Shown: in pieces, positions 1 to 64,000 of the stretch
Layout of the letters: each line of letters starts with the position of its first letter
How positions within the stretch are numbered: the stretch's first letter is position 1
NCBI GenBank assembly: GCA_023957375.1
Contig: JAMLHB010000002.1
Location: 1,116,001 to 1,180,000, forward strand
Direction of reading: 5' to 3'
From: Flavobacteriales bacterium
GTDB lineage: Bacteria > Bacteroidota > Bacteroidia > Flavobacteriales_F > PHOS-HE28
DNA length: 64,000 nt
Notes under the pieces: generated by a model
Database searches by the model: none
Told to the model about the DNA's origin: nothing
What the model saw: the letters and a program-made list of their open reading frames with translations, nothing else
Made by a program: the position numbers and the translations under genes

Positions 1-823
1 GCTCTCCTTAGGCGGTGTAAGCCGCCAGCTCTCCGACGCCGTTCGTGAGAAGGAGGGCCTGCCTGCGGAACCCCGGTTGGGTACCTGGGGCCGGATCAAG
101 CGCTGGGCCGGGCGCAACAAAGGCTGGGCCTCCGTGGTCGTGCTGCTGTTCGTGGTATGGGCGCTCGTGTTGCTGTGGAACTTCATGTTCAACATCGGCG
201 TGTATGGTGGGGACAAGGTGGCCCATTACAAGCCGAGCCAGCCGATCGCTTTCGACCATACGCTACACGCGGGCAAGGACAACTTGGCCATCAACTGCCA
301 ATACTGCCACAGCAGTGCCGAGAAAAGCAGGCATGCCGGCATCCCCAGCGCCAATGTGTGCATGAACTGCCACCAGGCGGTGAGCGAAGGACCCAAGACC
401 GGTACGGCCGAGATCGCCAAGATCTATGAGGCTGTAGGTTGGGACCCGGAAGCCATGAAGTACACCGGGCCGCAGAAACCCATTGTATGGAACAAGGTGC
501 ACAACTTGCCCGACCACGTGTATTTCAACCACTCGCAGCACGTGAAAGTGGGCAAGCTGGAGTGCCAGGAGTGCCATGGGCCGGTGGATACCAAGATGGA
601 CCAGGTGGAGCAGTGGAGCCCGCTGACCATGGTATGGTGCCTGGATTGCCACAACACCAAGGAAGTGGCGCTGACGGGTACCGACAACGGCTACTACCAG
701 GAGATCCACCGGCGCCTGACCGAAACCCCGATGGGACAGCGCGAGCTGCGCAAGTACTTGGAAGACGAGAAGGTCACGGTTCGTGAACTCGGCGGCTTCG
801 AGTGCGCCAAGTGCCATTATTAA
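1..823 (+). CDS. actA: ActA, pentaheme cytochrome c subunit of alternative complex III (5' partial)
   Basis: Heme subunit of the quinol-oxidising alternative complex III (ACIII). Five CxxCH heme sites are visible: CQYCH, CMNCH, CQECH, CLDCH and CAKCH, the last ending the protein. One membrane segment (WASVVVLLFVVWALVLLW) precedes the periplasmic heme domain. The family's pattern NHSQHV-x-V-G-x-x-ECQ-x-CHGP is present. The frame stays open to the left edge with no stop, and the first start-like codon (TTG at 77) would leave almost nothing before the membrane helix. I therefore infer that the gene begins outside the window. actB follows 19 bases after the stop, the usual ACIII gene order. Confidence 0.9.
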   Translation, partial: LSLGGVSRQLSDAVREKEGLPAEPRLGTWGRIKRWAGRNKGWASVVVLLFVVWALVLLWNFMFNIGVYGGDKVAHYKPSQPIAFDHTLHAGKDNLAINCQYCHSSAEKSRHAGIPSANVCMNCHQAVSEGPKTGTAEIAKIYEAVGWDPEAMKYTGPQKPIVWNKVHNLPDHVYFNHSQHVKVGKLECQECHGPVDTKMDQVEQWSPLTMVWCLDCHNTKEVALTGTDNGYYQEIHRRLTETPMGQRELRKYLEDEKVTVRELGGFECAKCHY

Positions 824-842
824 GATCGATCAGCCTATACAG

Positions 843-3800
843 ATGTCGAACAAGAAGCAGTACTGGCAGGACCTGTCCGAACTGGATCCCGCCGCCCCGC
901 CCGCCCCGGCCAATGCGCACGAGTTCAATGAACCGATGCCCTTGGACCAGGTGTTGGCCGACGGCGGCATTGCAGGCAGCACCACCAGCCGCCGCGATTT
1001 CCTGAAATTCCTGGGCTTCTCCGTGGGCGCGGCCACCTTGGCGGCCTGTGAGGCACCGGTGATCAAGAGCATCCCCTATGTGAACAAACCCGAGGAGATC
1101 ACCCCCGGGGTGGCCAACTGGTATGCCAGCACCTATTACGACGGCGAGGACTTTGCCAGCGTGCTGGTGAAAACCCGCGAAGGCAGGCCCATCCACATCA
1201 CCGGCAACCCCCGCTTCGGGATCAACCGCGACCCGGCCTCCGGGCGGTCCGCCGTGAATGCGCGCATCAACAGCAGCGTGCTTTCACTGTATGACAGTGA
1301 GCGGTTGGCCGGGCCCATGCAGGTGGCCGACGGGAAGCCCGTGCAAAAGACCTGGGCCGATGCGGACAAGGCAATTGGTGATGGGCTGGCCAAGGTCAGT
1401 GCGGGCGGCAAGCGCATCGTGCTGCTCAGCAACACGGTGATCAGCCCCAGCATCCAGGCCGCCATCGACGTGTTCAAGGCCAAGCACGGGCTGAACATCA
1501 GCAACGACCCTGCCGTGAGCGCCAGCGTGGGGGGAGGAGTGGAGCATGTGCAGTACGATGCCGTGAGTTATGCGGCCACCGCCAGCGCCAACTTGAAGAC
1601 TTTCGGAAAGTGGGCCTTCCCTGGCCTGGACCTCGGCAAGGCCGACGTGCTGGTGGGCATTGGCGCTGATTTCCTGAGCAACTGGGGAAGCACCACGGAG
1701 AACACCTGGCAATATGCCAGCCGCCGCAAGCCGGAAGAAGCCACTGCCGCCCGGCCCATGAGCCGCCACTGGCAGTTCGAAGCCCGCATGAGCATGACCG
1801 GCGCCAATGCCGACCGCCGCGTGGCCGTGAAACCCAGCCAGGCACCCCACGTGGTGGTGGCCCTGCACAACGCCATTGCCGCCGCCACCGGCGGAAGCAG
1901 CGCAGGCAAGGCCGATCTGCCCGAAGCCGCCGCCGCCGCCGTGGCCCAATGCGCCAAGGAATTGGTGGCGGCCCGGGGAAAGAGTTTGGTGGTGTGCGGA
2001 CTGAACGAAGAAGGAGCGCAGATCTTGGTCAACAGCATCAACAGCATGCTGGGCAACTACGGCAGCACCATCGACATCCGCAATGCCTCGCCCTTTTTCC
2101 GGGGCAATGATGCCGCCATGGCCCAGTTGGTCAAGGACCTCAATGCCGGCGAGGTGGGCGCCATCCTCATCGCCGGTGCCAACCCGGCCTACACCCTGCC
2201 GAACGCGGAGGAGTTCAAGGCCGGATTGAAGAAAGCCGGGATCAGCGTGAGCTTCAGTAGCCATGCGGATGAAACCGCCTCGCTGTGCAACTGGATCGCC
2301 CCCGACCACCACTGGTTGGAAAGCTGGGGAGACCACCAGGCCAAGGCCGGTGCCTTCGCCTTGGCCCAGCCCACCATCCGGCCCTTGTTCGACACCCGCC
2401 AGTGGGGCCAAAGCCTGCTGAAATGGAGCGGCGTGGACAGCGATTGGCGCTCCTTTGTGCAAACCGTGTGCAAGGGCACCATGTCCGCCCCTTGGGAACA
2501 AAGCCTGCACGACGGCGTGTACCAAGGCACCACGGCCGCCGCGGAGCCCACTGCCTTCACGGCCGATCTGGGCGTGGCTGCACAGGCCGCACTGGAAGCC
2601 ACCAAGGGTGCCGGTGAATGGGAGCTGGAATTGTACACCTCGGAGGCCCTGGCCAGCGGTATTCATGCCAACAATCCTTGGCTGCAGGAACTGCCCGACC
2701 CGATCACCAAGGCAACCTGGGACAACTACGTGTGCATCCGCCCCGAAGACCTCAGTGCGCTCACCGGCAAATCATTCAAGCAGTTGTACATCGGCCAAGA
2801 AAGCCCGGCCAACGTGCTGAAGGTGACCGTGAACGGCGTGGCCATGGAACTTCCTGCGGTGCTCAGCCCGGGCCAGGCCCCCAAGACCATCGCCGTGGCA
2901 TTGGGCTATGGTCGGGGCGCGAACGGCGAACGCGTGGGCCGCGCCGCCTGCTTGCGCAACCCGGACGGCAGCCCTGCACCCGTGGGGCAGAACGCCTATC
3001 CCTGGACCTCGCTCCGAGGCAACTTCATCAACTACGAAGCCGTGTCGGCCACCGTGGAACCCACGGACAAAACCTACGCCATCGCCCTTACCCAAACCCA
3101 AATGACGGGTATGGAGCGCGGCAGCATTGTCAAGGAAACCACCTTCACGGTGTGGGCGCTGAACGAGCCGGAGACCTACAACCCGCCGCACACCCTGGCG
3201 GTGCATGAGGACGTGAACCAGGACGGGGAGGTCAATGCCCTGGACAAAGTGCCGGCCACCTCGCTGACCCTGTGGGCGGACCACCCGGTGGAGGAGGTGG
3301 GTCACCGCTGGGGCATGAGCATCGACCTCAATGCCTGCATCGGGTGCGGGGCCTGCATTACGGCGTGCAACAGCGAGAACAACATCTCGGTGGTGGGCAA
3401 GGACGAAGTGAGGCGCAGCCGTGAAATGCACTGGATGCGGATCGACCGCTACTACACCAGCGATACGCACGAAGACACCCCGGGCATGAGCTGGGCGGGC
3501 AAGCTGGCGGCCATGGAACGGCCTGCGGCGGACCCCTCGGTGATCTTCATCCCGATGATGTGCCAGCACTGCAACCATGCGCCCTGCGAAACGGTGTGCC
3601 CGGTGGCCGCCACCACGCACAGCGACGAGGGGTTGAACATGATGGCCTACAACCGCTGCATCGGCACGCGCTATTGCGCGAACAACTGCCCCTACAAAGT
3701 GCGCCGGTTCAACTGGTTCAACTACGTGACCGAGGATTTCGCCCAGGTGAACCCCGCGTGGGACGAGCTGGGCCGCATGGTGCTCAACCCGGACGTGGTG

Positions 3801-4103
3801 GTGCGCAGCCGCGGCGTGATGGAGAAGTGCACCTTGTGCGTGCAGCGCATCCAGGCCGGCAAGCTCGAGGCCAAGAAGGCCGGCACCCCGGTCAAGGACG
3901 GCGACATCCAAACCGCGTGCTCGGCTGCCTGCGGGTACGGCGCCATCACCTTCGGCGACCTGAACGACACCACGAGCAAGGTGCGGGCCGGACGCGACAA
4001 CCCGCGCGGCTACCGCATGCTCGAAGAGATCGGCACGGACCCCAACGTCAACTATCTCGTGAAGGTGCGCAACACCGCCGAGGAGGATAACCACCAAGCC
4101 TAA
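843..4103 (+). CDS. actB: ActB, molybdopterin-oxidoreductase-like/Fe-S fusion subunit of ACIII
   Basis: Large peripheral ACIII subunit, 1086 residues. An N-terminal twin-arginine-like motif (SRRDFLKFLGF) is followed by a hydrophobic stretch ending in a Cys. A molybdopterin-oxidoreductase-like domain follows; in known ACIII it carries no molybdenum. The C-terminal third is a ferredoxin-like domain with cysteine clusters CIGCGACITAC, CQHCNHAPCETVC, CANNCP and CTLC, expected to relay electrons between ActA and the membrane. I chose ATG at 843 over the GTG at 783, because the earlier start overlaps actA and because the family usually begins with MSNKKQYW-type sequence. actC starts 14 bases after the stop. 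Confidence 0.95.
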   Translation: MSNKKQYWQDLSELDPAAPPAPANAHEFNEPMPLDQVLADGGIAGSTTSRRDFLKFLGFSVGAATLAACEAPVIKSIPYVNKPEEITPGVANWYASTYYDGEDFASVLVKTREGRPIHITGNPRFGINRDPASGRSAVNARINSSVLSLYDSERLAGPMQVADGKPVQKTWADADKAIGDGLAKVSAGGKRIVLLSNTVISPSIQAAIDVFKAKHGLNISNDPAVSASVGGGVEHVQYDAVSYAATASANLKTFGKWAFPGLDLGKADVLVGIGADFLSNWGSTTENTWQYASRRKPEEATAARPMSRHWQFEARMSMTGANADRRVAVKPSQAPHVVVALHNAIAAATGGSSAGKADLPEAAAAAVAQCAKELVAARGKSLVVCGLNEEGAQILVNSINSMLGNYGSTIDIRNASPFFRGNDAAMAQLVKDLNAGEVGAILIAGANPAYTLPNAEEFKAGLKKAGISVSFSSHADETASLCNWIAPDHHWLESWGDHQAKAGAFALAQPTIRPLFDTRQWGQSLLKWSGVDSDWRSFVQTVCKGTMSAPWEQSLHDGVYQGTTAAAEPTAFTADLGVAAQAALEATKGAGEWELELYTSEALASGIHANNPWLQELPDPITKATWDNYVCIRPEDLSALTGKSFKQLYIGQESPANVLKVTVNGVAMELPAVLSPGQAPKTIAVALGYGRGANGERVGRAACLRNPDGSPAPVGQNAYPWTSLRGNFINYEAVSATVEPTDKTYAIALTQTQMTGMERGSIVKETTFTVWALNEPETYNPPHTLAVHEDVNQDGEVNALDKVPATSLTLWADHPVEEVGHRWGMSIDLNACIGCGACITACNSENNISVVGKDEVRRSREMHWMRIDRYYTSDTHEDTPGMSWAGKLAAMERPAADPSVIFIPMMCQHCNHAPCETVCPVAATTHSDEGLNMMAYNRCIGTRYCANNCPYKVRRFNWFNYVTEDFAQVNPAWDELGRMVLNPDVVVRSRGVMEKCTLCVQRIQAGKLEAKKAGTPVKDGDIQTACSAACGYGAITFGDLNDTTSKVRAGRDNPRGYRMLEEIGTDPNVNYLVKVRNTAEEDNHQA

Positions 4104-4117
4104 GAGAATACGGCAAG

Positions 4118-5512
4118 ATGCATCAAGAAGCAGCGATCAGACCTCCGCTCATCCTGGGCCACAGGACCTACGGTGACATCACCACCGATGTGACCGCGCC
4201 GATCGAGAACAAGGCCTCGCGCACCTGGTACGTGCTCACCACCCTCGCGGCGATCATCGCCCTGTACGGCGTGGCCTGCATCACCTACCTGATCAGCAAG
4301 GGCATCGGCACCTGGGGCTTGAACAAGACCATCAACTGGGCCTGGGACATCACCAACTTCGTGTGGTGGGTGGGCATCGGCCACGCCGGCACGCTCATTA
4401 GCGCGGTGCTGCTGCTGTTCCGCCAAAAATGGCGCATGGCCGTCAACCGCTCGGCCGAGGCCATGACCATTTTCGCCGTGATGATGGCCGCCGTGTTCCC
4501 CATGATCCACATGGGCCGCATTTGGCTGGCCTATTTCGTGTTCCCCCTGCCCAACCAGTTCGGTTCCCTTTGGGTGAACTTCAACTCGGCCCTGCTGTGG
4601 GACGTGTTCGCCATCTCCACCTACTTTTCGGTATCGGTGGTGTACTGGTACATCGGCCTGATCCCCGATTTCGCCACCCTGCGCGACCATGTGAAGCTGA
4701 AATGGCAAAAGACCATGTACTCGGTGCTCTCCTTCGGCTGGACGGGGAACGCAAAGGCTTGGCAGCGGTTTGAGGAAGTAAGCTTGGTGCTGGCCGGCCT
4801 GGCCACCCCGCTGGTGTTCTCGGTGCACTCGGTGGTGTCCATGGACTTCGCCACCTCGCTGGTGCCCGGATGGCACAGCACCATCTACCCGCCCTACTTC
4901 GTTGCCGGTGCCATCTTCTCCGGCTTCGCCATGGTGCAAACCCTGCTGGGCATCATGCGCAAGGCGTTCAACCTGGAGGCCTACGTGACGCGCAAGCACG
5001 TGGAGTACATGAACATCGTGATCATCGTCACCGGTGGCATTGTGGCCGTGGCCTACGCCACCGAATTCTTCATGGGCTGGTACAGTGGCGTGGAATACGA
5101 ATACTACACCTACATGTCCGTGGGGGCCGCCACCGGCCAGTACTGGTGGGCCTTCTGGGCGTTGATGCTCTGCAACATCCTCATCCCCGCCACGCTGTGG
5201 TTCAAGAAAGTGCGCACCAGCTTCTTCTGGTCGTGGGTCATTTCCATCTTCATCAACGTGGGCATGTGGTTCGAGCGCTTCGACATCATCGTGCTGTGCC
5301 TACACCGCGATTACATGCCCAGCGGCTGGACGATGTTTTACCCCTCCTGGGTGGACGTGGGCACCTTTGTGGGCACCATCGGCATCTTCTTCACCCTCTA
5401 CCTCCTCTTTGCCCGCTACTTCCCGGTTTTGGCCCTGAACGAGCTCAAGAGCATCCTGAAATCCAGCGGCGAGAGCTACAAGGGGGACGTGTTACCCAAA
5501 TCACAGCACTGA
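4118..5512 (+). CDS. actC: ActC, NrfD-like quinol-site membrane subunit of ACIII
   Basis: Polytopic membrane protein of 464 residues from the NrfD/PsrC family. It is expected to hold the menaquinol oxidation site of ACIII. About ten hydrophobic helices alternate with short loops, and family-typical stretches such as WAWDITNFVWWVGIGHAGT and FPMIHMGR are visible. It lies in the operon between actB and actD (4 bases to the next start). ActF further down is its paralogue, as in other ACIII operons. Confidence 0.95.
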   Translation: MHQEAAIRPPLILGHRTYGDITTDVTAPIENKASRTWYVLTTLAAIIALYGVACITYLISKGIGTWGLNKTINWAWDITNFVWWVGIGHAGTLISAVLLLFRQKWRMAVNRSAEAMTIFAVMMAAVFPMIHMGRIWLAYFVFPLPNQFGSLWVNFNSALLWDVFAISTYFSVSVVYWYIGLIPDFATLRDHVKLKWQKTMYSVLSFGWTGNAKAWQRFEEVSLVLAGLATPLVFSVHSVVSMDFATSLVPGWHSTIYPPYFVAGAIFSGFAMVQTLLGIMRKAFNLEAYVTRKHVEYMNIVIIVTGGIVAVAYATEFFMGWYSGVEYEYYTYMSVGAATGQYWWAFWALMLCNILIPATLWFKKVRTSFFWSWVISIFINVGMWFERFDIIVLCLHRDYMPSGWTMFYPSWVDVGTFVGTIGIFFTLYLLFARYFPVLALNELKSILKSSGESYKGDVLPKSQH

Positions 5513-5516
5513 CGCA

Positions 5517-6056
5517 ATGGCCAACAAAGTCATCTATGCGGTATATGAGGACCCGGAGCTGCTGAAGAGCGCTGCGCGCAAGCTGGTGACCGCCGGCGTG
5601 CAGGTACGCGACGTGTTCAGCCCGTTTCCCATCCACGGCATCGACCCCATCATCGGGCTCAAGCGGACCCGCATGGGCATCGTATCCTTCATGTTCGGCA
5701 TCTTCGGCCTTTCGCTGGCCCTGTTGGGCACCTGGTGGATGGCCATCTACGACTGGCCGATGAACATCGGCGGCAAGCCCAACCAGTTCTTCTACCAGAA
5801 CGTGGCCGCCTTCGTACCGGTGTTGTTCGAGTTTACGGTGCTGTGCGCCGCGCATGGCATGGCCATCACCTACCTGATCCGCAACAAGACGCTGCCCGGC
5901 ATGCCCGCCCGCAACCCCGACCCGCGCAGCACCAATGACAAGTTCATCATTGAGCTGCGCACTGCGGACAACCACGCCCACACGGCGGAGGGCATCACCG
6001 GCATGCTGCGCGAAACCGACGTGTTCGAGATCAATGAACGCCAATTTGGAGCATGA
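5517..6056 (+). CDS. actD: ActD, small membrane subunit of ACIII (DUF3341 family)
   Basis: 179-residue protein. The N-terminal soluble part (VIYAVYEDPELLKSAARKL, then VRDVFSPFPIHGID) matches the DUF3341/ActD pattern, followed by two hydrophobic helices. It is a structural subunit of ACIII with no redox cofactor known in the family. Its stop codon overlaps the actE start (ATGA), which suggests coupled translation. Confidence 0.93.
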   Translation: MANKVIYAVYEDPELLKSAARKLVTAGVQVRDVFSPFPIHGIDPIIGLKRTRMGIVSFMFGIFGLSLALLGTWWMAIYDWPMNIGGKPNQFFYQNVAAFVPVLFEFTVLCAAHGMAITYLIRNKTLPGMPARNPDPRSTNDKFIIELRTADNHAHTAEGITGMLRETDVFEINERQFGA

Positions 6057-6739
6057 GGAGCATGAAGCTTGATCCAGTCTTCCTTGTCGCCATTGCCGGT
6101 GCGGCCTTGGCTGCGGGATGCAGCAGCAACGCCGACAGCCCCGGCCTGGAATACATGCCGGACATGTACCGCAGCCCGGCCATTGAGGCCTATGTGGACT
6201 ACGGCCAGGACCCCTACTACTTCGGCGACAGCTTGGCCCGGGCGCAACGCGCCACCTCCAGTGCCCGCCTGCCGGTGGAGGGCACCATTCCCTTTGCGGA
6301 CCAAGAGGCCGATGCCGCCTTCAATTTCCCCTTCCCCTATCCGAACACACCTGAAGGCTACGACCAGGCGGGCAAGGAGGCGCATAGCCCTATTCCCATG
6401 ACCGAAGCCACTGTGGAACAGGGCAAGAAGATCTACGACGTGTTCTGCATCCAGTGCCACGGGGCCAAGGGCCAAGGAGATGGCACGGTGGTGGCCAAGG
6501 GCAACTATCCCCCGCCCCCGGCATACGACGGGAACCAGCTGAAGAACTTGCCCGAGGGCCAGATCTTCCACGCCATTACCTACGGGCGCAACATTGCCAT
6601 GGGCAGTCATGCCAGCCAGCTCAACCACAAGGAGCGCTGGTTGGTGGTGCAGTACGTGAAGTACCTGCAGAATGGCGGCAAGATGCCCGGTGAACAAACA
6701 GCCATGGAAACAGCGGCGGCAACCGCCCAAGCCCAGTGA
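6053..6739 (+). CDS. actE: ActE, monoheme cytochrome c lipoprotein of ACIII
   Basis: 228-residue protein with a lipoprotein signal (hydrophobic run then AAGCSSN) and one heme site, CIQCHG, about residue 135, followed by GAKGQGDGT typical of cytochrome c class I domains. A likely distal Met ligand lies in NIAMGSHASQL. It probably passes electrons from ACIII to the oxidase. The start overlaps actD in ATGA; an alternative ATG at 6062 would also leave the signal peptide intact. Its stop lies 14 bases before the actF start. Confidence 0.92.
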   Translation: MRSMKLDPVFLVAIAGAALAAGCSSNADSPGLEYMPDMYRSPAIEAYVDYGQDPYYFGDSLARAQRATSSARLPVEGTIPFADQEADAAFNFPFPYPNTPEGYDQAGKEAHSPIPMTEATVEQGKKIYDVFCIQCHGAKGQGDGTVVAKGNYPPPPAYDGNQLKNLPEGQIFHAITYGRNIAMGSHASQLNHKERWLVVQYVKYLQNGGKMPGEQTAMETAAATAQAQ

Positions 6740-6753
6740 CCAAACCAGCAGCC

Positions 6754-7962
6754 ATGAACTTTACCATCAGCAAACGGGCCAGCACGATCACCTTGGTACT
6801 GATCGTCATCGGCTTGGTAATGGCGGCCATCGGCCTGATGGGCGACCACACCGGGCATAAGCAGTACACGTGGGCCGCCTTTTACGCCAACGCCTTGTTC
6901 TTCTTCTTCATCGCCTTGGGCACCCTGTTTTTCTATGCGCTCAACCACGTGACCGAAACGGCGTGGACGGTGCTGGTGAAGCGGGTGTATGAAGGCATTG
7001 CCATGTACGTGCCATGGGGTGCCCTCACGGTGCTGGTCGTCCTGGTGGCGGGCACCATGGGCTTGCACCACATGTGGCCCTGGATGGATGCGCGCACCGT
7101 GGACGCCGCCGATGCGGTGCACTTTGACGGGCACATCAACAAGCTCACCAGTTACCTGAACAAGCCCTTCTTCTGGGTGCGCGCCATCCTGATCCTGGGC
7201 ACCTTTGTGCTCTTCGCCCGCTGGTTCCGTGCGCACAGCCTGCGGATGGACAAGGAGACGGGGGAGGCGCTGGTCGCCTCGCACTGGAAGAACTACCGGC
7301 GCAGCGTGCTGTTCATCGTGCTCTTCGCCTTCTTCAGTTCGGTGTTGGCCTGGGATTGGATCATGAGCATTGACGTGCATTGGAAGAGCGCCCTCTTCGG
7401 CTGGTACGTGTTCGGCGGCATGTGGGCCGGCGGCATGATCACCGCAATGATCCTGGTGTTGTACCTCAAGGGCAAGGGCTATTTGCCCCAAGTGAACGCC
7501 AACCACCTGCAGGACATGGGCAAGTGGGTCTTTGCGGTGAGCTTCCTGTGGAGCTACCTGTACTTCGAGCAGTACCTGCTGATCTGGTACTCGAACATTC
7601 CGGAGGAATCCTCCTATTACGTGGCGCGCCTGAACGACCATCCGTGGCTGACCTGGGTGATGTTCTTCATCAACTTCGCCCTGCCGATGCTTTTGCTGAT
7701 GAGCCGCGACTCGAAGCGTTCGCCCAAATACCTGCTCGGGGTGAGCCTCATTATCTTTATCGGCCATTGGCTGGATACGGTGCAGATGATCATGCCGGGT
7801 TCCTTAGGCCCGCATTTCACGGGGATCGGCATCCTGGAAGTCGGGTTCTTCCTGGCCTTCCTTGGGGTTTTCACCCGCATTGTGCTGGCCGCCTTCGCCA
7901 AGGCACCCCTCACGGTGGTGGCCCATCCGTTCCTGGAGGAAAGTGTGCACCACCATATTTAA
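6754..7962 (+). CDS. actF: ActF, second NrfD-like membrane subunit of ACIII
   Basis: 402-residue polytopic membrane protein related to ActC. About ten helices are visible, with W-rich segments such as FSSVLAWDWIMSIDVHWKS. In ACIII structures ActF pairs with ActC but its quinone site is not used. ATG at 6754 is preferred over GTG at 6736, which overlaps the actE stop and adds only a few polar residues. The gene closes the six-gene act set and is followed by coxB. Confidence 0.93.
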   Translation: MNFTISKRASTITLVLIVIGLVMAAIGLMGDHTGHKQYTWAAFYANALFFFFIALGTLFFYALNHVTETAWTVLVKRVYEGIAMYVPWGALTVLVVLVAGTMGLHHMWPWMDARTVDAADAVHFDGHINKLTSYLNKPFFWVRAILILGTFVLFARWFRAHSLRMDKETGEALVASHWKNYRRSVLFIVLFAFFSSVLAWDWIMSIDVHWKSALFGWYVFGGMWAGGMITAMILVLYLKGKGYLPQVNANHLQDMGKWVFAVSFLWSYLYFEQYLLIWYSNIPEESSYYVARLNDHPWLTWVMFFINFALPMLLLMSRDSKRSPKYLLGVSLIIFIGHWLDTVQMIMPGSLGPHFTGIGILEVGFFLAFLGVFTRIVLAAFAKAPLTVVAHPFLEESVHHHI

Positions 7963-7995
7963 TACCGGGAAAAAGCCGGGCATAACAGAACAGTG

Positions 7996-9252
7996 ATGAT
8001 GACGTTGTTGATACTTGCGGTACTGGTGTTGGGGCTCATGGTGGTGTTCCGCCTGAGCCGCGTGGCCGACCTCACCAACGAACTGCGCGGAAGCCGCCAG
8101 GAGCACATTACCGAGCGCACCAATTGGCTCCAGGGCCGGCTGATGTGGCTGTTCGGGGCGGTTTACCTGATCTTGTTCGTATGGCTCCCCTACGCATACA
8201 GCGACGTGTTCCTGCCCACTGCGGCCAGTGAACAAGGCGTGTGGATCGACAACATGTACACCTACAACTGGTGGCTGTTGGGCATCGTGTTCTTCCTCAC
8301 CAACATTGCGCTGTTCTACTTCGCCGGCCGGTATTACCACCGCGATGGCAAGCGCGCCTTCTGGTACCCGCACAACAATAAGCTGGAGATGGTGTGGACG
8401 GTGGTTCCAACGGTGGTGCTGGTGGCCACCATCATCTACGGGATCATCGTGTGGAACCGGATCACGGCGGCCCCGGCACCCGGCACCATGCAGGTGGAGG
8501 TGTATTCCAAGCAGTTCGATTGGACGTTCCGCTATGCAGGCAAGGACGGTAAGCTTGGGGCCACGGACTACCGGCTGATCAACGCTGAAAATCCGTTGGG
8601 CATTGTAACGCGCAAGGCGCTTGCCGCCCGGCTGGCCGGCCTGAAGGAAGAAGCGGCCAAGGCAACGGCGGACCGCGACGCACAGGCCCATGTGCTGCCC
8701 GAGGACCTGTTGAAGGAGAAGGACAAGGATGTGGCGCACCTGAACCGGATGGTGGAGCGATTGCTGGGGCTGCAGGCGCTGATGGAGCAGGACATCAAGG
8801 ACAATGGCGACAACAGCACGTACCTGCACGGTGCCGACGACAAGGTGACCAAGGAGTTCCACCTGCCGGTGGACACGGATGTGGAGCTGTTGTTCCGCAG
8901 CCAGGACGTGATCCACAGCGCCTACCTGCCGCACCTGCGCGCCCAGATGAACACCGTGCCGGGCATGACCACGCGGATCAACATCAAGCCAACGATCACC
9001 ACCGACAGCATGCGGGTGATCACCAACAATTCCGAGTTCGACTACATCCTGATGTGCAACAAGGTGTGCGGCATCTCCCACTACAACATGCAGTCACCGC
9101 TGACCGTGGAAACCTCCGGAGCCTTCAAGGTGTGGAACATCGTACTTCCGGTTTTTGAGAAGCCCGGCGCCGCCACGGCACAGGTCGCGGAACCTGCGGC
9201 GGGCACCAAGGAAGAATCCGCAGCCCAGACCGAACCGGGCACGAACAAATAA
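7996..9252 (+). CDS. coxB: Cytochrome c oxidase subunit II with a long insertion in the CuA domain
   Basis: Copper-A subunit of the terminal oxidase, 418 residues. It has an extra N-terminal helix, then the two canonical membrane helices and a cupredoxin domain. The CuA ligand motif CNKVCGISHYNM is intact, and the upstream His lies in QDVIHSAYLPH. Between two cupredoxin strands (about residues 200-275) there is a charged, Ala/Glu/Lys-rich insertion rather like a coiled coil, longer than I know for this family. GTG-ATG-ATG occurs at 7993-8001; ATG at 7996 was chosen. The gene directly follows the act genes, fitting an ACIII-aa3 supercomplex. Confidence 0.93.
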   Translation: MMTLLILAVLVLGLMVVFRLSRVADLTNELRGSRQEHITERTNWLQGRLMWLFGAVYLILFVWLPYAYSDVFLPTAASEQGVWIDNMYTYNWWLLGIVFFLTNIALFYFAGRYYHRDGKRAFWYPHNNKLEMVWTVVPTVVLVATIIYGIIVWNRITAAPAPGTMQVEVYSKQFDWTFRYAGKDGKLGATDYRLINAENPLGIVTRKALAARLAGLKEEAAKATADRDAQAHVLPEDLLKEKDKDVAHLNRMVERLLGLQALMEQDIKDNGDNSTYLHGADDKVTKEFHLPVDTDVELLFRSQDVIHSAYLPHLRAQMNTVPGMTTRINIKPTITTDSMRVITNNSEFDYILMCNKVCGISHYNMQSPLTVETSGAFKVWNIVLPVFEKPGAATAQVAEPAAGTKEESAAQTEPGTNK

Positions 9253-9265
9253 TTGAACCGAGATC

Positions 9266-11080
9266 ATGAGCGCCGTAGTCCATCCGCAGGCAGCCGACAA
9301 CAGCGGCCACGCCCACGCGGACCTTCACCAGCACAAGCAAAGCTTCGTATCGAAGTACATCTTCTCGCACGACCATAAAATGATCAGCAAGCAATTCCTG
9401 ATCACGGCCATCGTGATGGCATGGGTTGCGATGATCATGTCCATCATGTTCCGCCTGCAGATCGCCTACCCCGGCGAGAGCTTCGCCTTCACGCATTTCT
9501 TCCTGGGCGACAAATGGGCCCCCAATGGCGTGCTGAGCCCCTCCATGTTCCTGGGCTTGGTGACGATCCACGGCACCATCATGCTCTTCTTCGTGCTCAC
9601 CGGCGGCCTTTCGGGCACTTTTGCCAACCTGCTGATCCCCTTGCAGATCGGCGCGCGCGACATGGCCAGCGGTTTCCTGAACATGCTTTCGGCGTGGTTC
9701 TTTATGGCCGCATCCGTGATGATGCTCTCCTCCCTGTTCGTGGAAAGCGGCCCGGCAGCGGGCGGCTGGACGGTGTACCCGCCCCTGAGCGTGCTGCCCC
9801 AGGCCATACCAGGCTCCGGCACGGGAATGACCCTGTGGCTCTTCAGCATGGTGCTGTTCATCATCGGCTCGCTCATGGGCAGCCTCAACTACATCGCCAC
9901 CGTGCTCAACCTGCGCACCAAGGGCATGCGCATGACGCGCCTGCCACTGACCGTGTGGGGCCTGTTCCTGACGGCCATCGTGGGCGTGCTGGCCTTCCCG
10001 GTGCTGGTAAGCGCCGTGGTGCTGCTGATCATGGACCGCATGTTGGGCACCAGCTTCTACCTCAGCGAGATCTACATCGCCGGGGAAGCCTTGGACAACA
10101 TGGGCGGAAGCCCGATCCTCTATGAGCACCTGTTCTGGTTCCTCGGGCACCCGGAAGTGTACATCGTGATCCTGCCTGCCTTCGGCATCAGCTCGGAGAT
10201 CATTTCCACCATGAGCCGCAAGCCCATCTTCGGCTACCGGGCCATGATCGGCTCGCTGATGGCCATCTCCTTCATGAGCTTCTTAGTGTGGGCGCACCAC
10301 ATGTTCATCACCGGCATGAACCCCTTCCTCGGCGCGGTGTTCTCCTTCACCACCATGCTGATCGCCGTGCCCAGTTCCATCAAGGTGTTCAACTACATCA
10401 CCACATTGTGGCGCGGCAACATCATCTTCTCCCCGGCCATGCTCTTCAGCATCGGCATGGTCTCCACCTTCATCGTGGGCGGCCTCACCGGCATCATCGT
10501 GGCCAACGCGGCCTTGGACATCCAAGTGCACGACACCTATTTCGTGGTGGCCCACTTCCACATGGTGATGGGCGTTAGCGCCATCTTCGCCATGATGGCG
10601 GCCGTGTACCACTGGTTCCCGCGCATGTACGGGCGCATGATGAACACCAAGCTCGGGTATTGGCACTTTTGGGGAACCATGATCGCGGCATACGGCGTGT
10701 TCATCCCCATGCACTACGTGGGCATCGGAGGCGGGCCGCGCCGGTACTACGAGTACACGGAGTTCCCCATGTTCCAGGGCCATTTCATGGACCTCAACGT
10801 GATGATCACCGTATTTGCCTGCATGGGCGGCCTGATGCAGATCATCTTCACGTACAACTTCTTCCACAGCATATGGTACGGCCAAAAGGCCGTGGAGAAC
10901 CCGTGGCACAGCAACACCTTGGAATGGACCGCCCCGGTGGAGCACGTCCACGGCAATTGGCCCGGCCCCCTGCCCGTGGTGCACCGCTGGCCCTACGATT
11001 ACAGCAAGCCGGGCAAGCCCGACGACTTTGTGCCACAGACCGTCCCTTTGGAGGAAGGCGAGGAGGACGAAGGCAATTGA
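9266..11080 (+). CDS. coxA: Cytochrome c oxidase subunit I
   Basis: Catalytic heme-copper subunit, 604 residues with about 12 membrane helices. Visible hallmarks are GHPEVYIVILPAFG (CuB His and the cross-linked Tyr region), WAHHMF (two CuB His) and HDTYFVVAHFHMVMG (heme a and a3 ligands). It reduces oxygen and pumps protons. It sits 13 bases after coxB. Subunits III and IV are not in the window. A perfect hairpin 42 bases after the stop probably ends the operon transcript. Confidence 0.97.
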   Translation: MSAVVHPQAADNSGHAHADLHQHKQSFVSKYIFSHDHKMISKQFLITAIVMAWVAMIMSIMFRLQIAYPGESFAFTHFFLGDKWAPNGVLSPSMFLGLVTIHGTIMLFFVLTGGLSGTFANLLIPLQIGARDMASGFLNMLSAWFFMAASVMMLSSLFVESGPAAGGWTVYPPLSVLPQAIPGSGTGMTLWLFSMVLFIIGSLMGSLNYIATVLNLRTKGMRMTRLPLTVWGLFLTAIVGVLAFPVLVSAVVLLIMDRMLGTSFYLSEIYIAGEALDNMGGSPILYEHLFWFLGHPEVYIVILPAFGISSEIISTMSRKPIFGYRAMIGSLMAISFMSFLVWAHHMFITGMNPFLGAVFSFTTMLIAVPSSIKVFNYITTLWRGNIIFSPAMLFSIGMVSTFIVGGLTGIIVANAALDIQVHDTYFVVAHFHMVMGVSAIFAMMAAVYHWFPRMYGRMMNTKLGYWHFWGTMIAAYGVFIPMHYVGIGGGPRRYYEYTEFPMFQGHFMDLNVMITVFACMGGLMQIIFTYNFFHSIWYGQKAVENPWHSNTLEWTAPVEHVHGNWPGPLPVVHRWPYDYSKPGKPDDFVPQTVPLEEGEEDEGN

Positions 11081-11121
11081 TCCGGCCCCATAACCATGGA
11101 CCTTGGCTCATCGAGGTCGTC

Positions 11122-11154
11122 GGCAAAGCCCGCAGCCCGCATGCGGGCTTTGCC
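11122..11154 (+). terminator. Perfect 13-bp hairpin after coxA
   Basis: Arms GGCAAAGCCCGCA (11122-11134) and TGCGGGCTTTGCC (11142-11154) pair perfectly around a 7-base loop. No long T run follows, so termination may be partial. The start codon of the next gene (11141) is the last loop position, so the hairpin would also cover that gene's translation start. Confidence 0.7.
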
Positions 11155-11785
11155 GTTCAACGGGCTGCGAAGCGTGGTGGCCTTAGTGGCCATGACCCTC
11201 GGCGCCATGCCGGCACAGGCCCAGCTGCTGGACAGCTTGGCGCTCTTTACCAGGCAACCGCCCCGCTTCGTTGCCAAGCTGGATACGCGCGGATCGTTCA
11301 TCAGCAACAGCAGTGTCAGGTTGATCGGGGTGAAGGCAGGCCTGGAGCATGCGGGGCGTTTCCAGTACGGATTGGGCTGGTCCTTTTTGGGGAGCCGGGT
11401 GGAGCATGAAGCCCAAGTGGACGGCTTGGGCCTGGCGCCGGTGCATCTGCGCATGGCCTACCTCACGCCGTATGTGGAGTATGCCTTCTTCCAGCGCGGC
11501 CCGTGGGAAGCCCGCATCCCGGTGCAGATAGGCATCGGTAGCGTGTCGTTGGTACACAGCGGCACCGATGGGCGCCGCACGGTGTTGCAGCGCTCCTTCT
11601 TGCTGGCCTACGAGCCGGCCATGACCATCCAGTACCGGTTTCTCCGGTACTTCGGCCTGCATGCGGGCTGGGGATACCGCTTAGTGCTGGTTAAAACCGA
11701 CGTGGGCGAGAGTCTTACCGCACCTATCTATCTCCTGGGGATGAAGGTCTTCATTGGCGATCTGTGGCGCGACCACAAGCGATGA
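11141..11785 (+). CDS. Probable outer membrane beta-barrel protein, function unknown
   Basis: 214 residues. A clear Sec signal peptide starts at ATG 11141 (hydrophobic run SVVALVAMTLGAM, then PAQA and a likely cut before QLLDS). The mature part alternates aromatic and polar strands (HLRMAYLTPYVEYAFF, PAMTIQYRFLRYFGLHAGWGY), as in small outer-membrane barrels. I recognise no specific family. An upstream in-frame start at 11096 is rejected, since it would translate through the terminator hairpin and bury the signal peptide. The end lies 27 bases before ruvB. Confidence 0.7.
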   Translation: MRALPFNGLRSVVALVAMTLGAMPAQAQLLDSLALFTRQPPRFVAKLDTRGSFISNSSVRLIGVKAGLEHAGRFQYGLGWSFLGSRVEHEAQVDGLGLAPVHLRMAYLTPYVEYAFFQRGPWEARIPVQIGIGSVSLVHSGTDGRRTVLQRSFLLAYEPAMTIQYRFLRYFGLHAGWGYRLVLVKTDVGESLTAPIYLLGMKVFIGDLWRDHKR

Positions 11786-11795
11786 AGGGGCATCT

Positions 11796-11803
11796 TAACT
11801 TTG
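11796..11803 (+). promoter_or_regulatory. TAnnTTTG -7 element before ruvB
   Basis: TAACTTTG matches the Bacteroidota -7 consensus exactly and ends 9 bases before the ruvB ATG at 11813, giving a very short leader. No convincing -33 TTG was seen at the usual spacing. Confidence 0.6.
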
Positions 11804-11812
11804 GCCGTCCCC

Positions 11813-12838
11813 ATGCCCGAACCATTTGATCTGCGCCAAGAGCAGCGCTCCGCTTCCGACAAGGAGATGGAGCAGGTGCTCAGGCCCCGCAAATTCGAGG
11901 AATTCGCCGGCCAGCGCGCGGTGACGAACAACCTGAAGGTGTTCGTGCAGGCCGCCAAGCAGCGTGGCGAAGCCTTGGACCATGTGTTGCTGCACGGGCC
12001 GCCGGGATTGGGCAAAACCACCTTGGCCGGCATCATCGCGCAGGAAATGGGCGTGGGCATGCGCACCACCAGCGGGCCCGTGCTGGACAAGCCTGCCGAC
12101 CTGGCCGGCCTGCTCACCAACCTGGAACCCAACGACCTGCTCTTCATCGATGAGATCCACCGGCTCAGCCCCATGGTGGAGGAATACCTCTACAGCGCCA
12201 TGGAGGACTACCGGATCGACCTGGTGATCGACACCGGCCCGAACGCGCGCACGGTGCAGATCAACCTCAATCCGTTCACCTTGGTGGGCGCCACCACCCG
12301 GAGTGGCCTGCTCACCGCCCCGCTGCGGGCGCGCTTCGGCATCAACAGCCGCTTGGACTACTACGATGCGGACACGCTGACGGGCATTCTGAAACGCTCT
12401 GCCGGCCTGCTGCACGTTCCCATTGAGGAACAGGCCGCGCATGAGATCGCCCGCCGCAGCCGCGGCACCCCGCGCATCGCCAATGCGCTGCTGCGCCGTG
12501 TTCGCGACTTTGCCCAGATCCAAGGCAATGGCAGTATCGACATGGCCATTGCCAAACACGCCCTCAAAGCGCTGAACGTGGATGCCCATGGCTTGGATGA
12601 AATGGACAACCGGATCCTGCTGTGCATCATCGAGAAATTCGGCGGAGGCCCGGTGGGCCTGAACACCGTGGCCACCGCCGTGGGCGAGGAGAGCGGCACC
12701 ATCGAGGAGGTGTACGAACCCTTCCTGATCATGGAAGGCTACATCATGCGCACCCCGCGCGGGCGGCAGGCCACCGAACTGGCGTACAAGCACCTGGGAA
12801 AAGCGCCCCAGGCCAAGCCCGGAAGTCTGTTTGAATAG
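11813..12838 (+). CDS. ruvB: RuvB, Holliday junction branch-migration ATPase
   Basis: Hexameric motor that drives branch migration with RuvA. 341 residues, normal length. Visible: N-terminal [11 protein letters not shown], Walker [10 protein letters not shown], Walker [11 protein letters not shown], sensor region [18 protein letters not shown], and a C-terminal winged-helix end [18 protein letters not shown] at 11813 is used; TTG at 11801 overlaps the promoter. ruvA lies about 8 kb away at 21124, so the two subunits are not in one operon. Confidence 0.98.
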
Positions 12839-12881
12839 GGGCGGCCGATGATGGCAGGCCGTGCTTGCCCGCACCGTGAAA

Positions 12882-13805
12882 ATGGGTGATCCGAAGGAAC
12901 GCTCCGAACGCATCAAGGCGAAAGCCTTGGAGCTGGGCTTTCTGGCCTGTGGCATCGCCACGGCGGATTTCCTGGCCGGCGATGCCAGCCGCCTGGAGCA
13001 GTGGCTGCACGCGGGCAAGCACGGCCAAATGGACTGGTTGGCGCGCAACTTCGACCTGCGCACGGATCCGCGCCAGTTAGTGCCCGGCGCCAAAACCGTG
13101 ATCAGCTTGGCCTACAACTATTACACTCCGGGCAAGCAAACGGACCCCGCCGCGCCGAAGATCAGCACCTACGCCTACGGCCGCGATTACCACAAGGTGA
13201 TCAAGCAGCGCATGAAGCCGCTGATGCAGTTCATCACGGAAACGTACGGCCAGGTGGAGATGCGTTGCTTTACGGACAGCGCGCCGGTGCTGGAGAAAGC
13301 ATGGGCCGAGCGCGCGGGCATCGGCTGGCGCGGCAAGCACAGCCTGATCATCCGCAAGGGGCAAGGCTCCTACTTCTTTCTGGCGGAGATCATCCTGGAC
13401 CTGGAGTTGGCGCCCGATGCCCCGGCTACGGACCATTGCGGCACGTGCAGGCGCTGCATCGATGCCTGCCCCACGGAGGCCATCGAGCTCTATGGCATCA
13501 ATGCCAGCAAGTGCATCAGCTACTACACCATCGAACTGAAGGGGGCCATCCCGGACGATTCCGGAAACTTCAGGAATTGGGCCTTCGGCTGCGACATCTG
13601 CCAGCAGGTGTGCCCATGGAACAAGTTCAGCACGCCCCATACGGAGCCGGACTTCAACCCCAGGCCCGAACTGATGGAACTTCCCGCAGCCGAATGGGAC
13701 GAACTGACGGAGGAACGCTTCGACAAGCTCTTCTTCGGCAGCCCGGTGAAACGCACGAAGTACGCGGGCCTGATGCGGAACGTGCGGTACTTGAAGCGCA
13801 ACTAA
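12882..13805 (+). CDS. queG: QueG, epoxyqueuosine reductase
   Basis: Cobalamin-dependent iron-sulfur enzyme for the last step of queuosine synthesis in tRNA. 307 residues. Two 4Fe-4S clusters are indicated by CGTCRRCIDACPT and CDICQQVCPWN. The N-terminal DUF1730-type region ends with FTDSAPVLEKAWAERAGIGW, a QueG signature. ATG at 12882 fits the family N-terminus; a GTG at 12861 is less likely. The gene converges on the small gene at 13819. Confidence 0.95.
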   Translation: MGDPKERSERIKAKALELGFLACGIATADFLAGDASRLEQWLHAGKHGQMDWLARNFDLRTDPRQLVPGAKTVISLAYNYYTPGKQTDPAAPKISTYAYGRDYHKVIKQRMKPLMQFITETYGQVEMRCFTDSAPVLEKAWAERAGIGWRGKHSLIIRKGQGSYFFLAEIILDLELAPDAPATDHCGTCRRCIDACPTEAIELYGINASKCISYYTIELKGAIPDDSGNFRNWAFGCDICQQVCPWNKFSTPHTEPDFNPRPELMELPAAEWDELTEERFDKLFFGSPVKRTKYAGLMRNVRYLKRN

Positions 13806-13818
13806 CGGCGTGGGCCGG

Positions 13819-14034
13819 TCAGGTGCGGATGGAGTGCTGGAACACCTCCAAGATCACGTCCTTGTACATGTGGCCGAAGGTGGCCAAGCACCACGCCTTC
13901 AGCAGCAATTGGTCTTTGCTGCCCAGCCATCGGGCGGCCTTTCCCAGTTCCTTGCGGAACAGGCGGGGGTCGAAGCTTACTTTCTGGAGCACTTGTTGGC
14001 TCAGCTCCAGCATCTTCCTTCCGTTTTCCTTCAT
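13819..14034 (-). CDS. Small conserved-looking hypothetical protein
   Basis: 71 residues, charged and helical (KMLELSQQVLQKVSFDPRL, then LLLKAWCLATFGHMYKDVI). The composition and motif LLKAWCLATFG look like a genuine small Bacteroidota protein, but I cannot assign a function. A TACCTTC sequence at 14079-14085 on the same strand may be its promoter (about 45-base leader). It ends 14 bases from queG in convergent orientation. Confidence 0.6.
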   Translation of the reverse strand: MKENGRKMLELSQQVLQKVSFDPRLFRKELGKAARWLGSKDQLLLKAWCLATFGHMYKDVILEVFQHSIRT

Positions 14035-14219
14035 GGCGGTGGTTCCAGTTTGTCAACGGCTTGCAGGTCCGATGGGATGAAGGTACGAAGATCCGGGTTG
14101 GTTGTGCAACGGGCTGGCAGCGGAAAGTGAACTGTGTACTTGTGGGATCGATGCGCCCATTGGAGGAACGAACGTCGCGTCGCGCCGATCGGTATGCCGG
14201 GGCTTCGGAATTCTTTTCC

Positions 14220-15086
14220 TCAAGGGGTGAACTTGCGCTCCGCCACCTGCTGCACCTCGTACCGTTGCGCTCCGGCGTTGTTGTATGCGTAGGCAACAAG
14301 TGAGCAATTGCCCGGCACCAGCACATTGCCGGGCAATGGATAGGTGAACGTGGTTTCCAAGGTGTCGCCCGGTTGGGCATTGGCGGGGATAAAAGCCTCC
14401 CCCCATGGGCTGTTCAGCGCTCCGCGCAGCACATGGTTGAATTCATAATCGGGGATATCTTGTTGACCAAGGGGCAGGGTTCCATCCTTCTGCCAATCGA
14501 TGATATGGTCTTCCGTGAGGTAGAGGGTAAGGTTCTGCGCTGCGGGCAGCGCGGTCAGGACCGCGGCCTTTACAGTGGCCGTGATCGCATTCGACCCACT
14601 GTTGAAAGCAAGGGAATCAACCCACAGGTCAATGGTGGCCGGTTGGTCGATCAATTGCGCCACGGCACTGCTCCAACTGCTTCGGCTAATGGCCATGCTG
14701 TTGTTGAAAGGCGTCCGGTTGATCAAGCCCTTGGGCAAGCCGTTAACCAGGAATTGTTGCTCGTATGCATTTCCCGCTTCCGTCCGGAAATCCGTGTCAT
14801 AGATCCCGTCACCGACCGGTGCCTGGGGTGCGGCGAAGGTTGAGCTCATGTGAACAGCCACGATCACCATCCGGTCGCCATACACGCCTTTCAATCCTTC
14901 TGCAATAACGGCCGCCTCAGGGCAGAAGGTACACAGATGCCCCGTGCAGTCCTCGAGGAGTACCCGGCGTGTCACCGTACCGCTACCGGGGGGAATAGGT
15001 GTGGCCAAGCCATCTTTGGGCAAGTCCACAATGTCGCAACTGGCGAGGGCTGTGAGCAGCACGAGTGAAGTGAGGGGGAAACGCAT
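14220..15086 (-). CDS. Omp28-like lipoprotein with thioredoxin fold
   Basis: 288 residues with a lipoprotein signal (MRFPLTSLVLLTALASC). After residue 40 comes RRVLLEDCTGHLCTFCPEAA, the thioredoxin-like opening of the Omp28 family, with Cys pairs where redox cysteines sit. The remainder is beta-rich. Omp28 proteins are outer-membrane-associated in Bacteroidota; their substrate is not established. It is the second gene of a minus-strand pair: the DUF6029-like gene ends only 3 bases upstream, so they are probably co-transcribed. Confidence 0.75.
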   Translation of the reverse strand: MRFPLTSLVLLTALASCDIVDLPKDGLATPIPPGSGTVTRRVLLEDCTGHLCTFCPEAAVIAEGLKGVYGDRMVIVAVHMSSTFAAPQAPVGDGIYDTDFRTEAGNAYEQQFLVNGLPKGLINRTPFNNSMAISRSSWSSAVAQLIDQPATIDLWVDSLAFNSGSNAITATVKAAVLTALPAAQNLTLYLTEDHIIDWQKDGTLPLGQQDIPDYEFNHVLRGALNSPWGEAFIPANAQPGDTLETTFTYPLPGNVLVPGNCSLVAYAYNNAGAQRYEVQQVAERKFTP

Positions 15087-15089
15087 GGC

Positions 15090-16775
15090 TCAGAAGGTTG
15101 TGGTGATGGAAGCAGTGAGGCCATTGGCTGCGGGCACCACGCGGCACACGCCGCCCACGCAAAAAATGCCCGCGCGCTGGCGCCCGTAGCTGAACGTGAA
15201 CCGGGAGCCGCCACGGATGTAACCCACGCTGCCAATGGGGTAGTGGGTGCGCTGGTCGGCATCCGCATTGCCGTAGTTGTATTGGTCCATGACGGCCAGG
15301 AACCAATGGGGGCTGAAGGTGAATTCGGCCAGTGCCGTGGCCCAGTCGCCGTGGTCCTGCTTGGTGGTGAGCTGTTGCAGCTCGAAGCGCACGGAATTGC
15401 GGTCGTTGAAGTTGTAGAGGCCTTCCAGGATGAACATGTCGGCGTAGATCACCGGCTTGCCGGCCTTGCCCTGCACGGTCTCGATGTCGTACACCAAGTT
15501 CAGGTAGGTGAGGGCCAATTCCCAATCGGCGCTGAGTTTTTTGCGCAGCTCCACGTTGAAGTCGCTGAAGTATTGGTGCTTGCCCATGGCGAAGAAGTTG
15601 GTCTTGTAGCCCATGAGGTGTACGGTGTCATTGGGCAGGCGGGTGGTGTCCAGGCTCCAGGCGCCGCTCCAGTTGGCGGTGATCTTGGTGCCGTATTTGC
15701 CCCCCAGCTTGCTGCCGCGCTTTAATTTGTAGAACACCTCGCCGGAGTAGGCCACTTCGCCGTTGGGCTGGGTGGCGTAGGGATAGAGCGTGGCGGGCAG
15801 GTTGTAGGTGTGCTGCTTGGCCAGGGTGGGCAGGTAGTTGATGTTCAGGTCGAACAAGCTCGGCGCGCCCCGGTCGCTTTGGTACGCCATGTTGTCGTAG
15901 GTGTGCGCCCCGGCGCTGATGCCCAGCCCTTTGGTGCTGTAGGAGGCCGTGGCCATCAGGGCCTGGCCGGGCTTGTAGATGTTGCTGTTGCTGCCGTTGG
16001 GGTCGTTGATCTTGTAGGCATATTCGCTGTACAGGTCCCAATTGGCGTTGGTGTAGTGCGCGCGGGCGGCCCAGAGGCCCACGTTTTCCGGAAGTTCCAG
16101 CAGTGGGTCTTGGTCGGGCTGGAATTTGCTGACGAACGAACCGCCGATGGTGAGGTTGTTTCCCCGCTCCGCCAGCTTGGGAAATACCGTGGGGAAGGCT
16201 TCCACCAAAGCGATTTCCCCGTCGATGCCGCGCACAATGCCGATGCCCTGTGTGGTGCCCTTGTCGAACGCCAGACGCTGGGTGCCGATGATGCCTTTGA
16301 GGTAGATGCCGGTGTCCGGGCTGAACTTCACGCGCAGCCCGTCCATGGCGTTGTCCACGCCTAAGGAGCGTTCCTCGTATGTCCGGAAGGCCAGGCCCTG
16401 CCCGAACTGTTCGTAGAAGTTGCCTGCGGTCACCTCCAATCCGTCCTTGCGGAAGGTGGCGTAGCGGTAGCCGAGGCCGGAGCCCTTGTAGGCCGCGCCG
16501 GCCGGATAGCCCAGCAGGGCGGGCTCGTAGCTTTCCAGGCGGATGCCGGCATCGAAAATGCCGTTGCCGCTGCGGTAGTTGAGGTTGGTCCAGGAGTTGA
16601 GGCCGAAGTCGGCCGGCGGTTTCACGGCGCCGATCTGCTCATCATCGTTGTAGAGCTGGCCGTCCATGCTGAAGTTGCCGTGGACCTGGCCGCCCTGGGC
16701 CAACAGCAATTGCGAACAGGCCAATGCGGCAGCGGCGGCGATGTGACGTGCGACTCCCGGTAGTGTTTCGTTCAT
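15090..16775 (-). CDS. DUF6029-like outer membrane barrel protein
   Basis: 561 residues from ATG 16775, with a signal peptide (HIAAAAALACSQLLLAQ). The mature protein is beta-rich with aromatic girdle patterns (YEPALLGYP, GNFYEQFGQGLAFRTYEERS, FFAMGKHQYFSDFNVELRKK) and ends in ITTTF, a typical barrel-terminal Phe. NFYEQFG-x-GL is what I associate with DUF6029. The longer frame upstream of 16775 is rejected because it lacks a start that keeps the signal peptide. A TACTTTC sequence at 16800-16806 (minus) is a weak promoter candidate. Confidence 0.7.
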   Translation of the reverse strand: MNETLPGVARHIAAAAALACSQLLLAQGGQVHGNFSMDGQLYNDDEQIGAVKPPADFGLNSWTNLNYRSGNGIFDAGIRLESYEPALLGYPAGAAYKGSGLGYRYATFRKDGLEVTAGNFYEQFGQGLAFRTYEERSLGVDNAMDGLRVKFSPDTGIYLKGIIGTQRLAFDKGTTQGIGIVRGIDGEIALVEAFPTVFPKLAERGNNLTIGGSFVSKFQPDQDPLLELPENVGLWAARAHYTNANWDLYSEYAYKINDPNGSNSNIYKPGQALMATASYSTKGLGISAGAHTYDNMAYQSDRGAPSLFDLNINYLPTLAKQHTYNLPATLYPYATQPNGEVAYSGEVFYKLKRGSKLGGKYGTKITANWSGAWSLDTTRLPNDTVHLMGYKTNFFAMGKHQYFSDFNVELRKKLSADWELALTYLNLVYDIETVQGKAGKPVIYADMFILEGLYNFNDRNSVRFELQQLTTKQDHGDWATALAEFTFSPHWFLAVMDQYNYGNADADQRTHYPIGSVGYIRGGSRFTFSYGRQRAGIFCVGGVCRVVPAANGLTASITTTF

Positions 16776-17204
16776 AAGGATAGGCCGTGGTGGCCGCGTG
16801 AAAGTAGCGATCGCCGGTGAAGTAGGGTGTGACAGTGCGTCTGATCCGGCCAATGGATGGGAACCCTAACGGTGATTTTCTGGCCGCAAGTCTGCCCCAG
16901 GTCTGCTACTGTGTAGGCACCTTCGGTCGGTGGATGGGCCAGTAGGCCCACAGACAGGCCGGAGGCCTTAGGACGGAGCGCACTCGGCAAATAGCCGAGC
17001 GCGGGCATCCGGGGATCGCTTCGGGCTTGTCAAATGCACAAGCCTTCGCGAAGACGGCGGGATTCGGGCTTGTTATGCCGTATGTGGCAAACGATAAGCT
17101 CCAATCTCGGGTTCGCCTGATCCGACCACTTGTTTGTACACACGGCATATACCACTGTAGACGTTCGGATCATCCATAGGGCTGATCTGATTGTCACGTT
17201 GGTA
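16776..17204. other. 429-base gene-free stretch with a run of perfect hairpins
   Basis: No convincing gene. Between 16935 and 17053 there are consecutive short perfect stems: TGGGCC/GGCCCA (16935-16950), AGGCC/GGCCT (16956-16968), CTCGGC/GCCGAG (16983-16999), GCTTGT/ACAAGC (17025-17043) and the palindrome CTTCGCGAAG (17044-17053). Further right, TATGCCGT near 17074 and ACGGCATA near 17141 form a wider inverted pair. It could be a structured RNA, the 3' end of the tlpA transcript, or a dispersed repeat. Short open frames across it lack any recognisable protein. Confidence 0.5.
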
Positions 17205-17696
17205 TTACTTGCCCACCAGCTTCTTCACCTGCTGGTACAGCTGGTTCTCATCGCCGGGCTCGTAGTTGTTGTGCTGCCATACGATGTTGCCCTTGCCGTC
17301 GACCAGAAAGGTATGGGGGATGTTGTTGACGTTGAGTGCACGCTTCAGGTCGCCGTTGGGGTCGAGGAAGACCTCATAGTCCCACGCTTGGCCGTTCACG
17401 TAGGGTTTTACACGGCTCATGCTGCGGGGGTCGTCGATGCTTACGGCCATGAGCTTCACGCCGGTTTCCTTCTGCCAGTCGGGGTACAGGTCGTTGATGG
17501 CATTGAGTTCGCGCTTGCACGGGGCGCACCAAGTAGCCCAGAAGTTGATGATCATGGGCTTGCCGCCGTTGTCCCATGAAGCGGTGGACACTTTCTGTCC
17601 GTTGATGTTCTGCACGGTAACGGCCGGCAATTTGCCGCTTTGTGCGGAGAGCAGGAAGGGGAGCAGGAGCGCGAGGGAAAGGAAGGTCTTTTTCAT
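17205..17696 (-). CDS. TlpA-like periplasmic thioredoxin
   Basis: 163 residues. Signal peptide MKKTFLSLALLLPFLLSAQ, then a TlpA/ResA-type thioredoxin domain with active site WATWCAPCKRE about residue 55 and the cis-Pro region IPHTFLVDGKG. It probably reduces or isomerises disulfides of exported proteins in the periplasm. Neighbouring Omp28-like and redoxin-T9SS genes also carry thioredoxin folds. A TAGTTTG sequence at 17758-17764 (minus) may be its promoter, just past the upstream gene's terminator. Confidence 0.9.
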   Translation of the reverse strand: MKKTFLSLALLLPFLLSAQSGKLPAVTVQNINGQKVSTASWDNGGKPMIINFWATWCAPCKRELNAINDLYPDWQKETGVKLMAVSIDDPRSMSRVKPYVNGQAWDYEVFLDPNGDLKRALNVNNIPHTFLVDGKGNIVWQHNNYEPGDENQLYQQVKKLVGK

Positions 17697-17773
17697 GGGG
17701 AAGGTTGAATGGCTGCGCGGTGGGGGGGGCTGGATCTTGAATTTCAGGGCTTCGCTTCAAACTACGGGCCAAA

Positions 17774-17812
17774 GAAACGGCCGATGGACCAAGCGGGTCC
17801 ATCGGCCGTTTC
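17774..17812 (-). terminator. Perfect 17-bp terminator hairpin
   Basis: Arms GAAACGGCCGATGGACC (17774-17790) and GGTCCATCGGCCGTTTC (17796-17812) pair over all 17 positions with a 5-base loop. It begins 16 bases past the stop of the minus-strand type IX gene and separates it from tlpA. Confidence 0.85.
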
Positions 17813-17828
17813 CCCATGTGGCCAAGGG

Positions 17829-19322
17829 TTACTTATTGATGGTCATGGTGCGGGTGGCCTGGTACTTGCCCGCATCCAGCTTCAGCAGGTACAGGCCATT
17901 GCTGAGCTCGCCGAGGTCAAGGGTTTGGCGCTGTTCTCCGCCGGTGTTCCGCAGGTCAGTGCTCATCACCACCTTGCCTACCAGGTCGGTCACCACCACA
18001 TTGATCAGGGTGGCTTGGTCGAGGTTGTATTCCACGTTCACTAAGCCGGTGGTGGGGTTGGGGAAGATGGCCAGGCTGCGGTCAAGCGTGTTTTCACCCA
18101 TGCCGATTGAAACATCGGTGGTGAAGTGCTTGATGTCGACGTCGCCGAAGCTGCCGCCCTGGATCACGGTTTGGCCATTGGAGATCAGCTTGTAGTATCC
18201 GTTGCCATAGGAGCAGCAGAAACCATCGCCGTAAGAGTCATGCACTTCCAAGCGATAGCATTCCTGGTTTGAAAGGGACCATTCGTACACGTTCTCGGGC
18301 TGGTTGCCGTTGGCATAGGGGCCGCCTTGGTACACCATGGTACCATTGCCATTGAAAAGTTTCCACCGGGTTTCGGTCCCATAGTTATCGGTTTTCAGCT
18401 TGAAGGTTACCTGTGTGTAGGCCGTCACGGTGCTGGCCTTCACGGGTTGGACCGTGCTGTTGTTGCCCGCATTGCCGTCCGGGGTGGTGATCTGCAGGGT
18501 GACGTTGGTATTGCCGGTGGGGGTGAAGGTGGCTACATCGACGTTGGCCACCTCATACGTGTCCAGCGAGCCGGTCCAGTTGGTGGAGCCCAGCACGGTG
18601 GACCCGACACGGGCTTCGATGGTGGCATTGGTGAGCGTTTGCGTGCCCACGTTCTGCAGGCGTGCCGACACTCCTACACTGCTGCCGGCACAACCTTGCG
18701 GATTGCTCAGGGGGCTCAGCAACGTGGCGTCAGTGCCGCTCATGGCCTGTTGGCAGGAACCTACGGACGCCCACATGCTTGCTGCCGTGGGCCAGTTGTT
18801 CCCATTTTTCTCTTCGGTGATCACCCGGTTGGGGCAGACCTTGTACAAGGTGGGGAAGTAGCTGATCTGCAGCAAGTCGGCGATGTCTGCGTTGTCAATA
18901 ATCGGGTAAGGGGTTCCAGTCGTCCAATTTCCCTGTGTGCAGCCGCCGTAATAGACACTGGCTTGAGTAGATTGGCAGGCATTTGAAGGATTGGAAATCC
19001 CAAGGAGCTGATCGGTGGTGTTGCCCTGTTGCCCTTCGATAAAGAATACGCGCACCTTGTTTTCCGCAGTACCTGGCCCGTACTGGTTATAAAGGTTCGC
19101 CAAGGCGTGCGTACTGTGGAAGCTCCAGCAGGGGCCGCACCAGGTTGCGCTTACGTCGATGAACACGGTGTAGCCGGAATCGAGGTAGCTGTACAGGTTA
19201 TGGCTGTGGCCGTTAAGGTCCGTGCCGGTCCAGTCCGGACAGATGGAATGATCGGTTATCTGGGCTAGGGCCGGTCCGCTGAGTGCTGCCGCAAAGGCGG
19301 CCATGAGTATGGGTTTCTTCAT
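17829..19322 (-). CDS. Secreted redoxin-domain protein with type IX sorting domain
   Basis: 497 residues. Signal peptide, then a thioredoxin-like domain with VSATWCGPCWSFH about residues 52-65. The middle holds a CARDB-like repeat (VGVSARLQNVGTQTLTNATI) and a beta-rich segment. The C-terminus is a type A T9SS sorting domain (FPNPTTGLVNVEYNLDQ ... GLYLLKLDAGKYQATRTM). It is probably exported through SprA (21755) and attached to or released from the cell surface. A TACTTTTG promoter lies at 19397-19404. Confidence 0.88.
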   Translation of the reverse strand: MKKPILMAAFAAALSGPALAQITDHSICPDWTGTDLNGHSHNLYSYLDSGYTVFIDVSATWCGPCWSFHSTHALANLYNQYGPGTAENKVRVFFIEGQQGNTTDQLLGISNPSNACQSTQASVYYGGCTQGNWTTGTPYPIIDNADIADLLQISYFPTLYKVCPNRVITEEKNGNNWPTAASMWASVGSCQQAMSGTDATLLSPLSNPQGCAGSSVGVSARLQNVGTQTLTNATIEARVGSTVLGSTNWTGSLDTYEVANVDVATFTPTGNTNVTLQITTPDGNAGNNSTVQPVKASTVTAYTQVTFKLKTDNYGTETRWKLFNGNGTMVYQGGPYANGNQPENVYEWSLSNQECYRLEVHDSYGDGFCCSYGNGYYKLISNGQTVIQGGSFGDVDIKHFTTDVSIGMGENTLDRSLAIFPNPTTGLVNVEYNLDQATLINVVVTDLVGKVVMSTDLRNTGGEQRQTLDLGELSNGLYLLKLDAGKYQATRTMTINK

Positions 19323-19396
19323 TGCGGTGTTCTGTTGAGGGGTGATTTGTTCGGGTGTTTGCCGATGCGGTGTTTACCTGTTTGTCCCGCCATAAT

Positions 19397-19404
19397 CAAA
19401 AGTA
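19397..19404 (-). promoter_or_regulatory. TAnnTTTG -7 element for the redoxin T9SS gene
   Basis: TACTTTTG on the minus strand, about 75 bases before the start codon at 19322. Exact match to the Bacteroidota -7 consensus. Confidence 0.5.
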
Positions 19405-19504
19405 CCCAGCATTGGGTTCTGGTGCATCGAAATGCCGGGCTTCCTTGGATTCCCGCCCTGGTGCAACCGGGGCCGGAACCATGGAGCGGGCTGGCTCGTG
19501 GCGC

Positions 19505-19512
19505 TATCTTTG
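19505..19512 (+). promoter_or_regulatory. TAnnTTTG -7 element for the gene at 19539
   Basis: TATCTTTG, exact consensus, 26 bases before the ATG at 19539. Confidence 0.65.
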
Positions 19513-19538
19513 TGGCATAGGTGAGCAAAAAAGGAAAC

Positions 19539-20294
19539 ATGATGAAAACACGTACGCACCTCCTCCTGGTTTCGGGGTTAATGACCCTGGCGGCCGGGGC
19601 ACAAACAGTGCCGGTGACCGTTACCAACGCGGAAGGCCAAGTGGTGAACGGAACCACGATCACGGTCAACGGGAACGTGCCGGTGGGCCAGGCGATGGGC
19701 ATGGGGCTTAGCGCGGAGAACACCAGCGGCATGTTCCGCGAGGTGAATGTGAAGCGCTATGAACTGGATGTGGCGCACGGCACGAAGAACTATTTCTGCT
19801 GGGACCTGTGTTACGGCGAGCAACTGGCCGGGGTATGGCCCCTGTGGGTGGGTGCCGACCCGATTTCCATGGATGCCGGAGAGGTGGCCAACGGGTTTCA
19901 TGCCTACTATATGCCCGAAGGATTCACGGGAACAGCCACCTTCCGCTATGTGTGGTACGACACCTCCTCGGAAAACGACAGTACTTGGGTGGATTTTGTG
20001 TTCAACTCGGGTGAAGGGGCCGGCGTGGCTGAGGTTGCGGCCGTGCGCAGCTTCAGCGTTTATCCCAACCCGGCCGTGGACGGCAACATCACTGTCAGTT
20101 ATGACCTTTCCTCCGCCTTCGCTTCCGACCGCCTTGCGGTCTACAACTTGTTGGGGGAGCGCAAGCTGGTGCGGAACCTTTCAGGCGTGCAGGGCCGGAC
20201 GATGATCGGCGAGCTGGAGGCCGGCGTTTGGTTCGCCGTGCTGGAGCGCAACGGCAAGGCCATGGCCACCAAACGCGTGGTGGTGGTGCGCTAA
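19539..20294 (+). CDS. Secreted protein with type IX sorting domain, function unknown
   Basis: 251 residues. Signal peptide (THLLLVSGLMTLAAGAQ), a beta-sandwich-like region of about 140 residues with two close cysteines (FCWDLCYG), then a T9SS type A C-terminal domain (VYPNPAVDGNITVSYDLSS). The ATG at 19539 (or 19542) is preferred over GTG 19521, which would put a charged extension before the signal peptide. The stop overlaps the end of the convergent sirtuin gene by 4 bases. Confidence 0.8.
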   Translation: MMKTRTHLLLVSGLMTLAAGAQTVPVTVTNAEGQVVNGTTITVNGNVPVGQAMGMGLSAENTSGMFREVNVKRYELDVAHGTKNYFCWDLCYGEQLAGVWPLWVGADPISMDAGEVANGFHAYYMPEGFTGTATFRYVWYDTSSENDSTWVDFVFNSGEGAGVAEVAAVRSFSVYPNPAVDGNITVSYDLSSAFASDRLAVYNLLGERKLVRNLSGVQGRTMIGELEAGVWFAVLERNGKAMATKRVVVVR

Positions 20295-20980
20295 GCCAAT
20301 TCCCGCCTCAACAGATCGGCCAGCATGGGTACGCCCGTGCTGGCCTTTTCGCTCCAATACCGTACGTGAAGGCTGTGCGGTAACTCTTCGGCCCGTGGGT
20401 CCACCACATGGATCCGTGCGTGGGGCGGGGCGGCATGCACCAGGCCGGCGGCGGGCCAAACCTGCAGCGAGCTGCCCACCACCACTAACACGTCGGCAGC
20501 GGCCACTACGCGGGCAGCCTCCTCCATCTGGGGCACCTCCTCACCGAACCACACGATGTGCGGCCGTAATTGGGAACCCAATGGGCAACGGTCGCCCAGC
20601 TCCAATTCGGCTTCCTTGAGCGGCACAACCAGGCCGGGGTCCAGCGTGCTGCGGGCTTTGAGGATCTCGCCGTGCAAGTGCAGCACGCGGGTGCTGCCGG
20701 CACGTTCGTGCAGGTCGTCCACGTTCTGGGTCACCACCTGCACCTCCGCGATGTGTTCTATGGCAGCTATGGCCTGGTGTGCCGCATTGGGCCTGGCTTG
20801 CAGCACTTGTAGGCGCCGTTCGTTGTAGAACCGCAGCACCAGCCCGGGGTTGCGGGCGAAGGCCTCCGGGGTGGCCACGTCCTCCATGCGGTGCTGCTCC
20901 CACAGCCCGCCGCTGTCGCGAAAGGTGTTCAGCCCGCTTTCGGCACTGATCCCCGCCCCGGTGAAAAAGACGATGCGCAC
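20291..20980 (-). CDS. cobB: Sir2-family NAD-dependent protein deacylase
   Basis: 229 residues. NAD-binding motifs GAGISAESGL and FRD, catalytic TQNVDDLHERAGS with His in HLHGE, and GSSLQVWPAAGL. The sequence YNER (residues about 51-54) matches the Tyr-x-x-Arg pair that in SIRT5-type enzymes binds succinyl or malonyl groups, so desuccinylase activity is plausible. The four zinc cysteines of classical sirtuins are absent (only one Cys in that region), as I recall for Bacteroidota homologues. The gene symbol is assigned by family only. Confidence 0.9.
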   Translation of the reverse strand: MRIVFFTGAGISAESGLNTFRDSGGLWEQHRMEDVATPEAFARNPGLVLRFYNERRLQVLQARPNAAHQAIAAIEHIAEVQVVTQNVDDLHERAGSTRVLHLHGEILKARSTLDPGLVVPLKEAELELGDRCPLGSQLRPHIVWFGEEVPQMEEAARVVAAADVLVVVGSSLQVWPAAGLVHAAPPHARIHVVDPRAEELPHSLHVRYWSEKASTGVPMLADLLRRELA

Positions 20981-21032
20981 AGGCGTAAAGATGGGCCTTG
21001 TACGGGTATCCGCCGCAGTTCGGGTCTACGGC

Positions 21033-21040
21033 TTACTTTG
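21033..21040 (+). promoter_or_regulatory. Near-consensus -7 element before ruvA-sprA
   Basis: TTACTTTG, one mismatch from TAnnTTTG, about 83 bases before the ruvA ATG. It is the best promoter candidate between the divergent sirtuin and ruvA genes. Confidence 0.35.
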
Positions 21041-21123
21041 CAGCCCTTTTCGCCAAACCCCCTTGCGCATAGCTTCACCCGTACCCAAGCACCCGTTGCC
21101 TTCCATGCAGCGGGTTGATATGC

Positions 21124-21735
21124 ATGATCGATAGCCTGCGCGGCGAGCTTCTGGAGCGCTCACCCGACCATGTGGTGGTGGAGTGCGGCGGGGTGGGGTA
21201 CTTGGCGTACATCACCCCGGATACCTTTACGCGCCTACCAGCCAAAGGGCCTTGCCGGTTTTGGGTGCACTATACGGTGAGCGTGGATGTGCGCAGCGGA
21301 CAGAGCGAGCACAAGCTGTTCGGCTTCCTGGACACTGTGGAGCGGCACCTGTTCCGCCAATTGATCACCGTGGCCGGCGTGAGCACCACCATTGGCCTGG
21401 CCATTGTGGGCACGCGCAGTGCGGACGATCTGCGCTCGGCGATCATGTCCGGTGATGAAAGGGTGCTGAAGGGCGCCAAGGGTGTGGGCCCCAAGCTGGC
21501 CCAACGCATTGTGCAGGAGCTGTCGGGCAAATTGGCCATAGACCCCTTGGAGAAACGCCTTGCCACCGCCCCCGGCGGGAGCAATACCCTGAAGGCGGAA
21601 GCGTTGTCGGCATTGATCTCCTTGGGTTCCGACCGGATGAAGGCCGAGCGGGCCCTGCAGCGGGTGTTGGAGGAGCGCAAGGACGAACCGCCAGGGGTGG
21701 AGGAATTGATCCGCCTGGTACTGAAGAGCAACTGA
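21124..21735 (+). CDS. ruvA: RuvA, Holliday junction-binding subunit
   Basis: 203 residues, normal length. N-terminal OB-fold (MIDSLRGELLERSPDHVVVE, then GVGYLAYI), helix-hairpin-helix domain II with GVGPKLAQRIVQEL, and the C-terminal domain that contacts RuvB. ATG 21124 is preferred over TTG 21115. sprA follows 19 bases after the stop, the known Flavobacteriia order ruvA-sprA-gcvH. Confidence 0.97.
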   Translation: MIDSLRGELLERSPDHVVVECGGVGYLAYITPDTFTRLPAKGPCRFWVHYTVSVDVRSGQSEHKLFGFLDTVERHLFRQLITVAGVSTTIGLAIVGTRSADDLRSAIMSGDERVLKGAKGVGPKLAQRIVQELSGKLAIDPLEKRLATAPGGSNTLKAEALSALISLGSDRMKAERALQRVLEERKDEPPGVEELIRLVLKSN

Positions 21736-21754
21736 CCCGGAGCCGGCCACCACC

Positions 21755-24700
21755 ATGACGCCCCTGAAGCGATCCCCGCATTTGTTGCGCTGCCTGTCCG
21801 CCGTGCTGCTGCTGGGGGTTGGTATCCAGGGGGCGCTGGCCCTTGACGGCCTTGCGGTGATCATGCAGGTGGACAGTCCGCAGATCGACCTGCACTACCC
21901 CATTACCGACCCGCCGGCCACAGGCGACCAGAACACGGGCACCATTGACCTGGGCACCCCTGGCAATGTGACCAACGATGTGGTGTACGACCCGGCCACC
22001 GGGCAGTACATCCTGCGCAGCCGCATGGGCGAGAACATCGATTACCGACCGCCGCAGAGCATGTCCTTGGAAGAGTACATGAACTACGACATGGAGAAGG
22101 CCATGCAGACCTACTGGACCGAGAAGAACCAGGAGGAGAGCGAGCGGGCCGCCAAGGGATTGATCCCCACCATCCAAGTGCGCAGCGAGGCCTTCTGCCG
22201 GATCTTCGGGGGGTGCAACATCGACATACGGCCACAGGGAAGCGCCGAGGTGATCTTCGGGCTCAACACCAGCAAGACCGACAATCCGCGCATACCGGTG
22301 GACCAGCGCAAGATCACCACCTTCAACTTCGACCAGAAGATCCAGCTCAACTTAGTGGGCAACATCGGCACCAAGCTGAAGATCAACACCAGTTACAACA
22401 CCGAGGCCACCTTCGACTTCGAGAACCAGGTGAAGCTCAACTTCGCCGGGGAGGAGGACGACATCATCCAGAAGCTGGAAGCGGGCAACGTGAGCCTGCC
22501 GCTCACCGGCCAGTTGATCCAAGGCAGCCAGAGCCTGTTCGGCCTGAAGACCGAACTGCGCTTCGGCAGGCTGACGGCCACGGCCATCTTCAGCCAGGAG
22601 AAGGGGCAGCGCAAGAACATCGCCGTGGCCGGGGGGGCGCAAACCACCACCTTCGAGATCAAGGCGGACCAGTACGAAGCCAACAAATACTACTTCCTCA
22701 GTTACTTCTTCCGGGACAACTACGAGAACGCCCTGCGTACCCTGCCCACGGTGAACAGCGGCATCCAGGTGACGCGCGTGGAGGTGTGGGTGACCAACAC
22801 ACGCAGCGACTACACCAACAACCGGAACATCGTGGCCTTCACCGATCTGGGCGAAGATGCCAGCGCGGCCAGCGTGGCAGCCAACCGGGTGAGCGCCAAC
22901 TTGGCGGCTTCCGGCATCCTGACGGACGGTGCCGGAACCCTGCCGGGCAACAGCGCCAACGGCCTGTACAACCTGGTGGCCAACAATGCGGGCATCCGCT
23001 CCTTCACCTCGGCCGGGCCCGCGTTGCAGGTGCTGGGCATGCAGGCCAGCCGCAACTTCGAAAAGCTGGAGAGCGCGCGCTTGCTTACACCAAGCGAATA
23101 CACCCTGAACGAGCGCTTGGGCTTCATTGGCCTGAACCAGAACCTGAACAACGACGAGGTATTGGCCGTGGCCTTCCAGTACACCTACCAGGGGCAAACC
23201 TTCCAAGTGGGCGAATTCAGCACGGACGGCATTGCGCCGCCCAAGGCGCTGATGGTGCGCCTGCTGAAATCCACCATCACCGATCCGCGCGCGCCGCTGT
23301 GGGACCTGATGATGAAGAACGTTTATTCCTTGGGCGCCTTCCAGGTGAACCCGCAGGATTTCCGTCTGGACCTGCTGTACAACAATCCCACCACCGGGGT
23401 GGACCTCAACTACATCCCGCGTGTGCCCATCGACCAGATCCCGCTGCAGCAGGCCCTGGGGCTGGACCGCTTGGACATGCAGGGGGCGCCAAACCCGGAC
23501 GGCTGGTTTGATTGGGTGGACAATGCGGCCACCACCGGCGGCACCATCAATTCCCAGAACGGGCGCATCTTCTTCCCCGTGCTGGAACCCTTCGGCAGCT
23601 ACCTCAACCGGCAGCTCATCGGGCCCAACCCCGGCCAACCTTTTCAGGATACCCTGGTGCGCAAGAACATTGTCTTCCAACAGCTGTACGACAGCACCAA
23701 GACGGCGGCGGAAAACCTCCCCGAGCTCAACCGCTTCAAGCTCAAAGGCAGCTTCAAGAGCGCCAGCAGCGACGTGATCAGCCTCAACTCGGTGAACATC
23801 CCCCAGGGTTCGGTGAGCGTGACCGCCGGCGGCGTGCGCTTGGTGGAAAACCAGGACTACACCGTGGACTACAACCTGGGCCGGGTGAAGATCCTCAACC
23901 AGGGCATCCTGGAAAGCGGCACCCCGATCAACGTGAGCTTGGAAAGCAACACCCTCTTCAGCATACAGACCAAAACCCTGGCGGGTGCGCGCTTTGACTA
24001 CAAGGTGAACAAAGACCTGGTGCTGGGCGGCACGGTGATGAACCTGTACGAACGCCCGCTGACCCAGAAAGTGAACGTGGGCGACGAGCCCATCGCCAAC
24101 ACGATCATGGGCCTGGACGCCAACTGGAAGAAGGAAAGCGGGCTGATCACCCGCTTGGTGGACAAACTGCCGTTCTACAACACCAAGGAAACCAGCTCGC
24201 TGGATGCCAGCGCCGAGGCAGCCTACCTGATCCCCGGCCACAGCAAGGCCATCGGAAAGGGGGGCACCAGCTACATCGATGATTTCGAGGGCAGCGTAAG
24301 CAACATCGACATGCGCACCCAGAGCCAATGGTTCCTGGCGGCCACGCCCCAAGGCCAGGTCGGCGACCTGTTCCCCGAGGGTGAATACATCAACGACCTG
24401 CGCACCGGATTCAGGCGGGCCCTGCTATCCTGGTATGTGGTGGACCCGCTCTTCTTCAACAACAACAGTCTGAAGCCACCGTTGCCGGACGGGTCCGACA
24501 CGGACAACCGCTCGCGCGAGGTGCTGGAAAAGGAAGTGTTCCCCAACCGCCAGCTGGCCACCGGCACCCCCAGCAACATCCCCGTGCTGGACCTGGCCTA
24601 CTATCCCAACGAGCGCGGCCCGTACAACTACGTGACCAACCTGGACGATAACGGCAACCTGCAGGACCCCGAGTCCAGCTGGGCGGGCATCGAGCGCAAG

Positions 24701-27700
24701 ATCACCACCACGGACTTCGAGGCCAGCAACATCGAAACCATCCAGTTCTGGATGATGGACCCCTTCGATCCGGCGGTGAGCAACGCCAACGGCGAACCGG
24801 CCAGCAACGTGGACGCCGGCAACACCACCGGCGGGGACCTGTACATCAACTTGGGCAACCTCAGCGAGGACGTGCTGCGCGACGGGCGCAAGAGCTTCGA
24901 GAACGGCTTGCCCAAGAGCCCGAGCGACCTGGCCGCCACCACTGACCAAACCGCCTGGGGCGTGGTGCCCACCACCCAAAGCGTGGTGAACGCCTTCGCC
25001 ATCACCGACCAGAACACCTACCGCTACCAGGACGTGGGCATGGACGGCCTGGCCAACAACGACGCGAATGCCTTCCAGCCCGGATTGAACGAGCAATCCT
25101 TCTTCCAGGAGAGCTACCTGAACCAGTTGAGCCCCGGTGCCCGGGGCCGTTGGCAAGGCGATCCCTCGGGCGATGATTACCTGTATTTCCGCGGCAGCCA
25201 TTACGACAGCCCGCCCCGCTCCATCCTCGACCGATACAAGCGCTTCAACGGCCTGGAGGGCAACTCGGTCACCGACGAGGACAGCCCGGAGAACTTCCCG
25301 ATGCAGGCCACCACCCTGCCCACCACCGAAGACCTCAACCAGGACCAGAACCTGAGCGAAAGCGAGAGCTACTTCCAGTACCGCGTCAAGCTGCGCCCGG
25401 CGGAAATGGCCGTGGGCCGCAACTTCATCACCGATCGCGTGCTGGGCCGCAGCCCCTCGGGCAAGGAAGTGTACTGGTACCAGTTCAAGATACCCGTGCG
25501 CCAACCCGAAAAGCGCGTCAACGGCATCCAGGATTTCCGCTCGATCCGCTTCATGCGCATGTTCCTCCACGGCTGGTCGCAACCGGTGGTGCTGCGCTTT
25601 GCCCGCCTGGATTTCGTGCGGGGCGAATGGCGCAAGTACGCCCAAAGCCTGGACACCCCGGGAGAGGGCATCGGCGGCGACCCGGAGCAGACCACCTTCG
25701 ACGTGGCGGCGGTGAACATTGAAGAGAACGGCAACCGCATCCCCATCAACTACGTGCTGCCGCCGGGCATCAACCAGGAAACGGACATCGCCAGCGCCAA
25801 CCTGCGCAGCCTGAACGAGCAATCGCTGGAGTTGAGCACCTGCGGACTGCGCGACGGGGATGCACGGGCAGCTTACCGCAACGTGAGCTTCGACATCCGC
25901 AGCTACAAGAAGCTGCGCATGTACATCCATGCGGAGTCGGCCGATCCGGACCGCCCCATGGCATACGGGGACGTGAGCGTCTTCATCCGCTTGGGCAACG
26001 ATTATGCCCAGAACTATTACGAATACGAGGTGCCCGCCGTGCCCTCTGCCTTTTACAACAACGACCCCTACAACGTGTGGCCCGAGGCGAACAACTTAGT
26101 GGTGGAGTTCGCCCGCCTGAACGACGTGAAGATCCAACGGAACCAGGCCGGCTTCCCCGTTACCCAGCGCTTTGTGCAAATGGAGGGCGACCGGCGCATC
26201 ACCGTGGTGGGCAACCCCAACCTCAGCCAGATGAACACCATCATGATCGGCATCCGCAACCCCAAGCGCGATGGCGACCAGGCCAACCCGTGGGCACCGG
26301 ATGACGGCACGGCCAAGTGCGTGGAGGTGTGGGTGAACGAGCTGCGCCTCACCGATTTCGACCAGCGGGGCGGATGGGCGGCCCTGGCCCGCGTGAACAC
26401 CACCCTGGCCGACCTGGGCACCCTGAGCGTGGCAGGCAACTACAGCACCCCCGGTTGGGGCGGCATCGACAAGCGCGTGAGCGAGCGGCAGCGCGACACG
26501 CGCTACGGCATTGATGTGAGCGCCAACCTGGAAATGAGCAAGTTCCTTCCCGAGAAGAGCGGCGTGAAGGTGCCCATGTACTTAGGCTACAACGAGCAGA
26601 TCATCAACCCCCAGTACGACCCGCTCAACCCGGACATCGAATGGAACGATGCCACCCGGGCCCTCACCCGCGAGGAAAAAAAGCAGCGCCTGAAGGAACT
26701 GCGCACCTACACGCGGCGGCGCAGCATCAACCTCACCAATGTGCGCAAGGACAAGGCGCCGGGGAAGGCCACCGAGCATTTCTACGACGTGTCCAACTTC
26801 AGCCTCTCCTATGCCTACAGCGACCAGGAGTTCCATGACGTGAACACGCAATATGAAAACACCCGCACCTACCGCGGCTCGCTCAACTACCAGCACAACC
26901 CCAAGCCGAGGCCGGTGAAACCCTTCGAAAACCTGTCGTTCATCGGCACCAGCAAATGGATGCGCTTAGTGAAGGATTTCAACTTCAACTTCGGGTTCAA
27001 GCAGCTGACCGCGCGCACCTCCATCGACCGCAGTTACCTCGAGCGCCTGATCCGGCCCAACCCCGACATCCAGAGCCTGCCGCCAGCGCCCACCTACAAC
27101 AAAACCTTCAACTGGTCCAACCAGTACGGCTTCCGCTACGAGCTCACCAAGAGCTTGAAGATGGACTTCAACGCCAACAACAACTCCATCATCGGCGAGC
27201 CGCCCGGGCGCGTGAACGCCGACGACCGGGACCAGTACCGCATCTGGAAGGACAGCGTGCTCACCAGCATCAAGCGCTTCGGTGAAACCACCACGTACGA
27301 CCACATGGTGAACTTCACCTATACCCTTCCCTTGGACAAGCTGCCCCTCACCGACTGGATCACCGCCAACGCCACCTATGGTGCCGGATACAAATGGGAC
27401 CGTGCGCCCCTGACCCAGGACAGCATCGGCAACACCATCCAGAACTCGCGCAACATCAACCTCACCGGGCAGTTCAACTTCGTCAGCCTGTACAACAAGG
27501 TGAAGTACTTCAAGAAGATCAACGACAAGGCCAGGAGCAGGTCTCGGACGCCTGCCAAACGTCCCGGAGGTGGGGACAAGGCCCAGGATGACGCTGCGAA
27601 AACGGGGCTGAAGATCAATCCGCTCGAAGGGCTGGCCCGCGTGCTGATGACCATCCGTACGGGCACCTTCACATACAGCCAAAACAGCGGCATCCTGCTG

Positions 27701-28993
27701 CCGGGCTGGCGCATGGGCACCAACGTGATCGGCATGCACCAAGGATTCGGTGCACCCGGGTTCGGCTTCATCCTGGGCGAACAGAACCAGGACTTGAGCG
27801 GCAATTTCGTGCGCGATTTCGCCAGCGAGGCCGCAGGCAAGGGCTGGTTAGTGCAAACACCCAGCATCTTCAACCCCTATACCAACACCCGCACCGAAAC
27901 CATCAACGGGCGCCTGTCATTGGAACCCTTCAACGGCATGCGGGTGGAGCTGATGGCCACGCGCAACCAAAGCGAGAACCGCAGTTCCTTCTTCCGCTGG
28001 AACGAAGCGGAAGGCCGCTACGTGAACGACAGTCCGCAGGATTTCGGCAACTTCAGCGTCAGCACCATCAACTGGGCCACCACCTTCAGCCGCGACGACG
28101 AGAACTTCGTGAACGCCATCTTCCAGCACATGCTGGATGCGCGCCAGGTGATCAGCCAGCGGTTGGGCCAGGGTGACGGGCGTAGCAGCCCCACCGACAG
28201 TGCCTACTGGAGCGGGTACGGCGGGCTCAGCCAAGAGGTGGTGATCCCCGCCTTTTTGGCCGCTTATTCGGGCAAGAACCCGGACAAGGTGAAGTTGAAC
28301 CCCTTCAAGATGGTGCCCCTGCCCAACTGGGACCTTACCTATGACGGCCTCACCAAGATCGAATTCTTCAAGAAGCTCTTCCGCACGTTCTCCATCAAGC
28401 ACAGCTACCGCAGCACCTTCAACATCGGCGGTTACCAGACCAACCTGCTGTACGAACCGGGCGGCAGCGTACTGGACGCGGGCGGCAACTTCCTGCCGGA
28501 GCGGCAGATCTCCACGGTCACCATCAGCGAGGTGATGCACCCCTTCATCAACTTCGACGCCACCCTGCAGAACAGCCTGATCGCCAAGTTCGAGTACAAC
28601 CGCGACCGCAACCTCAGCTTGGGGCTCACCAACTATCAGCTCACCGAAGTGCGAGGCAAGGAATACGTGATCGGCAGCGGCTACCGCTTCAAGAATGTGA
28701 AATTCCCCTTCCAGCTGGGCGGAAAGACCCCGCAGAGCGACTTGAACCTGCGGGTGGACCTGAGCTGGCGCCAGAACAACACGGTGATCCGCAAGATGGA
28801 GGAGGGCCAGAACCAGGTGACCGCCGGGCAGGATATCATCTCGATCAAAACGAGCGCGGATTACGTGATCGACCAGCGGCTGAGCGTGCGTGCCTTCTAC
28901 GAGAAGGTGATCAACAAACCGGTGATCAGCACCTCCTTCCCCAGCGCCAATACCAACTTGGGCATCAGCCTGCGCTTCACCTTGACCCAATAA
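21755..28993 (+). CDS. sprA: SprA/Sov, outer membrane translocon of the type IX secretion system
   Basis: 2412 residues, matching the giant single-chain barrel that forms the T9SS pore. An N-terminal signal ([20 protein letters not shown]) is followed by repeated beta-rich segments with family phrases such as [38 protein letters not shown] and [12 protein letters not shown]. The barrel ends with [11 protein letters not shown]. It exports proteins with C-terminal sorting domains; three to four such cargo genes are in this window. A basic, low-complexity insert (about residues 1928-1950, [20 protein letters not shown]) interrupts the late barrel region. The gcvH start lies 50 bases after the stop. 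Confidence 0.97.
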
Positions 28994-28997
28994 AGGG

Positions 28998-29005
28998 CAT
29001 CTTTG
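28998..29005 (+). promoter_or_regulatory. Near-consensus -7 element before gcvH
   Basis: CATCTTTG, one mismatch from TAnnTTTG, located 38 bases before the gcvH ATG in the short gap after sprA. It would let gcvH be expressed separately from sprA. Confidence 0.35.
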
Positions 29006-29043
29006 CGGCAACTCATCATCCAACCGTTTTCAACCAGCTACCA

Positions 29044-29421
29044 ATGAACATCCCTGCGGAACTGAAATACAGCAAGGACCACGAGTGGGTCCGTGTGGAA
29101 GGCAACGTGGCCGTGATCGGCATCACCGACCACGCCCAAAGCGAACTGGGCGACATTGTGTTCGTGGACATCAACACGGAAGGTGAGGATGTGGCGCAGG
29201 AAGCCGTTTTCGGCACCATCGAGGCGGTGAAAACCGTGAGCGACTTGTTCATGCCGGTGAGCGGCAAGGTGGTGGAGGTGAACCCGGCCTTGGCGGACGA
29301 CCCCTCGTTGGTGAACAAAGACCCGTACGGTGCCGGTTGGTTGGTGCGGGCCGAGATCAAGGACGGCCAGGAGCTGGAAGGCCTGCTGACCGCGGCGCAA
29401 TACCAGGAGTCGCTCGGGTAA
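29044..29421 (+). CDS. gcvH: GcvH, glycine cleavage system H protein
   Basis: Lipoyl carrier that shuttles aminomethyl groups between the P, T and L proteins of glycine cleavage. 125 residues. [13 protein letters not shown] opens the domain, and the lipoylated Lys sits in [19 protein letters not shown] (about residue 63). The C-terminal [10 protein letters not shown] is also typical. The other glycine cleavage genes are not in the window. Confidence 0.97.
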
Positions 29422-29437
29422 GGCAACGCCTTGCCGG

Positions 29438-29827
29438 ATGTTGGACGGGATCTTGCGCCGTGCCGGTCTGTGGGCTGCCTTATGGGCCGTGCTGGTACTG
29501 GTGCTCACGCTGATCCCCGCCGGGGACATGCCCCAGGTGGGCTGGGCCGCCCAGGTATATTTGGACAAGTGGGTGCACGCCTTCCTGTTCGGCGTGCAGG
29601 GTGTGCTGCTGGGCGCGGCTTTGGCTGCGCGCGGGCCTTGGCCCATGGCCACTGCTCCTTATTGGTGGGCGCTATTGCTGGCGGTGCTGTTCGGCGCGGT
29701 GGTGGAAGTACTGCAGGAACAGATGGGCCTGGGCCGGCACGCGGACCTGCTGGACCTGTTGGCGGACACGGCAGGCGCATTGTCCGGCCTGGCCTTGTTG
29801 CGTTGGCGGCACCGCAGGCCGGCCTAA
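29438..29827 (+). CDS. VanZ-family membrane protein
   Basis: 129 residues with four hydrophobic helices. The VanZ pattern is visible: DKWVHAFLFGVQGVLLG in the second helix region and EVLQEQMGLGRHADLLDLLADTAGALSG near the end, with the conserved acidic and His residues. Function is unknown in most bacteria. gcvH followed by a VanZ gene is a recurrent Bacteroidota arrangement. Its stop overlaps the end of the convergent cysN by 4 bases. Confidence 0.85.
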   Translation: MLDGILRRAGLWAALWAVLVLVLTLIPAGDMPQVGWAAQVYLDKWVHAFLFGVQGVLLGAALAARGPWPMATAPYWWALLLAVLFGAVVEVLQEQMGLGRHADLLDLLADTAGALSGLALLRWRHRRPA

Positions 29828-31089
29828 ACCACCATGCCGGCCGCCACCGTTTCGTTGGTGGCCTCGTCGATCAGGATCAGGCTGCCCGTGTTGCGGTTGC
29901 GCGTGTAGAGGTCGAAGTGCAGGGGTACGGTCGTGCGCAGCTTCACCCGGCCGATGTCGTTCATGCCGATGGCCTTGTCCCCCTCTAGGCGGCGCAGGGA
30001 GTTGATGTCCATCTTGTAGGCCACCTCCTTCACCATGCAGCGTGCGTCGCGGGTGGTGTGCTTCAGGGCATATTTGCCGCCGGGCTGCAAGGGGCGCTGG
30101 TTCAGCCAGCAGATCATCACATCCACGTCCTGGGAGGTTTGGGGCAGGTTGTTGGTGCCGCTGATCATGTCCCCCCGGCTGATGTCGATCTCATCGGCCA
30201 GGGTCATCACTACGCTTTGCGGCGCGAAGGCTTCCTGCACCTCGTGCTCGCCCAAGTGGATGGACTTGATGGTGCTTTGGAACCCGCTGGGCAGCACCTG
30301 CACCGTTTCGCCGGTGCGGAAGATGCCCCCGGCGATCTGCCCGGCGAAGCCTCGGAAATCGTGCCACTCGTCGGTCATGGGGCGGATCACCGTTTGCACG
30401 GGGAAGCGCCGGTCGATGTGGTTCAGGTCGCCCGCGATGTGGATGTGCTCCAGCAGGTACATCAGGGTGGTGCCCTGGTACCAGTCCATGCGGGTGCTTC
30501 GCTGCACTACGTTGTCGCCCTTCAAGGCGCTGATGGGGATGAAATTGAGGTCGCGCGCATCGAGTTTGCTGCTGAAATCCTCCAACTGCTGCTTGATGTC
30601 CAGGAACACGGCCTCGTCGTAGTCCACCAGGTCCATCTTGTTGATGCAGAACACCACGTGGGGGATGCCGAGCAGGGAGGCGATGAAGGCATGGCGGCTG
30701 GTCTGCTCCTGCATGCCCTTGCGCGCGTCCACCAGGATGATGGCCAGGTTGGCGGTGCTGGCACCGGTGACCATGTTGCGGGTGTACTGGATGTGCCCCG
30801 GCGTATCGGCGATGATGAATTTGCGCCGGGGCGTGGCGAAGTAGCGGTAAGCCACATCGATGGTGATGCCTTGTTCGCGCTCGGCGCGCAGGCCATCGGT
30901 GAGCAAGCTCAGGTCCACCTCGCCGTTGCCGCGTTTGGCGCTGGCGCGCTCCACGGCCTCCATCTGGTCGTCGAAGATCGCGCGGCTGTCGTACAGCAAG
31001 CGCCCGATCAGGGTGCTTTTGCCGTCGTCCACATTGCCTGCCGTTGTAAAACGGAGCAGGTCCATGTTGAGGTATCCTTTAGTTTCCAT
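29824..31089 (-). CDS. cysN: CysN, sulfate adenylyltransferase GTPase subunit
   Basis: 421 residues. G-domain motifs GNVDDGKSTLIGRLLYD (P-loop), DTPGHIQYTRNM (G3) and NKMDLVD (G4), then EF-Tu-like beta domains. With CysD it makes adenosine 5'-phosphosulfate (APS) from ATP and sulfate, driven by GTP hydrolysis. The chain ends without an APS-kinase fusion; that activity is encoded separately by cysC. Start at 31089, with a possible internal start at 31065 (MDLLRFTTAG). A 109-base gap with GAAAGCTGAAAGCTGAAAGG-type low complexity separates it from cysD. Confidence 0.96.
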   Translation of the reverse strand: METKGYLNMDLLRFTTAGNVDDGKSTLIGRLLYDSRAIFDDQMEAVERASAKRGNGEVDLSLLTDGLRAEREQGITIDVAYRYFATPRRKFIIADTPGHIQYTRNMVTGASTANLAIILVDARKGMQEQTSRHAFIASLLGIPHVVFCINKMDLVDYDEAVFLDIKQQLEDFSSKLDARDLNFIPISALKGDNVVQRSTRMDWYQGTTLMYLLEHIHIAGDLNHIDRRFPVQTVIRPMTDEWHDFRGFAGQIAGGIFRTGETVQVLPSGFQSTIKSIHLGEHEVQEAFAPQSVVMTLADEIDISRGDMISGTNNLPQTSQDVDVMICWLNQRPLQPGGKYALKHTTRDARCMVKEVAYKMDINSLRRLEGDKAIGMNDIGRVKLRTTVPLHFDLYTRNRNTGSLILIDEATNETVAAGMVV

Positions 31090-31198
31090 TTTAATAGAAA
31101 TATGAAAGGGGAAAGCTGAAAGCTGAAAGGAGCTGAACGGAGGTCATCGCTTGACCGGTGAAGTGAAGATGGCGACCAGCTCGTTCGATCCACGGTCA

Positions 31199-32110
31199 TC
31201 AGAAATAACCTTCCTTTTTCCGGTCCTCCATGGCGGCCTCGCTGCGCTTGTCGTCCATGCGGCTGCCGCGCTCGGTGGTGCGCGTGGAGGCTACTTCGTT
31301 GATGATCTCCTCCAAGGTGGCGGCGGGTGAGTCCACGGCGCCCGTGCAGCTCATGTCGCCGATGGTGCGGAAGCGCACACGTTTGGTGAACGGCTGTTCG
31401 TCCGGCTTCAGGTGCATGAAGGGCGAGTTGGCGTAGATCACCCCGTCGCGCAGGAACACCTCGCGCTCATGGCTGAAGTAGATGCTGGGGATGTCGATTC
31501 CTTCCAAGAGGATGTACTGCCACACATCCATCTCGGTCCAATTGCTGATCGGGAAGGCGCGGAAATGTTCACCGGGGCGTTTTCGGCCGTTGTACAGGTT
31601 CCACAGCTCGGGCCGTTGGTTCTTGGGGTCCCACTGGCCGAATTCGTCGCGGTGGCTGAACACGCGCTCCTTGGCCCGCGCTTTCTCCTCATCACGCCGG
31701 GCGCCGCCTATGGCACAATCGATCTTGTGCGTTTCGATGGCCTCCAGCAGCGTGTTGATCTGCAGTTTGTTGCGGCTGGCGTAAAAGCCTGTTTCCTCTT
31801 GCACTTTGCCCTCGTCGATGCTCTTTTGCACGCTGCCCACCAGCAGTTCCACGCCGTATTTTTCCACAAGCCGGTCGCGGAACTCGATGGTTTCGGTGAA
31901 GTTGTGCCCGGTGTCCACGTGCAGCAGGGGAAAGGGTACCTTGGCGGGGAAGAAGGCCTTGCGGGCCAGATGGAAGCACACGATGCTGTCCTTGCCGCCA
32001 CTGAACAGCAGCGCCGGGTGGTCGAACTGGGAGGCCACCTCGCGGAGGATGTGCATGCTCTCGCTTTCAAGCTCCTTCAGGTGGGTCAATCGGTAGGAAT
32101 GCATGGTCAT
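31199..32110 (-). CDS. cysD: CysD, sulfate adenylyltransferase catalytic subunit
   Basis: 303 residues of the PP-loop ATP pyrophosphatase family. ALLFSGGKDSIV carries the PP-loop, and GGARRDEEKARAKER and FPISNWTEMDVWQYI are CysD signatures. It forms the APS-synthesising complex with CysN. The first codons overlap the cysC stop (4 bases), so translation is probably coupled. A second ATG two codons in (32104) could also start the protein. Confidence 0.97.
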   Translation of the reverse strand: MTMHSYRLTHLKELESESMHILREVASQFDHPALLFSGGKDSIVCFHLARKAFFPAKVPFPLLHVDTGHNFTETIEFRDRLVEKYGVELLVGSVQKSIDEGKVQEETGFYASRNKLQINTLLEAIETHKIDCAIGGARRDEEKARAKERVFSHRDEFGQWDPKNQRPELWNLYNGRKRPGEHFRAFPISNWTEMDVWQYILLEGIDIPSIYFSHEREVFLRDGVIYANSPFMHLKPDEQPFTKRVRFRTIGDMSCTGAVDSPAATLEEIINEVASTRTTERGSRMDDKRSEAAMEDRKKEGYF

Positions 32111-32718
32111 GCGTGCAGTTTGGTGCGGGCCAAAAGGCGGTTCATCAGTTCGTCGGCGGCATCATCGGCGCTGCGGCCCAGGGTGTGCAGGCGCACCTCG
32201 GGCAAGGGAGGTGCCTCAAATGGTGCGCTGATGCCGGTAAAGTCCTTGATCTCACCTGCCCGGGCCTTGGCGTACAGCCCCTTCACGTCGCGCCGTTCGC
32301 ACTCCTCCACCGGGGTGTCCACGAACACTTCGATGAAGTCGGCCGGGCCGATGATCATTCGGGCCTGCTCGCGGATGGCCATGGTGGGACTTACGAAGCA
32401 GCAGACCACTACGGCGCCGTTCTGCAGGAACAGCTTGGCCACCTCGGCGATGCGGCGGATGTTCTCCGTGCGGTCGGCATCGCTGAAGCCCAGGTTGCTG
32501 TTGATCCCGGCGCGGACATTGTCGCCATCAAGCACAACCGTGTAACGGCCTGCCTCGTGCAGCATGCGCTCCAGGGCGATGGCGATGGTGCTTTTGCCAC
32601 TGCCGCTCAGGCCGGTCATCCACACCACGCAGCCGCGTTGGCCCAGTAACGCTTCCTTGTCGGTGCGCTGCAGCAGCCGGTGCGATACGGGATGGATGTG
32701 CCCTGTGTGCGGTGCCAT
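32107..32718 (-). CDS. cysC: CysC, adenylylsulfate kinase
   Basis: 203 residues. P-loop GLSGSGKST, then DGDNVRAGINSNLGFSDADR (APS-binding region) and FVDTPVEECERRDVKGLYAKARAGE. It phosphorylates APS to PAPS, the donor for sulfotransferases or for reductive assimilation. ATG 32718 fits the family; the open frame continues far upstream antisense to deoC and that extension is rejected. First gene of the minus-strand cysC-cysD-cysN operon, with no PAPS reductase alongside. Confidence 0.96.
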   Translation of the reverse strand: MAPHTGHIHPVSHRLLQRTDKEALLGQRGCVVWMTGLSGSGKSTIAIALERMLHEAGRYTVVLDGDNVRAGINSNLGFSDADRTENIRRIAEVAKLFLQNGAVVVCCFVSPTMAIREQARMIIGPADFIEVFVDTPVEECERRDVKGLYAKARAGEIKDFTGISAPFEAPPLPEVRLHTLGRSADDAADELMNRLLARTKLHA

Positions 32719-32789
32719 TGCGGGCTGCGAAGGTACGCCTTGCAGGCAGGGCGTTTCCTGACGCATGGCAGCGCCGCCCCGGCGACGGT

Positions 32790-32797
32790 TATCTTTG
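32790..32797 (+). promoter_or_regulatory. TAnnTTTG -7 element before deoC
   Basis: TATCTTTG, exact consensus, 8 bases before the deoC ATG at 32806. The leader would be only a few bases long. Confidence 0.65.
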
Positions 32798-32805
32798 TGC
32801 ATATC

Positions 32806-33735
32806 ATGGCACTGATGGTGGAAACAAAGGCCCGCAAGGGCATGGTGGCAATGGATCGCATGCCTGCCGTGGACCAGGTGGGCATTGAGGAACGCGTGGC
32901 CCGCATCAAGACCCGCAGCATCAAGAAGGAGGCGAAGGTGGAGGGGATGAAGCTCGCGCTTTCGATGATCGACCTGACCACGTTGGAGGGCCAGGACACA
33001 CCCGGCAAGGTGAAGCAGCTCTGTTACAAGGCCGTGCACCTGCACGACCAGTTGCCGGGCCTGCCCACCGTGGCGGCGGTGTGTGTATACCCCACGCTGG
33101 TGAAGACGGCCAAGCAGGCGTTGGGCACCAGCGGGGTGAAGGTGGCCTCCGTGGCCACGGCCTTCCCGAGCGGGCAGGCACCCAAGGCGGTGAAGATCGC
33201 CGACACGAAGTTCGCGGTGGCCGAAGGGGCGGATGAGATCGACATGGTGATCAGCCGGGGCAAGTTCCATTCCGGCGAATACGGCTTCGTGCATGATGAG
33301 ATCGCGGCGGTGAAGGAGGCCTGCGGCACGGCGCGGCTGAAGGTGATCCTGGAAACGGGCGAACTGGGCACTTACGACAAGGTTCGCTTGGCCAGCGATA
33401 TCGCCATTGCGGCAGGCGCGGATTTCATCAAGACCAGCACGGGCAAGATCAGCCCCGCCGCCACCATGCCCATTACGCTGGTGATGCTGCACGCCATCCG
33501 CGACCACTTCCTGAAGACCGGGGAGATGATCGCCATGAAGCCGGCGGGCGGGATACGCACCAGCAAAGAAGCCCTGCACTACCTGATGATGGTGAAGGAG
33601 GAGCTGGGCCCCGAGTGGCTGCACCCGCATTGGTTCCGCTTCGGCGCCAGCAGCTTGGCCAACGACATCTTGATGCAATTGGAGAAGGAGGCCACAGGGC
33701 GCTATCAGGGCGCAGACTACTTCAGCATCGATTGA
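32806..33735 (+). CDS. deoC: DeoC, deoxyribose-phosphate aldolase
   Basis: 309 residues. Class I aldolase converting 2-deoxyribose 5-phosphate to glyceraldehyde 3-phosphate and acetaldehyde. Schiff-base Lys in DFIKTSTGK, the acidic active-site patch in EIDMVISRGKF, and MKPAGGIRTSKEAL. The N-terminus is longer than the E. coli enzyme, as in other longer members of the family. ATG 32806 is chosen because an exact -7 promoter ends 8 bases upstream; an in-frame start at 32680 would be antisense to cysC. Confidence 0.95.
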   Translation: MALMVETKARKGMVAMDRMPAVDQVGIEERVARIKTRSIKKEAKVEGMKLALSMIDLTTLEGQDTPGKVKQLCYKAVHLHDQLPGLPTVAAVCVYPTLVKTAKQALGTSGVKVASVATAFPSGQAPKAVKIADTKFAVAEGADEIDMVISRGKFHSGEYGFVHDEIAAVKEACGTARLKVILETGELGTYDKVRLASDIAIAAGADFIKTSTGKISPAATMPITLVMLHAIRDHFLKTGEMIAMKPAGGIRTSKEALHYLMMVKEELGPEWLHPHWFRFGASSLANDILMQLEKEATGRYQGADYFSID

Positions 33736-34055
33736 GGCCTACGCAGGGCAATCGCGGCTTAACCGGTTGATGGAATTGGCGCCCGGCAGCGGCATGCCGC
33801 TGAAATTCAACCACGGATCCACGCGGATGGGCACGGATGAATACATAGGTGCCCAACATGACATCCGATCAAAGATCAAAGTTCCGGTTTGGGCCCATCC
33901 GCGTGGATCCGTGGTTGATATCGACCAAACCAGCGCTCACAGGGCACCCAACGCACGATAGCCCCGAGGGCTCCGCGCTATTTACCGTGGTGCTTCCTAT
34001 CTTCGGTCCAATATCGTCCAAGGGGATGGGTTGGACAAACGAATACGTACCGAAG
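33736..34055. other. Gene-free stretch with a perfect 26-bp inverted repeat
   Basis: 320 bases without a gene. It holds the palindrome CAGCGGCATGCCGCTG (33787-33802), then two perfectly complementary 26-base arms at 33807-33832 and 33893-33918 separated by 60 bases. The arms are built of CCACGGATCCACGCGGATGG-type units (ACGGAT motif). Nothing else was recognised before the signal peptide at 34056. Confidence 0.75.
33807..33918. repeat. ACGGAT-type inverted repeat
   Basis: Perfect 26-base inverted arms (33807-33832 and 33893-33918) around a 60-base centre. The arms contain repeated GGATCCACG/CGGATGG units like those near 41743-41860. The type resembles dispersed CCACGGATGAACACGGAT repeats known from many environmental genomes. 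Confidence 0.85.
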
Positions 34056-34901
34056 ATGAAACGAACAATATTCTTTCTGCTGGCGGCATGCCTTTCCGGC
34101 AGTACTTACACGCAAGAGGTGCAGAAATGCTGCGGTACCTCAAGCAGCACCTTCCTGCTGGGGAGCACCAACTATGCGCGGCACACACAATGCCTGTATG
34201 CCCCCGGTGAGCTTTCCGGGGCCGTCGTCGGCAACATTGTACGGCTTTACTACCGCTATGGAACATCAGGCATAGCTAACGGCAACACTTTGGGCGATGT
34301 GGAGATCGGCCTATTGCAAACATCGGCCACGAGCTTGGTGGGCACCACTTTCCTCACGGGGTTCCAATCCGTGCTGGACGCGTCATCGGTCGCCATTGCG
34401 CCGGGGCAATCGGGCAATTGGTTCAGCATTGACCTGGACACGCCTTTCCTTTTCGACCCCACGCAATCCCTGGTGGTGGATATCCGTTTTGAGACATCGG
34501 CAAACACCTCCTTCGGCACATACGCTGTTTCGGGAACGTCCGGCAGGAAGATCATGTCCTCCTCAACAACGAACCCCAGCGGTGAAACGTGGGATACCCT
34601 GCAGGACATCGGCTTTGACCTGGACCAAGGAACCGGGATGGCGCAGCGTGTGCTTACCGCCGCCATGCTCCACCCCAACCCGGCGGGCACCAGGAGTGAG
34701 CTTTACTGGCGGAACCCGCTGACACACCATGCATCGCTCACGCTCAGCGACCTTTCGGGCCGCATGGTGCAAGCCGGGCTGGTGCCGGCAGGGTCGGACC
34801 ATGCCGCCGTTGACCTGGACGACGTGGCGCCCGGCCTATACCTGCTGCAGCTGCACGACGCGACCGGCCTGCTCTACTCGGGCCGGTTGGTGCGTGAGTG
34901 A
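34056..34901 (+). CDS. Secreted protein with type IX sorting domain, function unknown
   Basis: 281 residues. Signal peptide MKRTIFFLLAACLSGSTYTQ, a beta-sandwich region with a Cys-Cys pair near the mature N-terminus (VQKCCGTS), then a type A T9SS sorting domain (LHPNPAGTRSELYWRNP ... PGLYLLQLHDATGLLYSG). Probably exported by SprA. The start is decided by the signal peptide; the frame is open further upstream through the repeat. A terminator-like hairpin lies 13 bases after the stop. Confidence 0.8.
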   Translation: MKRTIFFLLAACLSGSTYTQEVQKCCGTSSSTFLLGSTNYARHTQCLYAPGELSGAVVGNIVRLYYRYGTSGIANGNTLGDVEIGLLQTSATSLVGTTFLTGFQSVLDASSVAIAPGQSGNWFSIDLDTPFLFDPTQSLVVDIRFETSANTSFGTYAVSGTSGRKIMSSSTTNPSGETWDTLQDIGFDLDQGTGMAQRVLTAAMLHPNPAGTRSELYWRNPLTHHASLTLSDLSGRMVQAGLVPAGSDHAAVDLDDVAPGLYLLQLHDATGLLYSGRLVRE

Positions 34902-34914
34902 GAGCGGCGTTGTC

Positions 34915-34943
34915 CCCTTCCGGCTTGCTGCATTGTGGAAGGG
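34915..34943. terminator. Hairpin between convergent T9SS-cargo and dprA genes
   Basis: CCCTTCC (34915-34921) pairs with GGAAGGG (34937-34943) around a 15-base loop in the 49-base convergent gap. It could terminate transcripts from either side. Confidence 0.5.
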
Positions 34944-34950
34944 CAAGTGC

Positions 34951-36060
34951 TCAACTGAGCGCGTACACCTTCCCCGGCAGGCTGCGCACCACCCCGTTGA
35001 ACTCCAGGTTGAGCAGTAGCGCAGCCGCCTTGTGCTGCGGCATTTTACTACGGAAGCAAAGCGTGTCGATGTCGATCTTGCCCTGGGCGCGGATCACGTC
35101 CACCAAGGCTTGTTCATCGGGCATCAGGCTGGTGAACAGGGAGGCTTGAACGGGCTTTTTCTTCCGGGCCTCGGCATCCCATTCCATCAGCTTCAGCACA
35201 TCGCGGGCATGGGTTACCAAGTGGGCCTCACTGCGTTGGATCAGGCGGTTGCAGCCGATGCTGCGCTCATCGGTGGGGCGGCCGGGGAAGGCCATCACCT
35301 CGCGGTCGTAACTGTTGGCGATGCCGGCGGTGATCAGCGATCCTCCCTTCGGCCCGCTTTCCACCACCACGGTGCAGTCGCTCAGGCCCGCGATCACGCG
35401 GTTGCGGGCGGGGAAGTTGCCCGGGGCGAACGGGGAGCCGCTGGGCAGTTCGCTCAGCAAGGCGCCGTGCCCGCAGATCTCCTTGGCCGTGGCGGCGTGT
35501 TCGCCGGGGTAGAGCTTGTCGAGCCCATGGGCCACGCAGGCGACGGTGGGCAGGGCGCTGCGCAGGGCAGTGCGGTGGGCGATGATGTCGATGCCGTAGG
35601 CCAGACCGCTGATGATCGCGGCCCCGCTTTCGGCCAAGCCCTCCACCAGTTCTTCGCACAGCCGCTTGCCGTGCTCCGTTGGGGTGCGCGTGCCCACGAT
35701 GGAGATCGAACGGGCGGGGTCCAGGTCCGCATTGCCCTTGACAAAGAGCAGTACCGGTGCATCGGGGCAGTGTACCAGGCGGCGCGGGTAGTCCGCATCC
35801 AAGTAAAACACCATGCGCAGCCCGTGCTTGCGCACATACGCCAGTTCCTTTTCCGCAGCCTTGACCACGCTTGCGTTCTTGATGGAGGCGGCCAACACGG
35901 GCCCGATCCCCGGCACCTTGTCCAATGATCGCCGCACGGCGGGGTCCGTGAACAGGGCCTCCACCCCGCCGCACCAGGCCACCAGGTTGCGGGCGTTCAC
36001 CGGCCCGATGCCCTTGAGCATCGACAGGGCGATGCGGTATGTCCACTGCAGGTCCTCCAT
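34951..36060 (-). CDS. dprA: DprA, DNA-processing protein
   Basis: 369 residues. Loads RecA onto incoming single-stranded DNA during transformation. N-terminal helix-hairpin-helix-like region (LKGIGPVNARNLVAW), Rossmann-like core with SIVGTRTPTEHGKR, SGLAYGIDIIAHRTAL and GPKGGSLITAGIANSYDREV, and a C-terminal winged-helix region. With the TfoX-like gene at 47072 it hints at, but does not prove, natural competence. Confidence 0.96.
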   Translation of the reverse strand: MEDLQWTYRIALSMLKGIGPVNARNLVAWCGGVEALFTDPAVRRSLDKVPGIGPVLAASIKNASVVKAAEKELAYVRKHGLRMVFYLDADYPRRLVHCPDAPVLLFVKGNADLDPARSISIVGTRTPTEHGKRLCEELVEGLAESGAAIISGLAYGIDIIAHRTALRSALPTVACVAHGLDKLYPGEHAATAKEICGHGALLSELPSGSPFAPGNFPARNRVIAGLSDCTVVVESGPKGGSLITAGIANSYDREVMAFPGRPTDERSIGCNRLIQRSEAHLVTHARDVLKLMEWDAEARKKKPVQASLFTSLMPDEQALVDVIRAQGKIDIDTLCFRSKMPQHKAAALLLNLEFNGVVRSLPGKVYALS

Positions 36061-36119
36061 TGCGGGCTGGCGGCGATCGCTACTTTCGCCGTCAAGGCTT
36101 TCGGCCCAAAATACGCGGG

Positions 36120-38522
36120 ATGAGGATCATAACGGCATGGGCCTTTGCACTGATGGCATGTGCGGGGCAGGGCCAAACCACGGAGGTGACCGGAAAGGTG
36201 CACGGCACGGTTTCCGCAACCGACGGCAGTGGTGCAGTGCCCGGAGCAAGCATCGCTTTCGGCAACCTGCGCTCCGCCGTTGCGGATGACAGTGGCCGCT
36301 ATGCGATCAACTTGCCAGCGGGCCAGTATGCGGTGGTGGCACGGGCCATCGGTTTCACGGAGAAGCGGCTGCAAGTAACGGTGCCCCCCGGCGGCGAAGT
36401 GGAGTTGGACATTCCCATGGCGCCTTCCACCTCCCAGCTGGACATGGTGGTGGTGAGCGCGAGCAAGTTCGAGCAGCGTGTGGGCGAAGTGACCCAGAGC
36501 CTGAGCGTGCTGCCTGCGTCCATCATTCGGGACAAAGGCACGGTGAACTTGGCCGAGGCCCTGGACCAGGTACCCGGTGTGGTGGTAGTGGACGACGACC
36601 CGCAGATCCGGTCGGGCAGCGGGTTCAGCTACGGTGCCGGCAGCCGCGTGATGCTGCTGGCCGACGGATTGCCGGTCCTTAGCGGCGACATCGGACGGCC
36701 GAATTGGACCTTCCTGCCCATTGAGGACGTGGAGCAGATCGAGGTGATCAAGGGTGCCAGCAGCGTGCTGTACGGCAGTGCGGCGCTCAGCGGTGTGATC
36801 AATGTGCGCACGGGCTGGCCCGGGGATGAACCACGGACCCGCGCCACGCTTTTCGCCGGCGTTTATGATACCCCTGGCAATCCCGACGCCAAGTGGTGGG
36901 GCCCCAGTCCGCCGCTCACCACCGGGGCCGGTTTCCTGCATGCCGAGAGGTTCAAACAGTTTGATCTGGTGCTGGCCGCCAACGCCTATGGCGACCAAGG
37001 CTACATCGGGCCCGAACGCATGGCACCCGACAGTTTGGCCAAGCACCCCTACGAGTTGGGCACGGGCGGCTACGACCACCGCATCCGCTTCAACTTCGCC
37101 ACGCGGTGGCGCGATCGGAAGGTAAAGGGACTGAACTACGGCATCAATGGCAACGCCATGCGCAGCCACAGCACCAGCGTGTTCCTGTGGGACAACTTGA
37201 ACCAGGGCCTGTACCGGCCGATGCCCAACACCACCACGAACACCGTGGGCACGCAATTCTATTTGGACCCCTTTGTGCATTACACCGGCCCCAAGGGCAC
37301 GCGGCACAGCCTGCGGGGCAGGTGGTTCCGCCAGCAGTTCGACAACAGCACCAACCAAAGCAATGGCAACGATCTGCTGTACGGCGAATACCAATGGCAG
37401 CAGCAGGTGGAGCTTTTCGGCCCCACCACCATTACCGCCGGCCTGGTGGGCCAGCAAGTGGCCAGCCATGCCGAGCTGTACAGCGGCAATCCGGAGGCCA
37501 ACGGGGAAAACACGGCCACCAATGCCGCGGTATACCTGCAAGTGGACAAGAAGCTGATGGACCGCCTGATGTTGAGCGCCGGCGTGCGCTACGAGCGGTT
37601 CAAGGTGAATGAGCTGGAGCAGGCGGAACCGGTGCTGCGCGCAGGGGCCACCTACCAAGTGTGGGAAGGCACTTTTCTGCGGGCCAGCTATGGCCAGGGC
37701 TTCCGCTTTCCCACCATCGGTGAGCGCTACATCACCACTTCGGTGGGTGCCTTGCACATCTATCCCAACCCGGAACTTCAGCCGGAAGCCAGCGTGAACA
37801 TGGAGGCGGGCATCAAGCAGGGCTTCAAGGTCGGTGGTGTTACCGGTTATGTGGACATGGTGGCCTTTCGGCAGGATTTCGACCGCTACGTGGAGTTCAC
37901 CTTCGGGCAATGGGGCGCCGACCGCAGCATGGCCAACCTGTTCGGGTTCGGCTTCAAGAGCGTCAACACCGGCAAGGCGCGCATCACCGGAACCGAGTTT
38001 GAGGTGGCCGGCAAAGGCAAAGTGGGCGCCGTGGAGGTCCAGTTCCTGCTGGGCTACACCCACACCCTGCCCATCAGCACCACGCCGAACGAGGCATACG
38101 CGCAAACCGTCACCACCACCGGCGCCGTGCAGCACATCAGCTACCTGAGCACCAGCTCCGACCCCGACAACGACATCCTGAAGTTCCGCGTCCAAGATCT
38201 CTTCCGGTGCGATGTGGGTGCCACATGGAAACGATTTAGCCCTGGCATCAGTGTGCGGTACAACAGCCACGTGCGCAACATCGACGAGGCTTTCATCCAG
38301 ATCGAACAGATGGGCCAGCTCGGCAACGTGGGCGTGAAGCAATGGATGGCCGACCACACCACGGGCGATTGGATCACCGATGCGCGCCTCGGGTTCGCCT
38401 TGACGCCGCAGGTGAAGGTTTCCTTCCTGGTAGCCAACCTCACCAACGAGGTGTATGCCATCCGGCCCATGGCCATTGAAGCGCCACGCAGCTACCGGCT
38501 GCAATTGGCCCTGTCCATTTGA
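36120..38522 (+). CDS. TonB-dependent outer membrane receptor
   Basis: 800 residues. Signal peptide (AWAFALMACAGQGQ), a CarboxypepD_reg-like domain (VTGKVHGTVSATDGSGAVPG), a plug domain (VVSASKFEQRVGEVTQSLSV, IEVIKGASSVLYGSAALSG) and a 22-strand-type barrel ending in YRLQLALSI. It imports an unknown ligand using TonB energy; nothing nearby names the substrate. ATG 36120 is chosen for the signal peptide. TACTTTCG at 36081-36088 is a weak promoter candidate. kdsB starts 5 bases after the stop. Confidence 0.93.
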   Translation: MRIITAWAFALMACAGQGQTTEVTGKVHGTVSATDGSGAVPGASIAFGNLRSAVADDSGRYAINLPAGQYAVVARAIGFTEKRLQVTVPPGGEVELDIPMAPSTSQLDMVVVSASKFEQRVGEVTQSLSVLPASIIRDKGTVNLAEALDQVPGVVVVDDDPQIRSGSGFSYGAGSRVMLLADGLPVLSGDIGRPNWTFLPIEDVEQIEVIKGASSVLYGSAALSGVINVRTGWPGDEPRTRATLFAGVYDTPGNPDAKWWGPSPPLTTGAGFLHAERFKQFDLVLAANAYGDQGYIGPERMAPDSLAKHPYELGTGGYDHRIRFNFATRWRDRKVKGLNYGINGNAMRSHSTSVFLWDNLNQGLYRPMPNTTTNTVGTQFYLDPFVHYTGPKGTRHSLRGRWFRQQFDNSTNQSNGNDLLYGEYQWQQQVELFGPTTITAGLVGQQVASHAELYSGNPEANGENTATNAAVYLQVDKKLMDRLMLSAGVRYERFKVNELEQAEPVLRAGATYQVWEGTFLRASYGQGFRFPTIGERYITTSVGALHIYPNPELQPEASVNMEAGIKQGFKVGGVTGYVDMVAFRQDFDRYVEFTFGQWGADRSMANLFGFGFKSVNTGKARITGTEFEVAGKGKVGAVEVQFLLGYTHTLPISTTPNEAYAQTVTTTGAVQHISYLSTSSDPDNDILKFRVQDLFRCDVGATWKRFSPGISVRYNSHVRNIDEAFIQIEQMGQLGNVGVKQWMADHTTGDWITDARLGFALTPQVKVSFLVANLTNEVYAIRPMAIEAPRSYRLQLALSI

Positions 38523-38527
38523 CCCCG

Positions 38528-39280
38528 ATGCGCATCCTCGGCGTGATCCCCGCCCGCTACTCCAGCACGCGCCTGCCGGGCAAGCCCTTGGTGGACATCG
38601 GGGGCAAAAGCATGGTGCAGCGCGTGCTGGAGCAGGCCCGGCAAAGCCGCACCTTGGCCGAGGTGGTGGTGGCCACCGATGATGCACGCATCGCGGACCA
38701 CGTGGCGGCCATTGGCGGGCGTGCGGTGCTTACTTCGCTCGGGCACCCCAGTGGCACGGACCGCTGCTGGGAGGCATGCACCAAGGCCGGGGGGGCTGCA
38801 TTTGACGGCGTGGTGAACATCCAGGGTGACGAACCCTTCATCGCACCCGCGCAGATCGATGAGCTGGCCGGGGTCCTCAAGGCGCCCGGAACAGCCATTG
38901 CCACCCTGGCGCAGGTGGTTGCCGATGACAGGGACCTGAACGACCCCGGCGAGGTGCTCATCACCGTGGACCGGAACATGAACGCGCTCTACTTCAGCCG
39001 GGCCGCGATCCCCTTCCTGCGGCACCCAGCGGCCGGGCCCAGGCATGGCCAATTCCGCTTTCTGAAGCACGTGGGCCTGTATGCCTACACGACGGAGGTG
39101 TTGGAACAGATCGTGCAGCTGCCCCCATCGCCGCTGGAGCTGGCCGAATCATTGGAACAACTGCGCTGGCTTGAAAATGGGATCGCCGTGCGGGTGGGGA
39201 TCACCAGCCATCCATCCTTCTGCATCGACACCGAACAGGACCTGGAACGGGCCCGCCAACGAATTGCCCGGGAAGGGTGA
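38528..39280 (+). CDS. kdsB: KdsB, CMP-KDO synthetase
   Basis: 250 residues. Activates 3-deoxy-D-manno-octulosonate with CTP for lipopolysaccharide core synthesis. Signatures: MRILGVIPARYSSTRLPGKP, ATDDARIADH, VVNIQGDEPFI and FLKHVGLYAYTTEVL. ATG 38528 is preferred over an overlapping TTG at 38519. Its presence supports a Gram-negative envelope with KDO-containing LPS. Confidence 0.97.
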   Translation: MRILGVIPARYSSTRLPGKPLVDIGGKSMVQRVLEQARQSRTLAEVVVATDDARIADHVAAIGGRAVLTSLGHPSGTDRCWEACTKAGGAAFDGVVNIQGDEPFIAPAQIDELAGVLKAPGTAIATLAQVVADDRDLNDPGEVLITVDRNMNALYFSRAAIPFLRHPAAGPRHGQFRFLKHVGLYAYTTEVLEQIVQLPPSPLELAESLEQLRWLENGIAVRVGITSHPSFCIDTEQDLERARQRIAREG

Positions 39281-39321
39281 AGGACTTTCAACACCGGAGG
39301 CCGGCCCTGCTGCCAATGGCT

Positions 39322-39329
39322 TAGTTTTG
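39322..39329 (+). promoter_or_regulatory. TAnnTTTG -7 element before the HU/SPOR gene
   Basis: TAGTTTTG, exact consensus, 9 bases before the ATG at 39339. Confidence 0.6.
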
Positions 39330-39338
39330 ACCCTGCCG

Positions 39339-40379
39339 ATGGCCATTGAGCGTTACCTCCACGACCTGCTTATTGAGCACGACTGTGTGGTCGTACCCGA
39401 TTTCGGCGGCTTCCTTACGCACTACCGGCCTGCGCGCTTGGACCTTCAGCGGCGCCTGGTCCATCCCCCGTCAAAAGACCTCAGCTTCAATCGCAAGCTG
39501 GTGCGCCAGGACGGCTTGCTGGAGGACCTGGTGATGCGGCGCGAGGGAACGGACTTCAACACGGCCAAGGCCAGGGTGGAGGAGGAGCGGCGCCGGTGGT
39601 GGCGCCAGCTCGAACAAGACGGCCGGCTGGAACTCCAGCGCGTGGGCACCTTTTTCCGCGATGCGGAAGGCAACCTCCAGTTTGAGCCCGACCGCCGGGT
39701 CAATTTCCTCAAGGATGCGTTCGGCCTCAGATCCGTGGAAGCCGTCCCCGTGCCCATCACCGTGGTGCCCGCCCCGAGTGCCGTGCCGGCCGCGGAAAAG
39801 GAACCCGTGGGAGAGGGAAGGAACAGGGCTTGGTACTTGGCCGCCGCCGCCATGGCCGCCATTGCCGTTACCGCCGCCACTTGGTATGTGATCGGCCTCT
39901 CCCCCAAGGCAGGACCGGTTGCGGAAAGTTTCGATCTGTTCCGGGGCACGGACCTGGCCCGTTACCGCATGCCTGAAGCACCCGCCATGGCCATGGCGCC
40001 CTGGGATGCCCTGGTTTGGTCACCGCCAAACGACGGACAGGGTGTGCAGCAATTGCCCATTGCCGGCCCGGATGCGCCCTTGGTGGCGGTGAACCTGGGC
40101 CAGGCGCCATCGAAGGCCGTACCCGAGAGCACGGCGGTGGCCACACCCTCGCCAAGTGCGCGGTTCCACATCATCGGCGGCTGCTTCCTGGAGAAGGAGA
40201 ACGCGGATCGTTTTGTGGCGGAACTGCAGGCCAAGGGCTTTGCCGCCGCCCTGATCGACCGCAAGGGCGGACTGTACCGCGTGGCGTACGGCAGCTATCC
40301 GCAGCGGGCCATGGCCTTGGAGGCATTGGCCGCCGTGCGCAAGGAGATCGCACCGGAAGCATGGCTATTGGCCAAGTGA
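39339..40379 (+). CDS. HU-CCDC81-like and SPOR domain membrane protein
   Basis: 346 residues. The N-terminal HU-like domain opens with IERYLHDLLIEHDCVVVPDF, then a single membrane helix (YLAAAAMAAIAVTAATWYVIG, about residues 166-186), a Pro/Ala-rich linker and a C-terminal SPOR domain (FHIIGGCFLEKENADRFVAE ... YRVAYGSYPQRAMAL). SPOR domains bind denuded peptidoglycan at division sites, so a role in cell division or envelope maintenance is likely. This domain pair is characteristic of Bacteroidota. ATG 39339 is supported by the promoter 9 bases upstream. Confidence 0.9.
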   Translation: MAIERYLHDLLIEHDCVVVPDFGGFLTHYRPARLDLQRRLVHPPSKDLSFNRKLVRQDGLLEDLVMRREGTDFNTAKARVEEERRRWWRQLEQDGRLELQRVGTFFRDAEGNLQFEPDRRVNFLKDAFGLRSVEAVPVPITVVPAPSAVPAAEKEPVGEGRNRAWYLAAAAMAAIAVTAATWYVIGLSPKAGPVAESFDLFRGTDLARYRMPEAPAMAMAPWDALVWSPPNDGQGVQQLPIAGPDAPLVAVNLGQAPSKAVPESTAVATPSPSARFHIIGGCFLEKENADRFVAELQAKGFAAALIDRKGGLYRVAYGSYPQRAMALEALAAVRKEIAPEAWLLAK

Positions 40380-40441
40380 ACCCGATGGCCAAGTGGCATG
40401 CTGCTTGCTGGGCGGGCACCGGTATTTATTCATCACGAACC

Positions 40442-41089
40442 ATGAGAACGACGATCTTGATCGCGGCCATTGCAGGGTTGTCCGCATTCAGCAACGCACA
40501 GGTGGTGCTCACACCTCCGGCACGAACGATCAACACCGGCAAAGCAGAGGTCACGTGCGTGGCCATTGCGCCGAAGGGGGATCGGATCCTGGTGGGCACG
40601 GCACGCGGCGCCCAGTTGTACGATATCGCGAGCGGCAAACGCGTGGTGGCCTTTCCGTATGATGAGGACGGAAGCGGCGTGGTGTACCATGCGGCCTTCA
40701 ATGAGAACGGCGAGTACGTTGTGCTGATCGGGTTCGCGGGAACGCGCGAGGTATGGGATGTGAAGAACGGCAAGCAGGACAAAATGCTCGCCAAGCACCG
40801 CTGGATCCCCGACGCCATCCGCACGCGTGGGCTCGGATTGAAGAAGGGGAACTCGGAGTTCGACCGCTTCTACCAGCAGGCTGAAGCGGAACATGACGGC
40901 ATCACGGCCCGTGCCGGGAAGAATGGTGAGGTGGTGTTCATTGATGCCGACGGCAATGCCGTGCAAAGCCTGGCCTACCCGGAGAACAAGGACCAGCACC
41001 ACCGTGCACCATGCCTGTTCCACGGGGGGCAGTTCATCACCGGCACGGACGACGGGCGCGTACTCTTTTACGACCTGGTGAAGCGCTGA
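40442..41089 (+). CDS. Exported WD40-like repeat protein, function unknown
   Basis: 215 residues. Signal peptide (TILIAAIAGLSAFSNAQ) followed by repeats of the beta-propeller type: VTCVAIAPKGDRILVGTARG, then VYHAAFNENGEYVVLIG with TREVWDVKNGK, and a last GGQFITGTDDGRVLFYDL. Too short for a full seven-bladed propeller. It converges on the HemJ-like gene with a 7-base gap. I cannot assign a function. Confidence 0.7.
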   Translation: MRTTILIAAIAGLSAFSNAQVVLTPPARTINTGKAEVTCVAIAPKGDRILVGTARGAQLYDIASGKRVVAFPYDEDGSGVVYHAAFNENGEYVVLIGFAGTREVWDVKNGKQDKMLAKHRWIPDAIRTRGLGLKKGNSEFDRFYQQAEAEHDGITARAGKNGEVVFIDADGNAVQSLAYPENKDQHHRAPCLFHGGQFITGTDDGRVLFYDLVKR

Positions 41090-41096
41090 GCACGGA

Positions 41097-41669
41097 TCAT
41101 CCGCCCACCCCTGGATCGCCCGGGCCGGGAGGGGCAGGGACCTTGGAGCTGCGTGCCTTGGCGGCGGCATAGCCGGCCACCACCAGCATCAGCAGGCCGA
41201 TCAGCGCCAAGTACCACTGCACGGCCTTGAAGGTGGAGAGGAAGACGACCAGCACCAGCAGCAGCACGGCCAATTGCGCCCACAACGTCAGCGCGAACAA
41301 CCCCCATGCGCGCCCATTGCCACGCAGTTTGCGGTAGATCTGCTGGTCCATCAGGTGGTAGGCGAACACCAGCACGGTGAGTTCCAACTTCACCTGCATC
41401 CAGGATTCCGCCAACAGCGACGGTTGCAGCCACAGCATCCAGCCCCCGAAGAGGATCATCAACAGCAGGGAAGGCCAGGCGACCATGTAGAGCAGTTGCC
41501 TGCCGGAAGCCATGTATTGCGCCATGAGGATGGTACGTGCGGGCTCAGCCTTCCCTTGGGCTTGTCGGTGCAGGATGAACAACCTCAGCAACCAGAAGGT
41601 CCCCGTGAAAAAGGTGACCATGAACACCAAGTGCAGGGCCAACAGGGCCGGGTACCAATGGGGAAGCAT
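41097..41669 (-). CDS. HemJ/CopD-like membrane protein
   Basis: 190 residues with about four membrane helices. LALHLVFMVTFFTGTFWLLRLFILH matches the first helix of HemJ-type protoporphyrinogen oxidases (HxxFxxTxFxGxF-x-RLF), with the invariant His present. The central W-x-x-x-KLEL-x-VLVFAYHLM segment also fits. If HemJ, it oxidises protoporphyrinogen IX in heme synthesis; no other heme genes are adjacent. The start at 41669 sits 4 bases after a TATCTTTC promoter-like element. A Pro/Gly-rich tail ends the protein. Confidence 0.75.
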   Translation of the reverse strand: MLPHWYPALLALHLVFMVTFFTGTFWLLRLFILHRQAQGKAEPARTILMAQYMASGRQLLYMVAWPSLLLMILFGGWMLWLQPSLLAESWMQVKLELTVLVFAYHLMDQQIYRKLRGNGRAWGLFALTLWAQLAVLLLVLVVFLSTFKAVQWYLALIGLLMLVVAGYAAAKARSSKVPAPPGPGDPGVGG

Positions 41670-41673
41670 GGGT

Positions 41674-41681
41674 GAAAGATA
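41674..41681 (-). promoter_or_regulatory. -7 element of the HemJ-like gene
   Basis: TATCTTTC on the minus strand, one mismatch from TAnnTTTG, with only 4 bases to the start codon. This implies a leaderless or nearly leaderless message. Confidence 0.5.
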
Positions 41682-41742
41682 GGAACCTGGCAAGGCTATC
41701 GGGTCTTAATCCATGCGCCTGGCGGCCCATCCACACACTGCC

Positions 41743-41860
41743 TTGAACCACGGGTCCACACGCCCCGGTGCCTGCCGGGGGAACACGGATAGGGAAGGTT
41801 AGTTTGCTTGGCAGGTGGGTCCGTGATCCGTGTTCATCGGTGTCCATCCGTGGTTTGAAT
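41743..41860. repeat. Imperfect ACGGAT-type inverted repeat
   Basis: Left arm starts TTGAACCACGGGTCCACAC (41743-41761); the right arm ends with the near-complement GTGTCCATCCGTGGTTTGAA around 41840-41859. Additional GAACACGGAT (about 41781) and ATCCGTGTTC (about 41826) units lie inside in opposite orientations. Same unit type as the repeat at 33807. Confidence 0.75.
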
Positions 41861-41974
41861 CCTATTGGAAGCCGCGCCGGCAGGGCGCGTTAGACCTGAT
41901 GGCCCCTGAGGAACCTGGCGGGCCACCGAATGGCACGGCCGGTCGGAGGTACCTTCGCGCAGCGAAAGCGACAC

Positions 41975-42484
41975 ATGGAAGCCAAACCTACCACCCTCAG
42001 TTATGTGGAGACCACCAACATGGTCCTGCCCAACGACACCAACACCCTGGGCCACCTCTTTGGCGGGCAATTGCTGAAATGGCTGGACATGAACTGCGCC
42101 ATCAGCGCCGGGCGGCATGCCAACCGGATATGCGTTACCGCAGCGGTGAACAACGTCAGCTTCGACGTTCCCATCAAGCTGGGCGACCTGGTGATCATCA
42201 AGTCGCATGTCAGCCGCACCTTCCGCACCAGCATGGAGGTTTGGGCGGACGTGTGGACGGAGAACCAAGTCTCGCGCAAGCTCACCAAGTGCAACAGCGC
42301 GATCTACACCTTCGTGGCCGTGGGTGCGGACGGCAAGCCGACGGAGGTTCCAGCGGTGATCCCGGTAACGGATGAGGAAAAGGAGCGTTACCAAGGTGCC
42401 TTGCGCCGCAGGCAACTGCGGTTGGTGCTGGCCGGCAAGATGAAGCCGGAAGAAGCCACGGAGCTGCGCTCAATTTTCCCCTGA
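41975..42484 (+). CDS. Acyl-CoA thioesterase, hotdog fold
   Basis: 169 residues. VLPNDTNTLGHLFGGQLLKWLD is the hotdog-fold thioesterase signature (N-x-x-GH-x-FGG), and the second half has KLTKCNSAIYTFVAV. It hydrolyses acyl-CoA; chain-length preference cannot be read. ATG 41975 is chosen; the frame is open further upstream through the -7 element. It overlaps the end of the convergent glycosyltransferase gene by 15 bases. Confidence 0.9.
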   Translation: MEAKPTTLSYVETTNMVLPNDTNTLGHLFGGQLLKWLDMNCAISAGRHANRICVTAAVNNVSFDVPIKLGDLVIIKSHVSRTFRTSMEVWADVWTENQVSRKLTKCNSAIYTFVAVGADGKPTEVPAVIPVTDEEKERYQGALRRRQLRLVLAGKMKPEEATELRSIFP

Positions 42485-43480
42485 GGCGGCTGCTTGGGGC
42501 CGGCCTGCACGCGTCCACTCGGCGATCTGTTCCAGGTCCTGGTTTTCCATGCAGCGGAAGTGGCCCTTGGGGCAGCGGTCGAACCCGATCTTGGAGCAAG
42601 GACGGCAATCCAGGCCTTTCACCTCGCTGATGTGCACCCGTTCCGGATGCTGCGGGATGTAAGGTCCCATGCCGAATTCGGGCACGGTGTTGCCCCACAC
42701 GCTCACCAGGTTCTTCCTGAACGCACTTGCCACGTGCATGGCCCCGCTGTCATGGGCGATCACACTGTTGGCTTGCCGGATCAAGGAAGCGGAGCCCAGC
42801 AGGTCATACTTACCGGTGGCATCATAGGCGCGTGCACCCACGGCATTGGCAATGGCGCGGCCAACGATCTTGTCATCGGGCCCGCCGATGACCACCACGG
42901 GTCCGCTGAGCTTTTTCGCCAGCGCGATCAGCTTGTGCCGGGGCAGCCGCTTGGTGAAGTGCCCGGCACCGATGCACAAGGCGATGTAACCGTTGCGGTG
43001 CGTGGCGGGCAAGGCGGAGGGCGCTATTTCCTTTTCCGACGGAATGAACAAGTCCAGCCCCAGGCCGTCGTTCTTCACGCCCAGGTGCGCTACGGTGGCC
43101 AAGTAGCGATCCACAATGTGGATGCGAGGCAGTTTATCTACCTTGAAGTTGACCAGCAGCCACTTCTCCCAATTTAGCTTCGCGAAGCTCTTCGCCCGTG
43201 CACCTAAGGCGAGTTTCACCCGCAGGGTGCGCAGGTTGTGGTGCAGGTCCACCACCAGGTCGAACCGCTCTTGCTTCAACACCCTGATCGTTGCGCCAAG
43301 GTCGTCCTTCAGAACATGCACGTGGTCCACATAGGGGGAATGCGCAACCAGTTCGCGAAAGGCGTCCTTGGTGAGGAAGTGGACCTCCGCCCCCGGAACT
43401 TGCTGCTTGAGGCATCGCAACACCGGCGAGGTGAGAATGATGTCGCCGATGGAACTGAAGCGGATGACCAGGATCTTCAT
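42470..43480 (-). CDS. Glycosyltransferase family 9 (LPS heptosyltransferase type)
   Basis: 336 residues. MKILVIRFSSIGDIILTSPV opens the GT9 fold, with VIGGPDD and HDSGAMHVASAFRKNLVSVWG near the ADP-heptose site. It probably adds a heptose or related sugar to lipopolysaccharide core; the exact acceptor is unknown. A TACCTTTG element 11 bases upstream of the start is its promoter. Confidence 0.92.
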   Translation of the reverse strand: MKILVIRFSSIGDIILTSPVLRCLKQQVPGAEVHFLTKDAFRELVAHSPYVDHVHVLKDDLGATIRVLKQERFDLVVDLHHNLRTLRVKLALGARAKSFAKLNWEKWLLVNFKVDKLPRIHIVDRYLATVAHLGVKNDGLGLDLFIPSEKEIAPSALPATHRNGYIALCIGAGHFTKRLPRHKLIALAKKLSGPVVVIGGPDDKIVGRAIANAVGARAYDATGKYDLLGSASLIRQANSVIAHDSGAMHVASAFRKNLVSVWGNTVPEFGMGPYIPQHPERVHISEVKGLDCRPCSKIGFDRCPKGHFRCMENQDLEQIAEWTRAGRPQAAASGEN

Positions 43481-43491
43481 GCAAGCGGGCG

Positions 43492-43499
43492 CAAAGGTA
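43492..43499 (-). promoter_or_regulatory. TAnnTTTG -7 element of the GT9 gene
   Basis: TACCTTTG on the minus strand, exact consensus, 11 bases before the start at 43480. Confidence 0.6.
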
Positions 43500-43541
43500 C
43501 TGGCCGCCTTGTCGTACTTTCATGAAAGCCGCACCTTTGCA

Positions 43542-43549
43542 GTACTTTG
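43542..43549 (+). promoter_or_regulatory. -7-like element before tatD
   Basis: GTACTTTG, a one-base-shorter variant (TAnTTTG), 20 bases before the tatD ATG and divergent from the GT9 promoter. The same TACTTTG form appears before the S9 peptidase gene. Confidence 0.4.
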
Positions 43550-43569
43550 CACGACCGTGTTTTCAGCGC

Positions 43570-44337
43570 ATGTACATCGACACGCACACACACCTCTACC
43601 ACAAACAGTTCGACCAGGACCGCAACGAAATGGTGCGGCGGGCGCTGGATGCCGGCGTTCACAAACTGTTCCTGCCGAACATCGACATCACCAGCGTGGA
43701 AGCACTGCACACGATGTGCGACGAGCACCCGGATACCTGCTTCCCCATGATGGGCCTGCATCCGTGTTCCGTTGGAGAAGATCCCAACCGCGACCTGGCC
43801 GAGGTGGAGCGCCTGCTGGGCACGGGGCGTTACTGGGCCGTGGGCGAGATCGGCATCGACCTGCACTGGGACAAGACCTGGATCGAACAACAGAAGGATG
43901 TTTTCCGGCGGCAAGTGCGGTGGGCGAAAGACCTGGCCCTGCCCGTGGTGATCCATTGCCGCGAGAGCTTTGAGGAAGTAATGGCCATTGTGGAGGAGGA
44001 GAACAACGAGCATCTTACCGGCGTGTTCCATTGCTTCACGGGCACGGAAGAGGAAGCACGGCGCGTGATCGGACTTGGCGGCTTCAAACTGGGCATCGGC
44101 GGGGTGATCACCTACCCCAAGAGCGGCCTTGCGGAAACCATGGCCCTGGTGGGCGCCGCGCACTGTGTGCTGGAAACCGATTCACCCTACCTGGCTCCGG
44201 TGCCCTACCGCGGCAAGCGTAACGAGAGTAGCTACATCCCGCACATCGCTGAAGCCTTGGCCGCCGCGGTAGGCCTGCCCGTGAAGGAAGTGGCCCGCAT
44301 CACCACGGCCAACGCCGAGCAGCTCTTCGAGGAATGA
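43570..44337 (+). CDS. tatD: TatD-family metal-dependent DNase
   Basis: 255 residues. Metal-binding THTHLYHK at the start, GLHPCSV, GEIGIDLHWD, VIHCRESF, FHCFTGTEEE and the C-terminal ETDSPYLAPVPYRGKRNE. TatD proteins are 3'-5' exonucleases linked to DNA repair and quality control. ATG 43570 matches the family N-terminus. The stop overlaps the asparaginase start in ATGA. Confidence 0.95.
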   Translation: MYIDTHTHLYHKQFDQDRNEMVRRALDAGVHKLFLPNIDITSVEALHTMCDEHPDTCFPMMGLHPCSVGEDPNRDLAEVERLLGTGRYWAVGEIGIDLHWDKTWIEQQKDVFRRQVRWAKDLALPVVIHCRESFEEVMAIVEEENNEHLTGVFHCFTGTEEEARRVIGLGGFKLGIGGVITYPKSGLAETMALVGAAHCVLETDSPYLAPVPYRGKRNESSYIPHIAEALAAAVGLPVKEVARITTANAEQLFEE

Positions 44338-45362
44338 GCCGCCCCAAAGTCCTCTTGATCTACACCGGCGGCACCATTGGCATGGTGGCCGATGCCCGCA
44401 CCGGCGCCTTGATGGCCGTGGACCTGGACCACTTGGAGGAACAGGTGCCCGAACTGGTGCGCATGGGCGTGGAACTGGGAACCGTATCCTTCGGCACGCC
44501 GATCGACAGCAGCGACATGCATCCGGAGCATTGGCTGCGCATGGCGGCCATCATCGGGGAGCATTACGAAGCCCATGATGGGTTCGTGATCCTGCACGGC
44601 AGCGATACCATGGCTTACACCGCCAGCGCCCTCAGCTTCCTGCTGGAGAACCTGTCCAAGCCGGTGGTCCTGACCGGGAGCCAACTCCCGCTGGGCACCA
44701 TCCGCACGGACGGCAAGGAGAACCTGATCACCGCCATTGAGGTCGCCGCCGCGAAGGAAAACGGTGTGCCGCTGGTGAGCGAAGTGGCCGTGTACTTTGA
44801 ATACAGCCTGTACCGCGGCAACCGCACCGTGAAGGTGCATGCCGAGCGCTTCGAGGCTTTCCGCTCGCCCAATTGGCCGGTACTGGCCGAAGCGGGCACG
44901 CACATCCGCTACGACAGGGCTGCGTTGCTGCGCCATTGCAGCGGGCCGTTCAAGGTACATGGTCAAATGGACAACGGCGTGGGCGTGATGCGGCTGTTCC
45001 CTGGAATCCGCACGGCCTGGGCTGAAGCGCTGCTGCGCGATCCCGGCCTCAAGGCCGTGGTACTGGAGACCTTCGGCAGCGGCAACGGCCCCATGGACAA
45101 GGAGTTCCTGGAGGTGCTGCGCGAAGCCCGCAAGCGCGGCATCGTGCTGGTGAACGTCACCCAATGCGTGGGCGGCCGCGTGGAACAGGGCCGCTACCAG
45201 ACCAGCCGTGCCCTGATGGACATGGGCGTGGCAAGCGGCCACGACCTCACCACCGAGGCGGCCATCACCAAGTTGATGTTTCTGCTGGGGCGGGGCCTGG
45301 GGCCGGAAGAAGTGGCCCGAATGATGGAACAGCCCTTGTGCGGCGAACTGTCGGTTCGGTAG
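44334..45362 (+). CDS. L-asparaginase, type I
   Basis: 342 residues. Catalytic Thr region IYTGGTIGMV, substrate region HGSDTMAYTASALSFLLENL and GSQLPLGTIRTDGKENL. Hydrolyses asparagine to aspartate and ammonia. There is no signal peptide, so it is the cytoplasmic type. Translationally coupled to tatD by a 4-base overlap. A hairpin (CCGCATCC/GGATGCGG, 45388-45406) follows. Confidence 0.94.
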   Translation: MSRPKVLLIYTGGTIGMVADARTGALMAVDLDHLEEQVPELVRMGVELGTVSFGTPIDSSDMHPEHWLRMAAIIGEHYEAHDGFVILHGSDTMAYTASALSFLLENLSKPVVLTGSQLPLGTIRTDGKENLITAIEVAAAKENGVPLVSEVAVYFEYSLYRGNRTVKVHAERFEAFRSPNWPVLAEAGTHIRYDRAALLRHCSGPFKVHGQMDNGVGVMRLFPGIRTAWAEALLRDPGLKAVVLETFGSGNGPMDKEFLEVLREARKRGIVLVNVTQCVGGRVEQGRYQTSRALMDMGVASGHDLTTEAAITKLMFLLGRGLGPEEVARMMEQPLCGELSVR

Positions 45363-45387
45363 GGGATGGAGGTATTACATTCGCGGC

Positions 45388-45406
45388 CCGCATCCCCCGG
45401 ATGCGG
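45388..45406 (+). terminator. Hairpin between asparaginase gene and tRNA-Ser
   Basis: Perfect 8-bp stem CCGCATCC/GGATGCGG with a CCC loop, six bases before the tRNA. It could end the asparaginase transcript or act as a tRNA leader structure. Confidence 0.45.
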
Positions 45407-45412
45407 CACATT

Positions 45413-45502
45413 GGAGAAGTGGCCGAGTGGTTTAAGGCGCACGCCTGGAAAGTGTGTTTACCTGAAAGGGTAACGGGGGTTCGAATCCCTCCTTCTCCGC
45501 CA
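45413..45502 (+). tRNA. tRNA-Ser (anticodon GGA)
   Basis: Acceptor arm GGAGAAG (45413-45419) pairs with CTTCTCC (45492-45498), followed by discriminator G and an encoded CCA. The anticodon loop CTGGAAA gives anticodon GGA at 45447-45449. The variable arm (TTTACCTGAAAGGGTAAC region) is long, as in class II serine tRNAs, and the T-arm reads GGGGGTTCGAATCCCTC. It reads UCC and UCU codons. Confidence 0.95.
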
Positions 45503-45522
45503 ACGCTGCCCGCGAAGCGGGC

Positions 45523-45582
45523 GATAAATGCCAAAGGCCGGATGCCGAGCTTGCTCGAAGCATCCGGCCTTTGGCATTTATC
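45523..45582 (+). terminator. Long hairpin after tRNA-Ser
   Basis: Arms 45523-45545 and 45560-45582 are perfectly complementary over 23 bases (GATAAATGCCAAAGGCC...). The loop contains a further CGAGC/GCTCG pairing. It probably terminates the tRNA transcript, though no T run follows. Confidence 0.6.
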
Positions 45583-45805
45583 CGTGGCCGCGCAGCGGCC
45601 GCAGCGTTGAAGCCACCCCCCCCCAGGGATGGCGCGCCTCGCGCAATCCCTCCCCCTTCAGGGAAAGCCCGCCTCGGGCAATCCCTCCGAGGATTCGGAT
45701 GCCGAGCTTGCTCGAAGCATCCGGCCTTTGGCATTTATCCGTGGCCGCGCAGCGGCCGCAGCGTTGAAGCCACCCCCCTCAGGGATGGTGCGCCTCGCGC
45801 AATCC
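45539..45805. repeat. Tandem duplication of about 110 bp, offset 157 bp
   Basis: The segment from CGGATGCCGAGCTTGCTCGA (45539) to about 45649 recurs at 45696-45805 with a few changes and a shorter C run. The second copy lacks the 5' arm of the big hairpin but keeps the GGATGC/GCATCC part. Confidence 0.85.
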
Positions 45806-45813
45806 AATTCAAA

Positions 45814-45874
45814 TTCAATGGACTTCCAATAGACCCCAATGGACGCGAATTCGCGTCCATCAACGTCCATTGAA
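45814..45874. repeat. AATGGAC-type palindromic repeat upstream of dusB
   Basis: Outer arms TTCAATGGAC (45814-45823) and GTCCATTGAA (45865-45874) are perfect complements. Inside is a perfect 22-base palindrome at 45839-45860 centred on GCGAATTCGC. Unit motif AATGGAC occurs twice left and inverted twice right. Confidence 0.85.
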
Positions 45875-45892
45875 CCCGCCCCTTGCACCCCA

Positions 45893-45900
45893 TACTTTTG
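45893..45900 (+). promoter_or_regulatory. TAnnTTTG -7 element before dusB
   Basis: TACTTTTG, exact consensus, 10 bases before the dusB ATG. Confidence 0.65.
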
Positions 45901-45910
45901 CAATCGCCCC

Positions 45911-46897
45911 ATGCCCCGCATCGGCCCCATAGAACTCCCGGACTTCCCGCTCCTCCTCGCCCCCATGGAAGACGTGAGCGATCCGCCGTTCCGCGCGCTC
46001 TGCAAGAAGCACGGCGCTGACCTGATGTACACCGAGTTCATCAGCAGCGAAGGGCTGATCCGCCAGGCCGCCAAGGGCTTGAAGAAGTTGGACATCTTCC
46101 CCGAGGAGCGGCCCGTGGGCATCCAGCTCTTCGGTGGCAGCGAGGATGCGATGGAGGAAGCCGCGCGCATCGCCGAGCAGGCCGGGCCGGAGCTCATCGA
46201 CATCAACTACGGCTGCCCGGTGAAGAAAGTGGTGGACAAAGGCGCGGGGGCCTGCCTGCTACAGGACGTGGACAAGATGGTGCGCCTCACCGAAAAGGTG
46301 GTCAAAGCCGTGAAGTTGCCCGTGACGGTAAAGACACGTTTGGGCTGGAACGATCACACCAAGAACATCATGGAGGTGGCGGAACGCCTGCAGGACATCG
46401 GCATACAAGCGCTGAGCATCCACGGCCGCACACGGGCGCAGTTGTACAAGGGCGAAGCGGATTGGACGCTCATCGGCGAGGTGAAGAACAACCCGCGCAT
46501 CCACATCCCCATCTTCGGCAACGGCGACATCAACAGCCCGGAGAAAGCCTTAGAGTACCGCAACCGCTACGGCGTGGACGGCATCATGATCGGCCGGGCC
46601 AGCATCGGTGCGCCGTGGATCTTCAACCAGATCAAACACTTCTTCGCCACCGGCGAACACTTGCCGCTGCCCACGATCGATGACCGCGTGGACGCCGCCC
46701 GCGAGCACTTGGAACGCAGCCTGCTGTGGAAAGGCGAGCACGAAGGCATCGTGGAAATGCGCCGCCACTATTCCAACTACTTCAAGGGCTTGCCTAACTT
46801 CAAGGAGCACCGCCTGAAGCTGGTGACGGAGAACGACCCGCGCGTAGTGCTGGAACTGCTGGAGCAGGTGCGCGGGTGGTTGGCGCTGGCGCCGTGA
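45911..46897 (+). CDS. dusB: DusB, tRNA-dihydrouridine synthase
   Basis: 328 residues, FMN-dependent. Reduces uridines in the tRNA D-loop. APMEDVSDPPFR (FMN region), catalytic Cys in INYGCPVKKVVDKGAGACLL, HGRTRAQLYKG, GNGDI and GRASIGAPWIF. ATG 45911 is set by homology and by the promoter 10 bases upstream; an earlier in-frame ATG at 45839 lies inside a palindromic repeat and is rejected. Confidence 0.96.
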   Translation: MPRIGPIELPDFPLLLAPMEDVSDPPFRALCKKHGADLMYTEFISSEGLIRQAAKGLKKLDIFPEERPVGIQLFGGSEDAMEEAARIAEQAGPELIDINYGCPVKKVVDKGAGACLLQDVDKMVRLTEKVVKAVKLPVTVKTRLGWNDHTKNIMEVAERLQDIGIQALSIHGRTRAQLYKGEADWTLIGEVKNNPRIHIPIFGNGDINSPEKALEYRNRYGVDGIMIGRASIGAPWIFNQIKHFFATGEHLPLPTIDDRVDAAREHLERSLLWKGEHEGIVEMRRHYSNYFKGLPNFKEHRLKLVTENDPRVVLELLEQVRGWLALAP

Positions 46898-46978
46898 GGT
46901 TGCTCCATCAGCGGCCTCCCGCAGGGGACCCTGATGTTTTGGTTGCTCCATCAGCGGTCTCCCGCAGGACCCCCTGAT
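46898..46978. repeat. Two 38-base direct repeats after dusB
   Basis: GGTTGCTCCATCAGCGG begins both copies, at 46898 and 46941 (period 43). Each holds an ATCAG...CTGAT imperfect hairpin with CTCCCGCAGG in the loop. Position right after the stop suggests a transcript end or a small dispersed repeat. Confidence 0.7.
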
Positions 46979-47002
46979 CCTTTGGGTCAATAAACACGGA
47001 AC

Positions 47003-47036
47003 GTATTCCGGGAAAAACATGTTTTTTACGGAATAC
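47003..47036. repeat. AT-rich inverted repeat upstream of the TfoX-like gene
   Basis: GTATTCCG (47003-47010) and CGGAATAC (47029-47036) flank an inner palindrome AAAAACATGTTTTT (47013-47026). It is conspicuously AT-rich for this genome and lies 35 bases before the start codon, so it may be an operator or a terminator of the preceding unit. Confidence 0.6.
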
Positions 47037-47071
47037 AATCCCGGAAAATCAGCGTCTGAAGCCAACCTCCC

Positions 47072-47443
47072 ATGGCCCACGACCCCCTCTTCGAAAACCG
47101 CATCGCCGATGTGCTGACGGCACAAGGTGTGCAGGCCGATCCCGTGAAAATGTTCGGCGGCATGGCCTTCATGGTGCGCGGCAACATGTGCGAGGGCATC
47201 ACCAACAAGGGCGACTTCATGGTACGCTTCAACGCCGAAAGGCATGCGGAAGTGAACGAATGGCCGGGGGCGAAGCCGATCACCATGGGCAAGGGCGATA
47301 CCAAGGGTTTCCTCTTTCTGGACGCGGAAGCCGTTGGAAACAAAAAGTCCTTGGAGAAGTGGGTGAAGCTTTCGCTGGAGCATGTGCTTACGCCCAAGGT
47401 GAAGAAGGCGAAAGCAAAGAAGAGCGGCAGTAAGGGGAAGTAG
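47072..47443 (+). CDS. TfoX/Sxy N-terminal domain protein
   Basis: 123 residues. VKMFGGMAFMVRGNMCEGI and FMVRFNAERHAEVNEWPGAKP fit the TfoX N-terminal domain, followed by MGKGDTKGFLFLDAEAVG. In gamma-proteobacteria TfoX regulates competence; most single-domain homologues elsewhere have unknown roles. The tail is very Lys-rich (KVKKAKAKKSGSKGK). GATCGG/CCGATC at 47461-47473 follows as a possible bidirectional terminator. Confidence 0.88.
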   Translation: MAHDPLFENRIADVLTAQGVQADPVKMFGGMAFMVRGNMCEGITNKGDFMVRFNAERHAEVNEWPGAKPITMGKGDTKGFLFLDAEAVGNKKSLEKWVKLSLEHVLTPKVKKAKAKKSGSKGK

Positions 47444-47487
47444 CCGATCACGCTACCAACGATCGGGCCGATCGGGGGTCAGGGGAC

Positions 47488-48003
47488 CTACTGCACGCAG
47501 ACCGCATCGTTCGTGGGGTACACCGGACCGCAAATGCGCGGATCGAACTGGTCACCGAATACGGGTGGTACCAGCGAACTGAAGCACGGCGTGTTCAGTT
47601 CCAAAACGACATACACGGTGGAACTTCCTGAAAGCTGCGCACCGGAAGTACCCGTGGCCTCCACGGAAACATGGTAAGCCCCGGCGCTGGGCAGGGAGTC
47701 ATTCACTGTATGGTCGATGCCTTCCCAATGCTGATCTTGATCGGTGGAATGGAAGACCACGCTGTCCGAGGAATTTCGGATGGTCATATCGAAGGCCACC
47801 GCATTGCGGCACTGCACCCAGTACTTCTCATCAATGCCATCCCCGTTCGGGGTGAACACGTTCGGCGCCTGCACGCAAAGGCTGTCCACCGAAAGTTGAA
47901 GCGGTGTTCCCAACAGGATGCCGCCGCCACCGATGTGTTCATCTTTCCGGCAGGAGGAAATGACCATGGCAATGATGCAGGCCAGCGAGATGAAGCGGTA
48001 CAT
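47488..48003 (-). CDS. Lipoprotein with gliding-motility-like C-terminal motif
   Basis: 171 residues from ATG 48003. Lipoprotein signal (FISLACIIAMVISSC) and then VQAPNVFTPNGDGIDEKYWV. The FTPNGDGI-D motif opens the CHU_C/type B T9SS sorting domain, but here it lies in the first half and is followed by about 100 more residues ending with several cysteines. It may be a surface lipoprotein related to gliding-associated proteins. Function unknown. Confidence 0.65.
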   Translation of the reverse strand: MYRFISLACIIAMVISSCRKDEHIGGGGILLGTPLQLSVDSLCVQAPNVFTPNGDGIDEKYWVQCRNAVAFDMTIRNSSDSVVFHSTDQDQHWEGIDHTVNDSLPSAGAYHVSVEATGTSGAQLSGSSTVYVVLELNTPCFSSLVPPVFGDQFDPRICGPVYPTNDAVCVQ

Positions 48004-48205
48004 GGTGGTTGGCTGATGATGTAAAAATAGGGAAATCGGGATCAGCCCGTTGAGTTCCATCGGGGTTTCACACGGTTACCGCCGACTGCGCCGTCGCGAA
48101 GCGCTTTGGTCGCTTGCGCCATAGCTTCAGCGATGGAGCACGAAGCTTCCTCAAGTTCTCGCAAAGCGGACCTTGAGGATATGATCGGCGCACCTTGATG
48201 CACTT

Positions 48206-48214
48206 AGTACTTTG
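48206..48214 (+). promoter_or_regulatory. -7-like element before the S9 peptidase gene
   Basis: AGTACTTTG contains the shorter TAnTTTG variant; a TTG occurs at 48195-48197. It lies 32 bases before the start codon at 48247. Confidence 0.35.
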
Positions 48215-48246
48215 CACCCCTTCCCATTCCAGCCCCCGCCAAGACC

Positions 48247-50325
48247 ATGAAGCACCTTGCGTTTCCATCCACCATCGGCCTTACCCTGTTGCTTTCCAGC
48301 GCAACCGCCACCGCCCAACCCATGAAGCCCTTCACCTACCAGGACATGCTGCTGCTGGACCGCATCAGCGGCCTCGATGTCAATGCCGGCGGCCAGTACG
48401 CCACCTTCAACGTGCGCGCCACCGACATGGCCGCCAACAAAGGCGTAAGCACCTTGTGGCTGAAAGACCTTACCAAACCGGCTACGCCCGAAGTGAAGTT
48501 CGCCATCAGTGAAGGCGGCGCCAGCGATGCGCAGTGGAGCCCCGACGGCAAGACGCTCTACTTCCTTTCGTCACGCGGAAGCGATGGCATCAACCAACTG
48601 TGGAAGACCGATGCCAAGGGCGAACTCGCCGCGCAGGTCACCACATTGCCGCTGGACATCCAAGCCTACCGCATCACGCCGGACGGCAAGGGCGTGGTGT
48701 TCGCCCTCGCAGTTTTTCCCGAGTGCAAAGGCGATGAGATCGCCTGCACCGTGGAGAAATTCGACGAGCGCAAAGCGAGCAAGGCCACCGGCATGGTGTA
48801 CGACAAGCTCTTCATCCGCCACTGGGACACCTGGGCCGATGGCACGCGCAACCACCTGTTCTACTTGCCGCTTGAGGGCAGCGCAATTCCTGTGGCGCTC
48901 ATGGACGGCTTCGATGGCGACGTGCCCTCGAAGCCTTGGGGTGGCGCGGAGGACTTCAACATCAGCCCGGATTCCAAGACGGTGTACTTCAGCGTGCGCG
49001 TGGCCGGGACCACCGAACCGTGGAGCACCAACTTCGATATCTACCGTGTGCCTGTGAACGGTGGATCGCCCACCAACCTTACGGCGGACAACCCGGCGTG
49101 GGATGCCACTCCGCTGCCTTCGCCCGATGGAAGGACGCTTGCTTACAAGGCCATGAAGCGCCCTGGCTTCGAGGCCGACCGTTTCTGGATCAAGTTGCGC
49201 GATGTGGCCACCGGGAAGGTCGCCACGCTCGCCGCCGACTGGGACCGCAGCGCGGATGCCATGAAGTGGAGTGCGGATGGCAAGAGCCTGTACGTGGTGG
49301 CCGGCGATGTGGGCCGCACCAGGCTTTTCCAAGTGGAGGTGAAGACCGGCAAGGTGACACCCCTCAGCAAGGACGGCCACATCGATGCCTTCTTCCAAAC
49401 ACCCAAGGGCTTCGTGTTCCTGAAGAGCGGCCTGAACAGCCCTTCGCAGCTTTTCGCCGCCAAGCCCAAGGCCAAGCTGATCGACGACGGCGCCACCACC
49501 CTCACCGCCATCAACAAGAACCTCGAAGCGATGGCCTTCGGGCAGTATGAGCAGTTCAGTTTCCCCGGCTGGAACAACGAGACCGTGCATGGCTACGTGA
49601 TCAAGCCGGCCAATTACGTGGAAGGGAAGAAGTACCCGGTGGCCTTCCTGATCCATGGCGGGCCGCAGGGTAGCTTCGGCGAATCGTGGAGCTTCCGCTG
49701 GAACCCGCAGACCTACGCCGGCACGGGCTACGCCGTGGTGATGATCGACTTCCACGGCAGCACGGGCTACGGCCAGGCCTTCACCGATGCCATCAGCCAG
49801 CACTGGGGCGACCGTCCGCTGGAGGACCTGCAAAAAGGCTGGGCGTATGCGCAAAAGACCTATCCGTTCCTGGACGGCAGCCGCGCCGCAGCCTTGGGCG
49901 CCAGCTATGGCGGCTACATGGTGAACTGGATCGCGGGCAACTGGCAAAGCGCCTTCAAATGCCTAGTCTCGCACAACGGTGTGTTCGACAACCGCGCCAT
50001 GGGCTACAGCACCGAGGAACTCTGGTTCGACAACTGGGAGATTGGCAGCGATGTGTTCAAGGATCCCGCCGTGTATGACAAGTTCAACCCCATGATGCAC
50101 GCCAAGGATTGGAGCGTGCCCATGCTGGTGATCCACTCCGACAAGGACTACCGCATCCCGCTCTCGCAGGGCATCGGCGTGTTCACCGCCTGCCAGGCCA
50201 AAGGCATCCCTTCGGAATTCCTGCGCTTCCCCGATGAGAACCACTGGGTGTTGAAGCCGCAGAACTCACTGCTCTGGCACGATACCGTGTTCGGGTGGTT
50301 GGGGAAGTACATCGGGGGGAGGTAG
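48247..50325 (+). CDS. S9-family serine peptidase (DPP5/acylaminoacyl-peptidase type)
   Basis: 692 residues. Signal peptide (TIGLTLLLSSATATAQ), an N-terminal beta-propeller (repeats such as AQWSPDGKTLYFLSSRGSDG and MKWSADGKSLYVVAGD), then an alpha/beta-hydrolase domain. The nucleophile Ser is in GASYGGYMVNW, Asp in HSDKDYRIP and His in DENHW. Length and layout resemble periplasmic DPP5 of Bacteroidota, which removes dipeptides during peptide feeding; that match is an inference. Confidence 0.93.
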   Translation: MKHLAFPSTIGLTLLLSSATATAQPMKPFTYQDMLLLDRISGLDVNAGGQYATFNVRATDMAANKGVSTLWLKDLTKPATPEVKFAISEGGASDAQWSPDGKTLYFLSSRGSDGINQLWKTDAKGELAAQVTTLPLDIQAYRITPDGKGVVFALAVFPECKGDEIACTVEKFDERKASKATGMVYDKLFIRHWDTWADGTRNHLFYLPLEGSAIPVALMDGFDGDVPSKPWGGAEDFNISPDSKTVYFSVRVAGTTEPWSTNFDIYRVPVNGGSPTNLTADNPAWDATPLPSPDGRTLAYKAMKRPGFEADRFWIKLRDVATGKVATLAADWDRSADAMKWSADGKSLYVVAGDVGRTRLFQVEVKTGKVTPLSKDGHIDAFFQTPKGFVFLKSGLNSPSQLFAAKPKAKLIDDGATTLTAINKNLEAMAFGQYEQFSFPGWNNETVHGYVIKPANYVEGKKYPVAFLIHGGPQGSFGESWSFRWNPQTYAGTGYAVVMIDFHGSTGYGQAFTDAISQHWGDRPLEDLQKGWAYAQKTYPFLDGSRAAALGASYGGYMVNWIAGNWQSAFKCLVSHNGVFDNRAMGYSTEELWFDNWEIGSDVFKDPAVYDKFNPMMHAKDWSVPMLVIHSDKDYRIPLSQGIGVFTACQAKGIPSEFLRFPDENHWVLKPQNSLLWHDTVFGWLGKYIGGR

Positions 50326-50337
50326 TCACTGATATCT

Positions 50338-50463
50338 CACGCGAAGCCGCGAAGGGGGGCACGCGAAGCCGCGAAGTCGCGAAGAAGGAGGCTCACGCGA
50401 AGCCGCGAAGGCGCGAAAAAAGAGTCTCATGCGAAGCCGCGAAGAGGGATGCTCACGTGAAGG
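50338..50463 (+). repeat. Left array of GCGAAG-type units
   Basis: Four to five units of CACGCGAAGCCGCGAAG type starting at about 50338, 50360, 50392, 50426 and a degenerate one at 50452, roughly 22-34 bases apart. They are followed by A/G-rich spacers (AAGAAGGAGG, AAAAAAGAGT). Orientation is opposite to the array at 50988-51067. Confidence 0.85.
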
Positions 50464-50479
50464 AATAGGGGGATGGCAA

Positions 50480-50914
50480 TCAAGCTGTTCCTTTATTGAT
50501 GCGCAATCGGGAATTCCCGGAGGGATGGTGATTGTTCACCACGCGTCGGCATCCTTCCTTAAATGTTGCGGCGCCGAAGTTGATCAACAGGCCCAAGGGC
50601 AGATGCATCAACCGGAGATAGGTGAGCAGCTGCTTGAAGTGTACGGCCGCCAGTTGCTCAACGGATTTTAGTTCCACCACCAGCACATCGTTCACCAATA
50701 GGTCAATTCGAAGGCCGTCATTGAATTGCACCCCATCGAACTCGAAAACCACGGTCTTTTCCCGCTCCACCTTTAATCCTTGTCGTTGCAAGGCACGTGC
50801 CAGCACCGAGGCGTATACGGATTCCAGCAATCCGGGCCCGAGTTCATCGTGGATGTGGAACGCGGTGTCCACCACCATGGCCGAGAGCCTGTCCGGGTCT
50901 TTTTCCATGGTCAT
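50480..50914 (-). CDS. GxxExxY protein, predicted PD-(D/E)XK-type nuclease
   Basis: 144 residues. The name-giving motif is visible as GLLESVY about residues 25-31 (HDELGPGLLESVYASVL). A PD-(D/E)XK-like core follows: D in GLRIDLLVND, then ELK in VLVVELKSVEQLAA, and the helix FKQLLTYLRLMHLPLGLLINFG. These are the residues expected of a metal-dependent nuclease, though no activity is established for the family. The start at 50914 lies 5 bases after a TATTTTCG promoter-like sequence; 50908 is an alternative. The gene lies between inverted arrays of short repeats. Confidence 0.88.
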   Translation of the reverse strand: MTMEKDPDRLSAMVVDTAFHIHDELGPGLLESVYASVLARALQRQGLKVEREKTVVFEFDGVQFNDGLRIDLLVNDVLVVELKSVEQLAAVHFKQLLTYLRLMHLPLGLLINFGAATFKEGCRRVVNNHHPSGNSRLRINKGTA

Positions 50915-50987
50915 GAAAGCGAAAATAGGCCAGCGCGTCAAAGCATGATCATTGTGTCTAAACTCCGGCATCCAAAGTCATGGGCAT

Positions 50988-51067
50988 TCTTCGCGTCTTC
51001 GCGCCTTCGCGTGAGCCGCCGCCCAGTTAGTGTTTCGCGTCTTCACGCCTTCGCGTCTTCGCGTGAG
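50988..51067 (-). repeat. Right array of GCGAAG-type units, inverted
   Basis: Two longer blocks (about 50988-51015 and 51033-51067) composed of TCTTCGCG, CCTTCGCG and TTCGCGTGAG units, i.e. the reverse complement of the CACGCGAAG units at 50338-50463. Together the arrays bracket the GxxExxY gene. Confidence 0.85.
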
Positions 51068-51085
51068 TTCCCCTCGGTGGAACCC

Positions 51086-51093
51086 TATCTTTG
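51086..51093 (+). promoter_or_regulatory. TAnnTTTG -7 element of the small gene at 51098
   Basis: TATCTTTG, exact consensus, only 4 bases before the ATG, so the transcript should start at or next to the start codon. Confidence 0.65.
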
Positions 51094-51097
51094 GACA

Positions 51098-51268
51098 ATG
51101 GTCGTCGTCATCAAACGGGGCATGTCCCGGCAACGGATCAAAGCGCTGTTGGATAATCTTCACGCATCCAAACCGAAGCGACGGAAGGAAGTGGATGTGT
51201 ACAAGTATGTGGGCGTGCTGAAGCTGAAGGAAGATCCCGTGGAACTGCAGCGGAAGTGGCGCGGTTGA
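51098..51268 (+). CDS. Small antitoxin-like protein
   Basis: 56 residues: MVVVIKRGMSRQRIKALLDN, then a basic linker and VDVYKYVGVLKLKEDPVELQ. The N-terminal strand plus helix and the VGVLKLKEDP ending resemble small Bacteroidota antitoxin-like proteins paired with toxins, but no toxin gene follows: the next coding unit is the interrupted membrane protein. The promoter 4 bases upstream supports it as a real gene. Alternatively it is a stand-alone small DNA-binding protein. Confidence 0.6.
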   Translation: MVVVIKRGMSRQRIKALLDNLHASKPKRRKEVDVYKYVGVLKLKEDPVELQRKWRG

Positions 51269-51534
51269 AGGATGAGCTGGCCCTGTTGATCTACGAAACT
51301 TGACCGGGCACGTCATGAACACCTTCCCACGCCTCTACGAACCATCCGTCCGGAGGATCGCATGGTCGGTGGCGATGCTGATGCTGTTAGGCTGGATCGG
51401 CTTGTTGGCTACAAGGCAAGTGGTTCCCGTATGGCTGGAAGGACTCGCTGCGGCGGACCTCTTCATCGTGGTGAATTGCCGGGCCTCAACGGATCCCACT
51501 GGTGCGGTGCTCCTTCGTGCCATGGCCTTTTCCG

Positions 51535-51542
51535 CACAATGG
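51535..51542. repeat. Target site duplication, left copy
   Basis: CACAATGG immediately before the insertion sequence; identical to 52769-52776. Confidence 0.9.
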
Positions 51543-51617
51543 GGGTTAATGGACAAAACGAATGGTCCATCCTTCGGAAAGCTTAGCCTAGCATAGGTTA
51601 GGGGCGATTCAAAGGTC

Positions 51618-52564
51618 ATGAACAAAAAAACTGCCCCCACTGCGGTTCGCGCCACACCCAGAAATACGGGGTTGTAAGGAAGGTTCAGCGCTTTAGATGC
51701 CATAGCTGCGGCAAGCAGTTCAGGGGTGGATACCGGGTAAGCGCGAAGGAGTTGTGGTGGGAGTATCAGTCAGGGAAGCAGACCTACGAACAGCTCGCGG
51801 CCAAGCATGGCTGTTCGGTCCGGACCATTCAGCGCAAGCTTGACCGGTACGAGGGTGCCGAGCAGGAGCTGCCGCAGCCCAGTGATGCAGTGATCCTCAT
51901 GGACACGACCTACTTCGGCCGGAGCTTTGGGGTAATGGTGTTCCGTGATGCCCTCAGCAGCCAGGTGCTCCATTGGCGCTACGTGAAGTACGAGACCAAT
52001 CAGCTGTACGCTGAGGGCTTGGCTCACTTGCGCGACTTGGGCATCGCTATAAAGGCAGTCGTCTGCGATGGTCGAAGAGGACTGCTGCAGTTGTGCTCCG
52101 GAATGCCCGCTCAGATGTGCCAGTTCCATCAGGTGGCGATCATCACCCGCTACTTGACCAGGAAGCCCAAGCTACTGGCCGCCCAGGAGTTGAGGACCCT
52201 GGTCCAACTCCTCACCAAGACCGACAAGGAGAGCTTCGTAGGCGGGCTTGAACAATGGCACGAACGCTGGGCAACGTTCCTCGCTGAACGCAGCGTGGAG
52301 GCCGCCACCGGGCGGTCACGCTACACCCACCGCAGGCTGCGCAGCGCGTACCTGAGCCTACGACGGAACCTGCCATGGCTATTCACTTGGTACGACCACC
52401 CTGGGTCGGGCATCCCGAACACCACCAACGCTATCGATGGCATGTTCGCCGGCCTGAAGAACAAACTGCGCAACCACAATGGCCTGTCTGCGACCCGGAA
52501 ACGCAAGTTCATCGATGAGTTTTTTAAGGCATGCGGACCTCGAAATGGGAACGGGCAACCATAA
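51618..52564 (+). CDS. Transposase, IS256-related with N-terminal zinc ribbon; needs a -1 shift near the start
   Basis: The N-terminal zinc ribbon (NCPHCGSRH ... FRCHSCGKQFRGGYR) runs straight into a DDE-type core: first Asp in VILMDTTYFG, second in VVCDGRRGL, the MCQFHQ motif, and the third acidic position in NTTNAIDGMFAGLK. The zinc-ribbon frame has no start codon before its upstream stop. ATG 51618 (MNKK) is one base out of phase and meets it at a run of seven A (51624-51630). A -1 slip there gives MNKKNCPHCG. Without it, only a TTG at 51752 lacking the ribbon could start. Recoding, transcript slippage or a damaging indel are all possible. Confidence 0.85.
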
Positions 52565-52703
52565 GGTTCCCGCTCCCTTCCGATCATTTCTCGGTCATCG
52601 GGCTATCCCTGGCAGGTTGCTCTCCAGCAGAGCCTGCTTCCGTTTGGCCCGACATGCGAAGTTGGGGAATGCCTCACAACCCTGTCACAGCTGTTGAAAA
52701 ACC

Positions 52704-52721
52704 GACCATTCGTTTTGTCCA
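52704..52721. repeat. Subterminal copy of the IS right end motif
   Basis: GACCATTCGTTTTGTCCA, identical to the first 18 bases of the terminal motif at 52744-52761, 40 bases inside the right end and in the same orientation. Confidence 0.9.
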
Positions 52722-52768
52722 CTTGGACTCAACGTCTCAAAAAGACCATTCGTTTTGTCCATTACTCC

Positions 52769-52776
52769 CACAATGG
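52769..52776. repeat. Target site duplication, right copy
   Basis: CACAATGG directly after the insertion sequence; pairs with 51535-51542. Confidence 0.9.
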
Positions 52777-53021
52777 TTTTTCGCCGTGCTGATCGGGTTG
52801 TGGTTTACGTACACCGTGGTGGCAGAGACGGGCATTATGCTCCATGCCACTGCGCTGCTGTTCATGGTGCTTGGCTTCTCGGCCATGAGCGAGGCGGTCC
52901 ATGCCTACTTCCGCCGGGAGACCGCGGGTGCGCGATGGCTGATCGGGGTGTTACCCGCGGTGGCATTGGTTTTGTTGACCGTGCTATCCTTCTGACCCAA
53001 ACCCCCAACGGCATTTATACT

Positions 53022-53064
53022 GAAATTCGGGATATTATGCTGGCGGCATAACATTCCTAATTTC
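53022..53064. promoter_or_regulatory. Operator-like 43-bp palindrome, distal copy
   Basis: 19-base arms around loop TGGCG: GAAATTCGGGATATTATGC and GCATAACATTCCTAATTTC match at 15 of 19 positions as inverted repeats. The core TTATGC-TGGCG-GCATAA is perfect and identical to the proximal copy. It is centred 112 bases upstream of that copy. Confidence 0.75.
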
Positions 53065-53133
53065 GATACGATCGGATCCGCCGAACCTCCTTGGGGATAC
53101 CGCTTCCCGGTAAGGTCGGAAATGAAATTGATG

Positions 53134-53176
53134 GAGATTAGCGATATTATGCTGGCGGCATAATTTGGCTAATTTC
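53134..53176. promoter_or_regulatory. Operator-like 43-bp palindrome, proximal copy
   Basis: Arms GAGATTAGCGATATTATGC and GCATAATTTGGCTAATTTC pair at 16 of 19 positions around TGGCG. It ends 2 bases before the -7 element of the ATPase gene, so a bound protein would cover the -33 region. Confidence 0.8.
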
Positions 53177-53178
53177 GA

Positions 53179-53186
53179 TATATTTG
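53179..53186 (+). promoter_or_regulatory. TAnnTTTG -7 element of the ATPase gene
   Basis: TATATTTG, exact consensus, 4 bases before the ATG at 53191, implying a leaderless message. Confidence 0.65.
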
Positions 53187-53190
53187 CACC

Positions 53191-54384
53191 ATGGATGCCG
53201 TGCGGAACCCCTTTGCTCCCGGTGCCGGCACGCCGCCGCCCGAGCTGGCTGGCCGCGATGCCTTGCTGGAAACCGTGCGCGTGGCCGTGGAACGCGTGCG
53301 CAAGGGCAGGCCGTCCAAAAGCGTGTTGATGGTGGGCTTGCGCGGCGTGGGAAAGACCGTGCTGCTGGACCGCATGCGCGACAATGCCGAAGCGACCGGG
53401 ATCCACACCTTACGCATCGAAGCGCCGGAGAACCGCTCACTGCCGGCCATCCTGGCGCCCCAGCTTCGGTTGGCGCTCTTGCAGCTATCGCGCAACAAGC
53501 AAGCGAAGGACATTGCACAGCGCGCGCTGCGCGGCCTGGCCGGTTTCGCACGTGCGCTCAAGGTGAAGTACCAGGACATCGAGATCGCTTTCGACACGGA
53601 AGAGGAGCCGGGCCTTGCGGATAACGGCGACCTGGAGCATGACCTGCCCGCATTGCTGGAGGTGGCCGGGGAAGCGGCCAGGAAGGGAGGCACCGCCCTG
53701 GCGATGTTCATTGATGAACTGCAATATGTGGCCGAGCCGGAACTGGCAGCGTTGATCACCGCATTGCACCGCGCCGCACAGCGCCAATTGCCCGTGATGC
53801 TGGTCGGCGCGGGCCTGCCGCAATTGCGCGGCCATATGGGAAGTGCCAAATCGTATGCGGAGCGCTTGTTCGACTACCCGGAAATCGGCCCGCTGGACAA
53901 AGAGGCCGCTGAATTGGCGATCAGGAAACCGATCGAGGATGAAGGTGCGAAGATCAATGTGGACGCCTTGGCCGCCATCATCAAGGAAACCCACTGCTAT
54001 CCCTACTTCCTCCAGGAATGGGGCAAGCATGCGTGGGAGGTGGCAAAGGCTTCACCCATCACGAAAAAGGATGTACAGGAGGCCACGGTCAGCGCCCTCA
54101 CCGCCTTGGATGAAAGCTTCTTCCGTGTCCGCTTCGACCGCCTCACCCCGGCTGAAAAGGTCTACCTGCGCGCCATGGCCGAACTGGGTCCCGGGCCGCA
54201 CCGGTCCGGTGATATTTCCAACTTGCTGAAGAAGGAAGTTTCCGCATTGGGTCCGCGCCGGGCGCAGCTGATCGCGAAGGGGATGATCTGGAGCCCAAGC
54301 CACGGCGACACTGCCTTCACCGTGCCCCTGTTCGATGAATACATGAAGCGGATCATGCCAAAGTTCGACCGGCACATCGAGTGA
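53191..54384 (+). CDS. Stand-alone AAA ATPase (ORC/Cdc6-like, AAA_16 type)
   Basis: 397 residues. NPFAPGAGTPPPELAGRDAL opens the protein, with Walker A in GLRGVGKTVLLDR (about residues 48-60), Walker B in LAMFIDELQY and a sensor-like VMLVGAGLPQL. A C-terminal winged-helix-like part contains RAQLIAKGMIWSPSHGDTAF. This family is scattered across actinobacteria and proteobacteria, usually alone, which suggests transfer. No partner gene is adjacent: the interrupted membrane protein lies upstream and a gap follows. Role unknown; a DNA-related or defence role is conceivable but not shown. Confidence 0.85.
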   Translation: MDAVRNPFAPGAGTPPPELAGRDALLETVRVAVERVRKGRPSKSVLMVGLRGVGKTVLLDRMRDNAEATGIHTLRIEAPENRSLPAILAPQLRLALLQLSRNKQAKDIAQRALRGLAGFARALKVKYQDIEIAFDTEEEPGLADNGDLEHDLPALLEVAGEAARKGGTALAMFIDELQYVAEPELAALITALHRAAQRQLPVMLVGAGLPQLRGHMGSAKSYAERLFDYPEIGPLDKEAAELAIRKPIEDEGAKINVDALAAIIKETHCYPYFLQEWGKHAWEVAKASPITKKDVQEATVSALTALDESFFRVRFDRLTPAEKVYLRAMAELGPGPHRSGDISNLLKKEVSALGPRRAQLIAKGMIWSPSHGDTAFTVPLFDEYMKRIMPKFDRHIE

Positions 54385-54420
54385 TCCACCACGTTGCCGC
54401 ACGGTTGGCTGCCATCTGTT

Positions 54421-54510
54421 TGACAGGATAACAGGATGAACGCGAAGAAGGCCGCTTGTAGTAGGCTTGACACTTTGGATCCATCCTGTTCATCCTGCCC
54501 ATCCTGTCCA
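54421..54510. repeat. CAGGAT-type inverted repeat
   Basis: Left units ACAGGATAACAGGATGAAC (54423-54441) face right units GTTCATCCTGCCCATCCTG (54488-54506) in inverted orientation. Same architecture as the ACGGAT and GCGAAG repeats elsewhere in the window, with a different unit. Confidence 0.8.
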
Positions 54511-54544
54511 AAACACCTTCAGGCCCACCGAACTCCCGTCGGCC

Positions 54545-54552
54545 TATCTTTG
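54545..54552 (+). promoter_or_regulatory. TAnnTTTG -7 element driving the riboswitch and metH
   Basis: TATCTTTG, exact consensus, 21 bases before the aptamer, so the transcript begins shortly before P1. Confidence 0.65.
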
Positions 54553-54573
54553 CGCCTCGTTCTTTCCAATTGA

Positions 54574-54721
54574 GCTTATCCAGAAAGGCGGAGGGACTGG
54601 CCCTGTGAAGCCTTGGCAACCATCGTGGCGATCGCGCCAGGTGCCAAATCCAGTTGATGTTGCTCCGCCTCGTCCTTCGGCTCCGCTCAGGACATCGGCA
54701 GGCAACAACAAGAAGATGAGC
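54574..54721 (+). ncRNA. SAM-I (S-box) riboswitch
   Basis: P1 is formed by GCTTATC (54574-54580) and GATGAGC (54715-54721). The conserved core reads AGAAAGGCGGAGGGACTGGC, then CCTGTGAAGCCTTGGCAACC and GGTGCCAAATCC, all S-box hallmarks. A long P4 (GTTGC/GCAAC base) carries an extra arm. It senses S-adenosylmethionine ahead of the methionine synthase genes. The 3' P1 strand can instead pair with CTCATC in the downstream terminator, giving a classical antiterminator. Confidence 0.95.
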
Positions 54722-54758
54722 CGTGATCGAGTCCTGTGCTTCTTTGCGAAGCATTGCA

Positions 54759-54795
54759 CCTCATCCGGACCATCGGGTGGGGTTTTTTGTTTTTC
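54759..54795 (+). terminator. Intrinsic terminator of the SAM riboswitch
   Basis: CCTCATCCG (54759-54767) pairs with CGGGTGGGG (54774-54782) around GACCAT, followed directly by six T, then GTTTTTC. The 5' arm includes CTCATC (54760-54765), complementary to GATGAG of P1 (54715-54720): mutually exclusive pairings. Confidence 0.9.
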
Positions 54796-54913
54796 TGGAA
54801 ATGCGTGAAGAGGTGATGAGGAGAAGAAGTGAGGAAGCAGACTTCCTCGCCTCTTTGCTTCTTCTCTTCCTCACGCATCAAGCGACCGGGAAGCACGCAA
54901 ATACGAGTACGCA

Positions 54914-56014
54914 ATGACCGACCTCGAACGCATCGCACAACAACGCATCCTCATCCTGGACGGCGCCATGGGCACCATGATCCAGCGCCTCACGCTGCAG
55001 GAGGAGGACTTCCATCCGAAGGGCATGGAGCACCACCCTGTTCTGCTGCAAGGCAACAACGACCTGCTCTCGCTCTCGCGGCCCGAGGCCATCACGCGCA
55101 TCCACGAGCAATACCTGGAGGCCGGTGCGGACATCATCGAAACCAACACCTTCAGCGGAACCAGCATCGCGCAGGCCGAGCACAAGTGTGAGCATTTGGT
55201 GCGTGAGATCAACCTGCGCTCGGCGCAATTAGCTAAGGCCGCGTGCGAGAAGTTCACGGCAAAGGACCCGACAAAACCGCGCTTCGTGGCTGGATCCATC
55301 GGCCCCACCAACCGCACGGCCTCGCTCAGTCCGGATGTGAATGACCCTGGCTTCCGGGCTGTGAGCTTCGATGAACTCGTGACCGCCTACACCGAACAAG
55401 TGGATGCGTTGATGGAAGGCGGCGTGGACCTGCTGCTGGTGGAGACCATCTTCGACACGCTCAACGCCAAGGCCGCCTTCTACGCCATTGAGGAGGTCTT
55501 CGACAAGCGGGGCACCCGCCTGCCGCTGATGTGCAGCGTCACCATCACCGACGCCAGCGGGCGCACCCTCAGCGGCCAGACGGTGGATGCCTTCCTGATC
55601 AGTATGGGCCACGTGCCGCTCTTCAGCATCGGCCTGAACTGCGCGCTGGGCGCGGCCCAGATGCGGCCCTACCTGCAGGTGCTCGCCGAGCAGGCACCAT
55701 GTCTCGTGAGCGTGTACCCCAACGCCGGCCTGCCCGACCAAATGGGCGAGTACCGCGAAACGCCGGAGGTCACGGCCAAGCTCGTGGGCGAGTTCATGCG
55801 CGACGGCTTGGTGAACATCGTGGGCGGCTGCTGCGGGACGACGCCGGAGCATATCGCGGCGCTGGCTACCGAAGCAAAGAATTTCAAACCACGGCCATTC
55901 CCAGCATCTGTACAGCAGAATCCGCCATCTGTACAGTCGACCCATTGGGTCGACGCGACAGATGCATCCAGTGCGAACACCGCATCATCGGGGAATCTCC
56001 ACCGCCACTCATGA
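54914..56014 (+). CDS. metH: Methionine synthase, homocysteine-binding part (split MetH, N-terminal piece)
   Basis: 366 residues. Homocysteine S-methyltransferase barrel: [71 protein letters not shown] and the zinc Cys pair in [12 protein letters not shown]. After about residue 328 the tail is low complexity (Ser/Ala/Gln-rich) and encoded by a palindromic repeat; it is not part of the domain. The stop overlaps the next start in ATGA. Split metH is known in Bacteroidota, so this is probably functional. Controlled by the SAM-I riboswitch. Confidence 0.93.
55905..55964. repeat. Palindromic repeat at the metH split
   Basis: CATCTGTACAG occurs at 55905-55915 and again at 55926-55936. The second copy opens a hairpin: CATCTGT (55926-55932) with ACAGATG (55958-55964), enclosing the perfect palindrome GTCGACCCATTGGGTCGAC (55936-55954). 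It lies inside the coding tail of the first metH gene. Confidence 0.85.
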
Positions 56015-58746
56015 GCATCCCCACGTACTCCGGCCTGGAGCCCCTCCGCATCTTCGCGGGTTCCAACTTCATCAACATCGGTGAGCGCACCAACGTCACC
56101 GGCAGCGCGCAATTCCGGCGCTTGATCAAGGACGGCAACTACGCCGAGGCCGTGCGCGTGGCCCGCCAGCAGGTGGAGAACGGCGCGCAGATGATCGACG
56201 TGAACCTCGACGAGGGCCTCATCGACGGCGTGCAGGCCATGCGCACCTTCCTCAACCTCATCGCCGCCGAGCCCGACATCGCCCGCGTGCCCGTGATGGT
56301 GGACAGCAGCAAGTTCGCCGTGATCGAGACCGGCCTGAAATGCCTGCAGGGCAAGGGCATCGCCAACAGCATCAGCCTGAAGGAAGGGGAGGCCGAATTC
56401 CTGCACCATGCCCGCACCGTGAAGCGCCTCGGCGCCGCCGCCGTGGTGATGTGCTTCGACGAGACCGGCCAGGCCGACAGCTACGAACGGCGCATTGCCA
56501 TCGCGCAACGCGTATACGACCTGCTCACGCAGCAGGTGGGCTTCGCCCCGCACGACATCATCATCGACCCCAACATCCTCACCGTGGCCACGGGCATGAC
56601 CGAGCACGCGCGCTACGCCATCGACTACATCGCTGCGGTGAAGTGGATCAAGGAAAACCTGCCGGGCGTGCTGGTGAGCGGCGGCGTGAGCAACATCAGC
56701 TTCAGCTTCCGCGGCAACGAGCCCGTGCGCGAGGCCATGCACACGGCCTTCCTCTACCACGCCATCCAGGCCGGCATGGACATGGGCATCGTGAACGCAG
56801 GGCAGATCGGCGTGTACGACGAGATCCCCAAGGAACTGCTGGAACACGTGGAGGACGTACTCTTCGACCGCCGGCCCGATGCCACCGAACGCTTGGTGAC
56901 GCTCGCGGAAAGCTACCGGGGCGACGGCAAGCAGGCCAAGGTGCAGGACCTCGCCTGGCGCAAGGAACCCGTGAACGAGCGCCTGCGCCACGCACTGGTG
57001 CACGGCATCACCGACTTCATCGAGGAGGACACCGAGGAATCGCGCAAGAGCCTGCTGGACCCCGTGAAGGTGATCGAAGGGCCGCTGATGGCCGGCATGA
57101 CCGTGGTGGGCGACCTCTTCGGGGCGGGGAAAATGTTCCTGCCGCAGGTGGTGAAGAGCGCCCGCGTGATGAAGAAGGCCGTGGCCTACTTGGAGCCGTT
57201 CCTGGAGGATTACAAGAAGAACAACCCCGCGGAAACGGAGGTGTTGAAGGACAGCTTCGGTGTGCCCATACAAACCACGCGGGACGACGGCCCAAAGAAG
57301 GTGCTGTTGGCCACCGTGAAGGGGGACGTGCATGACATCGGCAAGAACATCGTGGGCGTGATCCTGGCCTGCAACGGCTGGCAGGTGATCGACCTCGGCG
57401 TGATGGTCCACAGCGCCACCATCCTGAAGACCGCGCGCGAAATGAAGGTGGACGTGATCGGCCTCAGCGGATTGATCACGCCCTCGCTGGATGAGATGGC
57501 CAGCGTGGCCAAGGACATGGAGCGCGAAGGCTTTGAGCTGCCGCTGCTGATCGGCGGCGCCACCACCAGCCGCGTGCATACCGCCGTACGCATCGCGCCG
57601 CATTACAGCAAGCCCGTGGTCCACATCATCGATGCCAGCCGCTGCGTGCCCGCCGTGAGCGAGCTGCTCAGTCCCGCCACGCACGATGCCTACGTGAAGC
57701 GCATCGCGGAGGAGTACGAGACCGTGCGCGAGCACTACGCCAATTCGCAGCGCGAAAAGGAGATCATCCCCATCGCCGAAGCGCGCGAAAAGCACTTCAG
57801 CATCGACTGGGAAGCCGAGCCGCCGGTGGCACCGCGCAGCACCGGCCTCTTCACGTTCCGCAACTTCCCGCTCGCGGACCTGATACCATACCTCGACTGG
57901 ACGCCCTTCTTCCAGGCGTGGGAGTTGGCGGGCAAGTATCCGAAGATCCTCACCGACCCCGTGGTGGGCGCCGAAGCCTCCAAGCTCCACGCCGATGCCG
58001 TGAAGCTGCTGGACCGCATCGTGAAGGAGCGCTGGTTCACCGCACACGGCGTGGTGGGCATCTGGCCGGCCAACGCCATCGGCGACGACATCGAGGTGTA
58101 CAAGGATGAAAAGCGCAAAGAGGTGATCGGCACCTTCCACACCCTGCGCCAGCAATCGAAAAAGGCACCGGGCGTGCCCTACACGGGCAATGCGGATTTC
58201 ATCGCGCCAAAGGGCAGCGGCGTGCCGGACTGGATCGGGGCCTTTGCCGTCACCACGGGCCATGGCGTGGAGGAGAAGGCGCAGGAGCTGGAAGCAGCCG
58301 GCGACGATTACGGGGCCATCATGTGCAAGGCCTTGGGCGATCGCTTGGCCGAGGCCTTTGCCGAGAAGATGCACGAAACGGTGCGCAAGGAACTGTGGGG
58401 CTACGCGCACACCGAGGCACTCAGTAACGAAGAGCTCATCAAGGAAAAGTACGAAGGCGTGCGGCCGGCCGCCGGCTATCCCGCTTGCCCGGACCACACC
58501 GAGAAGCCGGAGATCTTCCGCCTGCTGGACGCCACCAAGCATACGGGCATCGAGCTCACCGAGGGCCTGGCCATGTACCCCACGGCTGCGGTGAGCGGCT
58601 GGTACTTCGCCCATCCGCGCAGCAAGTACTTCGGCGTGGGCCGGGTGGGGAAGGACCAGATCGGGGATCTGGCGCGGCGCAAGGGGCAGACCACGGAATG
58701 GATGGAGCATTGGCTGGGGAGTAACCTCAGCTACACGCCTGCGTAG
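56011..58746 (+). CDS. metH: Methionine synthase, folate/cobalamin/activation part (split MetH, C-terminal piece)
   Basis: 911 residues from ATG 56011. Pterin-binding barrel ([33 protein letters not shown]), cobalamin cap and binding domain with the lower-ligand His motif [14 protein letters not shown] plus [13 protein letters not shown] and [12 protein letters not shown], and a C-terminal activation domain ([31 protein letters not shown]). With the upstream piece it transfers methyl from methyltetrahydrofolate to homocysteine through cobalamin. The start is set by homology and the ATGA overlap; a longer upstream frame antisense-like to domain 1 is rejected. Confidence 0.95.
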
Positions 58747-58769
58747 GAAGGGAGCCAAATCTCCCCCCG

Positions 58770-60044
58770 GTGCGAAGGATATTCGAAATTCAACTCGTGA
58801 TCATTGCTGTGGCGTGGCCTGCATCGATGGCGTGGAGCCAATCCCGCCCCGCAGACCCAGGTGATTGTTTGGACGCCATCCACATCAAGGACTCCATCGT
58901 GGTGTGTGAGCGCCCCGGGCGCGGCTTTGGCAATGTGCTGGAGGTGAAGGAGAATCCGCCAGCCGACCTGAAGTGGCTTGAGCGTGAGCACCATTCCGCA
59001 TGGTTCCTGTTCCGCTCACCCGCGAAAACGACGCTCACCTTTGACATCATCCCGAGCGACCCGGCGGACGATATCGATTTTCTGCTTTTCCCGGGCAACA
59101 TCCCTGATGTTTGCCGAAAGATCCCCACCAAGGAGGTGGAGCCGGTCCGCAGCAACATTTCACGCAATGATCCGGCCATGAACTCCATGTGCGGATTGAG
59201 CAAGGATGCCACGGAGGATTACGTGCGCTCCGGGGTGGGCAGCTCCTACAGCCGGGCCATTGACGTGGAAGAGGGCGACCTCTACTACTTGCTGGTGGAT
59301 TATCCCCAACGGCCCAGAGCGGGCTTTACCGTCCATTTCCATTACGACCCGCCGCCGCCCCTGCCCCCGGTGAAGGAGCTGCCGCAGACCTTGGTGGTGG
59401 AGGTGGCTGATGGGGTTACGGGTGCACCATTGGAGGCTTCGCTTTCGGTGGAGGGCATGGTGTTCGACTCCATCGTGCAGGCTAAGGGAGCGAGCCGATA
59501 TGAGTTCAAAATGGACAACTACCGCAACCTGCGGATCAATTGCCTGCGGAAGGGGTACATGTTCCTCTCGGAACGTGTGAAGGCCAGTGGCGATACCGAG
59601 GTGAAGGTGCAATTGAAGCTCATGCCCATCGCCCCCGGTGCAAAGGTGGCTCTGGACGATATCCGCTTCGTTGGCAACGACAGCAAGGTGATGCGCAACT
59701 CCGAAGGGTCGCTGTACATGCTGCTGCACTTCATGGAACAGAACGCCACGGCCCGGATCGAGATCCAAGGGCATGTGAACGGCCCCTCGGTGAAAAAGAG
59801 CCTGAACACCGAACTGGTGGAGTTGAGCGCCGAGCGCGCCCAAACCGTGTTCAACTTCCTGCTGGTGAACGATGTGGACCCGGCCCGGATGGGCTACGTC
59901 GGGTTGGGGAACAGCGAGATGCTGTATCCGAACCCCAAAAACAAGGCAGAGAGCGATGCGAACCGGCGGGTAGAGGTACGCATCACCAGCTACGATGAGC
60001 TTGCCACGCCATCCGGCCCCGCATCAGGCCGCCCATCCCATTGA
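58770..60044 (+). CDS. OmpA-family outer membrane protein
   Basis: 424 residues, GTG start. Signal peptide (IIAVAWPASMAWSQ), a beta-sandwich region of about 170 residues with several cysteines, a Pro-rich hinge (YDPPPPLPPVKELPQ), a carboxypeptidase-regulatory-like domain, and a C-terminal OmpA peptidoglycan-binding domain (ARIEIQGHVNG ... LSAERAQTVFNFLL ... ANRRVEVRI). It probably anchors the outer membrane to the cell wall. The N-terminal part is unassigned. No ATG fits the signal peptide better than the GTG. Confidence 0.85.
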   Translation: MRRIFEIQLVIIAVAWPASMAWSQSRPADPGDCLDAIHIKDSIVVCERPGRGFGNVLEVKENPPADLKWLEREHHSAWFLFRSPAKTTLTFDIIPSDPADDIDFLLFPGNIPDVCRKIPTKEVEPVRSNISRNDPAMNSMCGLSKDATEDYVRSGVGSSYSRAIDVEEGDLYYLLVDYPQRPRAGFTVHFHYDPPPPLPPVKELPQTLVVEVADGVTGAPLEASLSVEGMVFDSIVQAKGASRYEFKMDNYRNLRINCLRKGYMFLSERVKASGDTEVKVQLKLMPIAPGAKVALDDIRFVGNDSKVMRNSEGSLYMLLHFMEQNATARIEIQGHVNGPSVKKSLNTELVELSAERAQTVFNFLLVNDVDPARMGYVGLGNSEMLYPNPKNKAESDANRRVEVRITSYDELATPSGPASGRPSH

Positions 60045-60069
60045 TCCAAGGCCCACGTGGGGCCGCCCT

Positions 60070-60077
60070 TAGTTTTG
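60070..60077 (+). promoter_or_regulatory. TAnnTTTG -7 element before the TolC-like gene
   Basis: TAGTTTTG, exact consensus, 29 bases before the ATG at 60107 and just after the OmpA-family stop. Confidence 0.55.
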
Positions 60078-60106
60078 TGCGGCAAGCCCAAGCTCTGCCA
60101 CACCGG

Positions 60107-61525
60107 ATGCGGCCCGCCCTGTTATTCCTTTCCACCACCCTTGCCGTTGCTGCGGCCGGGCAACAGCCATGGTCGTTGGAGCAATGCCTGCAACGGGCCC
60201 AAGAAAGAAACTTGGACTTGCGCAATGCCGGTTTGGAGGCCGACCTGGCGGACAGGGCCCATGAACAGGCCTACTGGTCCTTCCTGCCCAACCTCAACGG
60301 CGCGGCTACGCATGGCTATAATTGGGGGAAAACCATCGACCAGTACACCAACACCTTCGCCACGGACCGGGTGCGCACCAACAACTTCTACCTCAGCAGC
60401 GATGTGGCGCTCTTCCAAGGCTTGCGCAAGCAGCATACACTGAAGCAGACGGCCCTTGACCAGCACGCTGCGGAGAAAGGGTTGGAAGCCGCGCGCAACG
60501 ACGTCAGCATCGCCGTGGTACGGGCCTTCTTGGACCTCGCCGGGCTGAATGAACAGGTTGTTGCCGCCGAAACGCAGGCACAAGCCACCAAGGACCAGGA
60601 AACCACCACCCAAGCCTTGTACGAAGCCGGGCGCTTGGCCCGGGCAGACCTGCTGGACATCCAAGCCCAGCTGGCTCAGGACCAATACACGGTGGAGAAC
60701 CTGGAGATACAGGCCGACAAGGCCAGGCTCACCCTGGCACAACTGATGTTCCTGGGACCGGAGGAGATCGCCTCCTTCCGGATAGCGGCACCGTCCATTG
60801 GCGAGCTGGCCATTGCCGAGCCTACGGCCACCGTGCCGGAGGTACTGGCCAAGGTGATAGCCTCCAATCCGGCCTATGCCCAAGCGGAACTAAGCCTGCA
60901 AAGCGCGGACCGCGGCATCGCCGTTGCGCGCTCCAACGCCTTGCCGTCCCTGTCCTTCAATGCATCGTTGGGCACGGGTTATTCGGGAAGGAATTACGAA
61001 GCCGTGGGCGCGCCGGTACCGAACGGCCAATACCTGATCGGGGCCACACAGGGCGGCGAGGCCGTGTATGCGCCGAACTACACGCAGAACACCCGGGTCA
61101 AATCACTTTCCCAACAGCTGAACGACAACCTGAACGAATCCGTGGGCTTTACCCTCAGCGTGCCCATCTTCAACAACATGGCCAACAAGTACACGGTGGA
61201 CAGGGCCCGCATCCAATACGAACAAGCCAAGACCAATTTGGACAAGCGGCACAACGCCCTGCAAGTGGACGTGCAAAACGCATTGACGGCCCAGCGCGGG
61301 GCCTACCGCCAATACATCAGCGCCAAGCTCGCCGTGGACGCTGCCGAGGAATCGGTGCGCATGGCCAATGAACGCTATGCCCAGCGTGCCATCACTGTCA
61401 CGGACCTCAATGTCGCCAAGGCCCGTCTGCAGAACAGCACTTCGCAGCTGATCAATGCCAAGTACAGCTACCTCATGGCGGAGAAGGCCCTGGACATCCT
61501 CCAAGGGCTGCCGGTGGCGCTCTGA
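60107..61525 (+). CDS. TolC-family outer membrane efflux protein
   Basis: 472 residues. Signal peptide MRPALLFLSTTLAVAAAGQQ, then long amphipathic helices with the internal duplication typical of TolC trimers (LEQCLQRAQERNLDLRNAGL at the start; AEESVRMANERYAQRAITVT near the end). It forms the outer membrane channel of an export system, but no pump or adaptor gene is adjacent. ATG 60107 is chosen for the signal peptide; a TTG at 60041 overlaps the previous stop. tsaB starts 2 bases after the stop. Confidence 0.93.
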   Translation: MRPALLFLSTTLAVAAAGQQPWSLEQCLQRAQERNLDLRNAGLEADLADRAHEQAYWSFLPNLNGAATHGYNWGKTIDQYTNTFATDRVRTNNFYLSSDVALFQGLRKQHTLKQTALDQHAAEKGLEAARNDVSIAVVRAFLDLAGLNEQVVAAETQAQATKDQETTTQALYEAGRLARADLLDIQAQLAQDQYTVENLEIQADKARLTLAQLMFLGPEEIASFRIAAPSIGELAIAEPTATVPEVLAKVIASNPAYAQAELSLQSADRGIAVARSNALPSLSFNASLGTGYSGRNYEAVGAPVPNGQYLIGATQGGEAVYAPNYTQNTRVKSLSQQLNDNLNESVGFTLSVPIFNNMANKYTVDRARIQYEQAKTNLDKRHNALQVDVQNALTAQRGAYRQYISAKLAVDAAEESVRMANERYAQRAITVTDLNVAKARLQNSTSQLINAKYSYLMAEKALDILQGLPVAL

Positions 61526-61527
61526 CC

Positions 61528-62235
61528 ATGGCACTGGTGCTTTCCTTTGATACCGCCACGCCCCACCTGGCGGTGGTGCTTGCCATGGACGGCCGCCCGA
61601 TAGCCTGGCGGGAGGACGCCACCAAGGCGCTTTCCCATGCGGAAAGGCTGAACGTCTTTCTTGCCGAAGTCATGCAGGACGGCGGGCACAAACTGGAGGA
61701 CCTGGATGCCGTGGCCGTAGGCACCGGGCCCGGCTCCTATACCGGCCTGCGCATTGGCCTGTCCGCGGCCAAGGGACTCTGCTTCGCCTTGGACAAGCCG
61801 CTGATCGGCATGGGCACCTTGGAGGTGCTGGTAGCCGAGAAGCTTGCCGCCGGTCCACCTGAGGAAGGGGCGGTGTTGATGCCCATGGTGGACGCGCGGC
61901 GGATGGAGGTGTACACGCGGCCCTTTTCCCCTGCCGGGGAACCCGGTGGAGCCACGGCTCCCTTGGTGCTGGACATGGCCTGGTGCGAAACTCGGAAAGG
62001 CGGGGGACCCACCGTGGTGTTCGGGGATGGGGCGGACAAGGCCGCCCAGTTGTGGCAAGCGGCCCCTTGGATCGAGCACCAGCAAGGCATCCGGCCCGGG
62101 GTGAACGGCTTGGCCCGGTGCGCCCATCGGCACTTCCTGCTGGGCAGGTTCAGCGACTTGGCTTATTTGGTGCCCGAATACGGCAAGCCGGCCAACGTGG
62201 CCCAGCAACGGGGGCGGGGAAGCGGAACTCCCTGA
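61528..62235 (+). CDS. tsaB: TsaB, tRNA threonylcarbamoyladenosine synthesis protein
   Basis: 235 residues of the ASKHA fold. VLSFDTATPHLAVVLAMDGR at the N-terminus and AVAVGTGPGSYTGLRIGLSAAKGL are TsaB signatures. It helps TsaD make the t6A37 modification of tRNAs reading ANN codons. It directly follows the TolC-like gene (2 bases). CAACAA/TTGTTG at 62287-62302 after the stop is a weak terminator candidate. Confidence 0.95.
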   Translation: MALVLSFDTATPHLAVVLAMDGRPIAWREDATKALSHAERLNVFLAEVMQDGGHKLEDLDAVAVGTGPGSYTGLRIGLSAAKGLCFALDKPLIGMGTLEVLVAEKLAAGPPEEGAVLMPMVDARRMEVYTRPFSPAGEPGGATAPLVLDMAWCETRKGGGPTVVFGDGADKAAQLWQAAPWIEHQQGIRPGVNGLARCAHRHFLLGRFSDLAYLVPEYGKPANVAQQRGRGSGTP

Positions 62236-62372
62236 CGGGCAACCGGCCGCCGCGGTCGGCTAGGGCAGCCTTATTTCAGGTTCCTTCAACAACGCATTGT
62301 TGGTTTTCACGAAGATGGCATTACCTTCGCGCCCCCTAAGTAGGGAACATCTCATCTAATACCCCCACGACC

Positions 62373-62828
62373 GTGGCATCCACGACCCATACCACATCCA
62401 TGGCCAACGCGGCCTCCACGCAGAAGGAATGGCTTCTGGTGGATGCCGAGAACGAGGTCATCGGCCGCGTCGCCAGCAAGATCGCCATGCTGGTGCGCGG
62501 AAAGCACAAGCCAACCTTCACCTCCCACGTGGACACCGGCGACCATGTGATCGTGGTGAACGCCGAAAAGGTGCGCCTTACCGGCAACAAAATGGCCGAC
62601 AAGGAATACCAGCGCTACAGCATGTACCCTGGCGGCCAGCGGCGGGAGCCGGCCGGCAAGCTGCTGGCGCGCAAGCCCGAAGCCCTGCTGGAGCACGCCG
62701 TGCGCGGCATGCTGCCCAAGACCCGCCTGGGCCGTGCGCAGTTCGGCAACCTCCACGTGGTGGTGGGCACCGAGCACAAGCACAGCGCCCAGCAACCCCG
62801 CAAGATCGACCTTAACACCATCAAGTGA
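62373..62828 (+). CDS. rplM: Ribosomal protein L13
   Basis: 151 residues with the GTG start at 62373. Core motifs: KEWLLVDAENEVIGRVASKI, LTGNKMADKEYQRYSMYPGG and AVRGMLPKTRLGRAQFGNL. Bacteroidota L13 proteins carry about 19 residues before the conserved KEW; the GTG start gives exactly that spacing, while ATG 62400 would truncate it. rpsI follows after 2 bases, the universal L13-S9 order. The leader (62240-62372) has no clear TAnnTTTG element; TTACCTTCG near 62321 is a weak candidate. Confidence 0.96.
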   Translation: MASTTHTTSMANAASTQKEWLLVDAENEVIGRVASKIAMLVRGKHKPTFTSHVDTGDHVIVVNAEKVRLTGNKMADKEYQRYSMYPGGQRREPAGKLLARKPEALLEHAVRGMLPKTRLGRAQFGNLHVVVGTEHKHSAQQPRKIDLNTIK

Positions 62829-62830
62829 GC

Positions 62831-63217
62831 ATGGAGCCCATCATCAGCCTTGGCCGCCGCAAAACCTCCGTGGCACGCGTCGTCCTCAACGAAGGCAACG
62901 GCACTGTCATCGTCAACGGCGTGGACGGGAAGGAGTACTTCCCCATCCTCACCCAGCAGTTCAAAATGTTGCAACCCTTCAAGCTCACCGGCACTGAAGG
63001 GAAGTACGACGCCACTATCAACGTGAACGGTGGCGGCATTACCGGCCAGGTGGAAGCCGTGCGCTTGGGCATTGCCCGCGCCTTGGTGGAAGTGGATGAA
63101 GCCCACAAGCCCCTCCTCAAGGCCGAGGAACTGATGACGCGGAACCCGCGCGAAGTAGAACGCAAGAAATACGGCCGCCGCAAGGCGCGCAAACTTAGCC
63201 AGTTCAGCAAGCGTTGA
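62831..63217 (+). CDS. rpsI: Ribosomal protein S9
   Basis: 128 residues. IISLGRRKTSVARVVLNEGN opens the domain, GGGITGQVEAVRLGIARALVE is central, and the basic tail ERKKYGRRKARKLSQFSKR, which contacts tRNA in the P site, is intact. ATG 62831 is preferred over GTG 62825, which overlaps the L13 stop. Confidence 0.97.
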   Translation: MEPIISLGRRKTSVARVVLNEGNGTVIVNGVDGKEYFPILTQQFKMLQPFKLTGTEGKYDATINVNGGGITGQVEAVRLGIARALVEVDEAHKPLLKAEELMTRNPREVERKKYGRRKARKLSQFSKR

Positions 63218-63283
63218 TCTCCCGCGCTTGTTGGGGACCCTGGCCTTCCGGGGTTCAGCATCCAATTCGGCCAGACCCGGGAG

Positions 63284-63299
63284 TCCGATGGTCATCGGA
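63284..63299 (+). other. Hairpin in the rpsB leader
   Basis: TCCGATG and CATCGGA pair perfectly around GT in the 149-base gap before rpsB, flanked by GACCCGGGAG and CCGGCTACCG. It may be a terminator for rpsI or part of a ribosomal-protein leader; sequence alone does not decide. Confidence 0.4.
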
Positions 63300-63366
63300 C
63301 CGGCTACCGCGCCGAATGCCTGCACAACGGGAAAAAGGAAAGTGAACCCAAACAACAAAGTCCTCC

Positions 63367-64000
63367 ATGGCACGCATCGATTTCAATACCCTGCTTGACG
63401 CAGGAGTGCACTTCGGCCACCTGCGCCGCAAGTGGAACCCCAACATGGCCCCCTACATCTTCGCCGAGAAGAAGGGGATCCACGTCATCGACCTCAACAA
63501 AACCGCCGTCAAGCTCGAGGAAGCCTCCAACGCCCTGCGGCAAGTGGCCAGAAGCGGCAAGAAGGTGCTGTTCGTGGCCACGAAGAAGCAGGCCAAGGAT
63601 ATTGTTGCCGACAAGGTGAAGCCCGTCGGCATGCCGTACGTCACCGAGCGGTGGAGCGGTGGGATGCTCACCAACTTCGGCACCATCCGCCGGGCCATCA
63701 AGAAGATGTCCAACATCGACCGCATGAAGGTCGATGGCACCTTCGACAACATGAGCAAGCGTGAGCGCCTGCAAGTGAGCCGCCAGCGCGAAAAGCTGGA
63801 AAAAAACCTCGGCAGCATTGCCGACCTCACCCGACTGCCCAGCGCCCTGTTCATCGTGGACATCGTGAAGGAGCACATCGCCTTGGCAGAAGCCCGCAAG
63901 CTGGGCATCCCCACCTTTGCCATGGTGGACACCAACAGCGACCCCACCTTGGTCGATTTCCCCATTCCCGCCAATGACGATGCCACCAAGAGCATTGAAC
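63367..64000 (+). CDS. rpsB: Ribosomal protein S2 (3' partial)
   Basis: 211 residues visible before the right edge. [60 protein letters not shown] and [20 protein letters not shown] are all S2 landmarks. The C-terminus is missing because the window ends. The L13-S9-S2 order is usual in Bacteroidota. Confidence 0.97.

Follow-up and report, generated by a model that had tools for sequence, protein, structure and literature searches.

The locus and its predicted nuclease

The window, a 64,000-nucleotide stretch of a Flavobacteriales contig, belongs to a genome of 3.83 Mb (G000; other G numbers denote relatives). The window contains a small gene of the GxxExxY family, with a gene for a dipeptidyl-peptidase-like protein on one side and a short ORF downstream; the GxxExxY gene is bracketed by inverted arrays of short repeats; these arrays are called arms here, and gene and arms together a cassette. 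The features are as follows.

50480..50914, minus strand: GxxExxY / PDDEXK_3 predicted nuclease gene, 142–144 aa; TIGR04256 and PF13366 matches, AF2 fold, dN/dS
50338..50462, plus strand: left arm array; CGCGAAG units in about five clusters, forward and directed towards the gene
50987..51067, minus strand: right arm array, CGCGAAG units, reverse complement, towards the gene
33812..33914: solo inverted pair, CACGGAT/CGCGGAT units; strong hairpin, folding z = -7.7
41692..41908: MITE (about 215 bp; TIR CAGGGCTATCGGGTCTTA) containing an inverted pair of CACGGAT units; five congeners have the site without it
54424..54510: solo inverted pair, ACAGGAT units; ACAGGAT also brackets GxxExxY genes of congeners (L166, L185)

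The reading frame runs from 50480 to 50971 on the minus strand (163 aa) and is open to 50971; the probable start codon is the ATG at 50914 (144 aa) or at 50908 (142 aa). A transposase gene of an IS256-family variant (Zn-binding) lies shortly downstream of the cassette, at 51752–52564.

The protein scores 125.4 bits against TIGR04256 (cut-off 35) and 125.9 bits against PF13366 (PD-(D/E)XK; cut-off 22), exceeding both curated cut-offs of the GxxExxY family. The name-giving motif is kept (G24xG26..E29..Y32), and across 101 GxxExxY sequences Asp69, Glu79 and Lys81 are found at ≥90%; a RecB/Cas4-like Q93xxxY97 is also conserved in the family. These data bear out the motif and the D...ExK core that the first-pass annotation had read from the letters, as does the structure prediction that it proposed: the AF2 model has a PD-(D/E)XK fold (pLDDT 90.5, pTM 0.84). 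According to VIA-align the nearest solved fold is SSO0001 (Cas4; Z 8.8), followed by restriction-like proteins and Hjc. Foldseek returned no PDB match at E ≤ 0.001, and the basis for assigning the fold is thus the conserved core plus a middling Z; sequence searching of the PDB gave no convincing relative. By its modelled fold and D...(D/E)xK core the protein is placed in the PD-(D/E)XK superfamily, with nuclease activity predicted. It shares the predicted fold and the D...ExK...QxxxY core with the Cas4/RecB-type and Hjc-type nucleases, but differs from them in standing alone and in having no detectable sequence relative in the PDB. An HUH Y1 tyrosine transposase domain is absent: PF13366 and TIGR04256 are the only matches and the AF2 fold is different. 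The gene is under purifying selection, with dN/dS values of 0.04–0.14 for seven computable gene pairs (0.13 for the focal gene against the gene at the same site in G005).

Repeat arrays in the genome of the window

Between the focal arms, complementary stretches reach 34 nt (88% complementarity) and 27 nt (93%). The inverted arrays and the roughly five left-hand units described in the first-pass annotation are real: the left array runs forward, the right one is its reverse complement, and the counts are far above the reversed-pattern control. G000 has 28 occurrences of CGCGAAGNCGCGAAG, spread over four loci, and two of the reversed pattern; for the triple form of the general unit CRCNRAK (see below) the counts are 106 and 0. 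There are four GxxExxY genes in this genome, all bracketed by inverted arrays and each with a different unit. The other three are:

C3:284399: paralogue cassette, unit CGCCAAG
C1:658914: paralogue cassette, unit CACGAAT
C2:522532: paralogue cassette, unit CACGGAT

Their arms are 26–30 nt long with 90–100% complementarity, and in two of the paralogues an arm overlaps the start codon. Adjoining the CACGGAT cassette is a duplication (L003 1740–2180, i.e. G000:C2:522770–523210) in which the GxxExxY 5' end, its arm and the terminal part of the adjacent gene recur and would seem to have been copied jointly.

At least three further families of the same architecture had been listed for the window. Pairs of the ACGGAT type and of CAGGAT were found, whereas no separate AATGGAC family was seen, this unit appearing to belong to the CACGGATGGACACGGAT units. 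The CAGGAT pair adjoins a SAM riboswitch (54574–54721; RF00162, 66 bits) upstream of a methionine synthase gene. The MITE has an 18 bp TIR and target duplications of 9–10 bp, as read by eye at about ten loci; it also carries nested REP-like palindromes. Its site at 41692–41908 is empty in G032, G028, G005, G019 and G002, and G032 holds at least 15 copies of the element (L326–L340). Most of the numerous CACGGAT pairs in G000 and G032 are cargo of this MITE. A solo repeat is therefore no proof that the nuclease moved it, and some MITE amplification enters into the abundance correlation given below. That all solo copies are REPIN-like is ruled out for the CACGGAT population, much of which sits inside the MITE.

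Inverted arms at GxxExxY genes across bacteria

Eighty loci from genome contigs and about 90 from relatives gave 165 distinct GxxExxY genes; the 80-locus sample covers Pseudomonadota, Cyanobacteriota, Planctomycetota, Verrucomicrobiota, Acidobacteriota, Bacteroidota, one Methanophagales archaeon and others. Using a motif-free alignment of inverted flanks, a score of ≥16 was reached by 90 of 143 GxxExxY genes (63%) and by two of 133 control small ORFs (1.5%; Fisher p = 6e-32). The statement in the first-pass annotation that such genes are often embedded in short-unit repeats thus holds generally, and the absence of enrichment that would have told against its proposal is not what the flanks show.

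An arm consists of about three copies of the 7-mer CRCNRAK, 8–10 bp apart, over 24–29 bp, and a C precedes the unit in 72%. Strict triple arrays stand forward on the left of 47% of the genes and reversed on the right of 50%, compared with 7% and 13% for the wrong polarity and 0.7–0.9% in 1,495 background windows of 640 bp; the arms thus point nearly always inward, towards the gene. With a relaxed scan, 78% of the genes have an array of proper polarity on at least one side (background 5.4%). Thirty-nine genes lack a CRCNRAK array; inverted arms with a score of ≥17 flank 22 of these, and most of these arms are built of variant units (CGCAACG, CGCGACG, ACAGGAT and the like). Chance or low complexity as the source of the arrays is ruled out by the background windows, the small-ORF controls and the reversed-pattern controls. 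One genome has an amplified array of about 19 CACAGAT triplets (G254:C30:42628–44139), which stand on both sides of a GxxExxY gene (43456–43809) and in many cases follow one another in steps of 47 bp.

Hardly any neighbouring genes recur beyond close relatives. Divergent intergenic sites are avoided (3/57 versus 96/476, p = 0.004), as expected for tolerated insertions. GxxExxY genes are present in 51% of 198 sampled genomes of the phylum, with up to 20 copies per genome in the sample of relatives. Searching with the focal protein gave matches in eight of 72,556 plasmid records and none in the phage records; the gene is chromosomal and absent from phages. RAYTs are likewise chromosomal, and ordinary insertion sequences are unlike both in their plasmid and phage distribution.

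Small genes of the four-helix-bundle family TIGR02436 (S23/IVS-type) were compared at 30 loci (L209–L238). The notion that any orphan small gene has such repeats does not hold for them, as CRCNRAK arrays were found at 0/30; unexpectedly, though, they have arrays of their own, with an inverted-arm score of ≥16 at 17 of the 30. The bracketing units are AGTTATTAGTTATTAG, AGTATTGAGTATTGAG, GGTATCGGGTAGTGGGT and TGTCCGATGTCCTATG (RGTNNTN-like), and G000 has seven such genes. The architecture is parallel: orphan small genes in inverted short-unit arrays in the same genomes, but with an unrelated protein and an RGTNNTN-like unit instead of CRCNRAK.

Unit spelling follows the protein tree

The spelling of the unit was compared with a tree of 107 proteins; as this has few columns and many unresolved forks, only its clustering was used and not its branching order. 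Position 7 of the unit (G or T) requires three changes on the tree, compared with 21.1 ± 1.3 in shuffles. Position 2 requires 22 changes (35.4 shuffled; 0/500 as low) and position 5 requires 17 (27.7 shuffled; 0/500). Within one genus, in which single genomes carry several paralogues, the T class forms one side of a branch (one change versus 13.1 shuffled). Shuffling among paralogues of the same genome alone gave one change versus 5.4, with 16/500 as low, a test limited by its five informative genomes. The left and the right arm have the same base at position 7 in 88 of 89 cases, and the unit spacing is 9–10 in the T class and mostly 8–9 in the G class. Unit sequence thus follows protein clade, a point that the first-pass annotation had proposed to test, and recognition of the arms by the protein is the simplest reading of this covariation. 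Mutual information followed by independent pairs yielded only candidates for the unit-determining residues, with no power after tree correction. Selection on the hairpin through compensatory change is unsupported, as position 4 agrees between left and right arms to the same extent as within an arm (0.71 in both cases), with no excess from arm pairing.

Gene-free copies and site turnover

Arms also occur without the gene. In the class-level sample of relatives, the median number of CRCNRAK triplets is 0 where GxxExxY is lacking (n = 17 genomes, maximum 3) and 3.5 where it is present (n = 36, mean 20). Triplets correlate with GxxExxY copies in this sample (rho 0.74); the partial correlation is 0.64 for GxxExxY versus 0.03 for four-helix-bundle copies. 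The phylum sample of 198 genomes, which partly overlaps the class-level sample, has a median of five triplets with the gene and 0 without (p = 3e-14; within-family permutation, 0/2000). These figures include the arms of the cassettes themselves, and were hence corrected by three triplets per gene; after this subtraction at least five triplets are left in 31% of genomes with the gene and in 7% of those without (p = 2e-5), and a rank test gives p = 0.04. The repeats are thus not equally abundant in genomes lacking the gene. Some gene-free genomes are rich in triplets (47, 43 and 15), and five gene-free congeners have 7–26, four of these five being under 85% complete; such numbers might follow gene loss.

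Solo copies are usually inverted pairs, dispersed intergenically and REPIN-like. As single-stranded DNA they fold with z values of -4.8 to -9.9, as any inverted repeat would. At 11 loci in G044 (L342–L352) the arms are nearly identical, often TTCAC plus a CACAGAG triplet, and the spacers (4–90 bp) and flanks are unrelated between copies, so that transposition of a fixed element, or simple cut-and-paste, is insufficient as an explanation. No TIR or target duplication was seen beyond the arms of the pairs read in this genome. The GxxExxY cassettes read in G044 have CGC-type arms, despite its many CACAGAG solo pairs. In G069, CGCAAAG copies have a common spacer.

Cassettes and solo pairs are present or absent at orthologous sites in sister species, a difference that the first-pass annotation had asked about. 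G005 has the focal cassette at the corresponding site (neighbour protein identity 93%) and G032 lacks it (92%); in G017 about 55 bp lie between the neighbour and the same downstream gene. The C3:284399 cassette is common to G000 and G019, and array copy number differs between orthologous cassettes. Nine congeners lack one of the solo pairs of G044, and G027 has it in decayed form. G044, G037 and G038 have a GxxExxY gene at a common site; eight congeners lack the gene at that position, and in some of them different hairpins occupy it, e.g. a GAGTGGC-unit pair in G007. One intergenic site of the genus (L375–L384) carries a GxxExxY cassette or unrelated hairpin repeats depending on the species, and is a hot spot with turnover. 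No exact-junction insertion of a cassette was caught among the empty sites compared, which are about 80% identical or hold other hairpins, and G044 and G009 are too close for a view of strain-level mobility (100% identical over 19 kb).

Discussion

The predicted nuclease and the repeats are almost certainly linked as one system, and together they look like one selfish or domesticated system. Linkage was half of what the first-pass annotation proposed, and it stands on enrichment, covariation and abundance. The other half, spreading of the repeats by the nuclease itself, we infer with evenly divided confidence, one abundant family being carried by a MITE. The arms, of about three tandem 7-mers, would be the recognition sequence of the nuclease, and an inverted pair of arms, whether or not it encloses the gene, would be the dispersing unit. 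The protein would bind and cut the arms and thereby cause their dispersal. It would most likely act on a hairpin or cruciform of the arm pair; action on an extruded hairpin is suggested because the inverted pair is conserved and the fold resembles those of junction-resolving and end-trimming enzymes. Host repair would then write copies of the arms at another intergenic position. The source would be the cassettes with a gene, and the gene-free pairs would be their non-autonomous progeny. Besides the MITE, the triplet-rich genomes lacking the gene, the CACAGAG pairs and unrelated spacers of G044, the empty sites without an exact cassette junction and the absence of a pairing signal at position 4 speak against this reading.

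REPIN/RAYT systems consist of inverted short-repeat pairs in intergenic positions, with the RAYT gene flanked by the matching repeat class (PMC3116915). The likeness extends to paralogues with different classes, dispersed gene-free copies and chromosomal location (PMC3116915). The enzymes are different, however: PD-(D/E)XK for GxxExxY and HUH Y1 for RAYT. The repeats are different too, the GxxExxY arms being three direct 7-mers, (CRCNRAK)3, without internal palindrome or GTAG tag, whereas each single REP is an imperfect palindrome, often with a GTAG/CGTC tag. GxxExxY-type copies usually number tens, not the hundreds of REPINs, and their spacers can differ wholly between copies. As we looked for an HUH transposase and palindromic REPs and found neither, the system is not filed under REPIN/RAYT. 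That GxxExxY and CRCNRAK-type arms form a co-evolving, REPIN/RAYT-like system with a PD-(D/E)XK nuclease and dispersal of arm pairs is our preferred reading, which we judge equally open to either outcome. A bolder form we hold tentatively and at somewhat less than even strength: a second, unrelated solution to the REPIN/RAYT lifestyle, in which a PD-(D/E)XK nuclease would recognize arrays of three 7-mers and drive inverted pairs of these to disperse across bacterial chromosomes, while a parallel four-helix-bundle system would use other 7-mers in the same genomes.

The main rival keeps arm recognition and leaves dispersal to recombination. The arms would then be sites that a resident nuclease binds or processes while serving the host or regulating itself (by trimming hairpins or junctions, in repair or defence, or in controlling its own expression), and ordinary recombination and template switching would multiply and move the repeats. 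Strong purifying selection, retention at the same site in sister species and a chromosomal gene (eight of 72,556 plasmids, no phage record) are consistent with this, as are the arms overlapping the start codon in two paralogues, the differing array copy number of orthologous cassettes and the best fold matches, which include Cas4 and Holliday-junction resolvases. On its own, however, it leaves unexplained why gene copies predict gene-free repeats across families and why the solos have the form of inverted pairs, and we regard it as possible but rather unlikely.

It is distinctly improbable that ordinary transposons or MITEs carry the gene and arms as passengers, with a DDE transposase spreading the repeats. 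Such elements do combine short gene-free forms having inverted ends with gene-bearing ones; the CACGGAT pairs at 41692–41908 and at no fewer than 15 loci of G032 are contained in a MITE that has TIRs and target duplications, and an IS256-variant-type transposase gene is at hand at 51752–52564. Elsewhere, though, the arms themselves form the boundary and there are no common flanks; no TIR was seen in the flanks read beside the CACGGAT cassette, nor any TIR or target duplication beyond the arms of arm-bounded cassettes. Cassettes without transposon ends have already been seen in many lineages, the arm unit covaries with protein clade over many phyla and the GxxExxY protein is not a DDE transposase.

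The Coxiella IVS is a selfish element of 428 nt that carries the S23 ORF (PMC4990558). Inverted arms around a small ORF recall this element, and the four-helix-bundle genes of the genus have the same architecture; the cassettes could accordingly be RNA-level selfish elements like the intervening sequences of 23S rRNA, the arms pairing in the transcript and being processed out or stabilizing it. We think this very unlikely, as the sites are intergenic with no rRNA insertion, the arms are conserved tandem 7-mers of fixed polarity, position-4 variation shows no extra pairing and the protein has a PD-(D/E)XK nuclease core. Least credible of all is a toxin–antitoxin pair with the repeats as an RNA antitoxin, as in type III systems: tandem repeats do precede the nuclease gene, but they are inverted on both sides rather than direct and upstream of the toxin only, and their units, at 8–10 bp, occur by the dozen without the gene.

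In the openly accessible papers searched we found none linking GxxExxY genes to repeats and no stated function. With a sequence that it very probably recognizes, the orphan GxxExxY family becomes a testable protein–DNA system. This link accounts for a large group of intergenic repeats hitherto without explanation, in taxa ranging from Bacteroidota to Cyanobacteria, and gives a RAYT-independent case in which to ask how a resident enzyme and short repeats coexist over time in bacteria.
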